A stretch of 64,000 nt of DNA, from assembly GCA_029570205.1 (NCBI GenBank), contig JAKQSI010000042.1, forward strand, positions 1-64,000, in the 5' to 3' direction. This DNA comes from Candidatus Omnitrophota bacterium (GTDB lineage: Bacteria > Hinthialibacterota > Hinthialibacteria > Hinthialibacterales > JAKPRU01). The translations under genes and the position numbers were made by a program. This document shows, piece after piece, positions 1-64,000 of the stretch (positions are counted from its first letter, which is position 1; every line of letters starts with the position of its first letter). The notes under the pieces are model-generated. The model saw only the letters and a program-made list of their open reading frames with translations. It did not search any database and had not been told where the DNA came from.

Positions 1-40
1 CCAGGATTTCGGACACCTGAGATTCTTCACATTCAACCAT

Positions 41-236
41 AGTAGGCCAGGCGTCTCTGCCTGGTAGTAGGCCAGGCGTCTCTGCCTGGTAGTAGGCCAG
101 GCGTCTCTGCCTGGTAGTAGGCCAGGCGTCTCTGCCTGGTAGTAGGCCAGGCGTCCCTGCCTGGAGTAGGCCAGGCGTCCCTGCCTGGAGTAGGCCAGGC
201 GTCCCTGCCTGGAGTAGGCCAGGCGTCCCTGCCTGG
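41..236. repeat. Tandem palindromic repeat array, 8 units
   Basis: Eight head-to-tail units, each holding the inverted repeat CCAGGC-GTCTCT-GCCTGG or its variant with loop GTCCCT. The first four units (41-140) are 25 bp with loop GTCTCT. The last four (141-236) are 24 bp with loop GTCCCT and lack the joining T. There are no unique spacers, so this is not a CRISPR array. Each unit could form a six-pair hairpin in RNA or single-stranded DNA. It sits just upstream of the gene at 258. The block structure (four of one type, then four of the other) suggests growth by local duplication. Confidence 0.95.
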
Positions 237-257
237 TAAAAAAAATAGGCGCAGACC

Positions 258-773
258 ATGTTTCGCAACCGCATTCTCCCATTTCTATTCTTCTTGATCT
301 GCCTTGTCTTGGGATTCCTGTGCCTGATGGCAATAGAGAAGCGGGACTTGATTTTTCTTCTCAGTGGCGCACTGCTTCCACGGCTGGTTGTTCTGGTAGT
401 GGACTCATTGGAGGTTCCGGTGACCTATGGGGCGATCGCGCGTATTCCCGGACGATGGCAGAGCCTCTGGACCTGCGACCGGGATAAAGATGCTCCCGAA
501 CAATTTGCGGATGTCCTTCGCGTATACAGAATCGGCTCGTGGATTTGGGGGAAATGCCGCTTTTCCGCTGCCGACAGACCATACGTCATCAAGGGGCGGA
601 TTGTCCGGGGTGGGATGGTTCATGGACGGTGGAAATCCACACAGCGCGGGTCCGATTATCACGGCGTATTCATCATGCAAATGGGCGAGGACCCTGCCGA
701 ACTCCGTGGCGCGTGGCTCGGAACCAGCGAACGCCTGGGAATCCGTCAGGGTCAATGGCTCTGGAAACGCTGA
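258..773 (+). CDS. Small membrane-anchored protein of unknown function
   Basis: 171 residues. I do not recognise the family. Residues about 5-50 form two hydrophobic segments separated by a short charged stretch (EKRD), consistent with a two-pass membrane anchor. The remaining 120 residues are soluble, rich in Trp, Gly and Arg, and read like a small beta-rich domain (repeated G-x-W turns, ending GQWLWKR). It starts 21 bp after the palindrome array, with only a weak ribosome site. No partner gene is evident: the next gene on the same strand is an aldo/keto reductase after 125 bp. The reading frame is intact and composition resembles its neighbours, so I take it as real. Confidence 0.6.
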   Translation: MFRNRILPFLFFLICLVLGFLCLMAIEKRDLIFLLSGALLPRLVVLVVDSLEVPVTYGAIARIPGRWQSLWTCDRDKDAPEQFADVLRVYRIGSWIWGKCRFSAADRPYVIKGRIVRGGMVHGRWKSTQRGSDYHGVFIMQMGEDPAELRGAWLGTSERLGIRQGQWLWKR

Positions 774-790
774 ATAGGAATCCTTCCGTT

Positions 791-826
791 GTCCACCGGG
801 TCCACAGGGTCCGTTTTGTCTACTCC
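791..826. repeat. 9-bp-period GTCCAC repeat, 4 units
   Basis: Four consecutive nonamers of the form GTCCACNNN: GTCCACCGG, GTCCACAGG, GTCCGTTTT, GTCTACTCC. The same organisation, also ending in a GTCTAC unit, occurs at 40974-41036. It is intergenic between the membrane protein and the aldo/keto reductase. Confidence 0.6.
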
Positions 827-898
827 AATCACCATTGATCCTTTTCCCGGAACAGTTCATGGTATTCGTATTACTCGTATTCAAAGGAGATCCGTCCT

Positions 899-1852
899 AT
901 GGCAAAAGAACGTGTTCAACTTGGTAATACCGCCCTTATGGTCAGCCCGGTCTGTTTCGGGTGCTGGCAAATGGGTCAGACTTTCTGGGGAACTGTTCCC
1001 GAAGAGGATCTGGTCGCCGCTGTCCATAAAGCGCTCGATGTCGGAATCAACTTCTTCGACAACGCCGATGCTTATGGTGACGGGCTGGCCGAGGAAATCC
1101 TGGGTCGTGCGCTGAAAGGCATCCCACGCGAGGACTTCGTTGTCGCTACAAAAGCCTGCCACCATTGGCTGCCGGAACACAACAATGAGCGTGTGTCCGA
1201 TCTTTCTTATGATTATTTGATCTGGGAATGTGAACAATCGTTGCGCCGATTGGGGCTTGAGACCATCGACTTGTACCAGGCGCACGCCTTTGATGTCTTT
1301 ACGCACCCCGAAGAAACCGCTCGGGCATTTGAGGTTCTGAAACAACAGGGGAAAATCCGGTACGCCGGATGCAGCAACTATAACGTCGAGCAACTCCGCG
1401 CCGCGCTTCGTTTCGGGCGAATGGATACCCTTCAGCCACGATATAACCTTTTGTGTCGAGAAGCGGAGGAGGATCTGTTTCCATTCTGCATGGCGGAGGG
1501 TATCGGTGTTTTGGCCTATTCCACCCTTCAATACGGCTTGCTGACAGGCAAATTCAGCGGGGATGAGACGTTTGATGACCTCCGAAAAACCCATCCGATG
1601 TTTCAGGGGCAGGAGTTCAAAAAGAATGTGAATCGCGTCAACCGGCTTCGTCCCATCGCGGAGGGCAACGGGATGACTGTAACACAGCAGGTGATTGCGG
1701 CAACTCTGGCGCATCCGGCGGTAACCTGCGCCCTTGTCGGAGTCAAGAGTCCGAAAAACATCGAAGAGGCCGCCGGAGCCATGGGCAAGCCCGTCTCACG
1801 CTGGGATTACTACCAGATCCGCAAGGCGCTGACATCGGACATCTGGCCCTGA
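899..1852 (+). CDS. Aldo/keto reductase
   Basis: 317 residues, the usual length for the aldo/keto reductase superfamily, NAD(P)H-dependent oxidoreductases with a TIM-barrel fold. The catalytic tetrad can be placed: D54 and Y59 in FFDNADAYGDG, K85 in VVATKA, H129 in YQAHAFD. The C-terminal nucleotide-binding signature is present (ALVGVKSPKNIEEA). The start is supported by AAAGGAGA shortly upstream of the ATG. The sequence resembles the bacterial YajO/L-glyceraldehyde-reductase-like branch, which acts on sugar-type aldehydes, but the substrate cannot be read from sequence. It is followed convergently by the DUF72 gene and appears to be transcribed alone. Confidence 0.93.
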   Translation: MAKERVQLGNTALMVSPVCFGCWQMGQTFWGTVPEEDLVAAVHKALDVGINFFDNADAYGDGLAEEILGRALKGIPREDFVVATKACHHWLPEHNNERVSDLSYDYLIWECEQSLRRLGLETIDLYQAHAFDVFTHPEETARAFEVLKQQGKIRYAGCSNYNVEQLRAALRFGRMDTLQPRYNLLCREAEEDLFPFCMAEGIGVLAYSTLQYGLLTGKFSGDETFDDLRKTHPMFQGQEFKKNVNRVNRLRPIAEGNGMTVTQQVIAATLAHPAVTCALVGVKSPKNIEEAAGAMGKPVSRWDYYQIRKALTSDIWP

Positions 1853-1875
1853 AAAACTGTTGGACCTCTTCAGGT

Positions 1876-2637
1876 TCAGGACAACGCTTCCTTCATCCAC
1901 AACGCATTTCGAACCGCCTGCCCCAGGTGGCAGTTGTTGAACAACAGAAAGACAATCTGGGCGGTCTTGGAAAGGCTGTCGATTTTCGGAAGCCACTCGG
2001 TCAGTTCCTCCTCGGAGTATTCGTAATTGTATCGGTCCCCGCCCCGCCACCAATGCTGTTTGTTCCGTCCGTGAAATCGAACGTAAGCAATGTGCGAGGT
2101 GACATGCGGGTCCGGCGGAACCAGGCCCGGAAGGTCCGGTTCATCGGGAATGCAATAGGTCATGTTCAATCCGCGAAGGAAATCCAGCACCTCCGGCGTG
2201 ACCCAACTGTCATGCCGGAACTCTACAGCCAGGTTCAGATCTCCCAGCCGCTCCCGCAACTCTTTCAAATACAGCGAGTTCTCCCGATTCCCCTTGAACG
2301 AAAACGGAAACTGAAGCAGCACACCCTGAAATTTGCCCTGATCCTGAAGCGGACGAATACACTCCAGAAATTGCGGGAAAATATCGGGATTCTTCCCGCG
2401 ATGGTGAGTCATGTCCTGGTGTGCCTTCACCCAGACATGGAAATCATCGGGAGTCGTCTCCGCGATTCCCGTCATCGTGCGCAGTGTGGGGATACGGTAA
2501 TACGTCACATTCAGTTCCAGCGTATCAAAAAACTGGCAATAGTACGAAAGCATTTTCCGGTCGGGAAGTGTCGGAGGATAAAAAACTCCCTTCCAGTCCT
2601 TGTATGAATAGCCCGATGTGCCGATATGAACATCCAT
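1876..2637 (-). CDS. DUF72 (YecE-like) protein
   Basis: 253 residues, full length for the DUF72 family (TIM-barrel-like, function not established). Diagnostic features are the N-terminus IGTSGYSYKDWKGVFYPP, the block ELNVTYYRIP, the segment FHVWVKAHQDMTHHR, and the conserved end segment YVRFHGRN followed by an acidic WLPKID helix and LLFNNCHLGQAVRNA. The start is supported by GGAGGGATTCTCACA before the ATG. It lies immediately downstream, on the same strand, of a decayed transposase whose remnant ends 28 bp before this start. It converges with the aldo/keto reductase. Confidence 0.92.
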   Translation of the reverse strand: MDVHIGTSGYSYKDWKGVFYPPTLPDRKMLSYYCQFFDTLELNVTYYRIPTLRTMTGIAETTPDDFHVWVKAHQDMTHHRGKNPDIFPQFLECIRPLQDQGKFQGVLLQFPFSFKGNRENSLYLKELRERLGDLNLAVEFRHDSWVTPEVLDFLRGLNMTYCIPDEPDLPGLVPPDPHVTSHIAYVRFHGRNKQHWWRGGDRYNYEYSEEELTEWLPKIDSLSKTAQIVFLLFNNCHLGQAVRNALWMKEALS

Positions 2638-2664
2638 TGTGAGAATCCCTCCTGTCCATTCTCA

Positions 2665-3349
2665 TCACTTCCATACCCCCATCCTCTCCACCGTCTGCTG
2701 TACCTCACTCAGCTTCACGCACGAAAAACAGCCCCCCTTCTCCTCTTTCACACACCGCTCCACCAACTCCTTCCCTACCTTCTCGAATTCCTCCTTATGA
2801 CTCCGACGCAGCGTCTTCAAAAATCGCCGCATCACTCTCACAAAAATCTCCCCCCGATGCAAATGACGCATGTTCGACCGGATCAACGTACTGTCCAAAC
2901 GCTGCTCCCCCCGTCTCCACCTCAAACACTGCCAACAACCGATCCGTCAATCGCTCAAATATCACCCGGTCCAACCCCAACTCCACCATCCTCTTCCGAT
3001 ACCCCTGTACCGTCCGCTCACACACATACTTGTCCGCATTGCTCTCCCACCGAATGTCCAACGCATAATGCCACCGCGCATCAAACGCCAACGCCGACAC
3101 CACCTCCCGATCCGTCAGGTCCAGCATCTGTTGCAGCGCCACCACCCCCACCATCGTGTACAACTCTTTCGTCGGACGGCCCTGCTTCGCATCAAAACAC
3201 AACCGGCCCTGTTCGATCGGCAGCCACTCCAGCAACTCTCCCCGAACTATTCCCGGCCACCCCTTCGCCAACATCTTCTTCCGCTTCTCTCCCAGAAACT
3301 GCCATTCATCAAACAAATACGACGTCGCTCGATCTCGAATCCGTTGCAC
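2665..3349 (-). pseudogene. Broken IS1182-type transposase, N-terminal part
   Basis: Two overlapping reading frames together encode the N-terminal half of an IS1182/IS5-like transposase (InsH-type domain). The first part (3349 down to about 2910) carries EWLPIEQGRLCFDAKQGRPT, the TDREVVSALAFDARWHYAL region and YVCERTVQGYRKRM. The second (about 2910 to 2665) continues with QRLDSTLIRSNMRHLHRGE, typical of the family directly after that point. They are offset by one base at a run of six C (2907-2912, G on the coding strand), so one inserted base explains the break. The catalytic DDE C-terminal part is missing, so the copy is inactive. The upstream spacer has an unusual long-pyrimidine composition on the + strand. 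Confidence 0.8.
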
Positions 3350-3524
3350 GATTCATCCCTCAACTTGCTGATTATATTACACTTAATATAACATACACCC
3401 CTCCAAAAATCACCCTCTTCCCCCTCCTTTTTCTCCATTCCCTCTATAATTCCTTCTCACCCTCCCCCGCCGACTTTTTGCCGGGGCGTCATTCTTGCAG
3501 AGGGGGGCTGGGGGTAACGAAAAC
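3350..3524. other. Spacer upstream of the transposase remnant
   Basis: Pyrimidine-rich spacer with no gene. It contains a perfect 8-bp inverted repeat TTATATTA-CACT-TAATATAA at 3372-3391, just upstream (minus strand) of the transposase start, which could be part of the original insertion sequence promoter or end. No clear terminal inverted repeat was identified. Confidence 0.35.
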
Positions 3525-4088
3525 CTAATACGGCGGGGCAATAAATCGCGCGATAGCCCCATGGCTGATCAGCCCATTACTGGCCGCATAAAACGGCATT
3601 CCGGTTTCATAGCGCAGCGTCGGCCCGTGGCCGGAGAAAACTCCGATACTGCTGACCGCCTGCGCAAAAAGCCCCGGATTGTTCGGCATCCCGGCCATGA
3701 ACACCCTGGCCTGAAACTCCGAGAGAATGGGATCGAAATGGAAACAATACTGCCCATGCGAAACCTCTTCCGGCTGTCGTCCCTCCTGAAATCGGTCCCG
3801 AAGCGCATGGGGAAGGTAAGCGACCGGCGTAGTAAACGGGATTTGCTGGTAACACCCGTTCGCATGATGCCCGATGGCCGTTCTGCTGTTGCCGGGGGAG
3901 AGTCCGGAATCGAGAATATAAGTCTTGAACGCCATATCAATGGACCGCAGGGAACTCTCTGAATAGGCGATTTTCGATCGGATCTGGGCATTCATAAAAT
4001 TCGGGATTGCAATTGCCGCCAGGATACCGATGATCGCCACTACGATCAGCAATTCAATCAGCGTAAATCCGGATTTGCCTTTCCTCAT
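3525..4088 (-). CDS. Prepilin-type N-terminal domain protein (pseudopilin-like)
   Basis: 187 residues from the ATG at 4088, preferred because AAGGAG lies at proper distance and the start gives a short Lys/Arg leader (MRKGKSG) before the prepilin peptidase site G/FTLIELLI. The leader is followed by one hydrophobic helix ending AIPNFMNAQIRSK, the class III (type IV pilin/type II secretion) signal with Glu5. The remaining 150 residues are the exported head: a helix with YSESSLRSIDMAFKTYI, then FTTPVAYLP, a feature shared with the prepilin-like proteins at 16545 and 26129 (TSPISYI, TSPIAYI). No secretion apparatus genes are adjacent. It is divergent from the FAH-family gene. Likely a minor pilin or surface protein that uses the cell's type IV pilus/type II machinery. 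Confidence 0.88.
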   Translation of the reverse strand: MRKGKSGFTLIELLIVVAIIGILAAIAIPNFMNAQIRSKIAYSESSLRSIDMAFKTYILDSGLSPGNSRTAIGHHANGCYQQIPFTTPVAYLPHALRDRFQEGRQPEEVSHGQYCFHFDPILSEFQARVFMAGMPNNPGLFAQAVSSIGVFSGHGPTLRYETGMPFYAASNGLISHGAIARFIAPPY

Positions 4089-4180
4089 CTTCAGGACTCC
4101 TTGTTTTGTTCCTTGTGCGCATGACTCGTTTGACCTATCATCTTTTGCACCTGCTTTTTCCCGAATAGGAGACACCTGCG

Positions 4181-5038
4181 ATGAGAACACTTGCCGAACA
4201 CTTATTATTGTACCTCTCTCTATCCATGTTTTCTATCGGAGTTCTTTTCTGCCCGGATGGATGGTGCGAAGAAAAGCCCATTGTCAAGTTTGCCCGGTTC
4301 CAGATGGGTGACGAGATTTCTTACGGAATTGTTGAGAACGACACAATTCACTGCATTTCCGGCGACCCGTTCGGTGAATGGAAGAAAACAGGGAAGACCT
4401 GCTCTCTGGCGGAGGTCGCGCTGCTGGCGCCGTGCGTTCCGCAGAAGATCCTCGCCCTTGCGGGGAATTTCGAAAGCCACTTGGGAACGATCCCCAAACC
4501 CGAACACCCGGAGGCATTCTTCAAGGTTCCGACGGTTCTGATCCCGCACGAGGGAACAATCCGCATTCCGCCCGGTGCAGGGCGTGTAGATGCAGAGGCG
4601 GAAATGGTGCTGGTGATCGGAAAGCGGGCGAAGAATGTCGCGCCGGAGGAGGCGTTGCAGCATGTTCTGGGAGTGACCTGCGGCAATGATGTCAGCGCAC
4701 GGGATTGGCAGAAAAACGACCGGCAGTGGTGGCGGGCCAAGGGTACGGACACATTCGGGCCGTGCGGTCCGTTTATCGTCTCGGGACTGGACTATGACAA
4801 CCTGCTGGTGCGAGGCCGAGTCAACGGCGAGGTAAAACAGGAACAACGCACGAATGAACTGATCCACGATGTCTCTACAATTGTCAGCTGGCTCAGCTAT
4901 CATGTCACCCTGGAACCGGGAGACCTCATTTTCACCGGCACACCCGGAACGACACCCCAAATCCGCCCCGGCGATATCGTCGAGGTGGAAGTCGAGGGGG
5001 TGGGCGTGTTGAGGAATACGGTGGCCGTGGGGCCTTGA
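4181..5038 (+). CDS. Fumarylacetoacetate hydrolase family protein, apparently exported
   Basis: 285 residues. Residues about 45-285 are an FAH-family fold (C-C bond hydrolases, isomerases and decarboxylases of 2-oxo acids). Visible are ILALAGNFESHLG, the metal-binding region DAEAEMVLVIGKRAKNV, GNDVSARDWQ, KGTDTFGPCGPFIV and the end block GDLIFTGTPGTTP. The first 30 residues form a signal-peptide-like leader (short charged start, long hydrophobic core, C-E-E-K after it), unusual because the family is normally cytosolic. The ATG follows ATAGGAGACA, supporting this start. The gene is divergent from a prepilin-like gene and precedes a membrane glycosyltransferase by 66 bp. Substrate unknown. Confidence 0.88.
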   Translation: MRTLAEHLLLYLSLSMFSIGVLFCPDGWCEEKPIVKFARFQMGDEISYGIVENDTIHCISGDPFGEWKKTGKTCSLAEVALLAPCVPQKILALAGNFESHLGTIPKPEHPEAFFKVPTVLIPHEGTIRIPPGAGRVDAEAEMVLVIGKRAKNVAPEEALQHVLGVTCGNDVSARDWQKNDRQWWRAKGTDTFGPCGPFIVSGLDYDNLLVRGRVNGEVKQEQRTNELIHDVSTIVSWLSYHVTLEPGDLIFTGTPGTTPQIRPGDIVEVEVEGVGVLRNTVAVGP

Positions 5039-5104
5039 TCCGACCTGCTTTGCCGTCTGACAGTCCGTAATGGGATAGTCAAGGGCAACATCCCCGGGAA
5101 ATAA

Positions 5105-6832
5105 ATGACTACGGATTGTAGAACGAACTCCCAATCCCTCAATTTCGCGGGACATTCAACGAACGAACAGATGGATCCTCACCTCTCCTGGTTGGAATAC
5201 ACCGCGAGTACGCATCCTTATCTCCGTTTACTGATTCTGGCCGGTCTGCTCTATCTTCCCTGGCTGAATGCAGAGCCGCTTCGATCCGAGATCGAGGGGA
5301 ATCGCATGTTGGTAGCACGCGAAATGCTGCAAAACGGCGACTGGGTTGTTCCGACTTTGAACGGCGGACCGTATTTGTACAAACCGCCACTCACAAGTTG
5401 GGTGATCTGTCTGTTTTCTTATCCCTGCGGAGACGTGACGGTTTGGACAGGGAGACTTCCGTCAGTTTTGTCTGTGCTGGCGCTGGTCTGCCTGGTGGCC
5501 TGGTGGGGACGCAGAGAATTGGACGCCCGGACCGGGTTCCTGGCCGCCGTTATTGCAGCGTCGTCAGGCTTGGTCTTTGAAAAGGGAACCCGGGCGGAGG
5601 TCGAGGCATTGCTGATGCTGACCACGACAGGTTCATTGATCGGATTCTGGTATGCCATCAGGGAAAAAGGTCGCCGGAAAGTCGGTGCGGTATTGCTCGG
5701 CGGTGTGTCTCTGGGAGCGGCCATCCTGGTGAAAGGGCCGGTGGCTCCCGTTATGTTTGCCGTAACGGCGGCCGTAATGCTGGTCGTCGGGGGGCAATCC
5801 CGCGTTTCCATATTCCTCGTAACTTTGTGCATGGCGGGAATCGCGACTCTGGTTGTTCTGCCCTGGGTTGTTTTACTCTCCTGTCGCGTGGGATTCGGCG
5901 AGCTGCTTAAGATCGTCGAGGGACAAGTTGTACGGCGGGTTCAGTCTGCGACAAAAACGAATGTCGAACCGTTTTGGTTTTATCCCCCGGCTCTTCTGGG
6001 TGGTCTTCTCCCCTGGAGTTTTCTTATCCCCGGCCTCTGGGCCATTCGAAATCCCAATCACCTTCCAAACACGGACAAGCGCGCCCAGTGGTTCTTACTG
6101 ATGGCGTGGTCGGTCGGAACCCTTATTCTTTTCAGTTTCTCTTCGGGAAAAGAAAACCGCTATCTCATATCGACTTACCCGGCATGGGCGCTCCTGCTGG
6201 CATGGGGCTGGCTGGCGCATCAAGATCCCGAATGGTTGAAGAAATACCGGGCACTGCTCGGAAACCTCGTCGGTTGGGGGACATGGTTCCTCCCGTTCCT
6301 TGCCGCCGTGGCGGTTTTCTTCATAAGGCCGCAAGCGTGGTTCTGGGGAGTCGGAGCCGGAGCGATTCTGTTGATCGCACGCCTGGCGGCTGCTTGGGGA
6401 CAGCGCATTCGGAAAAAAGAACTTCTGTTTGCGGCGCTTCTTCTCGGTGTTTTCGGAGCAAAAATGTATTGGGCCGAGGTGTACCAGAGCAGACAGGCAG
6501 ACCTCTATCCGATCGCGGCCTTTGGACAGGAAATCGCAGATCATCTCAGGCCGGATGAACGGTTAATCGCCGTAAATTGGTATCACTCGTATATACAATT
6601 CTTCGTGAAACATCCGTTCGATCTTTTCGAGAATCCGAAAACCTTTCGAAATGAAATTGCCACGGGACGGTTGCGGGACCGATATGTGCTGGTGCTCGCC
6701 GACGATCTCCCGCAGGGAGCCGAGGGGAGTCTGACGGTCGTTTTCGAAAAGAAAATCGGCCGATCCGTTTATCGGCTTCTTTACATTCCGAAGGAAGTTT
6801 CCGAATTACCGTCTATCAGGAAATCGCGCTGA
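5105..6832 (+). CDS. ArnT/PMT-like integral membrane glycosyltransferase
   Basis: 575 residues of the GT-C type (ArnT, PMT_2 family), which transfer sugars from polyprenyl-phosphate donors on the outer face of the inner membrane. The first periplasmic loop has the family pattern: SEIEGNRMLVAREML, then NGDWVVPTLNGGPYLYKPPL and RLPSVLSV. A string of hydrophobic helices follows, and EKGTRAEVEALL resembles the second conserved loop. The C-terminal 130 residues form a soluble tail. The start is uncertain: an in-frame ATG at 5171 (MDPHLSW) is also plausible, and neither has a strong ribosome site. The target could be lipid A or another envelope lipid, or a protein; the sequence does not say which. 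Confidence 0.88.
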   Translation: MTTDCRTNSQSLNFAGHSTNEQMDPHLSWLEYTASTHPYLRLLILAGLLYLPWLNAEPLRSEIEGNRMLVAREMLQNGDWVVPTLNGGPYLYKPPLTSWVICLFSYPCGDVTVWTGRLPSVLSVLALVCLVAWWGRRELDARTGFLAAVIAASSGLVFEKGTRAEVEALLMLTTTGSLIGFWYAIREKGRRKVGAVLLGGVSLGAAILVKGPVAPVMFAVTAAVMLVVGGQSRVSIFLVTLCMAGIATLVVLPWVVLLSCRVGFGELLKIVEGQVVRRVQSATKTNVEPFWFYPPALLGGLLPWSFLIPGLWAIRNPNHLPNTDKRAQWFLLMAWSVGTLILFSFSSGKENRYLISTYPAWALLLAWGWLAHQDPEWLKKYRALLGNLVGWGTWFLPFLAAVAVFFIRPQAWFWGVGAGAILLIARLAAAWGQRIRKKELLFAALLLGVFGAKMYWAEVYQSRQADLYPIAAFGQEIADHLRPDERLIAVNWYHSYIQFFVKHPFDLFENPKTFRNEIATGRLRDRYVLVLADDLPQGAEGSLTVVFEKKIGRSVYRLLYIPKEVSELPSIRKSR

Positions 6833-7151
6833 AGCGGACAGAACAAGGTTTCGCCGTTTACCGCAAAACCTGTGATTTAAAGCAACCCCCTCTTCGGAAA
6901 GATGGGCGGGGATACGGACAGAAGGTCGAATCTACGGACTGATCCGCCTCTTTCGATATCTCCCGAAAAAACTCAGAATCTTTTGATCCAGGATGTTTTG
7001 TCGTTCCTTCCCCTCTCCATCCTCGGAGACAGAACTGAGAGGCAAGGGATTCGACAAAAGCCATGATCGGTTTGTGATGTCCTGCCGGAATTGTATAATT
7101 GGTGGGTATAATTCTTGAGTTACGGATCGAGATGAGTAAACAGGGGAATCT
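6833..7151. other. Intergenic spacer, no gene seen
   Basis: About 320 bp between the glycosyltransferase and the MFS gene. I see no convincing reading frame. The last 80 bp contain a promoter-like pair, listed separately. Confidence 0.6.
7072..7099 (+). promoter_or_regulatory. Candidate sigma-70 promoter for the MFS gene
   Basis: TTGTGA at 7072-7077 and a perfect TATAAT at 7094-7099 are separated by 16 bp, about 50 bp upstream of the MFS start codon. A second TATAAT occurs at 7107-7112 without a matching -35. Assigned by motif only. Confidence 0.4.
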
Positions 7152-8561
7152 ATGAATCAACGTTTCAAGACGGCAACCTCGGATGAAAAACCGAATTTAA
7201 TAGAAAAGACACCCGAAAGAATAGAGACTGCAAAATGTGATGACAGGCCGGCAGGACTTCGCTCCCGCCTGACGTTGCTTTTGCGCGCGTTCCGGCACAG
7301 GAACTATCGGCTTTTCTTCAGCGGCCAGGTCATTTCGCTTACCGGCACATGGATGCAGACTGTGGCGCAGTCTTGGCTTGTCTATCGACTGACCGGCTCA
7401 TCGATGGCGCTGGGATTGGTCGGATTCACCTCACAAATTCCGATTTTCCTCTTCGCCACAATTGGGGGCGCTGTCGCAGACCGGTACTCCCGCCACCGTA
7501 TCATTGTGGCGACTCAGACCATTTCCATGATCCTGGCCTTTATTCTGGCCGGTCTGACACTCTCCGGACGTGTGCAGATATGGCATGTGTATGTCCTGGC
7601 TGCCCTGCTGGGGACTGTGAATGCTTTCGACATCCCGGCACGACAGGCATTTGTGGTGGACATGGTGGGGCGAGAGGATCTCATCAATGCCGTCGCGCTC
7701 AATTCCTCCGTGTTCAACAGTGCGCGAATTATCGGCCCTGCCATCGCAGGCGTATTGGTGGCGAGCCTCGGTGAGGGATGGTGTTTTTTCGCGAATGCTG
7801 TCAGCTACATCGGCGTGATTACGGGTCTGCTGATGATGGAAGTCCAGACGCAGAAACATGTGCAGATGGCCGGCTCGGCGTTGTCCGGCATGGTGGATGG
7901 ATTCGGCTATGTCGGGCGTACCAGGCCGGTTCGCGCCTTACTGATTTTACTGGGATGTGTCAGCCTGATGGGGATGCCGTATGCCGTGCTGATGCCGATT
8001 TTTGCGGACCAGATTTTGCATGGCGGCGCACGCGGGCTTGGGCTGCTGATGGGCGCATCGGGTGTCGGTGCGGTGATAGGTGCGATACGGCTGGCGATGC
8101 ATCCCGACGCAAATGACTTGGGACATGTGGTAACTTATGCCGCCATGGGATTCGGCGCCAGCCTGATCCTGTTTTCCCTTTCGCGTTCCTTCTGGCTTTC
8201 GGTAGCGCTCTTAATTCCGGTCGGGTTCTGTATGATTGTCGAGACCGCTTCCTCCAATACGCTGATTCAAACAATGACACCGGGCCTGTTGCGTGGACGT
8301 GTGATGGCAGTCCATGCGATGATGTTTACGGGGATGGCCCCGTTCGGTGCGCTGTTGGCAGGGACGCTGGCTCATCACTTGGGTGCGCCGATCACATTAA
8401 TCATCGGCGGTGTGGTGTGCATCATTGCGGGCGCCGGGTTCGGTCTGCGCTTGCCGCCGTTTCGATATGACGCACACCATGTCCTTGTCGCCCTCCGCAG
8501 GGCCGGCGGTGACCTGGTGGATGAAACGACTGCAGAGGGGAGCGTTCATGCTACCCGTTGA
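7152..8561 (+). CDS. MFS transporter, EntS/MFS_3-like exporter
   Basis: 469 residues of the major facilitator superfamily, MFS_3 (EntS-like) branch. After a hydrophilic N-terminal extension of about 45 residues comes the family's entry sequence FRHRNYRLFFSGQVISLTGTWMQ, then VAQSWLVYRLTGSS. The loop 2-3 motif appears as GGAVADRYSRHRI, and NAFDIPARQAFVVDMV and NSSVFNSARIIGPAIAG are typical of this branch. About twelve hydrophobic helices follow and the C-terminus is polar. Such proteins export siderophores, drugs or other small molecules by proton antiport. The substrate is unknown. It stands alone behind a plausible promoter. Confidence 0.92.
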   Translation: MNQRFKTATSDEKPNLIEKTPERIETAKCDDRPAGLRSRLTLLLRAFRHRNYRLFFSGQVISLTGTWMQTVAQSWLVYRLTGSSMALGLVGFTSQIPIFLFATIGGAVADRYSRHRIIVATQTISMILAFILAGLTLSGRVQIWHVYVLAALLGTVNAFDIPARQAFVVDMVGREDLINAVALNSSVFNSARIIGPAIAGVLVASLGEGWCFFANAVSYIGVITGLLMMEVQTQKHVQMAGSALSGMVDGFGYVGRTRPVRALLILLGCVSLMGMPYAVLMPIFADQILHGGARGLGLLMGASGVGAVIGAIRLAMHPDANDLGHVVTYAAMGFGASLILFSLSRSFWLSVALLIPVGFCMIVETASSNTLIQTMTPGLLRGRVMAVHAMMFTGMAPFGALLAGTLAHHLGAPITLIIGGVVCIIAGAGFGLRLPPFRYDAHHVLVALRRAGGDLVDETTAEGSVHATR

Positions 8562-8599
8562 TCTTCCTTCTCCCCTTTCTCCCGGAAATCGCCTCTTCT

Positions 8600-8620
8600 C
8601 CCTCTCCCGGCGGGAGAGGG
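8600..8620. repeat. Palindromic element CCCTCTCCC/GGGAGAGGG
   Basis: Perfect 9-bp inverted repeat CCCTCTCCC-GGC-GGGAGAGGG, followed by GGTGAGG-type sequence. Related elements occur at 45944-45972 and 53262-53283 and in decayed form near 16030, 55540 and 58420. It lies 39 bp after the MFS stop, so it may also act in transcription termination, but no T-run follows. Confidence 0.7.
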
Positions 8621-8846
8621 TCGGGTGAGGCTCCACGGTTCGCCTGGCCGGGGTGAGGGTTCGCCGGCCACTTGGTTTTGGGGAGGGTCCATGGATCACC
8701 TGGCCGGGGGGGGGCTGCCGGATCACCTCTAATACTCTGTAGCCGTCCGGTGAACCACGTGGTTGTGCAGGGAGAAATTGGGAGTAGACTAGCCATGCGG
8801 GTGAGCCATGGTAAGAAATCGATTGACACGTAACAAAACGAGGGAT

Positions 8847-8960
8847 GGTGCGTTATCGGCGCCGGTGGTACTGATTCACGCCTGTGAACGGCGCGGGATG
8901 GAGCTGTTCGGCTACCTCCGGCATGTCTTGCGCCGGATCGCCGATCACCCGATGAACCGG
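8847..8960 (+). pseudogene. IS66-like transposase C-terminal fragment
   Basis: In one frame this segment reads GALSAPVVLIHACERRGMEL followed by FGYLRHVLRRIADHPMNR. This matches the usual end of IS66 TnpC (a leucine-rich SLIETCKLNG-type helix, then YLRDVLERI and HPxNR). The family's following DELLPW end is absent. No start or upstream catalytic domain is present, so it is a scrap. Together with the fragment at 10594-10782 it brackets the AT-rich SGNH-type gene. Confidence 0.5.
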
Positions 8961-9262
8961 CCCTGCTCCGCAGGCACGTTCCCATTACAATCGCATAATT
9001 CCAGCTCCCACAGCAGCGCGGGGGGTGAAAAGAGCGCTACGGGAACGGGAGGTTTTTGGGGATACATTCCCAAAGAGGGCATTCTCCCCGTTTTTTCTGC
9101 GGCCTACCTTGACCCCGGATTAGTTACAGCCTATATTAACTTTATGAATATTGCGTCATACCGGCATTTGAACAGGGAATTTGTGTGATCGTAGCCTCGA
9201 TTTTACGGTCCACATTTTTATGCGAAAGGTTTTTTGAACAATCCGTGTCCGAGGCAGCGAGT

Positions 9263-10522
9263 ATGGAAAGCGAAAGTAACAAGAAGCATTACAATCCATA
9301 TATTGTATTTTGTATCATTGTTTCCAATTTTATCGTGTTGCTTGTTGTGCTGAATGTGGCTTTGTTTTTTCTGTATTTTTCGATAGACATTTACCGCCAG
9401 AGAAATACCCCCGCGTATCCCCAGGTAAATCCGGACCACTTACGCCAGGCCTTCCCATATTTGTCGGAGGCGGAGTTGAAAGAGTTTAACGAAGAACACC
9501 ATCGTACAATGCAGATCTTTGCGCCTTTTGTGGGATACAGACCGGTTCAGTATGACAGGGAAGGGAACATAGTTGATCCATCCCAATCCAAATATATTAA
9601 AATAAATCCAAACGGCTACCGTGAGATAAAAAATCAATCCGCGTGGCCTGTTAATCCAAAGGATATAAACATTTTCTTTTTCGGCGGATCGACCGGATTT
9701 GGGTATGGAGCTCCTTTCGATAAGACAATAGCATCGTATCTGCAGGAGTTTATGAGAAGTTCTATCCATCAAACAATTAACATCTATAATTTCGGACGTC
9801 CTGCATACACCAGCACGCAGGAAAGGTTGTTGTTTGAAGACCTTCTATTAAAAGGTAATATACCGACTATTGCACTATTCTTTCACGGATTGAATGATTC
9901 ATTTGTTCACAATCAGGATGGGATGGACATAGGCTATATTAAACGTTATGACGAATACGACGCGAGTACCAACAGGGCCTACATACTAAACAACACGCTC
10001 CGTATCAAGGGACGATGTGAAAACATGATTCTTGCGTTGAATTATCTTCCCATGAAAAGATTAGCGGATTCGTTGAAATACGGATTGGGGCTTTCTTCGC
10101 CCCTTGAAAAGATCCAAGTTCAAGTTGTGGATTCTGATAGTAAACGACGGCAACGTTACGAGCGATTGTCTGTAAATCAGGAAATGATCGACCATATTGC
10201 GCTGAGATATCGTGTATTCACTCTGCACATTATTCAGCCGATTCCTGTCTATAAGTATGATATTCAATACCACTTTCTGTCTTCCGTGCCGGGGGATTAT
10301 TTTTCACGTTTTTATGAAGGACCTTTTATTGTTTACAGGGACATACTGGAAAACAGTGAATTACGGAAGCAGCAGAATGTATTATGGTTAGCGGATATTC
10401 AGGAGAATATGAGGAGAAATCTGTACATTGACGACTGCCACTATACGGCGGAATTCAATCAAATCCTTGCGGAGGCAATCGGCAGGGAGGTGTTAAAAGT
10501 TATGTTTCAAGATGTACATTGA
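9263..10522 (+). CDS. Membrane-anchored SGNH/GDSL hydrolase-like protein
   Basis: 419 residues from the ATG at 9263; an in-frame GTG at 9185 would add 26 residues with no good ribosome site. Residues about 12-42 form one membrane helix (YIVFCIIVSNFIVLLVVLNV region), placing the rest outside. The SGNH hydrolase blocks are visible: nucleophile S143 in FFFGGSTGFG, N211 in FFHGLNDS, and the D390-x-x-H393 pair in YIDDCHYT. Such enzymes are esterases that often modify glycans. The gene is clearly more AT-rich and uses different codons from its neighbours, and it is flanked by transposase scraps, so recent transfer is likely. The glycan or lipid target is not identifiable. Confidence 0.75.
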   Translation: MESESNKKHYNPYIVFCIIVSNFIVLLVVLNVALFFLYFSIDIYRQRNTPAYPQVNPDHLRQAFPYLSEAELKEFNEEHHRTMQIFAPFVGYRPVQYDREGNIVDPSQSKYIKINPNGYREIKNQSAWPVNPKDINIFFFGGSTGFGYGAPFDKTIASYLQEFMRSSIHQTINIYNFGRPAYTSTQERLLFEDLLLKGNIPTIALFFHGLNDSFVHNQDGMDIGYIKRYDEYDASTNRAYILNNTLRIKGRCENMILALNYLPMKRLADSLKYGLGLSSPLEKIQVQVVDSDSKRRQRYERLSVNQEMIDHIALRYRVFTLHIIQPIPVYKYDIQYHFLSSVPGDYFSRFYEGPFIVYRDILENSELRKQQNVLWLADIQENMRRNLYIDDCHYTAEFNQILAEAIGREVLKVMFQDVH

Positions 10523-10593
10523 GGGACTATCGCTTTCTTAGTCGGAACGGGGGCGGAATGGCCCAGGTCCAATGAGACAGTTCCGTTTGGAAA

Positions 10594-10782
10594 TTAGTCA
10601 GATGGCGGGTGCAGGCGTTGTTGCGGGCGGGCCGCCTGGTTGCGCAACCGCTCGTTTTCTTTCTCGAACCGGCTCCGTTTCCGCTTCCAGCCCCGGTGAT
10701 CATCCCGCAGGGCGCGATGGGTTGCCTCTCGGTACAGCGTGCGCCGGTGGACTGGCGCGCATGTCTCACGGTAGCCATTTTA
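10594..10782 (-). pseudogene. IS66-like transposase N-terminal fragment
   Basis: A minus-strand open stretch without a start codon reads TLYREATHRALRDDHRGWKR, then KRSRFEKENERLRNQAARPQ. This fits the N-terminal YREAGYW...H...REE..LR.E...L coiled-coil region of IS66-type transposases. It is stopped on both sides (stop at 10594-10596). The assignment is by pattern and moderately uncertain. Confidence 0.4.
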
Positions 10783-10850
10783 AAAGGTCACCTTTTATAG
10801 CATAAATAGTGTGGCGATAAGAACTTATCGTATGCCGGGAAGTTGTCCTT

Positions 10851-11120
10851 ATGAAAACAGCGTGTACAGGAATGTTATTCGATTTTCAACCGTTGCAGAA
10901 GCGGGAAGTGGTGGCTTCCTTTGATGGGGGAACGATCAGGTCGGACGCAGGCGGGCTGCTGTTGCGGGAGGTGGAGCAGCGGTGTGGGATTCTCCGGCAG
11001 TTCAGCGAGTGTTTTCGGGATTTGCGGGATACGGAACGGATCGAACACACAGCAGTTGTATTTGTTTGCGGATCGGACAAGTTCGCATGAGATGTGGGCG
11101 AACCGGACCCGTCTTTTGAC
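10851..11120 (+). pseudogene. Internally deleted IS1380 transposase
   Basis: The first 66 residues (10851 to about 11046) match the N-terminus of IS1380 transposases: KREVVASFDGGTIRSDAGGL, LLREVEQRCG, and DLRDTERIEH. Right after RIEH the sequence jumps, in another frame (from about 11050), to QQLYLFADRTSSHEMWANRT. That is the C-terminal IS1380 signature (LFADRTS...RANQLRLW). The whole catalytic middle, several hundred residues, is missing and the joint is out of frame. The product cannot be active. It lies 58 bp upstream of the FAD oxidoreductase start. Confidence 0.75.
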
Positions 11121-11178
11121 CCGCCCCCGTGATGTTTTACCTGTCAACATACGGGTAATGCTGATATTCTCTTTTATT

Positions 11179-12564
11179 ATGGCACAAACCATCGCAATCA
11201 TCGGGGCCGGGGTGACCGGCCTGGGAGCGGCGTACCGGATTCGCCAGGAGTCGCCGGATTCCCGTCTGCTCGTTTTTGAGCGGGATGAAATGATCGGCGG
11301 CATGGCGAAAACCCTCGAGTGGGAAGGCTGTCGGCTCGATCTGGGTCCCCACCGTTTCTACACGGAAATCGCCGGTATTGAGCCGTTTGTCCGCAAATTG
11401 TGTTCGAATTGCTTTGTGCCTGTTCGACGACGAAGCCGGATGCGGCTGCGCAATAAACTCATTCGGTATCCAGTCAGTCCCCTGGAGGTCGTGAATGTTC
11501 TGGGGGTCGGCTCATCCTTCGGAATTGCCTGGTCTTCGATCCGCCATCTGGTCTCTGGAAAACAATCTTCTGTAATTACCTATAACGACTATATTTGCAA
11601 TAGATTCGGTGACAGACTGTATGAACTATTATTCGGACCGTACGCGCGGAAAGTCTGGGGCTGCGATCCATCAGACCTGGAGGCGGAAACCGCCATTGTC
11701 CGCCTTCGCGGGGATACAATCTGGCAGTCTCTGCTGGATGCAGTACGGGGCAAAGGAAGCAGTTTCGTTTCGACTTTCCTGTATCCCACAGGTGGTATCG
11801 GTCAGATTTCCCGGAATCTGGCAGCGTGTCTCAAGGAGAGCGAACTGATCCTCAATACGGGTGAAGTTTTCCCCGTCGTTGAGAACGGCAAATGTACTGG
11901 TGTGAGGAACCGGCAGGGCGAATCATGGAAAACAGATACCGTCCTCTCCACAATTCCTCTACCGGATCTGACAAGGTCGGTTTTCGACCCCGAATCGTCA
12001 GTCTGTCTCTCCGCAAAGGCGTTAACATTTCGAGGGCTGGTACTGTTGTTTCTCCTCTATGAAAAGGACCTTGCGATTCGGGATACCTGGCTCTATTTCC
12101 CCGAACCGGAGATCCCGTTCACGCGCCTGAGTGTTCCGAAAAACTTCCACCCGGACAATGTACCTTCCGGCAAGACCGTGATCTGCCTGGAGTTTCCGTG
12201 CGAGCCGGGGGATACGATCTATCAAGCAGGGGAATCCGAGCTTCGTTCCATTGCGGATGAATATCTGCGCCGAATCGGCTTGGCGGACTGTAGCGCCACA
12301 GCGGGATTGGTGGTGCGGCTTCGCGAGGGATATCCGGTTTACCGGGTTGGATATCGGAGTCATTTCAATTCGATCATTTCCGCGCTGAAAACCATCCCGA
12401 ACTTGATCACAGCGGGAAGACAGGGGCTTTTCCGGCACAACAATATGGATCAGGCCATTCAAATGGGACTGATTGCGGGAGAACAGATTGTCCGTTCGCC
12501 GAACGGCAGCACGGAATGGTACGATGGCCTCTCGCGCTTTGAGGGATACCGAATTGTTGACTGA
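11179..12564 (+). CDS. NAD(P)/FAD-dependent amine-oxidase-like oxidoreductase
   Basis: 461 residues. The N-terminus holds the dinucleotide-binding signature IAIIGAGVTGLGAAYRI (G9, G11, G14), then E/D contacts and GGMAKTLEWEG. LDLGPHRFYTE is typical of a protoporphyrinogen-oxidase/UDP-galactopyranose-mutase-like family found in surface polysaccharide clusters. LFGPYARKVWGCDPSDLEAE and the C-terminal FAD block NLITAGRQGLFRHNNMDQAI complete the family pattern. I chose the ATG at 11179 because it directly precedes the Rossmann strand; an upstream ATG at 11158 is possible. The open frame upstream is transposase remnant. It is followed after 12 bp by a radical SAM gene, so they are probably co-transcribed. 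Confidence 0.85.
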   Translation: MAQTIAIIGAGVTGLGAAYRIRQESPDSRLLVFERDEMIGGMAKTLEWEGCRLDLGPHRFYTEIAGIEPFVRKLCSNCFVPVRRRSRMRLRNKLIRYPVSPLEVVNVLGVGSSFGIAWSSIRHLVSGKQSSVITYNDYICNRFGDRLYELLFGPYARKVWGCDPSDLEAETAIVRLRGDTIWQSLLDAVRGKGSSFVSTFLYPTGGIGQISRNLAACLKESELILNTGEVFPVVENGKCTGVRNRQGESWKTDTVLSTIPLPDLTRSVFDPESSVCLSAKALTFRGLVLLFLLYEKDLAIRDTWLYFPEPEIPFTRLSVPKNFHPDNVPSGKTVICLEFPCEPGDTIYQAGESELRSIADEYLRRIGLADCSATAGLVVRLREGYPVYRVGYRSHFNSIISALKTIPNLITAGRQGLFRHNNMDQAIQMGLIAGEQIVRSPNGSTEWYDGLSRFEGYRIVD

Positions 12565-12576
12565 GGAAATGCAAGA

Positions 12577-13992
12577 GTGTGGAACAAAGCGCTTCTGATT
12601 GTGCCGGCGACCGGCAAATATATCCGTGAGGAACGGTGCCAGACTCCCCTCGAGGAGATGCACACCATTGCTCTACGCCCTCCCATGGATCTTTTATATC
12701 TGGCCGGTTCGCTGGAAAGCGCCGGTGTGGAATGCCGAATTCGGGACTACCCGGCGCTGGGGGAATCCTGGGATGCGCTTCGGCAGGAGTTGCAAGAGTT
12801 CCATCCAAATGCGCTCATCCTTTCGGTTACCACGCCGACCCTGGAAGAGGATCTGAAAGCCGCCATCGTTGCAAAAGAGATCGACCCGTCAATCTGCACC
12901 ATCACCAAAGGTCCGCATTTCCATCGCCTGGACCTGGATGCCCTAAGAAGCTACCCCGCGCTGGACATTATCATGCGCGGCGAATACGAGGAAACTATTG
13001 TCGAGCTGGCACAAGAACATCCCTTGCCGGAAATCGCCGGTATCTCCTATCGCAAACAGGGAGAGCCTGTGCGAAATGCAGATCGTCCGTTTGTGGACGA
13101 CTTGGATCGCATTCCGTTTCCGGCTCGCCATCTAATCAATAACACTCTGTATTACCGTCCCGATACCGGGGCAGTCCAGACCACCATAGTCACCAGCCGG
13201 GGTTGTCCGTACCCGTGTATCTTCTGCCTGGCAGGAGAGGTATCCGGCAAAAAAGCGAGGGTCCGGTCGCCTCAAAATGTGCTGGCGGAGGTGAGAGAAT
13301 GTGTCCAGTGCCACGGCATCCGGGATTTCCTCTTTCGCTCCGATTTATTTACTTCTAACCGCCAGTGGGTACTAGACTTATGTAAGACAATTCAAGATTC
13401 AGGATTAAGCATTTCCTGGTCCTGCAACAGCCGGGTAGACACCATTGATACCCAAATGCTGGCTGCAATGAAACAAGCGGGGTGCTGGCTGATCGCATTC
13501 GGTGTGGAGAGCGGGAGCCGCGAGCTTCTTAAAAAAATGCGAAAAGCAACCGACCTGGAGACAGCCGAGAGGACACTTCGCCTGTGTCGGCAGGCCGGAA
13601 TCAAGTCCAGTGTTTATTTTGTGATCGGGCTGCCTTGGGAGACACGGGCGACTTATGAGGAATCCGTGGCATTCGCCAAACGTCTCGACCCCGATTTTCT
13701 GGAGGTTTTTTTCGCGTACCCGTTTCATGGGACGGAGTTCTATTCTATCGCTGTGCAGGAAGGACTTCTATCGGACGGAGAAATTCCACATGAAGGATAC
13801 AATCATCCCTCCATCCCGACGCTTTATCTCGACAAGCAGCAACTGGCCGGACTTCGGAAAGAGTTTCTGCGGTCGTTCTATCTGCGCCCGCGATTCATTT
13901 TCCGGACATTGTGGAATACAAAATCTCCAAGGGTCTTCTGGAATTACCTGGTTTATGGAAGCCGACAATTGGTAGACTTTTTAAAAGGGTGA
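12577..13992 (+). CDS. Radical SAM protein with B12-binding-like N-terminal domain
   Basis: 471 residues starting at a GTG, 12 bp after the oxidoreductase. Residues 1-150 resemble the Rossmann-type cobalamin-binding domain of class B radical SAM enzymes (PPMDLLYLAGSLESAG entry, then the FHPNALILSVTTPT strand). The usual cobalt-ligating D-x-H-x-x-G is not evident. The radical SAM core carries C210, C214, C217 in RGCPYPCIFC, then FGVESGSRELLKKMRK and IKSSVYFVIGLPWET. Such enzymes act on unactivated carbon (methylation, ring contraction, hydroxylation), often in lipid or natural-product pathways. The reaction is unknown. A 19-unit palindrome array separates it from a second radical SAM gene. Confidence 0.88.
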   Translation: MWNKALLIVPATGKYIREERCQTPLEEMHTIALRPPMDLLYLAGSLESAGVECRIRDYPALGESWDALRQELQEFHPNALILSVTTPTLEEDLKAAIVAKEIDPSICTITKGPHFHRLDLDALRSYPALDIIMRGEYEETIVELAQEHPLPEIAGISYRKQGEPVRNADRPFVDDLDRIPFPARHLINNTLYYRPDTGAVQTTIVTSRGCPYPCIFCLAGEVSGKKARVRSPQNVLAEVRECVQCHGIRDFLFRSDLFTSNRQWVLDLCKTIQDSGLSISWSCNSRVDTIDTQMLAAMKQAGCWLIAFGVESGSRELLKKMRKATDLETAERTLRLCRQAGIKSSVYFVIGLPWETRATYEESVAFAKRLDPDFLEVFFAYPFHGTEFYSIAVQEGLLSDGEIPHEGYNHPSIPTLYLDKQQLAGLRKEFLRSFYLRPRFIFRTLWNTKSPRVFWNYLVYGSRQLVDFLKG

Positions 13993-14016
13993 AGGATGAA
14001 TGAGGAAGGATGAAAT

Positions 14017-14036
14017 GACAAGCACGGAGGCCTGTC
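14017..14036. repeat. Leader hairpin of the palindrome array
   Basis: GACAAGC-ACGGAG-GCCTGTC, an imperfect 7-bp inverted repeat, followed by CCACCAGT and then the array. The same leader in perfect form (GACAGGC-ACAGAG-GCCTGTC) precedes a single array-type hairpin at 50791-50840. Confidence 0.75.
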
Positions 14037-14041
14037 CCACC

Positions 14042-14543
14042 AGTAGGCCAGGCGTCTCTGCCTGGTAGTAGGCCAGGCGTCCCTGCCTGGCAGTAGGCCA
14101 GGCGTCCCTGCCTGGCAGTAGGCCAGGCGTCCCTGCCTGGCAGTAGGCCAGGCGTCTCTGCCTGGTAGCAGGCCAGGCGTCCCTGCCTGGCAGTAGGCCA
14201 GGCGTCCCTGCCTGGCAGTAGGCCAGGCGTCCCTGCCTGGTACAGTAGGCCAGGCGTCTCTGCCTGGTAGCAGGCCAGGCGTCTCTGCCTGGCAATTGAT
14301 TTCAGTAGTAGGCCAGGCGTCCCTGCCTGGCAGTAGGCCAGGCGTCCCTGCCTGGCAGTAGGCCAGGCGTCTCTGCCTGGCAGTAGGCCAGGCGTCCCTG
14401 CCTGGCAATTGATTTCAGTAGGCCAGGCGTCTCTGCCTGGTAGTAGGCCAGGCGTCTCTGCCTGGTAGTAGGCCAGGCGTCTCTGCCTGGCAGTAGGCCA
14501 GGCGTCCCTGCCTGGTACAGTAGGCCAGGCGTCTCTGCCTGGC
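14042..14543. repeat. Tandem palindromic repeat array, 19 units
   Basis: Nineteen 25-bp units of AGTAGG-CCAGGC-GTCYCT-GCCTGG plus a T or C, the same unit as at 41-236. Two units begin AGCAGG. Loop type varies (GTCTCT or GTCCCT). The series is interrupted by AC after units 8 and 18, and by short AATTGATTTC-containing inserts after units 10 and 14, showing higher-order duplication. It fills the gap between two co-directional radical SAM genes and would be transcribed as a chain of hairpins. On the minus strand it reads through as an artificial open frame (QAGTPGLL-type repeats), which I do not consider a gene. Confidence 0.95.
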
Positions 14544-14562
14544 TGTCAGCGGAATACAAACC

Positions 14563-15993
14563 ATGCGCGTCTTACTATTAAATCCGCCTGCCGATCAGCC
14601 GTACCTGCGGGATTACTATTGCAGCCATTCGGCGAAGGCGAACTACTTCTGGCATCCCTATGACCTGCTGGTTCAAAGCGGATTCCTCTCGAACCGGCAT
14701 GAGGTCTTTGCATTAGATGCCAATGTATTGGGGCTGTCGTTCGATGCAGCGCGGCGACGGGTTGAGGACATCAAGCCGGAAGCCATTTTCCTCCTGACCG
14801 GCGCGGCCAGTTGGCGGAACGATTTCGCTTTTATGGACAGCCTGAATGTTCCTCCATCTATGCCCGTTGTTGCCACGGGGGACCTGATGCTCTCCAAGGG
14901 GGCAGAATACCTGGAGCGAACACCCTGGCTCACAGCAGTGTTGCAGGATTTCACCGTGGATACCGTTGCGACCTACCTGGCCCTTTGGGACCCAAACCGG
15001 CGCGGCCCGCACTATGATGTTGAATTGCCTCATTTGCAGTATCGCACGGGCAATGAAATCCATCAGGGTCCACGCCCACGGGAAAGCCGCTTCACACTGC
15101 CGCTCCCCCGTGTCGATCTGTTCCCGATGAACCGATATCGCATCCCGCACGGGAAATACCGTCATTTCTGGTCTACATTGACCGATTTCGGATGTCCATT
15201 CCATTGCAGTTTCTGTGTAAGCGGAACACTGCCTTACAAAACACGCGATCCGGACAATGTGATGCGGGAACTTCGCTACGCCCGCGACTTGGGATACAGG
15301 GAACTATGGGTGAAAGATGTCACCTTCGGGGTGAATCGAAAACACACCCAGGAATTCCTGCACCTGTTAGCGAAGGAGAATCTCGGATTCTCCTGGGTGG
15401 CGCTGTCGCGGGTGGATGTGGTCAACGAGGAATTGCTGGAGCGGATGGCGCGGACTGGATGCCATACCATTCAGCTCGGTGTGGAATCGGCGGATGAATC
15501 CATCCTCCGGACGATCGACAAGCAGATCAGTCCCCAACGAGTGAAGCAGATTTTCGCTCTCTGCCGACGGTTGGGGATACGGACATTGGCGCACTTCATT
15601 ATCGGTCTGCCGGGAGAAACAGAAGAAAGCGCACAGCGGACCATTGAATTTGCCAAGGAACTGGAGCCGGATTTTGCCTCGTTCAACATCGCTACACCCA
15701 AAGTAGGAACTCCCTTGCGCGCACAGGCCATTGAGAAAGGCTGGACAGATGCCGAGGTGGATACGCTGGATAATTCCACTGCGTTTCCATCCATGGAGAT
15801 CGGATCGCTTTCCTCTCAGCGGGTGTGGGAGTTGCGGAACCGGGCGATCCGCGAGTTTCACCTGCGACCGCGATACCTGGTGCGTAAAACATTGGGCGTG
15901 CGCTCGGTGTGGGAGTTGTCCCGGTCCATCCAAAACGCGATAGCGCTTCTGCGCTCCACGCGTGGCTCTCCCAAAGGTGGAGAATCCCTGTAA
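14563..15993 (+). CDS. Radical SAM protein with B12-binding-like N-terminal domain, second copy
   Basis: 476 residues, a paralogue-like relative of the gene at 12577. The N-terminus begins MRVLLLNPPADQPYLRDYYC, the standard opening of B12-binding radical SAM proteins, with no obvious His ligand for cobalt. The iron-sulfur motif is C211, C215, C218 in FGCPFHCSFC, followed by YRELWVKDVTFGVN, LGVESADESILRTIDK and LAHFIIGLPGET. The C-terminal tail (LRPRYLVRKTLGVRSVWEL) resembles that of the partner protein (LRPRFIFRTLWN), supporting a related function. It starts 20 bp after the 19-unit array. A sequential or paired reaction with its neighbour is an inference from context. Confidence 0.88.
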   Translation: MRVLLLNPPADQPYLRDYYCSHSAKANYFWHPYDLLVQSGFLSNRHEVFALDANVLGLSFDAARRRVEDIKPEAIFLLTGAASWRNDFAFMDSLNVPPSMPVVATGDLMLSKGAEYLERTPWLTAVLQDFTVDTVATYLALWDPNRRGPHYDVELPHLQYRTGNEIHQGPRPRESRFTLPLPRVDLFPMNRYRIPHGKYRHFWSTLTDFGCPFHCSFCVSGTLPYKTRDPDNVMRELRYARDLGYRELWVKDVTFGVNRKHTQEFLHLLAKENLGFSWVALSRVDVVNEELLERMARTGCHTIQLGVESADESILRTIDKQISPQRVKQIFALCRRLGIRTLAHFIIGLPGETEESAQRTIEFAKELEPDFASFNIATPKVGTPLRAQAIEKGWTDAEVDTLDNSTAFPSMEIGSLSSQRVWELRNRAIREFHLRPRYLVRKTLGVRSVWELSRSIQNAIALLRSTRGSPKGGESL

Positions 15994-16105
15994 GCCGTGT
16001 CTGTACGCTGTCTTGAAGAAAGTCGACCGTCTCCCCTTCCGTTCGAGAAAGGGTTGAGGTGAGGGGATGCTGTGACCCAGCTGTGACCGACCTTGTCACC
16101 TTGTC

Positions 16106-16133
16106 TTGTATCTGTCGAGCGGGAAGATATAAT
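16106..16133 (+). promoter_or_regulatory. Candidate sigma-70 promoter for the tRNA pair
   Basis: TTGTAT at 16106-16111 and a perfect TATAAT at 16128-16133, spaced 16 bp, lie about 115 bp upstream of tRNA-Lys on the same strand. Motif-based only. Confidence 0.35.
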
Positions 16134-16248
16134 AATAAATTGTTTGCCTGTCGGAGGTTACCTGGTCGAGCAAGTCCGGGAAAGTCCCGAAAACAGATCT
16201 GCTGTCGGGATGCTTCCTGTTTCCTGTTCGGGGGAATTGACCAATCGA

Positions 16249-16321
16249 GGGTGGGTAGCTCAGCTGGCAGAGCATGGGACTTTTAATCCCAGGGCCGCGG
16301 GTTCGACCCCCGCCCCACTCA
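16249..16321 (+). tRNA. tRNA-Lys (anticodon TTT)
   Basis: Complete cloverleaf: acceptor GGGTGGG pairing with CCCACTC (one G-T pair), D stem GCTC/GAGC, anticodon stem TGGGA/TCCCA with loop CTTTTAA (anticodon TTT), T stem GCGGG/CCCGC with TTCGACC loop, discriminator A. The CCA end is not encoded. It is followed after 22 bp by tRNA-Glu. Confidence 0.95.
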
Positions 16322-16343
16322 TCGACGGACACGATAGATTGTT

Positions 16344-16415
16344 GTCCCCATCGTCTAGTGGTTAGGACACAGGCCTTTCAAGCCTGCAACACGGGTTCAA
16401 CCCCCGTTGGGGACG
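16344..16415 (+). tRNA. tRNA-Glu (anticodon TTC)
   Basis: Acceptor GTCCCCA pairs with TGGGGAC. Anticodon stem CAGGC/GCCTG has anticodon TTC. The T arm is ACGGG-TTCAACC-CCCGT, discriminator G, no encoded CCA. Probably co-transcribed with tRNA-Lys. Confidence 0.95.
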
Positions 16416-16544
16416 TTTCTTCTTTTCTTTGATTCATATCGCCCTTCCCTTTGACTTCCACCGTTTAAAAAATAATATCGTTTGGTTGAAAATGAGGCTA
16501 TTTTGTGTAGCCAGGAGTGTATTATATCCCATGGAGGATGTCCA

Positions 16545-17159
16545 ATGCGTCGCGCTTTCACACTGATTGAACTGCTGATTGTGGTGGCTATTATCGGGAT
16601 TCTCGCGGCGATCGCCGTGCCGAATTTCCTCAACGCCCGGGTCCGTGCAAAAGTTGCCAAGGTGGACTCGGATATGAACGCCCTCTCCAAGGCGCTGGAG
16701 ATGTATTTGCTTGACAACAATTCCTATCCGGGCGATCACGACCTGGATGAGTATACCGGGGCTCAGCGCGGGCTGTTTCGCCTCACCAGTCCAATCTCCT
16801 ACATTGCCTCTCTCCCCAGCGATCCCTTTATTGAAAAGACCTTAGCGACAACACTCGGGCTTGGGAACTCAAATGCCTATGCTTCAAACGGCCGGCCGGA
16901 CTACGAATTGGGCTCCGGCGCCGACAACGGTGGCACGCAAAAAGTACAGGCCTACAGCCTGATGAGCTACGGTCCGGATTACTTAGATGACAATGCCAAC
17001 CATGATTCTTTCCCGTTTGGAACGGATATGGATCGCTACAGTCCGACCAATGGCATCCGCTCCCCCGGCAACATTTTCAAGTTTGGCGGTGATTATATGG
17101 CGGGTTGTATTATCCTGGATTGGGGCAAGGAACTTCTTGGAAGCAAGTGCGGGGGATAA
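16545..17159 (+). CDS. Prepilin-type N-terminal domain protein (pseudopilin-like)
   Basis: 204 residues from the ATG at 16545, chosen because GGAGGA lies 6 bp upstream and the start gives the minimal leader MRRA before FTLIELLIVVAIIGILAA. The mature helix continues AIAVPNFLNARVRAKVAKV, almost identical to the protein at 26129. The head has a helix (MNALSKALEMYLLDNNSYPG), then RLTSPISYIASLPSDPF, and a Gly/Asn/Asp-rich C-terminal part (GPDYLDDNANHD region) that might bind calcium. It probably enters a type IV pilus or type II pseudopilus, or is a pilin-like surface protein. There are no neighbouring secretion genes. Confidence 0.88.
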   Translation: MRRAFTLIELLIVVAIIGILAAIAVPNFLNARVRAKVAKVDSDMNALSKALEMYLLDNNSYPGDHDLDEYTGAQRGLFRLTSPISYIASLPSDPFIEKTLATTLGLGNSNAYASNGRPDYELGSGADNGGTQKVQAYSLMSYGPDYLDDNANHDSFPFGTDMDRYSPTNGIRSPGNIFKFGGDYMAGCIILDWGKELLGSKCGG

Positions 17160-17181
17160 GAAGTGTGCTGCTCTGCATCCC

Positions 17182-19047
17182 TTACCGCACCGGAACCAGC
17201 AGCTGTTGGCCCGGTTTAATCGCGTCGGACCTCATGCCGTTGAGAGTCTTCAGGCGTGATACCGTCGTGTCGTACCGTTGTGCAATGGAGTGCAACGAAT
17301 CCCCGCGTTGAATGCGATACTTCGCTGTTCGAGACAGGCTGGGTGGATCGGCCTCCGAGCTCTGTGCGGTCGCACGAGCCGGAACCCGGATTGTCTGACC
17401 CGGCTCAAGACGACCGCTCTTAAGGCGGTTCGTTTTCATCAACTCATTGATCGATGTCCCATAGCGCCGGGAAATCTCAAATAAGGTGTCGCCCGACCGG
17501 ACCGTATAACTCTCCGTCAACGGCGAGGAATTCACTTTCGGAATCTTGATCTCCTCGCCCAACAGAACGGATGTCCCGCGCCCTTTGCCGTTGATTTTCT
17601 GCAGGGTTGTGACATTCGTTCCGTATTCCTCTGCAATGGTGAACAGCGACTCTCCTTTTTTGACCACATGAATATCGTATTTCTCATCGGGAACAGCCAC
17701 CTTCTGCGGCTCAAACTCGATCTCTTTATAGACCTCGCCGTTGCAGCGATCCTGGAAAAACAGCGCAATTCCCTGGTAAAGAGATCGAGCCAGTTTCCAT
17801 CGAAACTCAGTGGTTTTCAGGTTTCGAGCATCCTGGGGGTTGGATAGAAAAGCCAGTTCCACAAGCGCGGAGGGCATTGCTAGGGTACGCAGCACACGGA
17901 ATCCCCTGGTTTTGATCGGCGGATCGCGTGGCACGAGTCCACGGACACCGAGCAGCTCTTTTTTCAGGTATTCGACAAACAGTGCGGTTTCTTCCACTGT
18001 GATATCGCGCTGCATGGCGAACAGCAGCTTGCCCACTTCCGCGTCCACCTGCGAGTCCGGCAGGTCCAGATCGAGCGCGGCCAGGTCGCTGTTGTCTACG
18101 TCCTCGATTTGCTTGGCATATTCCGATTGCGAGCCATCGCGTCCCAGGCAAAAGATTTCGAATCCACGCGCCTCCGCACGCCGTTGAACGCCGGGGCACC
18201 AATTCAAATGCAAAGAAATAAACACATCTCCGCGCATTCGCCGCGCAAATTCCAGGCGAGCGCCAAGGCTCTTGTTTTTAAGGTCTTTCCAGGCGCCGGA
18301 ATAGTCATCTTTTCCCATCACGGGAAGGTAATCGCCATCGCGGGTCAGGTAGGCTTTCATATTCTCGGTTTGGTTAATCAGCTCCGCCAGCTTCCTTGCG
18401 ATGTCCAGGACAATTGTTTTCTCTTCCAGGTCATAAGAAGAGTTTTGACATCCGGGGTCCAGCCACCCATGCCCGGGATCGATGATGACGATTCGTTTCC
18501 CCTCTGCGCGAAGCCGTTTCGCCTCTTCTTCCATGGCCGCCTCATAAAGTATTCCCTGCGGCTGATCGATCAGCAGAATGATCTGTCCGCTTCCATTCCA
18601 GCTCAGCGGTCGATGCACGACCTCGTCGGTCGGCACTCCGGGCTGAAGATGGACTATCACTTGGGTGGAATGCTTCTCGCGGTTTTCCTCCACACGGACA
18701 CGTTGAATCGCGCCTTTTCCGATATCGCGTTCCCACGGGGTATCCCCACGGCTGACATCCGGCATGTCAATGCAGACTTTTCCGCCATCCATCGGAATGA
18801 ACCGATAGTCCGAAACGCCGGATTTTGTCTTAATCAATACGATGCTGAATGCGGGATGATCGGTCACAACATCGACCGAATGCAGGACATTGGCGCTGCC
18901 GAAATTAAGTTGTAAACCAAATAAAATCAATAAAATAGCGAGGCGGATGAGATTTGGGCAAACCACAATACGTCTCCGTTTCCTACTCCTCGTTATTCGC
19001 CACCCGAACCGACAAATGCGGATTCCCGCATTCTCTTTTGTCGGCAT
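17182..19047 (-). CDS. N-acetylmuramoyl-L-alanine amidase with AMIN-like and three LysM domains
   Basis: About 621 residues from the ATG at 19047; longer starts exist upstream. A basic N-terminus (RSRKRRR) and a hydrophobic segment (LAILLILFGLQLNFGSA) form a signal or anchor. An AMIN-like beta domain follows (HSVDVVTDHPAFSIVL to LLIDQPQG). The zinc amidase core (Amidase_3) shows IDPGHGWLDPG, the E of DLEEKTIVLDIA, SLHLNW and VELAFLSN. Three LysM repeats close the protein: VVKKGESLFTIAEEYGT, YTVRSGDTLFEISRRYGT and YRIQRGDSLHSIAQRYDT. The enzyme cleaves the stem peptide from muramic acid in periplasmic peptidoglycan; AMIN and LysM direct it to the wall. Likely role in daughter-cell separation. 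Confidence 0.93.
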   Translation of the reverse strand: MPTKENAGIRICRFGWRITRSRKRRRIVVCPNLIRLAILLILFGLQLNFGSANVLHSVDVVTDHPAFSIVLIKTKSGVSDYRFIPMDGGKVCIDMPDVSRGDTPWERDIGKGAIQRVRVEENREKHSTQVIVHLQPGVPTDEVVHRPLSWNGSGQIILLIDQPQGILYEAAMEEEAKRLRAEGKRIVIIDPGHGWLDPGCQNSSYDLEEKTIVLDIARKLAELINQTENMKAYLTRDGDYLPVMGKDDYSGAWKDLKNKSLGARLEFARRMRGDVFISLHLNWCPGVQRRAEARGFEIFCLGRDGSQSEYAKQIEDVDNSDLAALDLDLPDSQVDAEVGKLLFAMQRDITVEETALFVEYLKKELLGVRGLVPRDPPIKTRGFRVLRTLAMPSALVELAFLSNPQDARNLKTTEFRWKLARSLYQGIALFFQDRCNGEVYKEIEFEPQKVAVPDEKYDIHVVKKGESLFTIAEEYGTNVTTLQKINGKGRGTSVLLGEEIKIPKVNSSPLTESYTVRSGDTLFEISRRYGTSINELMKTNRLKSGRLEPGQTIRVPARATAQSSEADPPSLSRTAKYRIQRGDSLHSIAQRYDTTVSRLKTLNGMRSDAIKPGQQLLVPVR

Positions 19048-19142
19048 ATTCACATACAACCTTAAGTATCTTAGCCTTAGAACACCCGGTTTGTCAACAA
19101 CTATCAACCCAGTAATCTTAACCCTCGGAAGTTGGCCGGAAA

Positions 19143-19571
19143 TTACAGATCCCTTAAGTGCGCGCGGACCTCATCAAGATCCCTTTGGCGGCAAGGCCGA
19201 ATGGGGTTCTCTTTCTCGACCGCATCAATGAATTTCTGGAAGTAAGTTGTCGCCCTCTTCTTCTCCTCGCGTTTCTCATAAGCCAGAGCCAGATTGTAGA
19301 ATAACTCGGGGACATCCAGCCCCATCGCTTCGGCATCCTCAAGGGATTTCAATCCTTGCGCCAATTTTCCCGCTCTGCACAACAGCGCTCCCGTGTTGTA
19401 ATGATCCAGGGCCGTCAGAGGTTTCCAGCCTAGTTTGGCTTTCATATTATGGATCTCTTCTCCAGGAAGCGAATAGAACAGGGTCCAACCGTAACGTTCG
19501 AACGCATATCCTTCACTTTCCTTGAGAAGGCCCTGAAAACGTTTTTTTTCAAACTCGTACAGATCGACCAT
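19143..19571 (-). CDS. Small TPR-like protein
   Basis: 142 residues. The middle and end read as tetratricopeptide-type helix pairs: LDHYNTGALLCRAGKLAQGL, then ELFYNLALAYEKREEKKRAT followed by TYFQKFIDAVEKE. The N-terminus (YEFEKKRFQGLLKESEGYAF) is another helical part. No signal peptide, so it is likely a cytosolic scaffold. The start is supported by AAAGGGAG upstream. It lies directly downstream of the FlhB-like gene on the same strand, separated by a hairpin (19591-19614), so they may be co-transcribed. Function unknown. Confidence 0.7.
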   Translation of the reverse strand: MVDLYEFEKKRFQGLLKESEGYAFERYGWTLFYSLPGEEIHNMKAKLGWKPLTALDHYNTGALLCRAGKLAQGLKSLEDAEAMGLDVPELFYNLALAYEKREEKKRATTYFQKFIDAVEKENPIRPCRQRDLDEVRAHLRDL

Positions 19572-19590
19572 CGAAACATTCTCCCTTTAT

Positions 19591-19614
19591 GAAAGCCGGT
19601 TTATATCCGGCTTT
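19591..19614 (-). promoter_or_regulatory. Hairpin between FlhB-like and TPR genes
   Basis: Perfect inverted repeat GAAAGCCGG-TTATAT-CCGGCTTTC overlapping the stop of the FlhB-like gene. Neither side has a T-run long enough for a classical terminator, and the next gene's ribosome site follows directly. It may act as a processing site or weak attenuator. Confidence 0.4.
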
Positions 19615-19903
19615 CGTTCTCGGTCATTTTGCGGTTGAGATTATAGACAAACGCCAGGACTTCTGCCACGGCTTTATAGAGTTCCGGCGGAATCACATCC
19701 CCGAGTTCGACCTTTGCGAGGACTTCCACCAGGTCGGGATCCTGATAAAGCGGAATATCATATTCCTTCGCGATTGCCAGAATCTGTTCGGCGATGTAGC
19801 CGGAACCTTTGGCGACCACATGGGGTGCGCTGTCTTCCCCGCGTCGATACCGCAATGCGACGGCTTTCTTGCGGGGCGGGGATATGTCGTGTTCCGGTTC
19901 CAT
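19601..19903 (-). CDS. Stand-alone FlhB C-terminal domain protein (FlhX/YlqH-like)
   Basis: 100 residues. The sequence corresponds to the cytoplasmic C-terminal domain of FlhB/YscU export-gate proteins: [79 protein letters not shown]. In full-length FlhB, this domain follows the self-cleaving NPTH loop and has four membrane helices in front; both are absent here. Stand-alone versions are known and can partly replace the FlhB C-terminus in flagellar substrate switching. No flagellar or type III genes occur in this window, so the link is from family knowledge only. Confidence 0.85.
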
Positions 19904-20097
19904 CTGGTCGTTTTTCCGCGATCGGTGAATTATCAGGCTACCATGAACCGTATCTTTCGGGCCACCGAACCCCTGGGATGCGGCTCGATCAAACCGCCGA
20001 ATCCTTGTATGATCCGCTTCTGTGTGGCAGCATCAATATCGTCACACAAATCCATCCGGTGACCATTATTTGCCGTCAGGCACGGAAAGGAAATATC

Positions 20098-21447
20098 ATG
20101 TCGAGCGAATCGGAAATCACCAGAAGATCTTTCGTCAAAACAACTGCTGGAGGCAGTCTGGCTCTGAGTCTTGGAGGTCTTGCGTGCAAGACCACGGGGA
20201 CAAAGGCCGCTGCTCCCGGGATTGCCGCCACAAGGTTGGCGAACGAGTCCATTCAAATCGGAGTCATCGGTATCGGCGGCAGAGGTCGGTACCTGCTTGA
20301 TAAAGCCATCGAACTGAGCAACGACAAAAACATCAACTGCAAGGTTGTTGCTGTTTGCGATGTTTACGCCAAACGTCGAAACGCAGCGGCTCAGAAAGCC
20401 GCTGCGCAAGGATTTGAGTTCTACCGAGATTTATTGGACCGTGCCGATATCAATGCGGTCATCATTGCCACGCCCGACCATTGGCACGCGCCGATGGCCC
20501 TCGATGCGATCAACGCAGGGAAAGACGTTTACCTTGAGAAACCGATGACCCATACCGTCGATGAAGCGCGCCAAGTTCACGAAGCCGTACTTCGCACGGG
20601 TGCGGTACTCCAGGTCGGGAGTCAGACCACTTCCAGCGACCAGTGGTGGAAAGCCCGTGAGGTCGTCGCAAAAGGGATGCTCGGCAAGATGCTCATGTCC
20701 CAGGGGTCGTATCACCGCAATTCCAAGGAGGGTGAGTGGAATTACAGCATCGATCCAGGGGCAGGCCCTGATGGGAAAGGCGATGATTTCATCAACTGGA
20801 AAGAATGGCTCGGACCTGCGCCCGCACGGGAGTGGGACCCCGAACGGTTCTTCCGATTCCGCAAGTTCTGGGACTATTCCGGTGGCATCGCCACAGACCT
20901 CTTCTATCATGTGATCGCCCCCCTCAATCTTGTTTGGGGGGAGGGCGAATTTCCGTACCGGGTTGTGGGAACCGGTGGAATCTGGTGTTTCCATGACAGG
21001 GAAGTACCCGATACCTTCATGCTCTGTGCCGATTATCCCACCGGGCATTCTGTAGTCCTTTCATCCTCCATGGCCAACGACACCCACATTCCGGGCTTGA
21101 TTCGCGGGCACGAGGCCACTCTGATTATGGTAGAACATGGAGAGTTTGAGGGAAGCACGCCGTATATCACGGTGGAGGCTCAGCGCGCTTTCCGTGAGGA
21201 TTTCACCAACAAGTGGGGCCGGGACAAAATCGTCATCAAGACCGAGCCGGAAAAAAGGGATGACCACATGGTCAACTGGCTGCGTTGCATTCGGACAAGA
21301 GAGAAACCTGTTCTGCACTCCGAATTGGGGTACAAGGCTATGGCGGCGATCGGGATGTCCGTTCAGTCATTCCGCGAAGGTAAGGTTCTCTATTTCGATT
21401 CGGAAAAACAGAAAGTCGTTACCGAGCCGCCGAAAATCAGGGCGTGA
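20098..21447 (+). CDS. Tat-exported Gfo/Idh/MocA family oxidoreductase
   Basis: 449 residues from the ATG at 20098, preferred for GAAAGGAAAT upstream and because it begins just ahead of a Tat signal ([20 protein letters not shown]). The NAD-binding fold shows [13 protein letters not shown] and [12 protein letters not shown]. The Gfo/Idh catalytic region has [20 protein letters not shown] and [17 protein letters not shown] (EKP motif), then [20 protein letters not shown]. The family oxidises or epimerises sugars and cyclitols with tightly bound NAD. Tat-exported members are common in Planctomycetes-like bacteria, where a folded, cofactor-loaded enzyme works in the periplasm. A strong terminator follows. 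Confidence 0.92.
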
Positions 21448-21477
21448 GAGGTTGAGAATCGCTCTGCTTGCATCACT

Positions 21478-21504
21478 GGGGGCGCATGTCCATGCGCCCC
21501 TTTT
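21478..21504 (+). terminator. Rho-independent terminator after the Tat oxidoreductase
   Basis: Perfect 10-bp stem GGGGCGCATG/CATGCGCCCC with a two-base loop followed by TTTT. It lies between the convergent oxidoreductase and restriction-modification genes, and may also be one of the genome's GGGGCG...CGCCCC palindromic elements. Confidence 0.75.
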
Positions 21505-21518
21505 GATTGGTATCTTTA

Positions 21519-24500
21519 CTATTCCAGCGCCGGATCATCGAACAGGGTTCTTTCCATGCTGGGCAGACTGGGCGGTTTGCGAAGTTCCGGGGGAACGGGG
21601 GGCAACTCATCGGCCGAGAAACATGGTCCTTCGCATACAGCCTCCAGAAGGTCGGCTTGTTCGGGATATCCCGCCACGGTTGCCTCCAATACCCACAGCA
21701 GTTCCAGCAATTCCGTTGTAAACTCGCCGGTCCAGCATTCGGGGCGGATATCGTCCAATGGGGAGGATTTCCTGCCCGCGCCCCTTTTCATACGGTACTT
21801 GAGCCATGACTGCACGACCTTGAGGCCGGAAACCTCAAATTCGTAAACCTCAGGCGCGACCGGGCGAAACTCGCCGTCGCCCACATGCAGCGTTCGTGTG
21901 GATTCTTCATACTGAAACGATTCGGGATACCCATCCGGTTTGCCCGGCACGGCTTTCACACATCGTGCCTTCCCCCTGGGAATCTGTCCGGGATTCTTTC
22001 CTTTGGGGATGAATCGTTCGCCGTATGTGTGCAGCCAGAGCAATCGTTTTCCCGCCCGACAAATCTTTGTAAACAATCCGGCATCTTTGGTGATTGGGAC
22101 TCGCACTTCGCGCGTCCCCAGTTCATCTGCATAGCGTGACGTAAACGCCGGTTGCGCCAACACACCGTAAATGTATGCCAGAAAATCTTCCGGTGTCACT
22201 TTTCGGTTATATGTTCCCGTAAGCAAGTCAAGCAGGCCAGGCAGGATATTTGGCTCCGTTGCATTGGAGCTGCGGTAAAGGGGCAAAATATCCTTTCCAC
22301 CACGCCCCGCAAAATAGTGGCGGTCGAGAACATGGGATGAACACATAATGGCCGCTCCGGCTCCCAGCTCAAGAACGACTGAACCGGCCAGGAATACCTG
22401 TCTTGGTCCACGGCAATACCATAGAGCCGGGCGCAGATAATCGCCCAAACGATTGTCTGCCAGAATCCACTGTCGGTCGAGACTGCGATACGCATAGCGA
22501 ACGATAGGAGGTTCCGGAGCGCTCCGAGGCAATGCTTCCAGGGATTTCTCCCGATTGCCGTTGGGAGGCGTTTGGGGACACGGTGACACGATCTTTCGGT
22601 CTCGCGTTTCGTGAAATGCCTCTGCCCTGTCTTTGGAGCAGAGAAGCATTCGCCAACGTTTTTTCAGTGTTTCCCGATCGGGACAGATCGGCCATGTGCG
22701 CTTGAATTCGCATCCCGAATGCTGCCACGGCATCAGGTCTGTCAACAGCGGCCAGTTGAAATATTGGCCCGTTCCGCCGGGTCGGAAGGAGGCTTGCCAT
22801 TCATTGGAGCAATCTTGCCACGGCAGATCCATAAATGATTGTATCGAGTCCAGTCTTTTGAGTTTCTCGCTTCTTATGCCGTCAATCCGAATATAATGGA
22901 CCTTCGCGGGTCGGTTCTTTTTGATCTTGCCGTAGCGAACGGTAACCGCGATGGCTACTGGGGTTCGAATGGCGAAAATATTTTCGCTCTTGCGTGTGCC
23001 GCGTCCCTCCCCACCCAGGTCCAGAATCCAGACCTCATCACACACTCGCCGGATATGCTCCCTCATTCCGCAAAAGGCGTCGCCATCAAGGTAACTGGAT
23101 GCGCTGATGAAACTCACAACCCCCGGCCCGATGCCGGTGGTTTGCTCGAACACTTTCCAGAGCGCCCAGCGCCAGAAATACACATAGAGGTTGTAGAGAT
23201 TCTTAACATGGACTCCATATCCGGCGGCAACGGCGGGGTTGAGAAAATCGTTGAAAATCGCCGTGTCCCCTTGCCGGTTATTGCCCCAGCGAACCCATCC
23301 GCCGGTGCGGGCCTTGTTGTCGTCGCCCGCTGCTTCATGACGGTCGTAGGGTGGATTCCCCAGGCACACGAGGACCGGGACCTCCCGTTTCACCTTGAGC
23401 GCTTTGGCGTGCTGCTCGGCGATGGGCTGGAGAATGAACGGCAAGTACGGCGGTTCCGCATCGGGGCTTTCAAGGGTATCGGTCAGGTAGATATGAGTCC
23501 CGTCCTTGGGTAGTTCGGCGCCGCGATCACGCAGGGCACGGCTGACCCGCAACTCGGTCACCGCGTAAGGGCCGACCATCAGTTCAAAACCATACAGGTT
23601 GGCAACAAGAACGCCAGCTTGGCCCGATACGGCTCCAGCGCCCTGCTCGGCCTCGATTCGGTTCAGCGCGTGTTCGATGACACCCAACAGATAGGTCCCC
23701 GTACCGGAGGCGGGATCAAGCGTCACAACGCCGGGATCGGCAAATCCCAGAGGTTTATCAAGATGATTAACAAGCAGATCATCGATCAGCCGAACTTGGG
23801 CGCGCACAACCTCAATGGGGGTGTAATAGGCCCCCACGTCCTTGCGCAGCTTTGGGTCGTAGACGGCGAGAAAATCTTCGTAAAAATAAAGCCAGGGATT
23901 TTCGCGACCGGCGAGTGTTGCGGACGGCACAACGGCGATGACGCGCAAGAGCAGATCCAGTGAGGCCGCCATTTCCACACGCGCATCACGATCCGTCAGC
24001 ACTTGGAGCGCACGGGAAAGAAGGTTGTGTTGTGCGGCGAGGGCCTTTTCCGCGCTCTCAAGTGTGAGCGGGTCGGCTCCTTCACTGCGCCCCAAGAGCA
24101 GGGCGAACGTAACGGTTTGGGCGTAGGCGTCCGCGAATTGCTCATCCGAGGCATCCGGGAACAGCAACTGTCGCCAGTCCCTGGCAAGGTAGTGCAAAGG
24201 CGAGTCAGGCCGCTTCAGTGCGTCAGTTACATCCTCACGCAGCATTCGGCAAAGCGGAGCCAGAAGATCGGCAAATCCCTTGAGATCGAGTCTTCCCTGA
24301 CTGTCGGTGGGGATGATGGGCTGCCAGGAGAAAAAGTCGCGCAGGAGGCGTTCGATAGCAACCGCATCCTCCGTGGCAATGGCCTTCTCCCCCTCCGCTG
24401 TGATATCTCCGGAAAGCCGGGCGATCTTTCCCACAAGTTCCCCGCTCCGGTAAAGCGCCCATTCGTTCCCATCTGTGTAAAGGATATTGGGAATACCCGA

Positions 24501-24818
24501 AAAACGCTTCCATTGTTCCCGGTTGTGACCCTGGAAACGTGCTGTGTTCGCGCCGACACCGGGGGCTTTCAGTTCCACATAACCTGCAAGCAGTCCGTTT
24601 AGATGAACAGCATAATCAGGTCGGCCCAGGCGACCGGGCAGCGCGCTTTCACCTGTGCAGACCACATCCCAGCCGAAAGCACAGGCAACGTCAGAGAGGA
24701 GATGCTCGAATGGTCCTCGCAACTGATCTTCCGGCTCACCGGCGGTCAGCTGCGACATCTTTGCGGCCACACTCTCCGCAAAGTCCCTCAACGCCGTCAG
24801 GATGGCATGTTCCGGCAT
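21519..24818 (-). CDS. Single-chain restriction-modification enzyme (N6-adenine MTase, type ISP-like C-terminus)
   Basis: 1099 residues. The N-terminus has a PD-(D/E)xK nuclease-like pattern: D68 in GRPDYAVHL, then E82-x-K84 in GYVELKAPG. A helical linker leads to a gamma-type adenine methyltransferase: VGAYYTPIEVVRAQ, motif I DPASGTGTYL (368 on) for AdoMet, and catalytic NPPY (488-491) in VCLGNPPYDRH. The last 450 residues resemble the type ISP (LlaGI/LlaBIII) specificity domain (YRSLDRQWILADNRLGDY, SSHVLDRHYFAGRGG, VPITKDAGLF). The translocase helicase of true type ISP enzymes is missing, so it should behave more like a type IIG enzyme. No separate R or S gene is adjacent. AAGGGAG precedes the start. 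Confidence 0.85.
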   Translation of the reverse strand: MPEHAILTALRDFAESVAAKMSQLTAGEPEDQLRGPFEHLLSDVACAFGWDVVCTGESALPGRLGRPDYAVHLNGLLAGYVELKAPGVGANTARFQGHNREQWKRFSGIPNILYTDGNEWALYRSGELVGKIARLSGDITAEGEKAIATEDAVAIERLLRDFFSWQPIIPTDSQGRLDLKGFADLLAPLCRMLREDVTDALKRPDSPLHYLARDWRQLLFPDASDEQFADAYAQTVTFALLLGRSEGADPLTLESAEKALAAQHNLLSRALQVLTDRDARVEMAASLDLLLRVIAVVPSATLAGRENPWLYFYEDFLAVYDPKLRKDVGAYYTPIEVVRAQVRLIDDLLVNHLDKPLGFADPGVVTLDPASGTGTYLLGVIEHALNRIEAEQGAGAVSGQAGVLVANLYGFELMVGPYAVTELRVSRALRDRGAELPKDGTHIYLTDTLESPDAEPPYLPFILQPIAEQHAKALKVKREVPVLVCLGNPPYDRHEAAGDDNKARTGGWVRWGNNRQGDTAIFNDFLNPAVAAGYGVHVKNLYNLYVYFWRWALWKVFEQTTGIGPGVVSFISASSYLDGDAFCGMREHIRRVCDEVWILDLGGEGRGTRKSENIFAIRTPVAIAVTVRYGKIKKNRPAKVHYIRIDGIRSEKLKRLDSIQSFMDLPWQDCSNEWQASFRPGGTGQYFNWPLLTDLMPWQHSGCEFKRTWPICPDRETLKKRWRMLLCSKDRAEAFHETRDRKIVSPCPQTPPNGNREKSLEALPRSAPEPPIVRYAYRSLDRQWILADNRLGDYLRPALWYCRGPRQVFLAGSVVLELGAGAAIMCSSHVLDRHYFAGRGGKDILPLYRSSNATEPNILPGLLDLLTGTYNRKVTPEDFLAYIYGVLAQPAFTSRYADELGTREVRVPITKDAGLFTKICRAGKRLLWLHTYGERFIPKGKNPGQIPRGKARCVKAVPGKPDGYPESFQYEESTRTLHVGDGEFRPVAPEVYEFEVSGLKVVQSWLKYRMKRGAGRKSSPLDDIRPECWTGEFTTELLELLWVLEATVAGYPEQADLLEAVCEGPCFSADELPPVPPELRKPPSLPSMERTLFDDPALE

Positions 24819-25064
24819 TCGACTTGCACTCCCTTGTGAAACCCGAAATCGTCGGAATTCAAGTGCGGGCTATTTTATCGGATTTGTTCGTTGATCACTA
24901 CCGAAACGGAAGGTCTTCAGATGCTCATCTTCATGCACGTGCAAGTGCAATCTTTCCAAATGGGCCGCAACACGGCGCCGGTTTTCCCTGAATCTCACCC
25001 GAAGGAGATACCACAACATGAGCATCTCTTCGTGTGACCGGTCGATGCGGCGAAAAAATAATAA

Positions 25065-25781
25065 TTATTCCGGACCACCACGGTATACAGGGTCGTCGTA
25101 GTTGACCTTGTGCAGGTGATGCAAAAACATCGCAACCTCAAAAGCATAAGCGTCCCGCTTCTCCAACGCTGCAACAATGAGGCGATGTTTTTCGAGGGTA
25201 ATTTCGGTCGCCGGGACAGTGGAAGAATAGGTCAACATGGATTTGAAAAAGGGATCCAATAGTTCCCAGAACCATATTGCCAATTTGTTGCCCGACATTC
25301 GAACGAGTCGCTCATGAAACTTGCGATTCAGTTGGAACCAGAGCGCCTGATCATTTCCCCAATTGAGCATTTTTTCGTAAGTCCGGCGCAAATCAACTAC
25401 GTCTTCATAGGTAGCTCGTCTGAATATCTCCGGCGCCAGACCGATCTCCAACGCGCTCCGGAAACTTCCCATGTGGGCAAACACGTCCTGGGAAACATTA
25501 TTGTCGGTCAGCAGGCGGATGAAATCCAGCAATGTAAACGAGCGCTGCAAACGCATCCCCCGTTTCCGTCGGCTGTCGATGATCCCCATTGCCCGCAGGC
25601 GCGTCAGCGCCTCACGAACGCTGGTCCGACTGATCCCGGTCTGCTGAACGATGAAATCCTCCGACGGCAAAGGATCCCCAATGGCAATATGCTGATCTCG
25701 AATATACTCGCCGATCCACTCGAAAATTCCGTCCGTCGTCGAACCTTTGTTGTTTGTCCTTTTTGGTCGCGTGGTTTTCAT
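25065..25781 (-). CDS. GntR/FadR-type transcriptional regulator
   Basis: 238 residues from the ATG at 25781 (MKTTRPKR), preferred over a longer upstream ATG because the added residues do not resemble the family. The N-terminus is a winged helix: IFEWIGEYIRDQHIAIGDPL followed by PSEDFIVQQTGISRTSVREA and LTRLRAMGIIDSRRKRGMRL. The rest is the all-helical FadR (FCD) ligand domain with RSALEIGLAPEIF, NRKFHERLVRMSGNKL and HRLIVAALEKRDAYAFEVAM, whose histidines normally hold a metal and carboxylate ligand. It likely controls a sugar-acid or carboxylate pathway elsewhere, since neither neighbour is an obvious target. Confidence 0.9.
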   Translation of the reverse strand: MKTTRPKRTNNKGSTTDGIFEWIGEYIRDQHIAIGDPLPSEDFIVQQTGISRTSVREALTRLRAMGIIDSRRKRGMRLQRSFTLLDFIRLLTDNNVSQDVFAHMGSFRSALEIGLAPEIFRRATYEDVVDLRRTYEKMLNWGNDQALWFQLNRKFHERLVRMSGNKLAIWFWELLDPFFKSMLTYSSTVPATEITLEKHRLIVAALEKRDAYAFEVAMFLHHLHKVNYDDPVYRGGPE

Positions 25782-26128
25782 TCTCGTGGGAACCCCCAAT
25801 CCTGTTATGTATCCACATTTTTCTGCTTTCCTCCGAATCCCGGAGAAAAACAGAATATCCCCTCTTGACTTTTTCACCTTCGACTGAATCTAAAGTTTCT
25901 CAAGCAATACGGCAAGTGTCAACTGGTGTCGGCGAAAAACAGGGCATTTTCATGTTGACATGTGGGATATGACGGAGTAAGATTCTTTTGGTTCCACAGC
26001 CGGGCTTGCTTTCCGGGTGATCGGGGTCTGTATTTTCTCTTGTTTTTGTGTCCTTCCTGGGTTTCCCTGTCGGAGAAAACTTTTCTTTGACCGGATAGCT
26101 GCCGCTATCACTCATTCGGAGGAGACAC
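25782..26128. other. Divergent promoter region, gntR / prepilin-like gene
   Basis: About 350 bp with no gene. A good promoter match for the rightward gene is listed separately. I see no clear palindromic operator of GntR type. Confidence 0.5.
25955..25983 (+). promoter_or_regulatory. Candidate sigma-70 promoter for the prepilin-like gene
   Basis: Perfect TTGACA at 25955-25960, 17-bp spacer, TAAGAT at 25978-25983, about 145 bp upstream of the prepilin-like start at 26129. Motif-based. Confidence 0.45.
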
Positions 26129-26731
26129 ATGAGACGCTCAGCCTTCACTTTGATTGAACTTCTGATCGTCGTGGCCATCATCGGGATTCTGGCCGCCATC
26201 GCGGTCCCGAATTTCCTCAACGCTCGGGCGAAAGCGAAAATCGCGCGCGTTTGGGGTGACTTTGACGCCCTAAAAATCGCATTGGAGACTTTCGCGCTCG
26301 ACAACAACGGACGGTATCCCAACACCAACGGCACCGCCAATGATGACTACTACCCAATGAGGCGGCTGACGAGTCCCATCGCCTATATTCCCGCCTTGCC
26401 CCAAAAAGATCCGTTCGTTCCACGGGACACCGGCGATGGGATGCCTGGCGGGACCCGTGACTACTGGTGGAATCCCTATTGGTTGGTCACATTTCCGGAA
26501 ACAACCCTGTACATTGTGGAGGCTGGCCCATTACGTTGGCAGATCGCCAGTGTAGGACCGGATCAATTCTTTGACTGTTCGCCCTTCGTTAAGCCGGAAG
26601 TTCGACACTCGGCTTGTTGGCTTCCCTACCACCCCACTAACGGTGTAAATAGTTGGGGCGAGATATACATGACCGGTCCAGGCGGTGTCTCTTCCGACAC
26701 TGTGAACATCAGCGCACGGCCCAGCCGTTGA
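26129..26731 (+). CDS. Prepilin-type N-terminal domain protein (pseudopilin-like)
   Basis: 200 residues. GGAGGAGAC precedes the ATG. The minimal leader MRRSA is followed by FTLIELLIVVAIIGILAA and PNFLNARAKAKIARV, nearly the same as the protein at 16545. The head begins FDALKIALETFALDNNGRYP and has RRLTSPIAYIPALPQKDPF, again parallel to its relative, then a divergent C-terminus rich in Pro, Trp and Tyr. Three unlinked copies of this design lie in 23 kb (3525, 16545, 26129). Processing by a PilD-type peptidase and assembly in a type IV pilus/type II system is expected from the family; individual roles are unknown. Confidence 0.88.
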   Translation: MRRSAFTLIELLIVVAIIGILAAIAVPNFLNARAKAKIARVWGDFDALKIALETFALDNNGRYPNTNGTANDDYYPMRRLTSPIAYIPALPQKDPFVPRDTGDGMPGGTRDYWWNPYWLVTFPETTLYIVEAGPLRWQIASVGPDQFFDCSPFVKPEVRHSACWLPYHPTNGVNSWGEIYMTGPGGVSSDTVNISARPSR

Positions 26732-27156
26732 CCGCAAAAAGATATGCCTTGGTGTGATAGCATTTAACCTGAAACGAACCCTGGCCGACCTCGCGGATCG
26801 GCTGCCGGAATTGGTGGAAGGGTTTCGCGCGTGCTGGGCGGCGTAACCGTCGCGGAGAATCTGGCGGAGAGTTTTGAGGTGGTGTGGGCGCATCCGCACG
26901 GCCATGTCGGAATACGTTCGCACCGATTCTGTTTGACGACGAGGAGGCGGCAACGGCTCAAGCGGCGGGCGTTTCCATTGATGTATTTGCGAAGCGTTCT
27001 CCAATGCGCCCGGCAACGACACACTGAATTCTGCTATATGCCTAATAATGACAGGTAGTTACACGTTTGTTGTTAAAGGAAGTTCGGGATAGAACAAAGT
27101 CAGGGGCACGGTGCGCCGTGCCCCCATCTTTCACTCTCTTACAAAGGAATCCTTCC
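26732..27156. other. Intergenic region, possible decayed coding sequence
   Basis: About 425 bp with no intact gene. Near 26758-26845 the + strand reads AFNLKRTLADLADRLPELVE, which vaguely resembles the end of a transposase, but it stops early and lacks further support. The groEL-side end carries a terminator-like hairpin. Confidence 0.35.
27103..27124 (-). terminator. Terminator-like hairpin after groEL
   Basis: GGGGCACGG-TGCG-CCGTGCCCC, a 9-bp perfect stem 33 bp past the groEL stop. On the minus strand it is followed by TGACTTTGTT, a weak T-run. It may terminate the long minus-strand run. Confidence 0.5.
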
Positions 27157-28791
27157 TCACATCATGCCGGGCATTCCGCCGCCGTGGGGTCCGTGCGCAT
27201 GAGCAGGCGGTTCCTTTTTGGGAATCTCCGTGACAACCGCCTCAGTGGTCAGCAAAAGTCCGGCGATGCTGACCGCATTCAGCAGCGCTGTGCGGGTCAC
27301 CATGGTCGGATCAATCACACCGGCCTTCACTAAGTCTTCGATTTGACCGGTGAGCGCGTTGTATCCCATGTTGCCTTTGGCTTTCTTGATCTGCTCCACA
27401 ATCATGCCGCCACGTTCGCCTGCATTTGTTGCAATGATCTCGGCCGGTTGCTGAATCGCAGAGGCAAGAATTTCCGCTCCCAGTTTTTCATCGCCGGGCA
27501 AGTCCAGTTCGTCCAGTTGTTTGAGGCACCGCAGAAGCGCGACTCCACCGCCCGGAACGATGCCTTCCAGCACAGCGGCACGGGTTGCATGAAGCGCGTC
27601 CTCCACACGGGCCTTTTTCTCTTTCATCTCGGATTCCGTGGCCGCGCCCACATTGATCACGGCAATCCCGCCAGACATTTTGGCAAGTCGCTCCTGGTAT
27701 TTCTCACGGTCGTAGTCGGATGTCGTTTCCAGAATCATCGTGCGAAGCTGATCCACACGCGCCTTAATCGCAGCGGTTTTTCCGCCACCCTCGATCAGCG
27801 TGGTGGAATCGGAATCGACAATTACCCGTTTGGCCGTGCCCAAATCGCGAAGGGTAATTCCTTCCAGGCGCAACCCGAGATCCTCCGAGACCACCTGCCC
27901 GCCGGTGAGAATGGCGATGTCCTGAAGCATGGCTTTGCGCCGATCTCCGAATCCCGGCGCTTTCACCGCACAGCAGGGCAGCACGCCGCGAATTCGGTTG
28001 ACTACCAGGGCAGCCAGGGCTTCTCCTTCGACATCCTCTGCTATCACCAGCAGCGGCTTGCCGGATTGCGCAACCCGCTCCAACAGGGGAAGAAAATCGT
28101 TCAAATTAGAGATCTTCTTCTCGTGCAGCAGGATCAGGCAATCTTCCAGGATTGCCTGCATGGTCTCACTCTCCGTAACAAAATATGGGGACAGATACCC
28201 CTTGTCGAACTGCATCCCTTCAACCACCTCAAGAGTCGTTTCGACGGTCTTTCCGTCTTCGACCGTAATCACACCGTCCTGCCCGACTTTCTCCATGGCA
28301 TCCGCGATCAATGACCCGATTTCGGGATCGTTGTTGGATGAAATCGAGGCGACATTCGCAATCTCTTCACGGTCCTTGACCCGTTTCGAGAGCTTATTCA
28401 ACGCCTCGGCAACTGTCTGCGCCGCCTTGTCCAGGCCGCGTTTGATCGCCATGGCGTCGTGTCCGGCAGACAGCATTTTCAGGCCGGATCGGAAAATCTC
28501 TTCCGCGATCACCGTGGCGGTTGTGGTTCCATCCCCGGCGATATCGCTCGTCTTGGAGGCCACCTCTTTCACCAGTCGAGCGCCCATATTTTCAATCGGC
28601 TTCTCCAGCTCGATTTCCTTGGCGACGGTCACTCCGTCCTTGGTGATCGTGGGGGTCCCGGATGACTTGCTCAGGGCCACGTTTCTCCCTTTCGGCCCCA
28701 ATGTGGCTTTCACCGCTCGGGCGAGCTTCTCCACACCGATCATCAACTGCTTGCGCGCTTCCGCTTCAAAGGTCAACTGCTTCGCTGCCAT
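27157..28791 (-). CDS. groEL: 60 kDa chaperonin GroEL
   Basis: 544 residues, full length. Family hallmarks: [20 protein letters not shown], the ATP-site [14 protein letters not shown] with catalytic Asp, [14 protein letters not shown], the apical segment [13 protein letters not shown], and the [13 protein letters not shown] loop. The C-terminal tail ends GGGMPGMM but contains a His-rich insert (AHAHGPHGG), common in some lineages. It forms the double-ring folding chamber that works with the GroES lid; no groES gene is in the window, so that partner must be elsewhere. It is the last gene of an 18.5-kb minus-strand run, 79 bp after batE. GGAGAGATGAACT precedes the start. No CIRCE operator was seen. 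Confidence 0.97.
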
Positions 28792-28870
28792 AGTTCATCT
28801 CTCCGTTCTATTCCGTATGATTGAATCTATGTTGTTACACTCTTGCGAGCGTTTGATTCCCCGGTACAAC

Positions 28871-29674
28871 TCAAATCACTTCCAGGTCCTTACTTGGAAG
28901 CCAGCCGGTGAAACCATTTGGGAGACGAATTTGAACCCAATCCGGACGTCTCGATTCGACTTTCACTGCTGTGCCTTCATGCAAAGAAAATGCCGCTGAA
29001 TAATTCTCCCCCGGTCCGGTCCGCACCTCGCTCACAGCCGCGAGAATGATGGCACGATTTCGGCTTTCATTTTGGTAAATCTTGATTCCCGCGCTCAGAA
29101 CACCGAACAACAAGAGGATCAACAAGGTCACGCGGAGCCACCCCGTCCGGCGCGTGATCCCGCTGTCGGGGTGAATAATCCTCCAAGCATACAAGATTGC
29201 GGTCATCCATAAAAGCAAGGCCACGCCCAGAAGGTTCTCCCGCAGGTTCAACAGGCAATTCAACCGGATAACGAACCCCATTGTGCCCCCATACTGAACC
29301 GGCTTCAGTTCCTCGTCCACCATCAGATTCCGAACAAATTCCAGATTATGACGAATATCTCGGTTGCGCGGCAAATACTCCAAAGCGCGCTCGTATTCCA
29401 GGATGGCCGGTCCGAGCTCACCTTGCCGAAAGTGCGCATTGGCCAGATTGTAATGGAGATACCCGTTCCGAATGCCCATATCCAGCAGGAATTGGTATCC
29501 GGCCTCCGCTTGGGCCAGTTGCCCCTGTTCGTACAGGGAATTAGCCAGGCGGAATATCGCGCCCCGGTTTCCGCTGCAGCTGTCGTATATTTGCGGCAAA
29601 TCCACAGCCGCGCCCGCCGGAACGGGAACAAGCGCAATCGCTGCGAACAGGCAGATCGAGAGACGCTTTATCAT
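28871..29674 (-). CDS. BatE-like TPR and SH3-type protein
   Basis: 267 residues from the ATG at 29674, which overlaps the batD stop by 4 bases (ATGA), implying translational coupling. A signal peptide (RLSICLFAAIALVPVPAGAA) is followed by TPR-like helices (YLHYNLANAHFRQGELGPAI, YLPRNRDIRHNLEFVRNL). A membrane segment (LGVALLLWMTAILYAW), a second hydrophobic helix (VTLLILLLFGVLSAG) and a C-terminal bacterial SH3 domain (AVSEVRTGPGENYSAAFSLH through VQIRLPNGFTGWLP) complete it. This is the architecture of BatE in Bat operons. The SH3 domain lies outside and may bind peptidoglycan. Role in oxygen tolerance is known only from homologous operons. Confidence 0.85.
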   Translation of the reverse strand: MIKRLSICLFAAIALVPVPAGAAVDLPQIYDSCSGNRGAIFRLANSLYEQGQLAQAEAGYQFLLDMGIRNGYLHYNLANAHFRQGELGPAILEYERALEYLPRNRDIRHNLEFVRNLMVDEELKPVQYGGTMGFVIRLNCLLNLRENLLGVALLLWMTAILYAWRIIHPDSGITRRTGWLRVTLLILLLFGVLSAGIKIYQNESRNRAIILAAVSEVRTGPGENYSAAFSLHEGTAVKVESRRPDWVQIRLPNGFTGWLPSKDLEVI

Positions 29675-31521
29675 GCCGTTTCCCCTTTGATCGCCATTAG
29701 TTTTCCAAGAAGGTTCTCGGTGCGCTGAAGGTCGGAACGAAGGTTGGAATTCATCGCGCCGCCGAACCGACACGCCTCGAAATCCTCCAGGGTAGTTATT
29801 AACTCCTGAACGTATTCATCGGGAACACCTTTTTGTTGCATCTGTCTGCCCAAGTCACGGACAGTCATTCCGGCAGCGGGAAGATTCCAGCGATTGCCGA
29901 CATAATCCACCAGGGCCTTCGTGAGCGCGGCGTAGGCCTTGTCCCCGTTGCCGCCGGCGACCGCTTTTCGCGCTTCGGACAGCATCCGCCGGGCCATTTT
30001 GGGAGCCTTCCGGTTTCGCGCATAATCCGGGTCCGTTTCCAGCCGACGCCGATGTCGTGCCCAGACCGCCGCTCCAGCCGGCATCCCCAACGGGAGCAAA
30101 CACATCAACACAAAGATCGGCTGTCGGTACAGGTCCAGACGAACGTCTATTGCCCCCGGAACGCCCACGGCTATGTGACGAAAATCCTCCCCGGTAAGAA
30201 TGATCTCCCGTTTCGCTCCGGCCCCCGCCCCCAGCAGAATCCGGTCGCTTTGGCCTTCGCCTCGCGCGGAAATCTGTAAGTGTATCGGTTCCGTGGCTAA
30301 CGTATGGTATTCATTGTCGTTCGGATTGAAAAAAGCAAAACGAATCGGGCCGATTTCCGTACTGGATGTCGATTTCGGAACCAGTACATACTCATAAGCG
30401 ATCCGCCCGGCAACGCCATCCTCCAGTACCGAGATATCCTCATTCTTTGTATTGTCATATTGCTCGAACGGAGTGAGGTCCGGCAAAGTCGGCGGCGGAC
30501 AATTCTTAATGTTTCCTTTTCCGCTGAGTTCCACGCGAAGAGTAAACGCATCTCCCTCACGCAATTCCCGCTTGTTGACCGTAGCCGTAAGGTTAAACTC
30601 TCCAACCGCGCCGTCGAAAATGTCCGGACGCCCTTCGGGGGGAAACGGGATTACCTCCAGGTTGAACGGCTGCGACGTAACATTCACCGTCTGTGTCGGA
30701 CCGAGTTGGAAAACCCCGAAGCCCATCCCGCCCACCGTTACCGATATGGCTGCCGGATCCACGTTCAGCGCTCCCGTAGAAAGCGGAAACACTACGTAAT
30801 GTTTCAGCAGCACAACCCCGACGGCTCGACCCCCAATGTTCCGGCTCTCAATCGGATATTGTGTAATGGGTAATTCTTCCACCACACACCGCTTGAACAG
30901 GCTTGTCGTAAGGTTCCCGAAATCTTCGATCTGGCGGACCTCGCTCATTTTCTGCGGGGGAACAAGAAGGAAATACCGAATGACCACCGCCTCCCCCACG
31001 TAGGCTCTCGTTTTCGACGGCTGCGCTACCAGCTGAATCACCCCCGATGAAACGCCCTGCGGCACGCCTCCCGGCGGTTGGCCCGACGGCGGACCCGGCA
31101 TCGGAGCGCCCGCCGGTACAACCGTTAAGGAAACCGCATTTCCTACGGCGCTTTCTCCCCCCTGTTCTACCCGAATACCTTCAATTGTAAAACTTCCCTC
31201 ACGTTGCGGAACCACAATACAATTTAAGGTCCGCCTGTATTCGGCGCTCATCCTCCCATTGACAATTTGAAAACTCTGCGACATTCCGCCGCCTCCCATC
31301 AAATGAAAACTCAGACCATCTACCGGCGGGACCTGCGGAACCGGCGGATTTCCCTTGTCGGAAACAATCTCGATGCTCATCCCGACTTGTTCCCCAACGT
31401 GCGCCGCCGCCTTTTCCAATGTCACACTAACAGAACACGTACCCATCGCCCTTCCCGCCGCGATCACGAACAGGAAGGCCGCCCAGACCAGCCGACACAC
31501 ATGCCGTCCACCCTTTCTCAT
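29671..31521 (-). CDS. batD: BatD family protein
   Basis: 616 residues with an N-terminal signal peptide (LVWAAFLFVIAAGRAMG). Most of the protein is a chain of Ig-like beta domains typical of BatD: ACSVSVTLEKAAAHVGEQVG-type opening, YRRTLNCIVVPQREGSFTIE, and FNLTATVNKRELREGDAFTL. A single membrane helix (FVLMCLLPLGMPAGAAVWAR) is followed by a cytosolic helical domain (NGDKAYAALTKALVDYVGNR, DLGRQMQQKGVPDEYVQELI). That helical domain also ends the proteins at 34366 and 39527. BatD belongs to the MoxR-VWA-TPR envelope complex linked to oxygen and stress tolerance. It lies 3 bp from batC and overlaps batE. Confidence 0.9.
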   Translation of the reverse strand: MRKGGRHVCRLVWAAFLFVIAAGRAMGTCSVSVTLEKAAAHVGEQVGMSIEIVSDKGNPPVPQVPPVDGLSFHLMGGGGMSQSFQIVNGRMSAEYRRTLNCIVVPQREGSFTIEGIRVEQGGESAVGNAVSLTVVPAGAPMPGPPSGQPPGGVPQGVSSGVIQLVAQPSKTRAYVGEAVVIRYFLLVPPQKMSEVRQIEDFGNLTTSLFKRCVVEELPITQYPIESRNIGGRAVGVVLLKHYVVFPLSTGALNVDPAAISVTVGGMGFGVFQLGPTQTVNVTSQPFNLEVIPFPPEGRPDIFDGAVGEFNLTATVNKRELREGDAFTLRVELSGKGNIKNCPPPTLPDLTPFEQYDNTKNEDISVLEDGVAGRIAYEYVLVPKSTSSTEIGPIRFAFFNPNDNEYHTLATEPIHLQISARGEGQSDRILLGAGAGAKREIILTGEDFRHIAVGVPGAIDVRLDLYRQPIFVLMCLLPLGMPAGAAVWARHRRRLETDPDYARNRKAPKMARRMLSEARKAVAGGNGDKAYAALTKALVDYVGNRWNLPAAGMTVRDLGRQMQQKGVPDEYVQELITTLEDFEACRFGGAMNSNLRSDLQRTENLLGKLMAIKGETA

Positions 31522-31524
31522 GGT

Positions 31525-32313
31525 CTACCAATCTTTCTCTACTGTGTACGACCCGCCGCTTGGCCGGCGCAACATCTCCCGGCGTTGTTCCGCCTCATCC
31601 TCCTGAAGACGGTCCAATAGCCGTTCCGCATCCTCACGCGATAGTTGAACCTCCTTCTGCGGCTGATCGGGATTCTCGTTTTCCACTTCTTCCCCGGATT
31701 CGCTCTGCTCAGGCTGTTTCTTTTCTTTGTCCTGTTCTTTTTCGCCTTGCTGTTGTTCCTGGTTCTCTTGCCCCTGCTCTTGCTTCTGTTCCTGTTGTTG
31801 CGATTGCTGCTGTTGCTGATCCTGCGACCGTTGTTGGTTTTTCATCTTGTCCAGCTGCTCTTTTAACTTCTTTCGAGCAATCTCCAGGTTGTACTTGGCG
31901 TCTTCATCTTTATTATTCAATTTCAGCGACCGCACGTATGCCTCAATGGCCCCGGCATAGTCCTCCTGTTCAAACGAAGCATTACCGATGTTGTAATGGG
32001 CCTTTGCCTCCAGGAGGACGTCATTGGACCCGAAAACACGGCTGTACTCTTCTATAGCTTTCTGGTAATCTCCCTGCTTATACCAGCTATTGCCGATATT
32101 AAAATGCAGTTCGCGAGATTCGGGATCGAACACGGCAGCCGCATCCGCATAGATTCCCAATGCTTTCTCATACTCCCCGGCGGCGAATTGGCGATTGCCT
32201 TCCTCCACACGCTCACGGTACGGGTTCATCCACCCGGCAAAGAACATCACCGCAACACACAGTGTAAAGCATGGAACAACTCGACGATGTATGAATAGCT
32301 CGGAATTCATCAT
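31525..32313 (-). CDS. batC: BatC-like TPR protein with Gln-rich linker
   Basis: 262 residues from the ATG at 32313, overlapping the batB stop by 4 bases; AGGAGAAGGCAGG lies just upstream. An N-terminal hydrophobic segment (PCFTLCVAVMFFAGW) is followed by three TPR repeats (EEGNRQFAAGEYEKALGIYA, LHFNIGNSWYKQGDYQKAIE, AHYNIGNASFEQEDYAGAIE). A low-complexity Gln/Glu/Lys stretch of about 60 residues follows, then an acidic helix LSREDAERLLDRLQEDEAEQ and the usual SYTVEKDW end. This matches BatC. The polyQ linker is encoded by CAA/CAG repeats and is a candidate for length variation. Confidence 0.9.
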   Translation of the reverse strand: MMNSELFIHRRVVPCFTLCVAVMFFAGWMNPYRERVEEGNRQFAAGEYEKALGIYADAAAVFDPESRELHFNIGNSWYKQGDYQKAIEEYSRVFGSNDVLLEAKAHYNIGNASFEQEDYAGAIEAYVRSLKLNNKDEDAKYNLEIARKKLKEQLDKMKNQQRSQDQQQQQSQQQEQKQEQGQENQEQQQGEKEQDKEKKQPEQSESGEEVENENPDQPQKEVQLSREDAERLLDRLQEDEAEQRREMLRRPSGGSYTVEKDW

Positions 32314-33338
32314 CCTGCCTTCTCCTCCTGCACGATAATCCGCTTTCGATCCGATAGGATCGTCTCCAGCAGCAACAGGACAAACGCCGGTAAAAGAAAC
32401 CACTGAAAGCGGTCTTCATATTGGACAGTCAGCAGCGAACGCTGGGCCTTCTCTGCCCGATTCTGCTCAATATCTTCATAGATTTTATTCAGTTCAAACT
32501 CATCGGCGCTGGCGTGATAGTACTTCCCGCCCGTCTCGGTAGCGATTTTCAGGAGCATTCCTTCATCCAGTCTCGATTGAACCAACTCCCCGTTTTTCTG
32601 CTTTTTCCATTCTACCAGCTGTCCCTTTTCATCCCGGATCGGAATCGGCACCCCTGACAGCGAACCGATTCCAATGGTATAAATCTGTATCCCTTCCGCG
32701 GCGGCTTTCTCAACCGCGGCCATCGGATCGCCGGTTGTCTGTTCACCGTCGGTTAAAAGAATAAGAACCTTATATTGTCGTTCGGTCTCTACAAATTTGT
32801 TCCGGGCCAGATCAATCGCGCGGTCCAGGGAGGTTCCCGGTACAGGAACGCTTCCGACATCTACCTCGGATAAAAACATCTTCGCCGCGGTGTAGTCGGA
32901 CGTAAGAGGACATTGGACAAATGCCTCGCCTGCAAATACAATCAATCCGACGCGATCCCCCTGAAGCCGGTCAATGAGACGTTCGAGCTCATGTTTGGCG
33001 CGTGCCATCCGATTGGGTGTGATATCCTCGGCCAGCATCGAGGCCGAGGTATCCAGCGCAATGATGATATCCCGCCCCTTACTCACCAACGTCGTCTCTT
33101 TCATACCCCATTGTGGACGTGCCATCGCCAGGATCAGAAACAAGACCGCAAAGAACACCATCGCCAGCTTCGCCCGCTGTTTTCCCCGGCTGACATGCAC
33201 GGTTAATCGTTCCAGCAGATCGATATTTCCAATCTGTTCCAATGCTTTCCGACGCCGGAGCCACGACCAGCGAAGAAAGAAAAACAGCGGAATCAGCAAA
33301 AGCAAACCGTTTAACACAAACTCAGTTCCGAACACCAT
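32310..33338 (-). CDS. batB: BatB, VWA-domain membrane protein
   Basis: 342 residues. Two N-terminal membrane helices (LLLLIPLFFFLRWSW and KLAMVFFAVLFLILAMARPQ) precede a von Willebrand A domain with a complete MIDAS: IALDTSASM (DxSxS), T in DGEQTTGDP, and the Asp of LLTDGEQ. A C-terminal membrane helix (FQWFLLPAFVLLLLETI) closes the protein. The VWA domain lies in the periplasm and binds a divalent metal and a partner, probably BatA or BatD. It lies 14 bp after batA and overlaps batC. Confidence 0.92.
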   Translation of the reverse strand: MVFGTEFVLNGLLLLIPLFFFLRWSWLRRRKALEQIGNIDLLERLTVHVSRGKQRAKLAMVFFAVLFLILAMARPQWGMKETTLVSKGRDIIIALDTSASMLAEDITPNRMARAKHELERLIDRLQGDRVGLIVFAGEAFVQCPLTSDYTAAKMFLSEVDVGSVPVPGTSLDRAIDLARNKFVETERQYKVLILLTDGEQTTGDPMAAVEKAAAEGIQIYTIGIGSLSGVPIPIRDEKGQLVEWKKQKNGELVQSRLDEGMLLKIATETGGKYYHASADEFELNKIYEDIEQNRAEKAQRSLLTVQYEDRFQWFLLPAFVLLLLETILSDRKRIIVQEEKAG

Positions 33339-33352
33339 CGCAAACTGTTACC

Positions 33353-34369
33353 TCAGGGCAATTTCCGGAATCGTGTATTTGTCAATACGATCTCTATAAT
33401 CAATAAAATCAGGGCGGGAACGGCAAAATAGAGAAATAGTTCTTCAAACCTTCTGTGTCCTCGGGACTGGACCGTCGTTTTCTCCAGGGAGTCGATTTCT
33501 TGAAATATCTTTTGAAACGAAGCCCGGTCCGTTGCCCGGTAATACTTTCCCCCGGTCGTCTCTGCAATTCGCCGTAACACCTCCTCATCCATCGACACCT
33601 GCTGGGGAATATGCGTGATCTCCCCCATCACCTCCCGCCGTATGTAGCCCGTCCCGTAGCCGCCGATCCCAATGGTGTACACTTTCACCCCGACTGCTTT
33701 TGCCAGCTCCGCCGCCGTAATCGGGTCGATTTCGCCGGCGTTGTTCTCGCCGTCGGAAAGAAGAATGATCACCTTGCTCTTGGCTTCCGATCCGCGAAAG
33801 CGATTCACACAATTCGCCAGCGCCATCCCAATAGCCGTTCGATTGGGGTCCACCATATTGATATGCACTTGGTCAAGGAAATTCTTCAGGATTCCATAGT
33901 CGACCGTCAGCGGACATTGTGTATAGGCTTGCGCGGCGTAAACCAGCATCCCGATCCGGTCCGTTGTTCTGCCCTCTATGAAATCCCGAACAACCTCTTT
34001 GGTCACTTCGAGACGTGTCCGGTTCCCCTTCGCATCTAGGTCAATAATCTCCATACTGCCTGAAACATCAATCGCCAATACAATATCTACTCCCTCGGTC
34101 TTTACGTCCTGCAAAACGATCTCCGCCTGCGGTCGAGCCAGGGCAAGGATCAAAAGCGCAAGGATGAGCAGGCGGACAGAATAGAGCCACCGGCGAATCC
34201 TGTGCGAGAACGGCTCAACCGGTCTGCCTGCAACACCGAACGCCTCCTTGATTCTCCGCACATCCGAATAGATCATCGGGCCCGAAGCGGTCCGTCCGTG
34301 ACGCATTCGCCACCACAGAACAGGCAGAATCAATAACAACAACAGGTACAGCGGATAAGCGAATCTCAT
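33353..34369 (-). CDS. batA: BatA, VWA-domain membrane protein
   Basis: 338 residues, same design as BatB: an N-terminal helix (PLYLLLLLILPVLWWRM), a second (LILALLILALARPQAEI), a VWA domain with MIDAS DVSGSMEI, VKVYTIGIGGYGTGYI, and a C-terminal helix (LYFAVPALILLIIEIVL). CPLTVDYGILKNFLDQV and GMALANCVNRFRGSEAK are standard BatA positions. The start overlaps the stop of the BatD-like gene by 4 bases. It probably pairs with BatB and is remodelled by the MoxR ATPase. Confidence 0.93.
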   Translation of the reverse strand: MRFAYPLYLLLLLILPVLWWRMRHGRTASGPMIYSDVRRIKEAFGVAGRPVEPFSHRIRRWLYSVRLLILALLILALARPQAEIVLQDVKTEGVDIVLAIDVSGSMEIIDLDAKGNRTRLEVTKEVVRDFIEGRTTDRIGMLVYAAQAYTQCPLTVDYGILKNFLDQVHINMVDPNRTAIGMALANCVNRFRGSEAKSKVIILLSDGENNAGEIDPITAAELAKAVGVKVYTIGIGGYGTGYIRREVMGEITHIPQQVSMDEEVLRRIAETTGGKYYRATDRASFQKIFQEIDSLEKTTVQSRGHRRFEELFLYFAVPALILLIIEIVLTNTRFRKLP

Positions 34370-35421
34370 GATCCATCCCCCCGTGGGTTCGTCGCCGCTG
34401 CTTCATCGACCGCCGGCTCTTGAGGAGACGTCTCGACGCTTGGCACAATCTCCCGACTCATCTCCACTGCGTGAACCGCTAACTCGATCAAACGAATTGC
34501 CTTGTCCGCATCCGGTTCCTGTCGCGCAAATTTCATTAAATCGCAGCTGGAAAAGATGTCTTTGAAATGTTCTTGTGTCGCCGGCGAAATCCCCTGCTCG
34601 CGAAGCTTCGTCAGGATTTCCTCCGTGGTCATGTCCATGGCCGCGATGCTCCAGCGTCCGTGGATGTACACCCGAAGAATGTCCGATAGACGTGTAGAGA
34701 ACTCCTTATATTGCTTATTAGCCAACAGTTCCCGCTTCTCACGCAGCGCCTGAAGGGCCATCAGCGCGCGCTCATGCGGCGGCAATGGCGGTTCCAGCGC
34801 CACCTCCACCTCATCCTTTCTCCGCAGGAAAAAGAACCAGATTATCCCCGCCGTTACAAGCAGAACTGCCGCCGCGATCCCTAACACCAGCGGCCACCGA
34901 CTTCGCCCGACCACAGTGACAGGCGGCTTGATGTCCCGGATCGTTAGATTCTCTGATTCCTCGGATGTCAACTCCCGTACATGAATATCGATAGCGTCCG
35001 TCTTTACTTCGCCCATCTCCCCGGACTGTGTCCGGAATTTCACAGTGATGGGCGGAAACGTATAGTCCCCCGTGAAATAGGTGGAGAGTACATAGACATC
35101 GCTCCGGACCATTCGGCTCCCATGCCGCTCCGGGGTACCGATTCGTACATCTTTGATCTCGAATTGCCCGAGTTCCATGCCCGGAGTCGATGCCTCGATG
35201 GTAACGGACGGATCGTACGTGATCTTTACTGTGCAAAGAATGTCGTCCCCGATCGTGATCTCGTTCTTGTCTACCGTTGTCTCGATACTCGGATAGAGTT
35301 CAGCCGGGATGGCCGCCCGCACGAACATCGCGAGGCCGACGCATAGCCCCAGCAAAACCGGGCTCTGCAACAGCGGAAGTCGGACACGGAAGGAAAAACG
35401 TCTGAATGTCAATGTTCTCAT
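34366..35421 (-). CDS. BatD-like membrane protein, short form
   Basis: 351 residues. A signal-like N-terminus (LLGLCVGLAMFVRAAIP) is followed by one Ig-like beta domain (IETTVDKNEITIGDDILCTV, YVLSTYFTGDYTFPPITVKF). A single membrane helix (WPLVLGIAAAVLLVTAGIIW) leads to a cytosolic helical domain (LREKRELLANKQYKEFSTRL, ILRVYIHGRWSIAAMDMTTE, FSSCDLMKFARQEPDADKAI). The last domain resembles the ends of BatD (29671) and of the protein at 39527. It overlaps both neighbours by 4 bases. It belongs to the DUF4381/BatD-like group; partner function inferred from context. Confidence 0.8.
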   Translation of the reverse strand: MRTLTFRRFSFRVRLPLLQSPVLLGLCVGLAMFVRAAIPAELYPSIETTVDKNEITIGDDILCTVKITYDPSVTIEASTPGMELGQFEIKDVRIGTPERHGSRMVRSDVYVLSTYFTGDYTFPPITVKFRTQSGEMGEVKTDAIDIHVRELTSEESENLTIRDIKPPVTVVGRSRWPLVLGIAAAVLLVTAGIIWFFFLRRKDEVEVALEPPLPPHERALMALQALREKRELLANKQYKEFSTRLSDILRVYIHGRWSIAAMDMTTEEILTKLREQGISPATQEHFKDIFSSCDLMKFARQEPDADKAIRLIELAVHAVEMSREIVPSVETSPQEPAVDEAAATNPRGDGS

Positions 35422-36683
35422 TGCTGGACCACAGTGGCCTCCGGGGTTGGGACCGGCGTCGGAAATCGATCCGAATAAATAATTACTTTTTGCTCCTCGA
35501 GCATTGTTTTCATCAGTTGCCGCATCTGTTCCTCTTCCTTCATTCGGCGAAGCGCGAGTTCCACCTGCTTTCGCACCTCGTCTAACGGTTTGTAACGTTC
35601 CGGGGTCTTGCCGGTTACAGCGAAAATATGTACACCTTTTGCCGAACGGATCGGACCGGTTGCGTCACCTGTCTCCAGGGCGCTTACCGCCCTCGCAATC
35701 TCCGGCTCGTTGCCGATCTGGGGGATGATCGAGCTCCCCTCGCGCAAGCTCCCCAGTTCCCCGCCTTTCTCTCGCGTCGAGGCATCCATGGAACATTCTT
35801 TCGCGAGATCGCTGAATTGTTCCCCCGCCTCGATGCGTTTCAGAATGTCCGCCGCCTGGTCTTCTGCCGAAAGCTGGATATGCGCAACCTGAATGGTGGC
35901 CGGGTCCTTGTACTCATCCCGATGGGCTTCGTAATACAGATTGTAATCGCTCTCATCCAGCTTCACCCGGCTCGATATTTCTTCCTCATACACTTTTTGA
36001 ATAATGAGCTGGCGCCCTATCTCGCGGAGTTGTTTCTGAACGTCCGGATTCCTTTCATACCCCTTTCTCGCCCCCATATCATACAGAAGTTCACGCAGAA
36101 CAAATTGCTCAAGAAGTTCCCGTTTCTTTGCAGGGTCGTCATACTGAGACCGGATCGGCGGCGGCATTTTATCCAGTTCCCGGTCGAGCTCGCTCATCGT
36201 AATGGTTCTGTCGCCGATTGTGGCGACAACAGGCCCGGTTGGCGATGTATCATCGCGGTCGGCATTAACATCCGCGAGTGACCGCATTTGACGCGTTGCA
36301 TCGGAGCCGCGATTCAGGTTCTCGAGACATGTAACGATATGCCGCTGCGCATCCTTCACGATCTCGGCTTGGGGATACAGTTCCTTTACACGAATGAATG
36401 TGGCCAGCGCCGATTCATAATCGCCTAGTTTGTCCTCGTAAATGGATCCGATCTTGTACAAGATATTGGCTCTGGCGCCGGGCGGAATGTCCGCGGCGTC
36501 AAGGTAAGACCTGTATGTGTCTATCGCCGCCTGGTACAATTCCTGCTGTTCCAGAACCGCCGCTAATTGTCGCAGCTGTTCCGATGCGACCTTCGGGGTA
36601 CTGTCCGGAATGAAAAAAAGCAATAAAGACAGATTTACAATCAACAGTACGATGACTGCCGTTTGAAACAATACGCCTTTCAT
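35418..36683 (-). CDS. Membrane-anchored parvulin-type peptidyl-prolyl isomerase with TPR
   Basis: 421 residues from the ATG at 36683 (GAGG upstream); an ATG at 36698 would add five residues. A hydrophobic anchor (GVLFQTAVIVLLIVNLSLLL) is followed by TPR-like helices (LAAVLEQQELYQAAIDTYRS, ANILYKIGSIYEDKLGDYES). Next is a SurA-type N-terminal region (VVATIGDRTITMSELDRELD, DPAKKRELLEQFVLRELLYD) and a parvulin domain (IQVAHIQLSAEDQAADILKR, FSDLAKECSMDASTREKGGE, GPIRSAKGVHIFAVTGK). It probably folds or chaperones exported proteins on the periplasmic side. Its position between DUF58 and BatD-like genes, with a 4-base overlap, ties it to the Bat complex. Confidence 0.88.
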   Translation of the reverse strand: MKGVLFQTAVIVLLIVNLSLLLFFIPDSTPKVASEQLRQLAAVLEQQELYQAAIDTYRSYLDAADIPPGARANILYKIGSIYEDKLGDYESALATFIRVKELYPQAEIVKDAQRHIVTCLENLNRGSDATRQMRSLADVNADRDDTSPTGPVVATIGDRTITMSELDRELDKMPPPIRSQYDDPAKKRELLEQFVLRELLYDMGARKGYERNPDVQKQLREIGRQLIIQKVYEEEISSRVKLDESDYNLYYEAHRDEYKDPATIQVAHIQLSAEDQAADILKRIEAGEQFSDLAKECSMDASTREKGGELGSLREGSSIIPQIGNEPEIARAVSALETGDATGPIRSAKGVHIFAVTGKTPERYKPLDEVRKQVELALRRMKEEEQMRQLMKTMLEEQKVIIYSDRFPTPVPTPEATVVQQ

Positions 36684-36708
36684 GACTGCATACCTCAATC
36701 CGTCCTGC

Positions 36709-37584
36709 CTATAAACGACTGGCGCGCTTATTGAAAAATTGGACCAGTGGGTCGATATACGGCTGATCGGTTCTCACCGGAATATGATCGACCTGTAGAC
36801 GGCGAAAACTCCGCTGCAAATCATTTTGCATGGAGGCGTTCCGCTCGGCAAAACGACGGCGAAGATCCCAGTCATACGTGTCGATCAGTACAACCTCGCC
36901 TGTCTCGGCATCCTGTAACTCGAGGAATCCGACTGGCGGCAATTCAAGTTCCCGCGGATCGGTAATTCCAATTGTAATCAAATCGTGTTTCTGGTTAATA
37001 ATCCGCAGCGGGTCCTCATAATCGGAGCCCAGGAAGTCGGATATAACAAATACCACAGACCTGCGATGGAGTACCCGTCCAAGAAATTCCAGCGCCATCC
37101 GAAGATCCGTTCCGCTTCCTTCGGGGCGGGCATAGAGCAATTCACGGATCAACCGGAGAACATGCTTCTTTCCTTTTTTGGGAGGAATAAACTTCTCGAT
37201 CCGATTGGTAAACTCGATCAGGCCGACACAGTCATTGTTCTTAATCGCGGAAAAGGCCAGGACCGCAGACAGTTCAACCCCGAGATCCGCTTTCATCTGC
37301 TCGGCGGTCCCGAATGCTCCGGAGGACGACACATCTACCGCCAGCATAACCGTGAGCTCGCGTTCTTCCCGAAAGCGTTTCACAAACGGGTGTCCCATGC
37401 GGGCCGTGACATTCCAGTCGATAGACCGAACGTCATCGCCCAACTGGTACTCGCGGACTTCCTCAAACTCCATCCCACGCCCTTTGAAAACGGAATGGTA
37501 CTCGCCCGCCAGAACATCGTTGACGAGACGATTGGTTCGGATCTCGATTCGTCGAATCTTCTTGATTAAATCACGCGGTATCAT
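36709..37584 (-). CDS. DUF58 protein
   Basis: 291 residues. DUF58 proteins are the cytosolic partners in MoxR/Bat operons. Characteristic parts: IRRIEIRTNRLVNDVLAGEY, HSVFKGRGMEFEEVREYQLG, DDVRSIDWNVTARMGHPFVK, the VWA-like strand LTVMLAVDVSSSGAFG (DxSxS), and SVVFVISDFLGSDYEDPL. A metal-binding VWA-like fold is therefore likely. The start overlaps the end of the glycosyltransferase gene by 14 bases, so the two are translationally linked. Confidence 0.93.
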   Translation of the reverse strand: MIPRDLIKKIRRIEIRTNRLVNDVLAGEYHSVFKGRGMEFEEVREYQLGDDVRSIDWNVTARMGHPFVKRFREERELTVMLAVDVSSSGAFGTAEQMKADLGVELSAVLAFSAIKNNDCVGLIEFTNRIEKFIPPKKGKKHVLRLIRELLYARPEGSGTDLRMALEFLGRVLHRRSVVFVISDFLGSDYEDPLRIINQKHDLITIGITDPRELELPPVGFLELQDAETGEVVLIDTYDWDLRRRFAERNASMQNDLQRSFRRLQVDHIPVRTDQPYIDPLVQFFNKRASRL

Positions 37585-38485
37585 GTTTCTCTGTAAGCCG
37601 TTCCCTGAGCGCCCGAATCTCCTGTTGTTGGCGCCGGATTGCCTGCCCAGCCTCCGTAAGACGGGCTTCCGCCTGGCGCAGCTGCCAGGTCAGTTCCTGT
37701 ATTGTTTTATCTTTTCCGCGCATCTCGCGTTTCAGCGCAAAAGTGGATTTGAATACCTCATCGAAAATAGCATTTCGTTCGTCTTTGTAACGTTCCCGGA
37801 TGATCTTCTCTGCTTCGGGATATCGTTCTCGTTCGACCATGTTCGAGTTGTCGTCCCATCGCCGATATTCGCCGGTAATCTTCGCTATGTGGAGAAAATC
37901 ATATTTCCGCGACAGCCGGATCAAAAAATCCCAGTCTTCAAAAACTGCTAATGTCTCATCGAACAGCCCGACATCCTCCAAACAGTCACGGCGAATCAAA
38001 AGGCAGTTTACCGGAATGTAATTGCCGAGGAGAAAATTATTCCGCTCAAAATCGAACGAGTAGGTTAAATGTTCGAGTACTCGTTTCCATTCGCCGGTTT
38101 CAGGGACCCGTTCGAACGTTACATTCTTGACATCGGAATAGACAACGGGAAGGTTGCGCTCCAGGGCGACCGGGACAAGGGTCTCCAGGAAGTTCTCGTA
38201 GACAATATCATCATCGTCCAGGAATCCGATGTACCGGCCTCGCGCTCCTGTAATTCCGGTGTTGAGGGCGGCGGTGCGACCGCGATTTGTCTCATGGCAG
38301 AGGTAGCGACAGGCAAGACGACCTGCGAGGGAGTCGAGGATGCTCCGGACATCGACGCCGGCATCGTTGACCACAACGGCCTCCAGATCCCGGTAGGTCT
38401 GCCGCGCCAGACTGTCGAGGCAAACCGCGAGTCTTTCGGGCCGGTTGTAGGTACGGACAATTATCGAGACAAGTGGATCCGACAT
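37571..38485 (-). CDS. Family 2 glycosyltransferase with C-terminal coiled coil
   Basis: 304 residues. A GT-A fold begins VSIIVRTYNRPERLAVCLDS, followed by the nucleotide-binding VVNDAGVDV and the metal-binding FLDDDDIVYENFLETL (DxD). CLLIRRDCLEDVGLFDETLA and FEDWDFLIRLSRKYDF (ED acceptor-site motif) complete the family pattern. The last 60 residues form a heptad-rich coiled coil (IQELTWQLRQAEARLTEAGQ, AIRRQQQEIRALRERL). No membrane helix. Its position is unusual: 9 bp after moxR and overlapping DUF58 by 14 bp inside a Bat operon. The acceptor is unknown; a glycan or a glycosylated envelope protein served by the Bat system is conceivable. Confidence 0.9.
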   Translation of the reverse strand: MSDPLVSIIVRTYNRPERLAVCLDSLARQTYRDLEAVVVNDAGVDVRSILDSLAGRLACRYLCHETNRGRTAALNTGITGARGRYIGFLDDDDIVYENFLETLVPVALERNLPVVYSDVKNVTFERVPETGEWKRVLEHLTYSFDFERNNFLLGNYIPVNCLLIRRDCLEDVGLFDETLAVFEDWDFLIRLSRKYDFLHIAKITGEYRRWDDNSNMVERERYPEAEKIIRERYKDERNAIFDEVFKSTFALKREMRGKDKTIQELTWQLRQAEARLTEAGQAIRRQQQEIRALRERLTEKHDTA

Positions 38486-38494
38486 CGGAACACC

Positions 38495-39487
<993 letters not shown>

Positions 39488-39526
39488 CGATATCGTCTCC
39501 TCATATTCCATACATGGATGGGGTCA

Positions 39527-40495
39527 TCATGATTGCCGGGAAGTGTCTCGAACGGCGAGGAGGCGTTTCGCATCCTCCCAGATTCGATCCAGCTCTTCCC
39601 GGGAGGGTGTGCCCGGCGAGTATTTCCCTTCGGCACACCTTGTAAAGAACGAATCAACCAGCCGTCGGGTATCGCTATCCGTATCCGGCGGCAGATCCTT
39701 GGACGAGGTCAATCGCCCCTTGTGATAAGAGTATCGTTTCGCCAATTCCTCGCCCACAATTCGCTCAAGCGTGCTGTAATACCGCCCGGGATCTCCCTCC
39801 ATACGCCATCGGCGCGCCTGCGCAAGAAGGTCCTCAACCGGAGATGACGCGGGAGGTTGCGTGAGAAGAGGCTCCGCATGTTTCCTCCGACGACAGGCGA
39901 TCAATCGGATACCCACCGCCACAAACGCTATCCCGGCAATAATCCCGAAGGCGAGCGGCAGAAACCGACTCAGGGAAGGCTTCGCAGGCCCAATGGTTGC
40001 TTCACACGGCAACGTTGACAACCGCTTCAATTCTTCTCCATTCTTTGCACAAACCACAACCTCCGCCGATCCCACACGCGCTGTCCCCTCTTCGATCGGC
40101 ATCAGACGAAACAAATAGATTTCTTCCTTGCGAACTCCCTCAGAGGAATTGTGCGCTATGCTGCGAGTCGAGCCGGACAGAATCTTAAGATTCTCCGTTT
40201 CCGGCGTTCTATCCAGGCGCATGGAAAAAGCCTGGCCTGAATCCAGCCAGCTGACTCTAATCTGAAAAGTTACCGGCTCGCCCAGACAAAACGTCTGGTT
40301 AGAGGGGAATTCGGCTGTGACTTCAATATCTTGCTCGTCCAAAGGCGGGAGAGTGGCGGAACTTACTCCCGCATCAGCGGCATCCTGCGCCGCAAGACTA
40401 TGCGCGATTGCAAATACGCAGACGGTTAAAAGAAAAAAACGGACACTGTTTCGCAAAAAACTCAAATACGAAACACCGTCCTTACCCATCCTCAT
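39527..40495 (-). CDS. BatD-like membrane protein upstream of moxR
   Basis: 322 residues from the ATG at 40495, which overlaps the previous stop by 4 bases; the open frame continues upstream but inside the neighbouring gene. A signal peptide (RFFLLTVCVFAIAHSLAAQD) is followed by one Ig-like domain (FPSNQTFCLGEPVTFQIRVS, EEGTARVGSAEVVVCAKNGE). A membrane helix (LPLAFGIIAGIAFVAVGIRL) leads to a cytosolic helical domain (DLLAQARRWRMEGDPGRYYS, RIVGEELAKRYSYHKGRLTS). It is the third protein in the run with this arrangement. Function unknown; probably a Bat-complex subunit. Confidence 0.75.
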   Translation of the reverse strand: MRMGKDGVSYLSFLRNSVRFFLLTVCVFAIAHSLAAQDAADAGVSSATLPPLDEQDIEVTAEFPSNQTFCLGEPVTFQIRVSWLDSGQAFSMRLDRTPETENLKILSGSTRSIAHNSSEGVRKEEIYLFRLMPIEEGTARVGSAEVVVCAKNGEELKRLSTLPCEATIGPAKPSLSRFLPLAFGIIAGIAFVAVGIRLIACRRRKHAEPLLTQPPASSPVEDLLAQARRWRMEGDPGRYYSTLERIVGEELAKRYSYHKGRLTSSKDLPPDTDSDTRRLVDSFFTRCAEGKYSPGTPSREELDRIWEDAKRLLAVRDTSRQS

Positions 40496-40944
40496 TGCAT
40501 TTCCCCGGTCGCCCCCTCGATCTCCGGAGAGAATGGCCGTTGTATGACCTGAATTGATTCCTCCGCACGACGCAATGCTTCCGGGAACGGCTGATACAGA
40601 GAACGAATCGAATACAGCGCCGCGCAGAGAGTTCGTAAGGCATCCAGCCCCTGTTCCGTATTTCCCGCAGCGTTCCATTGTGCCGCAAGTTCCTCCAGGC
40701 GAGTTACGGCCTCTCGGTTCACCGGCAGGCCCGGCACGTAACTCCGCAGCGCCCACTGGTAATGCCACACCGCTTCTTTCCAATCCTGTTCGGAAACCGC
40801 TTGCTCTGCTTTCTGAAAATGACTCTCGGCCTGATAAATCAATTTCGCAACAATAAGAATCAGGATAAGGCAGGTCAGAATCAGCCCCTGCTTCACCCAC
40901 CTCACAAATTGCCTCAGACCGATCAGTCCCGAATCCTCATTCAT
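40492..40944 (-). CDS. Single-pass membrane protein with helical repeats
   Basis: 150 residues from the ATG at 40944; the open frame extends upstream through a GTCCAC repeat (Gly/Ser/Gln-rich, surely artificial). One membrane helix (QGLILTCLILILIVAKLIY) is followed by TPR-like helices (QAESHFQKAEQAVSEQDWKE, AVWHYQWALRSYVPG) and LEELAAQWNAAGNTEQGLDA. I do not recognise the family by name. The stop overlaps the next gene's start by 4 bases, so it is part of the Bat run. Similar small TPR membrane proteins occur in other Bat operons. Confidence 0.65.
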   Translation of the reverse strand: MNEDSGLIGLRQFVRWVKQGLILTCLILILIVAKLIYQAESHFQKAEQAVSEQDWKEAVWHYQWALRSYVPGLPVNREAVTRLEELAAQWNAAGNTEQGLDALRTLCAALYSIRSLYQPFPEALRRAEESIQVIQRPFSPEIEGATGEMQ

Positions 40945-40973
40945 GCCCTTGCCAGTTCGCCCCATCTTCCCCT

Positions 40974-41036
40974 GTCCACCACGTCCACCACATCCTCCCT
41001 GTCCACTGTGTCCACTCTGTCCACTCTGTCTACAAA
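40974..41036. repeat. 9-bp-period GTCCAC repeat, 7 units
   Basis: Seven nonamers, most GTCCACNNN (GTCCACCAC twice, ATCCTCCCT, GTCCACTGT, GTCCACTCT twice, GTCTACAAA). It matches the 4-unit repeat at 791-826, including the final GTCTAC unit. It sits in the leader of the minus-strand gene at 40944 and abuts the palindrome at 41045. Confidence 0.65.
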
Positions 41037-41044
41037 ATGGGTGG

Positions 41045-41063
41045 CACAGGCTTCCAGCCTGTG
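41045..41063. repeat. Palindromic element CACAGGCT/AGCCTGTG
   Basis: Perfect 8-bp inverted repeat CACAGGCT-TCC-AGCCTGTG, preceded by GGGTGG and followed by ACA. A second copy with the same GGGTGG flank is at 49162-49180. It lies just after the FmdB-like gene's stop. Confidence 0.8.
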
Positions 41064-41069
41064 ACAAGG

Positions 41070-41390
41070 TTAGCTTTTTTTCTCGCCTTTCGATTTCGCC
41101 GTCGATTCCGATTTCCCGGCAGATAAATCTTTCGTGCTGCTTCCGGTGGGCTTGGATTCCTCTCTTGCCTTGCCCCTGTATTCCTTCTTCCGATAATCGG
41201 TCTCGTAGAAACCGGAGCCTTTAAAAATGATTCCGGCTCCTGCACCGATCAGGCGTTCGACAGGGCATTTCTTCTTCCTCTCCGGGCACTCGCCATTACT
41301 CTCAATGTATTTCAAAGGCTTTTCCGTCATGGACTGGAAAACCTCGATAATGCGGCCGCATTCCTTGCAGCGGTATTCGTATGTGGGCAT
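41070..41390 (-). CDS. FmdB/CxxC_CxxC zinc-ribbon family protein
   Basis: 106 residues. The N-terminus MPTYEYRCKECGRIIEVFQS with a CxxC pair is diagnostic for the FmdB regulatory-type zinc ribbon. The second Cys pair occurs in the segment NGECPERKKKC. VERLIGAGAGIIFKGSGFYE follows, the usual end of the domain. The last 40 residues are a Lys/Ser-rich tail. Proteins of this family are small and often adjacent to chaperone or amidase genes; their role is poorly known. It lies 73 bp after dnaK. Confidence 0.9.
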   Translation of the reverse strand: MPTYEYRCKECGRIIEVFQSMTEKPLKYIESNGECPERKKKCPVERLIGAGAGIIFKGSGFYETDYRKKEYRGKAREESKPTGSSTKDLSAGKSESTAKSKGEKKS

Positions 41391-41462
41391 ATCATTCTCC
41401 CTCGCGCTTTCAGAAGAATACGCATCGGGAATCGACGGCGATAACCTCCGACGATTCCGCGG

Positions 41463-43421
41463 TCAGTCTTTTTCCACGGTATATTCCGCATCAACTACAT
41501 TGTCGTCATCCGGCTTGGCGCCGGTGGAAGCCTGCTGTTGCGAGGTTGATCCGCTTGCAAAACCCGATGTCGGGCCTGCGCCGCCGGCCGCACCGGCAGT
41601 CTGCTGCTGGGCCTGCTGACGCTGGACTTCCTCGTAGATCGCCTGCCCGATCTTGTGTGTCGCTTTCTCGAGCGCTTCTTTTCGGGAGCGAATCTGACCC
41701 GGATCTCCGCCTTCCAGGGCTTGTTTGAGATCCTGAATGGCATCCTCAACCGCTTTCTTGTCCGCCACAGAGACTTTATCGCCGTATTCGTTCAAAGACT
41801 TCTCCGTGGAATAGACCAGCGCATCGGCCTCGTTTTTCAGCGTGATGATTTCCTGTTGCCGCTTGTCTTCCTCGGCGTGCAGTTCCGCATCATGCACCAT
41901 CTTCTCGATCTCGTCTTTCGAGAGACCGCTGGATGACTCAATGCGGATCTTCTGTTCCTTGCCCGTACCAAGGTCTTTGGCGGAAACATGGACAATCCCG
42001 TTCGCGTCGATATCGAACGTCACCTCGATCTGAGGCACTCCTCTCGGCGCAGGCGGAATCCCGACCAGATCAAACCGTCCAAGAGTGCGGTTCTGGGCCG
42101 CCATGGGTCGCTCACCCTGCAAAACATGGATGGACACGGCGGGCTGATTATCCGAGGCCGTTGAGAAAATCTGGCTCTTACGGGTTGGAATGGTGGTATT
42201 ACGCTCGATCAATTTCGTGAACACACCGCCCAGCGTCTCGATCCCCAGGGAGAGCGGCGTGACGTCCAGAAGCAGGACATCCTTCACATCCTTGGTCAGC
42301 ACACCTGCCTGAATCGCTGCGCCAACCGCAACTACTTCGTCCGGATTCACTCCCTTGTGAGGCTCTTTTCCGAAAAGGTCCTTTACGATTTTCTGTACCA
42401 TCGGAATGCGTGTAGAGCCGCCGACCAGAATTACCTCATCAATTTGATTCGGTTGCAATCCGGCATCTTCCAGCGCGCGTCGGCACGGCGGTATTGTTCG
42501 CTCGATCACGCCGGAAGCCAAGCGCTCGAACTGGGCGCGAGTCAGCTTCATTCGGAGATGTTTCGGACCGGAGGCATCGGCGGTGATATACGGAATCTCG
42601 ATGGTGACTTCCTGGCGCGAAGACAACTCGCACTTCGCGCTCTCCGCCGCGTCCTTCAGACGCTGAAGAGCAATGGGGTCTCGTTTCAGGTCTATTCCCT
42701 GGTCTTTCCGGAACTCATCCACCAGCCAGTCGATCAGGACCTTGTCGATATCATCGCCGCCCAAGTGCGTATCACCGTTGGTCGATTTGACCTCGAACAC
42801 ACCGTCCCCGAGCTCCAGAATGGAAATGTCGAATGTGCCGCCACCGAAATCGTAAACAGCAATCTTCTCATCTTTCTTGCGGTCCAGGCCGTAAGCCAGC
42901 GCCGCGGCCGTCGGCTCGTTGATAATCCGAAGTACTTCCAGCCCGGCGATACGCCCCGCGTCTTTTGTGGATTGACGCTGGCTGTCGTTGAAATAGGCCG
43001 GAACGGTAATCACCGCTTGGGTGACTTTCTGCCCGAGGTAATCTTCCGCCGTCTGTTTCATCTTCTGCAAAACATAAGCGGAGATCTCTTCCGGGGCACA
43101 GACCTTGTCTTTGACCTTGAATCGCACCATTCCGCCGGGACCTTCAATTATCTGGAACGGAACCATTTCAATTTCCGACTTGACTTCGTCGATCCGCCGC
43201 CCGATAAACCTCTTTGCGGAAAATATGGTTCCCGTCGGATTGGTGATGGCCTGACGTTTCGCCGCCTTGCCGACCAAACGCTCGCCGCTATCTGTGAAAG
43301 CCACCACAGAGGGCGTCGTTCGATCTCCTTCCGCATTCGGAATTACAACAGGTTCGCCGCCTTCAATCACAGCGACTACCGAATTAGTGGTTCCTAAATC
43401 AATACCGATTACTTTGGACAT
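41463..43421 (-). CDS. dnaK: Chaperone DnaK (Hsp70)
   Basis: 652 residues. The N-terminal ATPase begins [20 protein letters not shown], with [54 protein letters not shown] and [13 protein letters not shown]. The interdomain linker [20 protein letters not shown] and the substrate-binding domain ([40 protein letters not shown]) follow. The C-terminal lid ends in a Gln/Gly/Ala-rich stretch and [11 protein letters not shown]. DnaK holds unfolded proteins with DnaJ and GrpE; no dnaJ lies in the window. GrpE is directly upstream. AGAAGGAGGC precedes the ATG. Confidence 0.98.
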
Positions 43422-43563
43422 GGCAGATGCCTCCTTCTAGGGCCTTTACAAATGTTTAACTTTTCCATAAGGATAATATGTTCACGAAATTCTTGACCTG
43501 TTACATTTTTTACCTGCTCCAACGTCGGCCCGTCTTGCATCTCTCTGTCCCTTTCTTCAATGT

Positions 43564-44172
43564 TTAATTCTTAATTGCCCCTTCTTCTGTCGCTACCGCT
43601 ACCTTTACTCGCGGCGCTCGCAACACCCGTTCTCCAAGCACGTAGCCGGGAGTGATCTCTTCGATAATCGTGCCGGGTTCAACATCCGTACGCGCCTCTT
43701 GAAGAATCGCTTCGTGCAGGTACGGATCGAACGGTTCACCGACCGTGGCAATTCGCTCCAATCCTCGAGATCGAAGGACCTCCAGAAGGCGTCCGAAAAC
43801 CATCTCCACGCCTTCCTTGTAAGAATTCACGTCATGCGTCTCTTCGGCAACAATCCGCGCCCGGTGAAGATTATCCACCACATCCAGCAACTCCATCATA
43901 AAATCCTCAAGCAGACGATCCGCCCATTGGGCGCGCTCCCGCTCGATCCGCTTTTTATAGTTCTCAAATTCCGCCTTGAGACGTTGCAGATGATCGAGAT
44001 ATTCATCCCGTTCCTGGGCTTTCCGACTGAGTTCCTCCATATTCAGACTTGTCTCCTCTCTTGGTTCTTCGGGTTCCTGAGATTCCTTTGCCCATTGTTC
44101 CTCCAGGGCGAGTTTGATCTCTTTTTTCTTATTTTCTTTCGACGTATCCTCGATCATGGAATCCGATTTCAT
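43564..44172 (-). CDS. grpE: Nucleotide exchange factor GrpE
   Basis: 202 residues from the ATG at 44172, selected because AAGGAAGAGG lies just upstream; the open frame starts 24 bases earlier. A charged N-terminal coiled coil (EELSRKAQERDEYLDHLQRL, KAEFENYKKRIERERAQWAD) is followed by the four-helix part (LLDVVDNLHRARIVAEETHD) and the beta wing with GEPFDPYLHEAILQEARTDV and ITPGYVLGERVLRAPRVKVA. GrpE releases ADP from DnaK. It lies between htrA (20 bp) and dnaK (142 bp), probably in one operon. Confidence 0.96.
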   Translation of the reverse strand: MKSDSMIEDTSKENKKKEIKLALEEQWAKESQEPEEPREETSLNMEELSRKAQERDEYLDHLQRLKAEFENYKKRIERERAQWADRLLEDFMMELLDVVDNLHRARIVAEETHDVNSYKEGVEMVFGRLLEVLRSRGLERIATVGEPFDPYLHEAILQEARTDVEPGTIIEEITPGYVLGERVLRAPRVKVAVATEEGAIKN

Positions 44173-44192
44173 TGACCTCTTCCTTCCATTTT

Positions 44193-45671
44193 TCATTCGT
44201 TTGGTTTGTTCTCAATCTCCGTTCGCCATTTAGACCATCCCCGATTTTCTTCATATCGGTAGAAATATATTATGAACGTCTCGGCATTCGCCAATTTCCT
44301 GCGGAGGATATCAATATCCGTCAGATCACTAACTCGAAATACAGCATTGGCCAGACCCGGAGCCGCAATCTCGGTAATGATATCTCCAGGTTCCAGCTCG
44401 GCCCGATCTGCTGGAGAATTGTTCGCCACCCTGCTCACCACAAGCCCCTCAACCGATGAATCCATATTCCACTGTTTCCGCCATTTCTGGTCGAGAGGCT
44501 TCAGCTCCATTCCAAGCCATTGGTTATTATCTTTCGGGCCGGATTGCCTGGATGCTCGAGCGGATCCAGGTTTCAAAGCAATACTCACATTCCGGGATTT
44601 CCCTTCACGCAGTATGCCGATTTGGACATCGGAAGCGTTCACCGGAACCAGTTCCGTGCCGATATCATCCCCGGACCGGATTCGTCTCCCGTTGACCAAT
44701 TGAATAAGGTCCAGCGGCTCCAATTGCCCCGAGGCCGCACCCGATGGATCAACATTCGTAACCAGCACACCGGACAGATCCTTCACCGAACGAAATCCGG
44801 GTATTTTCGAACGCAGCGCCATTCGCAGCGTCGGTGAAAGATCTTGAAACTGGATTCCAAGGCGATATTCCAGGGGCGGCTGCCTCAGAACATAGTAGTT
44901 GTACACTTTCCGAACACGATTGACCGGAATAGCGAACCCGATTCCCACCGAACCACCCGAAGGTGTTGCGATAGCCGTGTTGATTCCGATCAATTCGCCA
45001 TCCAAATTGATCAGCGGGCCGCCGCTGTTGCCCGGATTAATATCTGCATCGGTCTGGATCAGGTTCGGCAGAACCACACCGTTATCGCCTTCGATATACC
45101 GACCCAGTTGACTGATAATGCCTTGGGTTACCGTATGGCTTTGTCCCAACGCATACCCGATGGCGATCACAGTCTCCCCGATCATAAGGTCCGATGAATT
45201 TCCCAGGGGCAGGTACTGTTTCGGCGGTTCACCGAGAATCCTTAGAACGGCAATGTCCTCCGCGGGATCGCGCCCTACAATCTCCGCTTTGCGCTGTTCG
45301 TCTTCGCCGTGCAGAAGAACCAGAATCTCATCCGGCTCCGCTCCCTCTCCCTCCCCGTAACTGACCACATGACTGTTGGTGATTACATACCCCTCACGGT
45401 CCACCACCACACCGGAACCGAGCGAGGTCCCGACATAAGTATCCTGAAATAATCCGCGCGGCAGAAAAAAGTCGTCGAAGGGTGTTCGGAACAGCAAGAA
45501 CGGCGACCTGTCCACACGGATCTTCTTTTTCGTGCTGATATCGACAACAGCCGGAATGGCTTTCTCAACAGCCAGAACCACCGGTGTCCGACGGGTATCA
45601 ACCGAAGCCTCTATCGGACCCGGCATTGAAAAAGCGACTATGATTGCCAATCCGACAATGAATCTCTTCAT
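44193..45671 (-). CDS. HtrA/DegP-like serine protease with two PDZ domains
   Basis: 492 residues from the ATG at 45671 (a short basic start before FIVGLAIIVAFSMPG, a signal peptide); upstream ATGs at 45683 and 45716 are in frame. The trypsin-like domain has its catalytic triad: His in VITNSHVVSYG, Asp in DPAEDIAVLRI, Ser in DINPGNSGGPL. Two PDZ-like domains follow (LGIQFQDLSPTLRMALRSKI to NVSIALKPGS; and WLGMELKPLDQKWRKQWNMD to the end). It degrades or refolds misfolded periplasmic proteins. It leads the minus-strand grpE-dnaK run. Confidence 0.93.
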   Translation of the reverse strand: MKRFIVGLAIIVAFSMPGPIEASVDTRRTPVVLAVEKAIPAVVDISTKKKIRVDRSPFLLFRTPFDDFFLPRGLFQDTYVGTSLGSGVVVDREGYVITNSHVVSYGEGEGAEPDEILVLLHGEDEQRKAEIVGRDPAEDIAVLRILGEPPKQYLPLGNSSDLMIGETVIAIGYALGQSHTVTQGIISQLGRYIEGDNGVVLPNLIQTDADINPGNSGGPLINLDGELIGINTAIATPSGGSVGIGFAIPVNRVRKVYNYYVLRQPPLEYRLGIQFQDLSPTLRMALRSKIPGFRSVKDLSGVLVTNVDPSGAASGQLEPLDLIQLVNGRRIRSGDDIGTELVPVNASDVQIGILREGKSRNVSIALKPGSARASRQSGPKDNNQWLGMELKPLDQKWRKQWNMDSSVEGLVVSRVANNSPADRAELEPGDIITEIAAPGLANAVFRVSDLTDIDILRRKLANAETFIIYFYRYEENRGWSKWRTEIENKPNE

Positions 45672-46173
45672 CGTACCGCTCATCATAGAACAAAACGATT
45701 TACTATGGTTTCCCATTTCAAGCGCAAGTTTTATTCCATCGTCCGGTTCGCAGCAGAAATGTTTTTTTAACTTCTTAAAATACAAGTACTTATGTATCAC
45801 GACTCACCGCAAAAAGATAAAACAACACGTTGGCAACACCTTGTTTTCCTTGTTTGATAGAGTCACTTTGGCACGATTTGGACTCATTCAGCCTTGCAAG
45901 TGCGCCAAAACGACGACCCCAATATCAGATTTCACTTGGCCTTCCCCCCTCTCCGTACTCGGAGAAGGGGGCCGGGGGGTGAGGTTCTTCTCCCTTTCTT
46001 TTTGCTTTTTCGTGATCCACTCCAAAAACCTCTCAACCGCTGCTTTGACAACTTTTTACAACATTTTACACAACCGTGAAATTTTCCTTGATCCAATGAG
46101 ATACACTGCAAGTGAAAGAAAAGGCGAGAGGAGTGAAGAGCACAGAGATTGGGAAAGCAAGGAGGCTCGAACC
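45672..46173. other. Divergent intergenic region
   Basis: About 500 bp between htrA and the gene at 46174, mostly AT-rich. It holds a palindromic element at 45944-45972 and, nearer the rightward gene, TTGACA at 46045-46050 with only a poor -10 (TACACA at 46067). I see no coding sequence. Confidence 0.5.
45944..45972. repeat. Imperfect palindromic element, CCCTCTCC type
   Basis: CCCCCTCTCCG-TACT-CGGAGAAGGGGG forms a stem with one bulged base, and is followed by GGGGGGTGAGG. It belongs to the same type as the elements at 8600 and 53262. Confidence 0.65.
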
Positions 46174-47160
46174 ATGAAAGAGTCAGCAAAAGAACATCAG
46201 ACCAGTACACGTGAAGAGTTGGCGGTCTTCTATCTTGAACGACTCATGGATCAATTAGATCGTGAATGCTTCCTCCTGGCGCATCGTACTTTCGTTCGCC
46301 ATCGTGCCGATTTTCTGACAATCCTGGATGCCGAGCTGGTGGAAGGATTGCAGAGACGGGTACAGAGCGAAGTCCCGAAGGAATTGGGATCGCCCGAGCG
46401 AGTTGTGGAGAAGGTTACCCACGCTGTGCAGTTCGGCGAATATCGGGCCGCCTATGACATTGGAACCGAATATCTCCTGGCCCACGACCGCCCCAATGCA
46501 CCAAATGGAACCCTGACCATCCTGGAAACCATCCGAAACCTGGTGGCGGATGCGCGTCGGTTCCACTTCGAGCCCGACGATCTTCAGGTCAACACGGCAG
46601 TCAACGCCGAAATCGGATTCATCGTGGAACGCCGCGGAATTTGCGCAAAAACCGGCCAGCCGCTCAGCGGAAATCCCGGATTCACCTGGGTGGATACCAT
46701 CGGGAATCGATATCGGTGTTTCGTTAAACAGGTGGAAAACGTTCAGGTTGGCGACCTGCTCCGCCTCAAAATCACCAATATCACGAACAGCTTCATCGAA
46801 ACGGCCAAGGGAAAAGAACGCATTGTCTATTTTGAACCCCGTGTCCAGAAAGGCGACATTGTTCCAGTGGAGGTGCTTAGCCTCTCTCATAACGGACACA
46901 GTTTTACCTTTCGACTTCACAGCTACGATGGATTCCTGTGGCTGAAACATCGTTCGGTCGATAAGACGGTCTTCAACGAACAGAATGTGCGCGTCGGCGA
47001 CAGGGTACTGGCCGAGGTGCTGTATACAACGGAAGAAATGAAGGTTGGCTCGAAAGGCACTCCGAAAAGGTTGGGGCTGGTGAAAGCGTTGCCGATCAGG
47101 CGGCTGGACGGTCCGGCGACGGCCGGTCCAGGTAGAGACGCTGCCACCATTCCAAACTGA
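46174..47160 (+). CDS. Unrecognised protein with OB-like repeats
   Basis: 328 residues from the ATG at 46174, chosen for AAGGAGG upstream; the longer open frame upstream crosses a palindromic element. I do not recognise the family. Residues 1-150 are mainly helical (STREELAVFYLERLMDQLDR, FLTILDAELVEGLQRRVQSE). After residue 150 three segments share a V-x-VGD-x-[LV]-x-[LV] pattern (NVQVGDLLRLKITNITNSFI, RVQKGDIVPVEVLSLSHNGH, NVRVGDRVLAEVLYTTEEMK). These recall TRAM or S1-type OB folds and suggest nucleic-acid binding. CAKTGQPLSG may be a small turn or half zinc site. Its 3' end overlaps asnB on the other strand by 65 bp. Confidence 0.65.
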   Translation: MKESAKEHQTSTREELAVFYLERLMDQLDRECFLLAHRTFVRHRADFLTILDAELVEGLQRRVQSEVPKELGSPERVVEKVTHAVQFGEYRAAYDIGTEYLLAHDRPNAPNGTLTILETIRNLVADARRFHFEPDDLQVNTAVNAEIGFIVERRGICAKTGQPLSGNPGFTWVDTIGNRYRCFVKQVENVQVGDLLRLKITNITNSFIETAKGKERIVYFEPRVQKGDIVPVEVLSLSHNGHSFTFRLHSYDGFLWLKHRSVDKTVFNEQNVRVGDRVLAEVLYTTEEMKVGSKGTPKRLGLVKALPIRRLDGPATAGPGRDAATIPN

Positions 47161-49024
47161 GCAACATCCACAACGCATTATCGAATTCACGCCTGCCCGC
47201 CTGGTGGTCCTCTACCAGGCGGCGAATTGTTTTCGGGTCAAAGAGGCCTCGATTCGCCACCGACTTCTCGCTGCAAATGTCCTCGATGACATCCCGCAAT
47301 TCCTTCCTGAACCACTGTCCCACCGGAACATCGAAACCATGCTTCGGCTTTTGGAGAATTGCCGCAGGCAGAAGATCCGCAAAGGCCTGCTTGAGAACCC
47401 ATTTCGTCGTGCCTCCGCGCAATTTCAGATGGCCGGGTAATGAGAACACCTGCTCGATCAGTTGATGGTCCAGGAAGGGCACACGAACCTCCAGGGAACT
47501 GAGCATGGACATGCGGTCCGTTTTGACCAGCATGTCATCCGGCAGACATTGTCGGCAATCGGTCCAAAGCATCCGGTTGACCGGATCGGCGGAACGGATG
47601 TCCCCGTAAATCCCCCGGATCAGGTCACGCGCAGCCGAATTTTTGATGAACGCGCGAACATCCCCGCTGTAAATCGACCGGCGAAGATCATCCTCAAAAT
47701 GAATTGCCCACCCTGCATGACGTTCTACCGGATCAGGGTCCAGACCCCGCAGGAATTTCTTAAACTGCCGGAACTTGTCCAGGACCGTACCGGACCGCGA
47801 TTCAGGAAGAATTCGCTGGATTGCCGTGTTGAAAATCTTCAGCACGGGACCGGGAATCCACTCCACATAACGGCGATAGTACTCCCCGGTGTATTTACGG
47901 TATCCGGCGAATATCTCATCCGCGCCATCGCCGGAGAGAATCACTTTCAGACGCTCGTGCGCCAGACGGGAGACGGCATAAGTCGGCAAGGCGGAGGCAT
48001 CCGCCAGCGGTTCATCAAACGCCCACATAATCTCCGGAAGCCATTCCAGCAGATTCTGATGCGTGAGACGCTGTTCATGATGCTCCGTTTGAAAATGATT
48101 CGCCACCAGGCGGGCATCGGAGGTTTCATCGAAACCGGCGGCCCCCTCAAATCCGATGGAGAAAGTGGGGAACCCGGGGCCGCACAGTTCCGCCATCACG
48201 GCCACAACCACACTGGAGTCAATCCCGCCCGACAGGAAAGCCCCAACCGGAACATCTGCCAGAAGGTGCGCCCGAACCGAATCTTTCACGCTCTCCCGAA
48301 CCAGCTCCATCGCTTCTTTATCCGGGATATCCCGGCATTCAAGGGTCTCCCAGGGTGTCCAATAACGGCGCAGTTGAATGTTTCCTCGCTCAGCTATCAG
48401 CATTTCGCCGGGATGGAGCTTCCGCACACTCTCTAACAGGGTCCACGGCGCGGGAGTTCCCAGAAACGCCATGTAGAGATCCAATGCCTCCAGGTCGATT
48501 CTTTTTGGAACAGCGGGGTCGCTGAGAATGGATTTGATTTCCGAAGCAAATCGAATCCCCACGCCCGGTTGATATGAATAATAGAGCGGCTTGATGCCCA
48601 CCCGGTCCCGCGCCAGGATCAGTCGCCGATTGCGCCGATCCCAGAGCGCAAGCGCGAACATCCCCCGCGTCTTCTCCAGAAAATCCGAGCCGTACGCGCG
48701 ATACAAATGAAGAAACGATTCGGTGTCGGAGGAAGTGCGGTATCGAAATCCTCTGCCTTCCAGCTCCCGACGGATTTCGGGGTGGTTGTAGAGTTCTCCG
48801 TTGTATACAACCCAGAGATCGCCATCCTCGGTGGACATGGGCTGATGCCCGTCATCAACACCGATGATGGAGAGTCGTCGATGTCCCAGCCCCAATGCCG
48901 GTTCGATATGAATACCCTCATCGTCCGGTCCCCGATGTTCGAGAATGCGTGTCATTCTGCCCAGCAGGTCCCGTTCGACCGCGCGTTCACCATCGAACCA
49001 GTGTATACCGCAAATACCGCACAT
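47096..49024 (-). CDS. asnB: Asparagine synthase (glutamine-hydrolysing)
   Basis: 642 residues. The N-terminal glutaminase starts at the catalytic Cys2 (MCGICGIHWFDG), with ILEHRGPDDEGIHIEPALGL, GHRRLSIIG and VVYNGELYNHPEIRRELEG. The C-terminal synthetase has the PP-loop LLADVPVGAFLSGGIDSSVV, FDEPLADASALPTYAVSRLA, VILSGDGADEIFAGYRKY and LVKTDRMSMLSSLEVRVPFL. The length fits the exosortase-/capsule-type AsnB branch, whose members often amidate other substrates in polysaccharide loci, so a role besides asparagine synthesis is possible. It is convergent and slightly overlapping with the gene at 46174. Confidence 0.95.
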   Translation of the reverse strand: MCGICGIHWFDGERAVERDLLGRMTRILEHRGPDDEGIHIEPALGLGHRRLSIIGVDDGHQPMSTEDGDLWVVYNGELYNHPEIRRELEGRGFRYRTSSDTESFLHLYRAYGSDFLEKTRGMFALALWDRRNRRLILARDRVGIKPLYYSYQPGVGIRFASEIKSILSDPAVPKRIDLEALDLYMAFLGTPAPWTLLESVRKLHPGEMLIAERGNIQLRRYWTPWETLECRDIPDKEAMELVRESVKDSVRAHLLADVPVGAFLSGGIDSSVVVAVMAELCGPGFPTFSIGFEGAAGFDETSDARLVANHFQTEHHEQRLTHQNLLEWLPEIMWAFDEPLADASALPTYAVSRLAHERLKVILSGDGADEIFAGYRKYTGEYYRRYVEWIPGPVLKIFNTAIQRILPESRSGTVLDKFRQFKKFLRGLDPDPVERHAGWAIHFEDDLRRSIYSGDVRAFIKNSAARDLIRGIYGDIRSADPVNRMLWTDCRQCLPDDMLVKTDRMSMLSSLEVRVPFLDHQLIEQVFSLPGHLKLRGGTTKWVLKQAFADLLPAAILQKPKHGFDVPVGQWFRKELRDVIEDICSEKSVANRGLFDPKTIRRLVEDHQAGRREFDNALWMLLSLEWWQRLYLDRPSPDRPAA

Positions 49025-49692
49025 AGGCCGATCTCCTCATTGAGAACGAAAGTATGCGGGAAAATGCAACGCAACCTGTAGGGAAGGGGAGGGTCCATAC
49101 CCATCAACTCCGAGGCCCTGTCATCCGGGTGCAATCCGGAATCCACGAAAAACCCGGGTGGCACAGGCTTCCAGCCTGTGAAAATCGCCCTCGAAGATCG
49201 GGGAAGGCTAACTTGGGTTGAATTCACTGGACTTATGCACTTGTACCCGCCCGAAATACCACGAGAAGCAAAACAACAATCCGTTGCATTCTCGGTTACC
49301 ATCTGCTGAATCGCGTACTGATGGGGTAGGAACGGGAGAGACTGACCGGATTGATCGGAATACGTGAACTCAGCGGTTGGTAAAGGGGGGATGCCCGGGC
49401 AGAAAGGCGATTCAAGGGTGGTGGAACGAGGCCGCCGGGGTGGAGTCTCATTGACCATCGGCGACTCGCCGGTATGGCGCACCTCGTTTTGTTGTAACCT
49501 TTAATGACCCGACCGCCTTATCTCCGGTATTCGCGCACAAAATGCTTCGCCCACTACGTTTTTCCGTCCTGGAAATCTTCCTGTTCAACCTCCGTTTCTA
49601 CATGAATTTCTCAAACGAGGTTGTCTCAAGGAACGTCGGGAGAGAAAGCGGCTTTCCTCTTGCCGGGTAAAACATCCGGGCGCAACCCCAGG
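49025..49692. other. Intergenic region, mostly empty
   Basis: About 670 bp without a convincing gene. It holds one CACAGGCT palindrome (49162-49180). Open frames here have unusual composition and no recognisable content. Confidence 0.55.
49162..49180. repeat. Palindromic element CACAGGCT/AGCCTGTG
   Basis: Second copy of the perfect inverted repeat CACAGGCT-TCC-AGCCTGTG, with the same GGGTGG left flank as the copy at 41045. Confidence 0.8.
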
Positions 49693-50688
49693 TCACCCTT
49701 CAATCATCGCATGTTCGATCTGAGACAGATTTCCCTGTCCCAGGTTGAGGCGTGCAGCGGTTGCCAGGTAGCGCGCGGGGCGGGCGGCTTCCACCAGGGT
49801 CGGCAAACCTTTCGCTTTCCGAACGGATTCGATCATTTCCGTGCCGATCGTGTCGATTGCCAGGCGATCCGTCGAGACAAGAATCGACTCGTAGTTAAAT
49901 GCACAATTCTCGCGATAGGTCGGCCCGCCATCAAAGCATCCGCGAAGGCCGTCCATCACGACAAGGCGGTGTTTCTGTCCCACAATCGGGATCGCATTGA
50001 TCTCTGCGATATACGGATCGCAGCCGTTGTCATGGTGCGGCCCCGGATCTTTCGTAATCCCATGTGAGAGATTCTTGAGGGAAAGCGTCGTGCCCGCCAC
50101 ATCATGATCCTTGATAATCGGTATGTTAATGAGCGCAGTTATCTGTTCGGTCAGGATCTTTGAAAGCTGTGCCGAACCGGAACCGAAATGTGTTTCGGTT
50201 TCATCATGCCCACCGGCATCCGAACGACTGCTGTACACACGAACCCCCGTTTTGCCGGTATTAAAATCCATCCCGATTGCTTTGATGTGCGCATCCCGGT
50301 CCTCCCAAACGATGATATTGTTCTCTTTTACACCCGCCTCTAACAGCCCACGGATGACAGCCTGAATCAGCTCGCGTTTTGTAGACAATAGCGGACCGCC
50401 GAGGCCGTTCACTTTCAGGCCGACCACATCCTCGCCGGAGACATATTTCGACCACTGCTCTTTCCGTGAGTGCGCACCGGTCAGTTCCCTCATGGCGCGG
50501 TCCAGCATCTCCTGTGTGCCCTGGGGGTCCGGGCGGAAGTTGTCGCGGATAATTCCCGGACGGTGCGCCTCAATCACGCGGCTTTTCTCCTTGGCGGCGA
50601 AAGGCGCGAGAGACGGAAGAGTTGCCAGCCATGCCGTGGTTTGAAGAAATTGTCGTCGGTCGATGTGGGGAGATTTCGGTTCGTTCAT
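49693..50688 (-). CDS. Tat-exported DUF362 protein
   Basis: 331 residues from the ATG at 50688 (AAAGGACA upstream); the frame extends further but through repeat sequence. The N-terminus is a Tat signal (HIDRRQFLQTTAWLATLPSL). The body matches DUF362: EDVVGLKVNGLGGPLLSTKR, ENNIIVWEDRD, ALINIPIIKDHDVAGTTLSL, HGITKDPGPHHDNGCDPYIA and VVMDGLRGCFDGGPTY. Members have no established reaction; some carry iron-sulfur clusters, but I see no ferredoxin-type CxxCxxC here. Exported DUF362 proteins are common in Planctomycetes-like genomes. Confidence 0.88.
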   Translation of the reverse strand: MNEPKSPHIDRRQFLQTTAWLATLPSLAPFAAKEKSRVIEAHRPGIIRDNFRPDPQGTQEMLDRAMRELTGAHSRKEQWSKYVSGEDVVGLKVNGLGGPLLSTKRELIQAVIRGLLEAGVKENNIIVWEDRDAHIKAIGMDFNTGKTGVRVYSSRSDAGGHDETETHFGSGSAQLSKILTEQITALINIPIIKDHDVAGTTLSLKNLSHGITKDPGPHHDNGCDPYIAEINAIPIVGQKHRLVVMDGLRGCFDGGPTYRENCAFNYESILVSTDRLAIDTIGTEMIESVRKAKGLPTLVEAARPARYLATAARLNLGQGNLSQIEHAMIEG

Positions 50689-50790
50689 TACGTCGTGTGT
50701 CCTTTGTGGCCTTGCCTGTGTAGAAAATGTTGTTTCATTTTCGCCATGGAACCGGGAGATTGCAATGCCGACCGAGATGGGCTGCCCATC

Positions 50791-50840
50791 GACAGGCACA
50801 GAGGCCTGTCCCACCAGTGGGTCAGGCGTCTCTGCCTGAC
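50791..50840. repeat. Two-hairpin element related to the palindrome arrays
   Basis: First hairpin GACAGGC-ACAGAG-GCCTGTC (50791-50810), then CCACCAGTGG, then GTCAGGC-GTCTCT-GCCTGAC (50821-50840). The first matches the leader of the 19-unit array and the second is a variant of its unit. It appears to be a monomeric form. Confidence 0.8.
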
Positions 50841-50900
50841 AAAGAAGGGCGGGATGGGCACGATGTCGGCAGATCTTTGGTGGGCCACCCCTTCGCAGCA

Positions 50901-50983
50901 TAGGGTGGGCTCAAGCCCGTCTGCGGGCTAGCCCACCATAACTGAGCGTGGTGGGCTACCGCTTCGCGCTTGAGCCTACCCTA
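50901..50983. repeat. Nested inverted repeat, GGGTGGGCTCAAGC type
   Basis: Outer arms TAGGGTGGGCTCAAGC (50901-50916) and GCTTGAGCCTACCCTA (50968-50983) match with one mismatch. Inside, GGCTAGCCCACC and GGTGGGCTACC form a second pair. An extra GGTGGGCCACC lies at about 50879. It resembles a palindromic interspersed element. Confidence 0.75.
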
Positions 50984-51045
50984 CCGGCAAAAGATAACCG
51001 GGTTTTCGGTACACTCAGACATCTGTGCGCAGAGAAAGAACTGTC

Positions 51046-51990
51046 ATGCGGATTGATTTGGACGTTCTGAAAGAGCGGACAGAAATCGCCTGGGAGAGCC
51101 TTCGGGCCTGTGCGCTGTGCCCCCGGAAATGCGGGGTGGATCGGCTCGCGGGAAAGATCGGATATTGCGGAAGCCGCGGGCGCTGGGGTAACGGCGAGGC
51201 GGAACCGGAGTGCGTATACTTCTCCAGCGCGGGTCCGCATTTCGGCGAGGAAACCTGCCTTGTGGGCCGGGGTGGCTCCGGGACGGTGTTCTTTTCGGGA
51301 TGTAACCTTTCCTGCATGTTTTGTCAGAACTCCGAGATCAGCCAGGGCGGAGAGGGAATCTGGGTTCCGATCAGCCGATTGGCCTCAATCTTCCTCTCCT
51401 TGCAGAATCGCGGTTGCCATAACTTGAACATTGTGACGCCGACGCATTTTGTGGCGCATCTTCTTAGAGCCTTGGTAACAGCAACAGGGATCGGATTCCG
51501 GCTTCCGCTGGTTTACAACTGCGGGGGATATGAATCCGTCGAGACAATCCAACTGCTGGATGGAATTGTGGATATTTACATGCCGGATTTTAAATATACC
51601 GATCCAAAAATCGCCAAAGAACTCTCCGCTGCGCCGGATTATCCGCAATACGCCAAGGCCGCATTGAAAGCCATGCACCGCCAGGTCGGTGATTTGCGCA
51701 CGGATGGTCCCGCCGGAACCGCAACCCGGGGGCTATTGATCCGTCATCTGGTTCTGCCGGAGAATCTGGCTGGAACGGAAGAGGCCATGCGGTTCATCGC
51801 GGAGGAGATTTCCACTGAGTCTTATGTCAACATCATGGACCAATACCGCCCATGCCATCATGCGTGGCGGCGTCCTGCCCTGTCTCGTTCCATCACAGCC
51901 GAGGAATATCAGGCCGCTGTGGATGCGGCCATCCGATACGGCCTTCACCGTGGATTCCCTCGAAAACGGTCTTATTCCGCTCTGTGGTAA
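51046..51990 (+). CDS. Radical SAM protein, COG1313 (PflA-related) type
   Basis: 314 residues from the ATG at 51046. The N-terminus has extra cysteines (ACALCPRKCG, IGYCGSRG), then HFGEETCLVGRGGSGTVFF and the radical SAM cluster C86, C90, C93 in SGCNLSCMFCQNSEISQGG. Later come NIVTPTHFVAHLLRAL, VYNCGGYESVETIQLLDGIV and DIYMPDFKYTDPKIAKELSA, typical of COG1313 proteins related to pyruvate-formate-lyase activases. Substrate unknown. It differs from the radical SAM enzyme usually paired with MEMO/AMMECR1 proteins, although such a fusion lies 5 kb downstream. Confidence 0.9.
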   Translation: MRIDLDVLKERTEIAWESLRACALCPRKCGVDRLAGKIGYCGSRGRWGNGEAEPECVYFSSAGPHFGEETCLVGRGGSGTVFFSGCNLSCMFCQNSEISQGGEGIWVPISRLASIFLSLQNRGCHNLNIVTPTHFVAHLLRALVTATGIGFRLPLVYNCGGYESVETIQLLDGIVDIYMPDFKYTDPKIAKELSAAPDYPQYAKAALKAMHRQVGDLRTDGPAGTATRGLLIRHLVLPENLAGTEEAMRFIAEEISTESYVNIMDQYRPCHHAWRRPALSRSITAEEYQAAVDAAIRYGLHRGFPRKRSYSALW

Positions 51991-52042
51991 ATCCTTTCCG
52001 GTGGCTTTGAAAACATACGGACAATCCATAAACTGGACAATT

Positions 52043-52820
52043 ATGCCTGAACCGAACAAAACCGTCGTATTCCTCGATGTTGGGGATACGTTGATTTTCG
52101 CGCGTCGCACGATGCACGAGGCCATTGTTGCCATCTGCAAAAAAGCAGGACTGGAAGTCGAAGAACAATTTGTGCGAGAAAACGCAATTGAGATTAAACC
52201 GACCCTCGGTCCTGTGACCACACTGGACCTGGAGGCGTTCCGGGCGTGGTGGATGCGACTGTATACGGAACTTCTGAACCGCTGCGGGTATCCGGGAAAT
52301 ATCCAGAAAGCACAAGAAGAACTGTGGAGTATCTGGCGTTCCGGAACCGCGTTACGCCTGTTCCCCGATACTCTGCACGCGCTGGACGCGCTCCACCGGC
52401 AGGGATTATCGGATGGCCATCATTTCAAACTGGGATGATACCCTGGACACAGTGCTTGAAAGCACGAACATTCGAAAGTATTTCGAGAAGGTGTTCGGCT
52501 CATATTCCCTGGGTGTGGAGAAACCCGATCGGGAGATTTTCCGGCTCGCCTTACACGAAATGGCCGTTGATTCCCGCCATGCCTGGCATGTCGGCGACAG
52601 TCTGGACAACGATGTGGAAGGGGCCATGGCGGCGGGTATTCGGCCAATTCTGATCGATTATTTCGGGAAATATGACGGCGCTCCGCCGGGAGTCCCGCTC
52701 GCAAGATCCTTGTCGGATGTTGCGCAAATTCTGGACGGAAAAACACAGGCAAAGCAGATCGGCAATCTGGAAGACTCGGGCACAAAGAGGTACCTTGCCT
52801 CAATCTGGAAAAATCGGTGA
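52043..52820 (+). pseudogene. HAD-family hydrolase split by a one-base frameshift
   Basis: From the ATG at 52043 the first frame has the HAD motif I VVFLDVGDTLIFAR and a helical cap (LEAFRAWWMRLYTELLNRCG), then runs into nonsense after LHRQG and stops at 52438. The continuing frame from about 52411 gives MAIISNWDDTLDTVLES (motif II), LGVEKPDREIFRLALHEMAV (motif III) and HVGDSLDNDVEGAMAAGIRP (motif IV). Removing one T at 52406-52407 joins them as HRQG-YR-MAIISNWD, a normal HAD sequence of about 259 residues. It is either a recent inactivation or a sequencing or assembly error. It sits 6 bp before hisI. Confidence 0.85.
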
Positions 52821-52826
52821 TTTATT

Positions 52827-53243
52827 ATGGATCGGATTGAGCGGATTGTGCAGCAGGTCAATTTCAAGAGCGACGGACTCGTTCCGGTGGTCGCCCAGGA
52901 TGAGAAAACCGGCCGGGTGCTGATGCTGGCCTATATGAATCGTGAAGCGCTCGAGCGAACTCTGTCTACCGGCAAAATGCACTATTACCGCCGCTCCACG
53001 GGACGCTTGTGGTTTAAGGGAGAAGAATCGGGTAAGTATCAGATTGTGAAGGCAGTCCGGGTCAACTGCTATGCGGATTCGCTGCTGTTCCTCGTGGATC
53101 AGATCGACGCGGCCTGTCACGAGGGCTACTTCTCGTGTTATTTTCGCGAGTTTGATGAAGAAGGAAATTTGCAGGTAATCGCGGAGAGGATTTTCGATCC
53201 GGATGAAGTGTATAAGAAAAAGCAGGGTCGCGATGATGAGTGA
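52827..53243 (+). CDS. hisI: Phosphoribosyl-AMP cyclohydrolase, atypical metal site
   Basis: 138 residues. The fold and order match HisI: GLVPVVAQDEKTGRVLMLAY, MNREALERTLSTGKMHYYRR, STGRLWFKGEESGKYQIVKA, and the zinc cysteines C81, C97 (ACHEG) and C104 (SC). The enzyme opens the purine ring of PR-AMP in histidine synthesis. In well-studied HisI the sequence around the first zinc Cys is D-C-D-x-D, where the three Asp bind Mg. Here it is N80-C81-Y82-A-D84, so two of the three Asp are replaced. No hisE domain is fused, and no other his gene is nearby. It may be a divergent active form or have a changed activity. Confidence 0.85.
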   Translation: MDRIERIVQQVNFKSDGLVPVVAQDEKTGRVLMLAYMNREALERTLSTGKMHYYRRSTGRLWFKGEESGKYQIVKAVRVNCYADSLLFLVDQIDAACHEGYFSCYFREFDEEGNLQVIAERIFDPDEVYKKKQGRDDE

Positions 53244-53261
53244 GAAGAAACCCCACCCCGG

Positions 53262-53283
53262 CCCTCCCCGTAAACGGGGAGGG
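53262..53283. repeat. Palindromic element CCCTCCCCG/CGGGGAGGG
   Basis: Perfect 9-bp inverted repeat CCCTCCCCG-TAAA-CGGGGAGGG, followed by further G- and C-rich related sequence up to about 53355, in the gap between hisI and trpE. Confidence 0.7.
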
Positions 53284-53381
53284 AGCAGGGTTTCCCCCCC
53301 ATGAACGGGAGGGAAGAGGGTTTCCCCCCGTTTGCGGGGGATTAAGGGGGGTGAATTCAAGGAAATACGGACGATGCAACT

Positions 53382-54872
53382 ATGCCGGTAATTGAACCAT
53401 CTAAAGAAGAATTTCTCCGTCTGGCCCGAAAAGGCAACCTGGTTCCGGTTACGTGTCGGATTCTCGCGGACCTGGAGACGCCGGTTTCGGCCTACATGAA
53501 ACTCTCGGAAGGGGAAGATCATGCTTTCCTGCTGGAGAGCGCGGAACAGCTCGCCGGACGCGGCCGATATTCATTTATCGGGCTGCGTCCCACGCAGATC
53601 ATCACCAGCAAAGATCGCCGGATCGCAGTCATTACAGGGAACCAGGTCAACGAATTCGACCTGCCGGAGACCGAAGATCCCCTGCACACGCTTCGATATG
53701 TCATCAATCGGTACAAACCGGCGGGACATGAATCCCTTCCGCCCCTGTGCGGCGGTCTGGTGGGATATTTGGGATACGAAATGATCCGGCATTTCGAGCC
53801 TGTCCCGTTCACCAAACCGGATGAATACGGAATGCCGGACTCGGTGTTTTACCTGGCGGACTTGATTGTGGCATTCGATCATCAGAAACACCACACGTTC
53901 ATTATCGCCTGTGCCTATGTGGAGCATTCGGCGGACGCCGCCTACGAGGAAGCCTGCGAACGAATCCGCATGGTCCAGGAACGTCTGGCGAAACCCCTGC
54001 CGAGCGAGCGGTTCGGTGCGGGACGCACGGAAGCGCCGGCTCCCCATTTCAACCGAACCAAAGAGGATTACATGCAGGCGGTGGAAACGGCCAGGGAACA
54101 TATCCGCGCAGGGGACATTTTCCAGGCCATTGTCGGGATGCGTGCGGATGTGGAGGTGGAGGCAAACCCGCTGGACATCTATCGCGCGCTGAGGCATGTA
54201 AATCCATCGCCGTATATGTTTCTGATCCGATATGGAGATGCGCACTTGATCGGGGCCTCGCCGGAAATCCTGGTTCGCCTGGAAGGAAATAAGGTGACCT
54301 ACCGCCCGCTCGCCGGGACCCGTCGGCGCGGCAGAACGGCGGACGAGGACCGCGCGCTCGAAGAGGAAATGCGGAACGATCCCAAGGAACGCGCCGAGCA
54401 TATCATGCTGGTGGACTTGGGACGAAACGATATCGGACGGGTGTGCCGGTTCCGGACGGTCCAGGTGACGGACCTGATGAATGTGGAGCGATACTCCCAT
54501 GTGATGCACCTGGTCTCGAACGTGACCGGCGAGTTGGAAACCGGACGGGATGGATTCGATCTGCTCCGCGCAACTTTCCCGGCGGGAACTCTCACCGGCG
54601 CTCCCAAAGTACGCGCCATGCAGATCATTGAGAACCTGGAACCCACCCGGCGCGGCCCATACGGCGGTGCGGTGGGATATATCGGATTCGCGGGAGACCT
54701 GGATTTTTGTATCACGCTGCGGACCATCCTGATGGTCGGTCAGAAAGTCTATTTCCAGGCCGGGGCCGGGATTGTCGCCGACTCCGATCCGGAAATGGAA
54801 TACAACGAATGCCGCAACAAAAGCGGCGCGATGTTGAAAGCCGTGGAGCTGGCGGAATGCTCGAATGAGTAA
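53382..54872 (+). CDS. trpE: Anthranilate synthase component I
   Basis: 496 residues. The N-terminal regulatory part has LLESAEQLAGRGRYSFIG (the LLES tryptophan-binding segment). The chorismate domain shows YMQAVETAREHIRAGDIFQA, SPYMFLIRYGDAHLIGASPE, RPLAGTRRRGRTADEDRAL, HIMLVDLGRNDIGRVCRF, HVMHLVSNVTGELETG and FPAGTLTGAPKVRAMQIIEN, all as in TrpE. At the usual FQVV-SQR site it reads FQAIVGMR. It makes anthranilate from chorismate using ammonia from TrpG, encoded 21 bp downstream. The retained LLES implies feedback inhibition by tryptophan. Confidence 0.95.
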   Translation: MPVIEPSKEEFLRLARKGNLVPVTCRILADLETPVSAYMKLSEGEDHAFLLESAEQLAGRGRYSFIGLRPTQIITSKDRRIAVITGNQVNEFDLPETEDPLHTLRYVINRYKPAGHESLPPLCGGLVGYLGYEMIRHFEPVPFTKPDEYGMPDSVFYLADLIVAFDHQKHHTFIIACAYVEHSADAAYEEACERIRMVQERLAKPLPSERFGAGRTEAPAPHFNRTKEDYMQAVETAREHIRAGDIFQAIVGMRADVEVEANPLDIYRALRHVNPSPYMFLIRYGDAHLIGASPEILVRLEGNKVTYRPLAGTRRRGRTADEDRALEEEMRNDPKERAEHIMLVDLGRNDIGRVCRFRTVQVTDLMNVERYSHVMHLVSNVTGELETGRDGFDLLRATFPAGTLTGAPKVRAMQIIENLEPTRRGPYGGAVGYIGFAGDLDFCITLRTILMVGQKVYFQAGAGIVADSDPEMEYNECRNKSGAMLKAVELAECSNE

Positions 54873-54893
54873 AAGCGACACGCAGGTGCAATC

Positions 54894-55460
54894 ATGTTGA
54901 TCGTTATCGACAATTACGATTCCTTCACATTCAATCTTTATCAATACCTGGGCGAGTTGGGGGCGCAAATGGAGGTTTACCGCAACGACAAAATCACGGT
55001 CAATGAAGTCCTGCAACGCAAGCCGAACGGGATTGTCATCTCACCGGGTCCGGGAACCCCCGACGAAGGCGGCATTTCGCTGGAACTGATCGAGCGGGCA
55101 AGCGGCAAGATCCCCATCCTCGGCGTCTGCCTGGGACATCAATGTATCGGCCAACAGTTCGGCGGCACGGTTCGTCGAGCCGACCGTATCATGCACGGGA
55201 AAACATCCCTGATTAAGCACAACAAGGAGAATATCTTCGAGGGGCTGGACAATCCGTTTGTCGCCACCCGGTATCATTCCCTTATTGTAGACCGTGACAG
55301 CCTGCCGGATTGCCTGGAGATTACGGCGGAGACGGATGAGAAGGAAATCATGGGTCTGCGGCACAAAGAACATCCGACTTTCGGCGTGCAGTTCCACCCG
55401 GAATCTATTCTGACCAAAGAGGGAAAGAAGCTGCTCGGCAACTTCCTGAAAATGCTTTGA
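54894..55460 (+). CDS. trpG: Anthranilate synthase component II, glutamine amidotransferase
   Basis: 188 residues, class I glutamine amidotransferase: [36 protein letters not shown], nucleophile C79 in [17 protein letters not shown], and H168/E170 in [10 protein letters not shown]. It supplies ammonia to TrpE. As in many bacteria it might also serve aminodeoxychorismate synthase (PabA role). Directly downstream of trpE. No trpD/C/F/B/A genes follow, so the pathway is split in this genome. Confidence 0.95.
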
Positions 55461-55647
55461 TCAACGAATGCAGGGAAGGTGGAATCCGGCGGAAACAAGC
55501 AGGGTAGCGATATCAAAACCCTCACCCCACCCCTCTCCCGGAGGAAGAGCGGGGATCTGCGGGTCCTTGAATGGGCAATCCCGTGGGCTTAAACTACGGT
55601 TTACAACGGCTGGGTAATTCCATTGTACCCAGGAGGGGGTAAACATT

Positions 55648-56697
55648 ATGCCAAAGCGTCAATCACTTTGGAAGCGCGAAACACAATGCCTGGTTTGCGA
55701 ACACAAAATGAACAATTACCAGGCTATGGCGAAAAGCCAATCCATCGAATATGACAAGTGGCTCGTCGGTCACTCGCACGGCCTCGGCGACTACGACGAC
55801 TATCCTTCTACTCTAAAAACTACCGTATGCCCGAATTGCCTGACCGCCTCGAATGAATACAGTTTTGGCGTGGATAACTACAAGTATTTCACCCGGAACA
55901 TGCGTAAGAACGGCGAGCTGGTCGAGATGTTCAAGGAGACGGAACAGGGACGGTTCAAAGCGCTTACCCGGGAATTCGCCTCCCTGGAGGATGCGTGCGC
56001 GATCCTCGACCAGGAAAAGGGAAAGCCGGCCAATATGCGCTGTCGCGCAACCCTGGAAAAGGTGTGGAGAGAGCGGGACAAATACGGGGAGCGCTTTTTC
56101 ACCATGTTGCTCTCTGAACCCCGGGATTATGCCACCGCGCTGGTCTGTTTCGCGCTGGACCGGCACTGCCAGATGCTTCGCCTGGGATATGAAAAGGACA
56201 TCCAATACGACGCGAACAATCCGGAGGATGTCCATCAAAAAATAAAGGAATTTTTTGAGGGAACCAGGCTGGAGATGAAATCCGCCGAAACGCGCCTGTT
56301 CTACATTGCTGCCAATTATCAACAATGTATTCAATTCATCGACGAGATGCTGGAACACATCCCGCCACAGAATCATGAGAAATATGAGGAACGAAAGAAG
56401 CTCTATGCCCAGGAGGCGTTCGACTTCTATCGCTACAGTTATGCCAATGAAGACATGACCGCCATTCCTCTTGAATTCAAGGAAGGCGGGATAGGCTATT
56501 TGCTGTGCCTGTTCTATCGGGAGAGAGGGGAGATGGAGGAGGCCGCCAAGAACCTGCGGATTGCAAAGCGGTACGCGGATAATACGCTCAAGAAGATTTC
56601 CACGACCAACCAGCAGAATTTTATCAACTGGGTGGACGACCTGTGCAAGGAACTACTGGCTCCGGAGAGAGAGGGAGCGCAGCCGGCACAGGCGTGA
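55648..56697 (+). CDS. DUF2225 protein
   Basis: 349 residues, AGGAGGGGG before the ATG. The N-terminal third matches DUF2225: a C-x-x-C pair in TQCLVCEHKMNNYQAMAKSQ, DKWLVGHSHGLGDYDDYPST and a second pair in VCPNCLTASNEYSFG, forming a likely zinc ribbon. The C-terminal two thirds are helical and repeat-like (LFYIAANYQQCIQFIDEMLE, YLLCLFYRERGEMEEAAKNL). Family function unknown. No signal peptide. No obvious partner. Confidence 0.88.
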   Translation: MPKRQSLWKRETQCLVCEHKMNNYQAMAKSQSIEYDKWLVGHSHGLGDYDDYPSTLKTTVCPNCLTASNEYSFGVDNYKYFTRNMRKNGELVEMFKETEQGRFKALTREFASLEDACAILDQEKGKPANMRCRATLEKVWRERDKYGERFFTMLLSEPRDYATALVCFALDRHCQMLRLGYEKDIQYDANNPEDVHQKIKEFFEGTRLEMKSAETRLFYIAANYQQCIQFIDEMLEHIPPQNHEKYEERKKLYAQEAFDFYRYSYANEDMTAIPLEFKEGGIGYLLCLFYRERGEMEEAAKNLRIAKRYADNTLKKISTTNQQNFINWVDDLCKELLAPEREGAQPAQA

Positions 56698-56898
56698 AAT
56701 GCGCCGGATTTTTTCAGTTTTCGAGAGCATACACAGCCGTGGGTTCACATTCGCAGCTGTTTTTGTTGTGCGGGAAGGACAGCGGATGGGAGTGCCTGCT
56801 CTTTCCCTCATCCCAACCGGGAGGGTGGCGGGAGGTGCAAAATGGCGGGTGTCTATGTATCCTTCTTATCAGAATCGAGACAAAAGTGAGGCATTCCC

Positions 56899-58386
56899 AT
56901 GATAACACGCAGAAACGTTCGCCTGATAGGAGTTGCAATCATGACCGCATCCTGGATCGTATCGGGTTGTTCCTCAAGCAATGGAGCGCGAGACCGCGCA
57001 GCGGTGTTTGCGGGGTCCTGGTACTCCGGCACGGAAAAAGAACTGATGGCAGAGGTGGATGGATACTTGGCACAGGCCTCCCTGGTCGGCGCAACAGACC
57101 AGCCGCGCCCGGTTGCGCTGATCGCTCCCCACGCGGGATATCGGGCCGCCGGAACGGTCACCGGATACGCATATAAGGCCGTCCAGGGTATCCCTTACGA
57201 GCGGGTTGTGGTTCTGGCCCTCTCGCACGGGTATCCCTTTCAAGGTGTTTCAATTGACGATGTGGATTCGTACACAACCCCCCTGGGAACTGTTCCGCTG
57301 GATATCGAGACCTGCAAGAAGCTCCGCGAGCATCCGCTGGTGCGGTATGTCCCGGAGGCCAATGCACAGGAGCATTCGCTGGAGATACAAATCCCCTTCC
57401 TGCAACGCGCCTTGGGCCATTTCAAATTGATCCCCATCACGGTCGGCGATATGAAAGACGCCGAATTTAAAGAGGTTGCAAATCTTCTCAAACCCCTGGC
57501 GGATGAGAAAACACTCTTTGTGGCCAGTTCGGATTTCACCCATTTCGGGCCAAGGTTCCAGTACATGCCGTTTCGGGACAATTTCCAGAAAAATATCGCC
57601 CTTCTGGACAAATCCGCCGTCAACGCCATTATTCACCTGGATGTCGAAGGATTCAATCGGGTTCTGGAGGAGACGCAAGCTACGATCTGCGGACGGAATC
57701 CGATTCGCCTGCTGCTCATGTCCCTTCCGGCGAATAGCGAAGGCTGCCTGGTAAAGTACGACACCTCCGGGCGGATTTTCGGCGATCCGAGCAACAGTGT
57801 GAGTTACGCCGCCATTGTGTTCCGTGCCTATCCCGATTATTTGAATGAAACGGAACAGAAAACTCTGCTGAAATTCGCTCGCGACACCATCGCCGCGTAT
57901 TTGAAAGGACAGCCTCTGCCGAAGATCCCGCCCGAGCAACTCACCGAGCGACTGAGAAAACCGAGCGGGGCATTTGTGACCATCCATGTTAAAGAACCGT
58001 ATCAGCTGCGAGGATGTATCGGGTCGGTTTACGCAAGCCGTCCGCTTTATGAAGACGTTCAGGAGAACGCCATCAATGCCAGCACACGCGACCCGCGATT
58101 CCGCCCGATGACCCCGGATGAACTGGATAATGTACAGATTGAGATCTCCGTGCTGTCGGAGATGAAAACGGTAAACAGCTATAAGGACATTGTGCTTGGA
58201 ACGCACGGAATTGTGCTGAAAAAAGGGATGAACCGCGCGCTGTTTCTGCCGCAGGTTCCCTGGGAGGTCGGCTGGGAAATCGAAGAGACGCTTTCCCACC
58301 TGTCACAGAAAGCGGGATTGAGCGCGGATGCCTGGAAAGAAGGAGCCACATTCGAGGTGTTCACGGCGCAGGTGTTTCACGAGTGA
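56899..58386 (+). CDS. Lipoprotein with fused MEMO and AMMECR1 domains
   Basis: 495 residues. An N-terminal lipoprotein signal ends with lipobox VSGC (Cys24). Residues about 30-300 are a MEMO-family domain (AmmeMemoRadiSam system protein B; extradiol dioxygenase-like fold): FAGSWYSGTEKEL, VALIAPHAGYRAAG, VVVLALSHGYPF, EHSLEIQIPFLQRALGHFKL, VASSDFTHFGPRF and ATICGRNPIRLL, with the expected His, Asp, His and Cys metal-site residues. Residues about 320-495 are an AMMECR1 domain (FVTIHVKEPYQLRGCIGSVY, INASTRDPRFRPMTPDELDN, GTHGIVLKKGMNRALFLPQV). In many genomes A, B and a radical SAM gene are separate and cytosolic. Here A and B are one exported protein. Confidence 0.9.
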   Translation: MITRRNVRLIGVAIMTASWIVSGCSSSNGARDRAAVFAGSWYSGTEKELMAEVDGYLAQASLVGATDQPRPVALIAPHAGYRAAGTVTGYAYKAVQGIPYERVVVLALSHGYPFQGVSIDDVDSYTTPLGTVPLDIETCKKLREHPLVRYVPEANAQEHSLEIQIPFLQRALGHFKLIPITVGDMKDAEFKEVANLLKPLADEKTLFVASSDFTHFGPRFQYMPFRDNFQKNIALLDKSAVNAIIHLDVEGFNRVLEETQATICGRNPIRLLLMSLPANSEGCLVKYDTSGRIFGDPSNSVSYAAIVFRAYPDYLNETEQKTLLKFARDTIAAYLKGQPLPKIPPEQLTERLRKPSGAFVTIHVKEPYQLRGCIGSVYASRPLYEDVQENAINASTRDPRFRPMTPDELDNVQIEISVLSEMKTVNSYKDIVLGTHGIVLKKGMNRALFLPQVPWEVGWEIEETLSHLSQKAGLSADAWKEGATFEVFTAQVFHE

Positions 58387-58500
58387 GGTTGAGTGCAAAA
58401 GATTCAACCCCTTGATGTCTCCCCCAATCTTGGGAGAAAAGGCTTGGCCGTTTCGCTCCCCGACATTGGAGAGGACAGGGCGTGAGCAATTCCTGAAGAA

Positions 58501-59019
58501 TTACAGCAACGCTTCGATGATGGTCCTTACGAATGTCGGGAGATCCTCCGGTCTGCGGGCCGTGATCAGTTTGCCGTCTTTGACCGTTTCCCGATCCACC
58601 CACTGCGCACCGGCGGCGACCATGTCATCCTTGATGGCAAAGAAGGAGGTCGCTGTTTTCCCGTGAAGGATATCGGCGGAAACCAGCATCCATCCGCCAT
58701 GGCAAATGGCGGCCACTACCCCGCCATCGCTATGGACCTTGCGGACGAGTTTTGCCATATTCGGATCGCGTCGCAGGAAATCCGGCGCCCATCCGCCCGG
58801 AATGATTACCGCATCGAACTTCTTGCGCAATGCCGCGAACGAGGAAAGGTTGCTTGTGATCGGATATCCGTGCTTGCTGCGATAAACCTGCCCCGCTTTC
58901 GGCGCCACAAGGCTGATCTGTGCGCCTTCCTCGGTCAGTCGGAAATAGGGATACCAGACTTCCTGGTCCTGGTAGTCCTGTTCCACAAGAATGGCGATTT
59001 TTTTACGCCTGAGCGACAT
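58501..59019 (-). CDS. DJ-1/PfpI family protein
   Basis: 172 residues of the PfpI/DJ-1 superfamily: KKIAILVEQDYQDQEVWYPY (with the conserved Glu), FDAVIIPGGWAPDFLRRDPN, VRKVHSDGGVVAAICHGGW (nucleophile C106 followed by H107), and ITARRPEDLPTF. Members act as glyoxalases, deglycase-like or protein repair enzymes, or proteases. Convergent with the MEMO-AMMECR1 gene; downstream of the coiled-coil gene on the same strand. Confidence 0.92.
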   Translation of the reverse strand: MSLRRKKIAILVEQDYQDQEVWYPYFRLTEEGAQISLVAPKAGQVYRSKHGYPITSNLSSFAALRKKFDAVIIPGGWAPDFLRRDPNMAKLVRKVHSDGGVVAAICHGGWMLVSADILHGKTATSFFAIKDDMVAAGAQWVDRETVKDGKLITARRPEDLPTFVRTIIEALL

Positions 59020-59059
59020 GATTGCCCTCCCGGTGAATTCGTGGATTTATCGGTCTGTC

Positions 59060-59494
59060 TCAAAGCCGTTTGAGAATATCGGCAACTTGCTCTTTCAGGA
59101 ATGTGATATCGTCCTCGATGCGATCCAGTTTCTTGGAGGTCTCTTCCATATAGTCCATGATCCGTTCCAGGCGCGCATCGGTATCCTGGGGTTGGTTGGA
59201 CCGTGACTCTTCTTCCGGTTCCTCGGTTTTTTTCTGTCGGAACCGATAGAAAAGGCTTTTGGCTTCCTCTCGTGTGAATCCATCCTTATTTCGAACCATG
59301 AACGAGAAGCGCTGCGGTGCGAGTGTTTCCGCTGTGGCGGTCATACCCGCCCGAATCCTTCGAACCCTTTTCTCCATAACCCCCAGGAACAGCTCCAGAA
59401 ATTCGGCTCGAGTTCTCAGTTCTCCAAATCCGACACCATCCGGAACGGAAGCGAACTGCAAAGCCGGGATCAGTTGTCCGCAGGATTCTTCCAT
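59060..59494 (-). CDS. Small coiled-coil protein of unknown function
   Basis: 144 residues. I do not recognise it. The N-terminus (ALQFASVPDGVGFGELRTRA, EFLELFLGVMEKRVRRIRAG) could be a small helical domain. NKDGFTREEAKSLFYRFRQK follows, then an acidic disordered linker (TEEPEEESRSNQPQDTD), then a clear C-terminal coiled coil (ARLERIMDYMEETSKKLDRI, EDDITFLKEQVADILKRL). The overall shape is that of a phasin or scaffold-like protein. No signal peptide. It sits between a TPR lipoprotein and a PfpI protein, all on the minus strand, so the three could form an operon. Confidence 0.6.
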   Translation of the reverse strand: MEESCGQLIPALQFASVPDGVGFGELRTRAEFLELFLGVMEKRVRRIRAGMTATAETLAPQRFSFMVRNKDGFTREEAKSLFYRFRQKKTEEPEEESRSNQPQDTDARLERIMDYMEETSKKLDRIEDDITFLKEQVADILKRL

Positions 59495-59534
59495 GATGTG
59501 TCTCCTTCACCGCGTGTGTCCGGATCGAACCCTG

Positions 59535-60506
59535 TCAATAAAGCGCGCGTTCCAGGGCACGGATTTGTTTGCGGGCTGACTCCGCCCAGCTGCTGCTGGA
59601 ATCGCGCTGCAGGTAGATTCGATAGTTCTTAAGCGCTTCCTCCCACTTCCCCCGTTTCTCCAGCAGAACGGCCAGATTGTAGTACGAGTCGGTGTGATCG
59701 CCGACTCGAATGGCCTCCTGGTAGGCGGCCATGGCATCCTCAACCCGTCCCATGCTTTCATAAGTCACCCCCAGGTTGTTGTATGCACCCGCGAGACCGG
59801 GATTCAGGTCCAGCGCCTGACGGTATTCGAAGTGCGCCCGTTCCAGGTCTCCCTGTTTCAAATAGAGATTCCCGAGGTAATAATGGAACTTCGCATGTTT
59901 CGGGGCGATTTCGATACAGGCTTTGTGGGCTTCGATAGCCTCTTTCAAATTATTTTCATCGAGCGCCTTCTGAGCGCGCGCCATCAGTGCATCGATTTCT
60001 TTCTGCTGCTCCGGTGTGAGAGGCGGTTCCTGAACAGCGGGAGCAGCAGCGGGCGTGGCCGCCGGTTGGGGGGCCTCCCGCTTCACCTGCGCGGAAGGCA
60101 GATAAGGAAACGGCTGGTGCAATTCCTGTCTTCTCTCCGGCCGGCCCATCCGCTCCACAACCGTGATTTTCGCTTTCAGTTGTTCCTGTGCATCCCGCGC
60201 CTTGGCGTATTCCGGGTTTCCGGTGAGAGCCAGTTCGAGATGTTTCCCCGCTTCCTCAAATTGTCCCAAATCCATCAACACATACGCCAGACGGAGATGG
60301 ACAATCGGCCGCGGACTGACCGCCAGGGATCGTCGATACGAGCTCGCCGCCGCCTCCAGATTCCCTGCCTCACGGGCCTTCTCTCCCGCGTAATAAAGAT
60401 CAAGTGCGTATTTGACCTGTTCCTTGAAATCCGGGCCTTTCTTGCCGCACCCGATCCCTGCAAACAGAATCCACACCGTCAGAACCAATGTTCCGTATTG
60501 TCTCAT
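59535..60506 (-). CDS. TPR lipoprotein
   Basis: 323 residues from the ATG at 60506 (AAAGGATG upstream). The signal peptide ends in a lipobox with Cys20 (WILFAGIGC). Two blocks of tetratricopeptide repeats follow, separated by a Pro/Ala linker (PAATPAAAPAVQEPPL): AGNLEAAASSYRRSLAVSPR, HLRLAYVLMDLGQFEEAGKH, then HKACIEIAPKHAKFHYYLGN, LYLKQGDLERAHFEYRQALD, NNLGVTYESMGRVEDAMAAY and YNLAVLLEKRGKWEEALKNY. It is likely an envelope scaffold. Function unknown beyond that. Confidence 0.88.
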   Translation of the reverse strand: MRQYGTLVLTVWILFAGIGCGKKGPDFKEQVKYALDLYYAGEKAREAGNLEAAASSYRRSLAVSPRPIVHLRLAYVLMDLGQFEEAGKHLELALTGNPEYAKARDAQEQLKAKITVVERMGRPERRQELHQPFPYLPSAQVKREAPQPAATPAAAPAVQEPPLTPEQQKEIDALMARAQKALDENNLKEAIEAHKACIEIAPKHAKFHYYLGNLYLKQGDLERAHFEYRQALDLNPGLAGAYNNLGVTYESMGRVEDAMAAYQEAIRVGDHTDSYYNLAVLLEKRGKWEEALKNYRIYLQRDSSSSWAESARKQIRALERALY

Positions 60507-60600
60507 AATCATCCTTTATCCGCCGGCGGCCAATATCGTGAATGCGATCATTCAACCATATTTCCCGCAAAACCGGCAGTCCTGTGGACTTGCGCCCGGA

Positions 60601-61710
60601 TCATCCGACAGGCGTTTCTCGAGGAAGATCTTTCTTTCGAATGTGTTCGTCCCAATACTGGATCCATTCGGCTCGATCCCGACGAACGACATTCCAGTCG
60701 ATGGGCATTTTGCGGAGCATGTCCCTGACATCCACGCCTCTCAGCCACTCCGGAAGCCGGTCTCCAAGGTCATCCCGCGTGGGAATCCGGTAATAGCCGT
60801 TTTTCGGATCGGCCAGATAGAGCTGCATATCGGCGCTCGTGACGAACTCGACAAACTCTTTGCCGGTCTCCAGGTGGGAACAGCCGCGAATCAGGGCCAC
60901 CCCCTCGGTCAGGACCGGTGTCCCGCTTTCCGGGATGACATAGCCGAGATTGTAATTATACCGATGTCGCTGCACGACCACATCCGGCAGGGTCCATATT
61001 GTGATGGCTGCCGGGTTGCCTTCGTTCAGTCGCGCAAATAAATGATCCGTGTTCTCCGTGTGAGCAAGAACATTGGACTCCAGATTCCGCAGCCATTCGT
61101 AGCCTGCATCGGGGTTACCGGAGCTGCCGGAGCGGGCTTGAATCAGCGCGGCAAATATCTGCCCCATAGCCTCGGTAATGACCGGGTCCTGGATCAGAAT
61201 GCGGCCTTTCCATTTCGGATTCAGCAGGTCCTCCCAGTCTCGTGGCGCTTCCCAGTCCGGGATGGCGGCCTTGTTGTATACAATGACAGCCGGCAAAACA
61301 AAGGTCCCCAGCCAATAGTAATCCGGGTCACGCAGGTCCAGGCTGAGATGAGCGGCAACTTCCGCTGCCGGGCATGGGTCCAGCAGGCCATCTGCTTTTG
61401 CTTCCATGAACATCAAAGAGGATCCGCCCCACCAGACATCACATCGCGGCTGGACTCGTTCTTCCTCGATTTGCCGGAGAATCGCGTGGGATGGAATACT
61501 GAAAGAGGTCGTCCGTATCCCAATCTCGTCATTTTGATGCTGCGCCTCAAACCGGTGTGCAATATCCTCCACGATCTCCAGCCCGTGCGGAGAATACACC
61601 ACCAGATGATGAAACCGCCTCGGCCCCTTCGAGCAACCGCACACAACCAGTCCGGTTCCGATCAGAACCGCCATGAACCGTTTCCACGTCCTGTTCGTTT
61701 CGGTACACAT
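60601..61710 (-). CDS. Solute-binding lipoprotein of iron-type ABC importers
   Basis: 369 residues with a lipoprotein signal (MAVLIGTGLVVCGC; Cys26). The rest matches extracellular solute-binding proteins of the Fe3+/thiamine cluster: LVVYSPHGLEIVEDIAHRFE, CDVWWGGSSLMFMEAKADGL, GTFVLPAVIVYNKAAIPDWE, PRDWEDLLNPKWKGRILIQD, NPAAITIWTLPDVVVQRHRY and VLTEGVALIRGCSHLETGKE. The usual iron-binding Tyr-Tyr pair is not certain, so the ligand may be iron, phosphonate, or another. No permease or ATPase gene is in the window. It is divergent from the NtrC-type regulator. Confidence 0.88.
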   Translation of the reverse strand: MCTETNRTWKRFMAVLIGTGLVVCGCSKGPRRFHHLVVYSPHGLEIVEDIAHRFEAQHQNDEIGIRTTSFSIPSHAILRQIEEERVQPRCDVWWGGSSLMFMEAKADGLLDPCPAAEVAAHLSLDLRDPDYYWLGTFVLPAVIVYNKAAIPDWEAPRDWEDLLNPKWKGRILIQDPVITEAMGQIFAALIQARSGSSGNPDAGYEWLRNLESNVLAHTENTDHLFARLNEGNPAAITIWTLPDVVVQRHRYNYNLGYVIPESGTPVLTEGVALIRGCSHLETGKEFVEFVTSADMQLYLADPKNGYYRIPTRDDLGDRLPEWLRGVDVRDMLRKMPIDWNVVRRDRAEWIQYWDEHIRKKDLPRETPVG

Positions 61711-61833
61711 GACACCGCCATTCTATCGGCTCACAATCCGCATGACAACGGTCTGTTTCTACCCGCCGTTTTTTTCGCAAGACAGGTTGCGTAGAGTAGA
61801 TAAGAAATGGCGGACAGGATGCAAGGCGGAATA

Positions 61834-63216
61834 ATGGACGAGACAATTACAGGTTCGGTGCTGGTTGTAGATGACGAAGCTGGAATGCGTCACATCCTCA
61901 ACAAGCTGCTTTCCGGGAAAGGATATAGCGTGTTCACGGCGGAATCCGCTCACGAGGCGCTGGAACTGGCCCGCAAAGACCACCCGGATATCGCGTTTCT
62001 GGATATCCGCATCCCGGACATGAACGGTCTGGAACTGCTGACCGCGCTCAAAAGCCAGGACCCCGACCTTGTGGTGATTATGATGACGGCGTTCGGCACG
62101 GTAGAGACGGCAGTGCAGGCAATCAAGTCCGGCGCGTATGAATACATCACCAAACCGTTCGAGAACGACAAGATACTGGTAATGGCGGCTAATGCCGTCG
62201 AACGTCGGCGACTGATCGACCGGACCCGTCGTCTGACCGAGGAGGTGCAGGATCGCCGGGCGTTCGAGGGATTGATCGGCCGCAGCAAATCCATGCAGGA
62301 ATTGTACGCGCTGATTAAGCGGGTAGCGGCAACCGAAAGCACGGTGCTGATTATGGGAGAGAGCGGTACCGGCAAAGAAGTTGTAGCCCGCGCCATTCAT
62401 GCGCAATCGCCCCGCGCAGACAAACGTTTTGTGCCGGTGAATTGCGGGGCGCTGCCGCGCGACCTGATCGAGAGCGAACTGTTCGGGCATGAGAAGGGAG
62501 CCTTTTCGGGCGCTCACCAGCGCCGGATCGGCCTGGTGGAGGCGGCGGATCGGGGAACTCTGTTTTTGGATGAGATTGCCGACCTGCCCGCGGATCTCCA
62601 GGTGAAAATCCTTCGCGTAATTGAGCAAAAGGAGATCCGCCGTGTGGGAAGTGTAACCGATATCAAAGTGGATGTGCGCCTTCTCTCCGCCACCAATCGC
62701 GACCTGGAGGCAGATGTGAAAAGCGGGAGATTCCGGGAAGACCTCTATTACCGACTTTCGATCGTGCCGATCCGTATCCCGCCGCTGCGGGAAAGAACAG
62801 AAGATATTCCGCTGTTGGCACAACATTTCATCGAGCAATTCAACAAGAAAATGAACCGTTCCGTATGCGGAACCACTCCGGCGGCGATGCGCTTGCTACG
62901 GGAGTATCCGTGGCCCGGCAATGTCCGCGAATTGGAAAACACAATTGAGCGTGCCCTCGTTCTTCGAGACCAGGGAGAAATCTGCGAGGAGGACCTGCCC
63001 ATCCAGCTCCGCCGACAGCCCCCGGAGGCTGTCAACGATACCTATTTGCTCGATCAGAGCGAGCTGACATTCCAGCAGGCGCGAGAAGCGTTTGAACGGT
63101 CCTACCTGGAATCCCTGCTCAAAGCCAACGACAACAACGTCACCCGTTCCGCAATGCTGGCGGGGCTGTCGCGGCGGCGGTTGCAGGAATTGATTAAGAA
63201 GTATGGGTTGAAGTAA
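61834..63216 (+). CDS. Sigma-54-dependent NtrC-type response regulator
   Basis: 460 residues from the ATG at 61834 (AAGGCGG upstream; another ATG at 61807). Receiver domain: DDE near residue 14, phospho-acceptor D57 in AFLDIRIPDMNG, K107 in YITKPFEND. AAA+ domain: Walker A GESGTGKE (175-182), the sigma-54 contact loop as GAFSGA (222-227, usual GAFTGA), and LFLDEIADLPADLQVKILRV. The C-terminal Fis-type helix-turn-helix ends AMLAGLSRRRLQELIKKYGL. No sensor kinase or clear sigma-54 promoter is in the window, so its target is unknown; the divergent solute-binding lipoprotein is a candidate. Confidence 0.93.
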   Translation: MDETITGSVLVVDDEAGMRHILNKLLSGKGYSVFTAESAHEALELARKDHPDIAFLDIRIPDMNGLELLTALKSQDPDLVVIMMTAFGTVETAVQAIKSGAYEYITKPFENDKILVMAANAVERRRLIDRTRRLTEEVQDRRAFEGLIGRSKSMQELYALIKRVAATESTVLIMGESGTGKEVVARAIHAQSPRADKRFVPVNCGALPRDLIESELFGHEKGAFSGAHQRRIGLVEAADRGTLFLDEIADLPADLQVKILRVIEQKEIRRVGSVTDIKVDVRLLSATNRDLEADVKSGRFREDLYYRLSIVPIRIPPLRERTEDIPLLAQHFIEQFNKKMNRSVCGTTPAAMRLLREYPWPGNVRELENTIERALVLRDQGEICEEDLPIQLRRQPPEAVNDTYLLDQSELTFQQAREAFERSYLESLLKANDNNVTRSAMLAGLSRRRLQELIKKYGLK

Positions 63217-63223
63217 ATATGTC

Positions 63224-63245
63224 GGGGCGACGCATGCGTCACCCC
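63224..63245. repeat. Palindromic element GGGGCGACGC/GCGTCACCCC
   Basis: GGGGCGACGCATGCGTCACCCC is a palindrome with a single mismatched pair. It lies between the convergent response regulator and methyltransferase genes and may act as a bidirectional terminator or as a repeat element similar in style to 21478-21500. Confidence 0.65.
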
Positions 63246-63284
63246 TACACCCATCCCCGCGAGCCATCCGATACCGGATAGCGT

Positions 63285-64000
63285 TCATTCGTTTTTACGG
63301 ATTTCGATCCAGATACCGTAATTGATACCGTCCGATCCTTCAGGGCGCGGAATAATGATGGTGTAGGTCTCGATAGCCAAATCCCGCATGATCGTCTCCA
63401 ATTCCTCGCGGGCTTCCTCGATTGAGTAATTGGGAAATCCTTTACCTATCTTATTGCCTGTGTCTTCGCCTTTTTTCTTTCTTTCCGCCTGGCTCTTGAT
63501 CTGGCTCTCGCGAATTTCCCTCGCAATCTCCACAGGAAGATTTTCGGAAAATCCCCGACCGATATAGGCTACGCCACCCGGTTTCAAAATACGCCAAACC
63601 TCCGCGAATCCCGCCTTTTTATCGTCCCAGAAGGGATACGACCCGCGCGAGACAGCAATATCCACATAACTATCGCGCAGGGCCATCCATTGCGCATCAG
63701 AAAAAATCGCGCTCACCTGGCCCCCAATCCCGGCTTCCTGCGCTTTCCGAAAGAAATCGGGGAAAACGGACGGATTGATATCGAGGTTGATCCAGTGCAT
63801 TTTTGGCGAACGCTTACAGAGCTCGATCACTAAGGATCCCGACCCGCCTCCGATATCCACACCGATTCCCGATTTGTCTGCGAGGTTGTAATGGGCCACA
63901 AGCCATTCCGCCAACGGAGCATAGACCGGCGCCAGTCGAGAGGGTCCTGTATTGCGAGGTTTTTCCGTGGTCTCCTTCTTGAATTTCTCCGGATTCGGAA
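63285..64000 (-). CDS. SAM-dependent methyltransferase, 5' end outside the window
   Basis: The frame stays open to the window edge (PEKFKKETTEKPRNTGPSRL, then APVYAPLAEWLVAHYNLADK), so at least 238 residues are present and the start is missing; the internal TTG at 63914 is not the true start. The class I methyltransferase fold is shown by motif I GIGVDIGGGSGSLVIELCKR, LDINPSVFPDFFRKAQEAGI, DIAVSRGSYPFWDDKKAGFA and EVWRILKPGGVAYIG. The C-terminal 90 residues include a Lys/Glu-rich stretch and EEAREELETIMRDLAIETYT. Substrate unknown. Confidence 0.85.
   Translation of the reverse strand, partial: PNPEKFKKETTEKPRNTGPSRLAPVYAPLAEWLVAHYNLADKSGIGVDIGGGSGSLVIELCKRSPKMHWINLDINPSVFPDFFRKAQEAGIGGQVSAIFSDAQWMALRDSYVDIAVSRGSYPFWDDKKAGFAEVWRILKPGGVAYIGRGFSENLPVEIAREIRESQIKSQAERKKKGEDTGNKIGKGFPNYSIEEAREELETIMRDLAIETYTIIIPRPEGSDGINYGIWIEIRKNE

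Follow-up and report, generated by a model that had tools for sequence, protein, structure and literature searches.

REPs of the GTAG super-family are hairpins with a 6–9 bp stem and the sequence GTAG, sometimes GTGG, directly 5' of it. They are extragenic, reach high copy numbers, form tail-tail pairs and clusters, and have been reported in PVC bacteria (Di Nocera et al. 2013, PMC3733652). In Pseudomonas fluorescens, the dispersed unit is the REPIN, an inverted REP pair of fixed spacing with a RAYT gene adjacent and with tandem clusters (Bertels and Rainey 2011, PMC3116915). The substrate of known TnpA-REP enzymes is the GTAG hairpin in single-stranded form; they bind it and cleave beside it, either at CT or at both CT and CA (PMC8266576). 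The BIME-2 elements of E. coli are multi-copy REP clusters between genes in which the orientation of the REPs alternates.

We analysed an array of hairpins in the window, i.e. the whole stretch of 64,000 bp taken from the source genome (G000), and compared it with two congeners (G001 and G002). We are highly confident that the array is a copy of a GTAG-type REP found only in this genus, which a RAYT (TnpA-REP) with its gene elsewhere in the genome moved in trans, and that this copy was then amplified by head-to-tail multiplication of its B unit. The coordinates are collected in Table 1.

Table 1. Repeat units, linkers and neighbouring genes in the window
Feature	Position	Strand	Detail
FAD-dependent amine-oxidase-like gene	10921..12564	+	12 bp upstream of rSAM1
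rSAM1, B12-binding radical SAM protein	12577..13992	+	upstream of array
Inverted A-type REP unit	14018..14040	-	partner of B unit 1; hairpin 14018-14035, tag GTGGG at 14036-14040 (read on - strand)
19 head-to-tail B-type REP units	14043..14542	+	GTAGG/GCAGG + CCAGGCGTCYCTGCCTGG
B hairpin starts, units 1-10	14048, 14073, 14098, 14123, 14148, 14173, 14198, 14223, 14250, 14275	+	
B hairpin starts, units 11-19	14313, 14338, 14363, 14388, 14423, 14448, 14473, 14498, 14525	+	
Longer linker CAATTGATTTCAGTA	14293..14307	+	after unit 10
Longer linker CAATTGATTTCA	14406..14417	+	after unit 14
rSAM2, radical SAM protein	14563..15993	+	downstream of array
Second array, 8 B units, same family	42..236	+	at contig start; array span about 40-238
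Founder-type pair A-/B+ with conserved ends	50784..50854	.	hairpins 50792-50809 and 50822-50839

As originally predicted, 19 direct units, each CCAGGCGTC[C/T]CTGCCTGG, were found between 14048 and 14542 in the gap between two co-directional radical SAM genes. The start-to-start spacing was 25 bp, except for 27 bp after units 8 and 18, 38 bp after unit 10 and 35 bp after unit 14. The layout is that of a GTAG-type REP: a tag directly 5' of the hairpin (GTAGG in 17 of 19 units, GCAGG in units 6 and 10), followed by a hairpin whose stem is 7 bp (GCCAGGC/GCCTGGC) wherever C follows. The original prediction was right about the 25-bp units and about the AC and AATTGATTTC inserts, but its 6-bp stem was imprecise, the tag was overlooked and the insert after unit 10 carries three extra bases. 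It also left out the inverted A-type unit that opens the array, as well as the 8-unit array and the pair (50792–50839) in the same window. The opening unit is slightly degenerate, reads ACAAGCACGGAGGCCTGT on the + strand and lies 30 bp from B unit 1. The longest exact repeat within the 19 units was 74 bp (at 14092 and 14307), which makes block duplication plausible. Together with the repeated inserts, this supports the earlier proposal that duplication of segments, and not of single units alone, enlarged the array.

A search of the 4.39-Mb genome for all copies, which had been suggested as a check, returned 365 hairpin matches, mostly extragenic, compared with 4 for a reversed-pattern control. 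We sampled 59 sites with 306 units; the G000 sites were picked by repeat match, and the sample is hence non-random. The regions drawn on in G000 were repeat-bearing stretches and the remainder of contig C1. Two hairpin types were present, B (CAGGCGTCYCTGCCTG) and A (CAGGCCTCYGTGCCTG), and 275 of the 306 units carried a GTAGG/GTGGG tag. The commonest type of site was a pair with the tags facing inward, with unit starts 30 bp apart in 46 of 52 such pairs, embedded in conserved ends (e.g. CGCCCATCG at the left end and CAAAGAAGGGCG at the right). Arrays open with the inverted partner, and one half of the pair, usually B, recurs head-to-tail in them; the period is 24–40 bp and typical of each site. 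The array under study can accordingly be written A-(B+)19. The linker CAGCTACCCA was common to several unrelated sites (e.g. L107, L108, L110 and L127); units of arrays may thus also move from one site to another.

Most sampled sites (53 of 59) fell outside the genes that a simple hexamer-based caller predicted. Where both neighbours could be seen, the genes were tandem at 16 sites, divergent at 12 and convergent at 11; the background of gaps ≥40 bp comprised 56 tandem, 21 divergent and 18 convergent gaps, and the proportions roughly match. With these near-background proportions and the dispersed copies, the radical SAM setting is one among many. The special tie to radical SAM genes that had been suggested is not supported, as the family occurs at dozens of unrelated, mostly extragenic sites. 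All the traits of a GTAG-type REP that were tested were found, i.e. a 5' tag on a palindrome, high dispersed copy number and a mainly extragenic location. An Rfam search gave no meaningful match (a single sub-threshold miRNA match). A CRISPR array was ruled out: the linkers are 2–15 bp long and repeated, without unique spacers. At 50901–50938 of the window, a 38-bp GGTGGGCTAGCCCACC-type hairpin repeat with many exact matches in both congeners was seen; it is a further dispersed repeat family.

The family resembles the GTAG super-family (PMC3733652) in hairpin, tag, copy number, location, pairs and clusters, but its exact stem and loop pattern was confined to one genus among the 84,980 species scanned. 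As with REPINs (PMC3116915), an inverted pair of fixed spacing is the dispersed unit. REPIN clusters, however, repeat the whole pair (the largest has four pairs and one REP), whereas here one half is repeated, up to 19 times and in a single orientation. Like BIME-2, the array is a multi-copy REP cluster between genes; unlike in BIME-2, all 19 B units point one way after the inverted first unit.

In the all-species scan, the tagged unit turned up in no more than two further genomes, congener MAGs that are both titled Candidatus Omnitrophota, and 38 of 40 sampled relatives lacked the repeat. Arrays were present in G000 and G002. G001 had no large arrays; its 16 exact B copies each lay on a different contig, and its repeats were almost only singles and pairs. 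The difference in neighbour orientation between G001 and the array-bearing genomes had a Fisher p of about 2e-4, for three genomes and units that are not independent. That unit number varies among relatives was confirmed at the 50.8-kb site of the window: G000 has one pair, while G002 has at least 11 B units up to the contig end, beside a 94% identical flank. The rSAM1 orthologue of G002 (94% amino acid identity) is also followed by a B array, with 7 units up to the contig end and the A unit missing. Hence, unit number and make-up differ between species, and the missing A unit means that the arrays beside rSAM1 in G000 and G002 may stem from separate founder events.

The original prediction had proposed looking for a RAYT-type transposase. 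Using the PF01797 and NF047646 profiles, we found such a gene on contig C89 of G000, flanked by the array's own repeat family: A arrays with B units on both sides. An orthologue with the same neighbour genes was found on contig C302 of G002, with A units and exact B units on its flanks. The NF047646 scores were 86.6 and 85.9 bits, respectively (cut-off 80), and the RAYT sequence featured an HVH motif and a Y-x-x-x-NP region. Tagged hairpins in the surroundings numbered 21 for the G000 gene and 6 for the G002 gene, compared with 0 for the reversed control. No RAYT was detected in G001, whose site is empty: only 245 bp, with no A or B repeat, separate the two neighbour genes there. Thus, in these three genomes, RAYT and arrays co-occur in two species and are both absent in the third. 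Two features of a REPtron, membership of the protein family and flanking by the same REPs, were found; in the REPtrons of E. coli, Stenotrophomonas and Marinomonas (PMC8266576), the HUH/Y1 transposase gene is likewise flanked by its own GTAG hairpins. CA, one of the dinucleotides at which known enzymes cut beside the hairpin, also flanks most B units here. The differences are that cleavage is predicted here and that the RAYT sequence is distant: the single, weak PDB match by sequence was 4er8, the structure of TnpA-REP from E. coli (E 0.03).

Further RAYT matches were seen. A second G000 RAYT (L017, contig C48, about 3320–4260; NF047646 96.8 bits) adjoins a tandem array built from another hairpin, AAGGCGGGAGCGTCAGCTCCCGCC. 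A two-piece, sub-cut-off match at 484–1011 of G000 contig C126 is possibly a degenerate copy. In other genera of the class, RAYT-like genes flanked by their own GTAG hairpins were found at L150 (G003), L153 (G011) and L157 (G007), so REPtrons seem common in the class.

The array would have begun with a founder A-/B+ pair, tags inward and starts 30 bp apart, that landed behind rSAM1. The B unit would then have multiplied head-to-tail, singly and in blocks, up to 19 copies, in one-sided growth. The RAYT probably binds these hairpins in single-stranded form and cuts them, perhaps at the CA on either side of most B units. The tandem copies might arise by strand transfer, by slippage or by recombination, and the latter two could explain arrays just as well once there is a first duplicate. 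It is a real possibility, if somewhat short of an even chance, that the array is a plain VNTR built by slippage and unequal recombination, and that the RAYT moved only the founder pair. The 74-bp identity and the repeated inserts, which indicate block duplication, argue for this, as does the variation of the period among array sites; however, independent slippage fails to explain the linker shared by unrelated sites, and arrays are found in the two species with a RAYT and not in the one without. Conversely, the RAYT itself may build the arrays, by cutting single-stranded units at the CA on either side and linking them in series (...GCCTGG-C|A-GTAGG...); one half of the pair would then be copied, always in the same direction. 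CA preceded the tag in 149 sampled B units and followed the hairpin in 172, and cutting at CA could therefore release or join single units. We regard this as unlikely. In the linkers, CA is the common dinucleotide, and no firm CT cleavage sites were found there. We know of no RAYT with demonstrated tandem-amplification activity of this kind.

Two other explanations were considered. One is that it regulates rSAM2 in cis, by tuning read-through, RNA decay or translation, with unit number under selection. The array lies in a co-directional gap and ends 20 bp ahead of the rSAM2 start codon, a B array also stands behind the G002 rSAM1 orthologue, and the array RNA folds strongly (z = -8.3). The minimum-energy fold mainly pairs neighbouring units in nested stems, so a transcript of the array would not necessarily carry the 19 successive hairpins that had been predicted. 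Intrinsic-terminator checks gave only loose, weak T-run matches after units 10 and 14 (a T-rich tail was otherwise absent), and no promoter-like site was found in the gap between the two radical SAM genes. The repeats also occur at dozens of unrelated sites, including convergent and divergent gaps, which weakens an operon-specific regulator, and rSAM2 has no close congener orthologue, so no conserved gene pairing is seen. We consider such regulation improbable; the array can be explained without tuning of rSAM2, and any effect on rSAM2 RNA is hypothetical and secondary. It is least credible that the array is an artefact of short-read metagenome assembly. Many contigs of G000 end within such arrays, and contigs C1, C2 and C5 have exactly 141 bp in common at their ends, an overlap length that suggests a short-read assembly with k=141; the contig names in both congeners begin with k141. 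However, the longest stretch shared with other sampled G000 arrays is also 74 bp, so the 141-mers are unique in the array and its path is unambiguous at k=141. Moreover, a separately assembled congener has an array at the same place. The actual unit number could differ between strains.

At the contig start, window positions 1–141 together with L027 (contig C2) and L025 (contig C5) show one left flank with about four B units that leads into two different right flanks (C1 and C2), with exactly 141 bp in common. Either strains differ by a rearrangement at a REP array, or a repeat was collapsed.

The repeats are best read as a new family within the known REP/RAYT kind, one in which head-to-tail amplification is strong, and the array itself is most readily viewed as a side effect of a repeat that is selfish or domesticated. 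The kind of element is already known; the head-to-tail multiplication of single REP units at many sites is unusual. In the literature searched, no publication joining Omnitrophota with REPs was found. The REP/RAYT family described here comes from a genus that bears the label Candidatus Omnitrophota and adds to those known. With three related species, two with a RAYT and one without, each site can be compared for founder pairs and one-sided arrays. This makes it possible to test by what route REPs form tandem arrays and whether RAYTs are the driving force.

The genes flanking the array plausibly form an operon. Close orthologues of rSAM2 were absent from both congeners, and in G001 none was found for either radical SAM gene. 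Homology of G001 to the region starts only at window position 16098, upstream of tRNA-Lys and tRNA-Glu. The amine-oxidase and radical SAM genes (10921–16098) may thus be a variable cassette beside tRNA genes. Further downstream, the start of a pseudopilin-like gene (16482–17159), at about 16543–16730, matched dozens of places in all three genomes; these matches represent a large family of prepilin-type N-termini.
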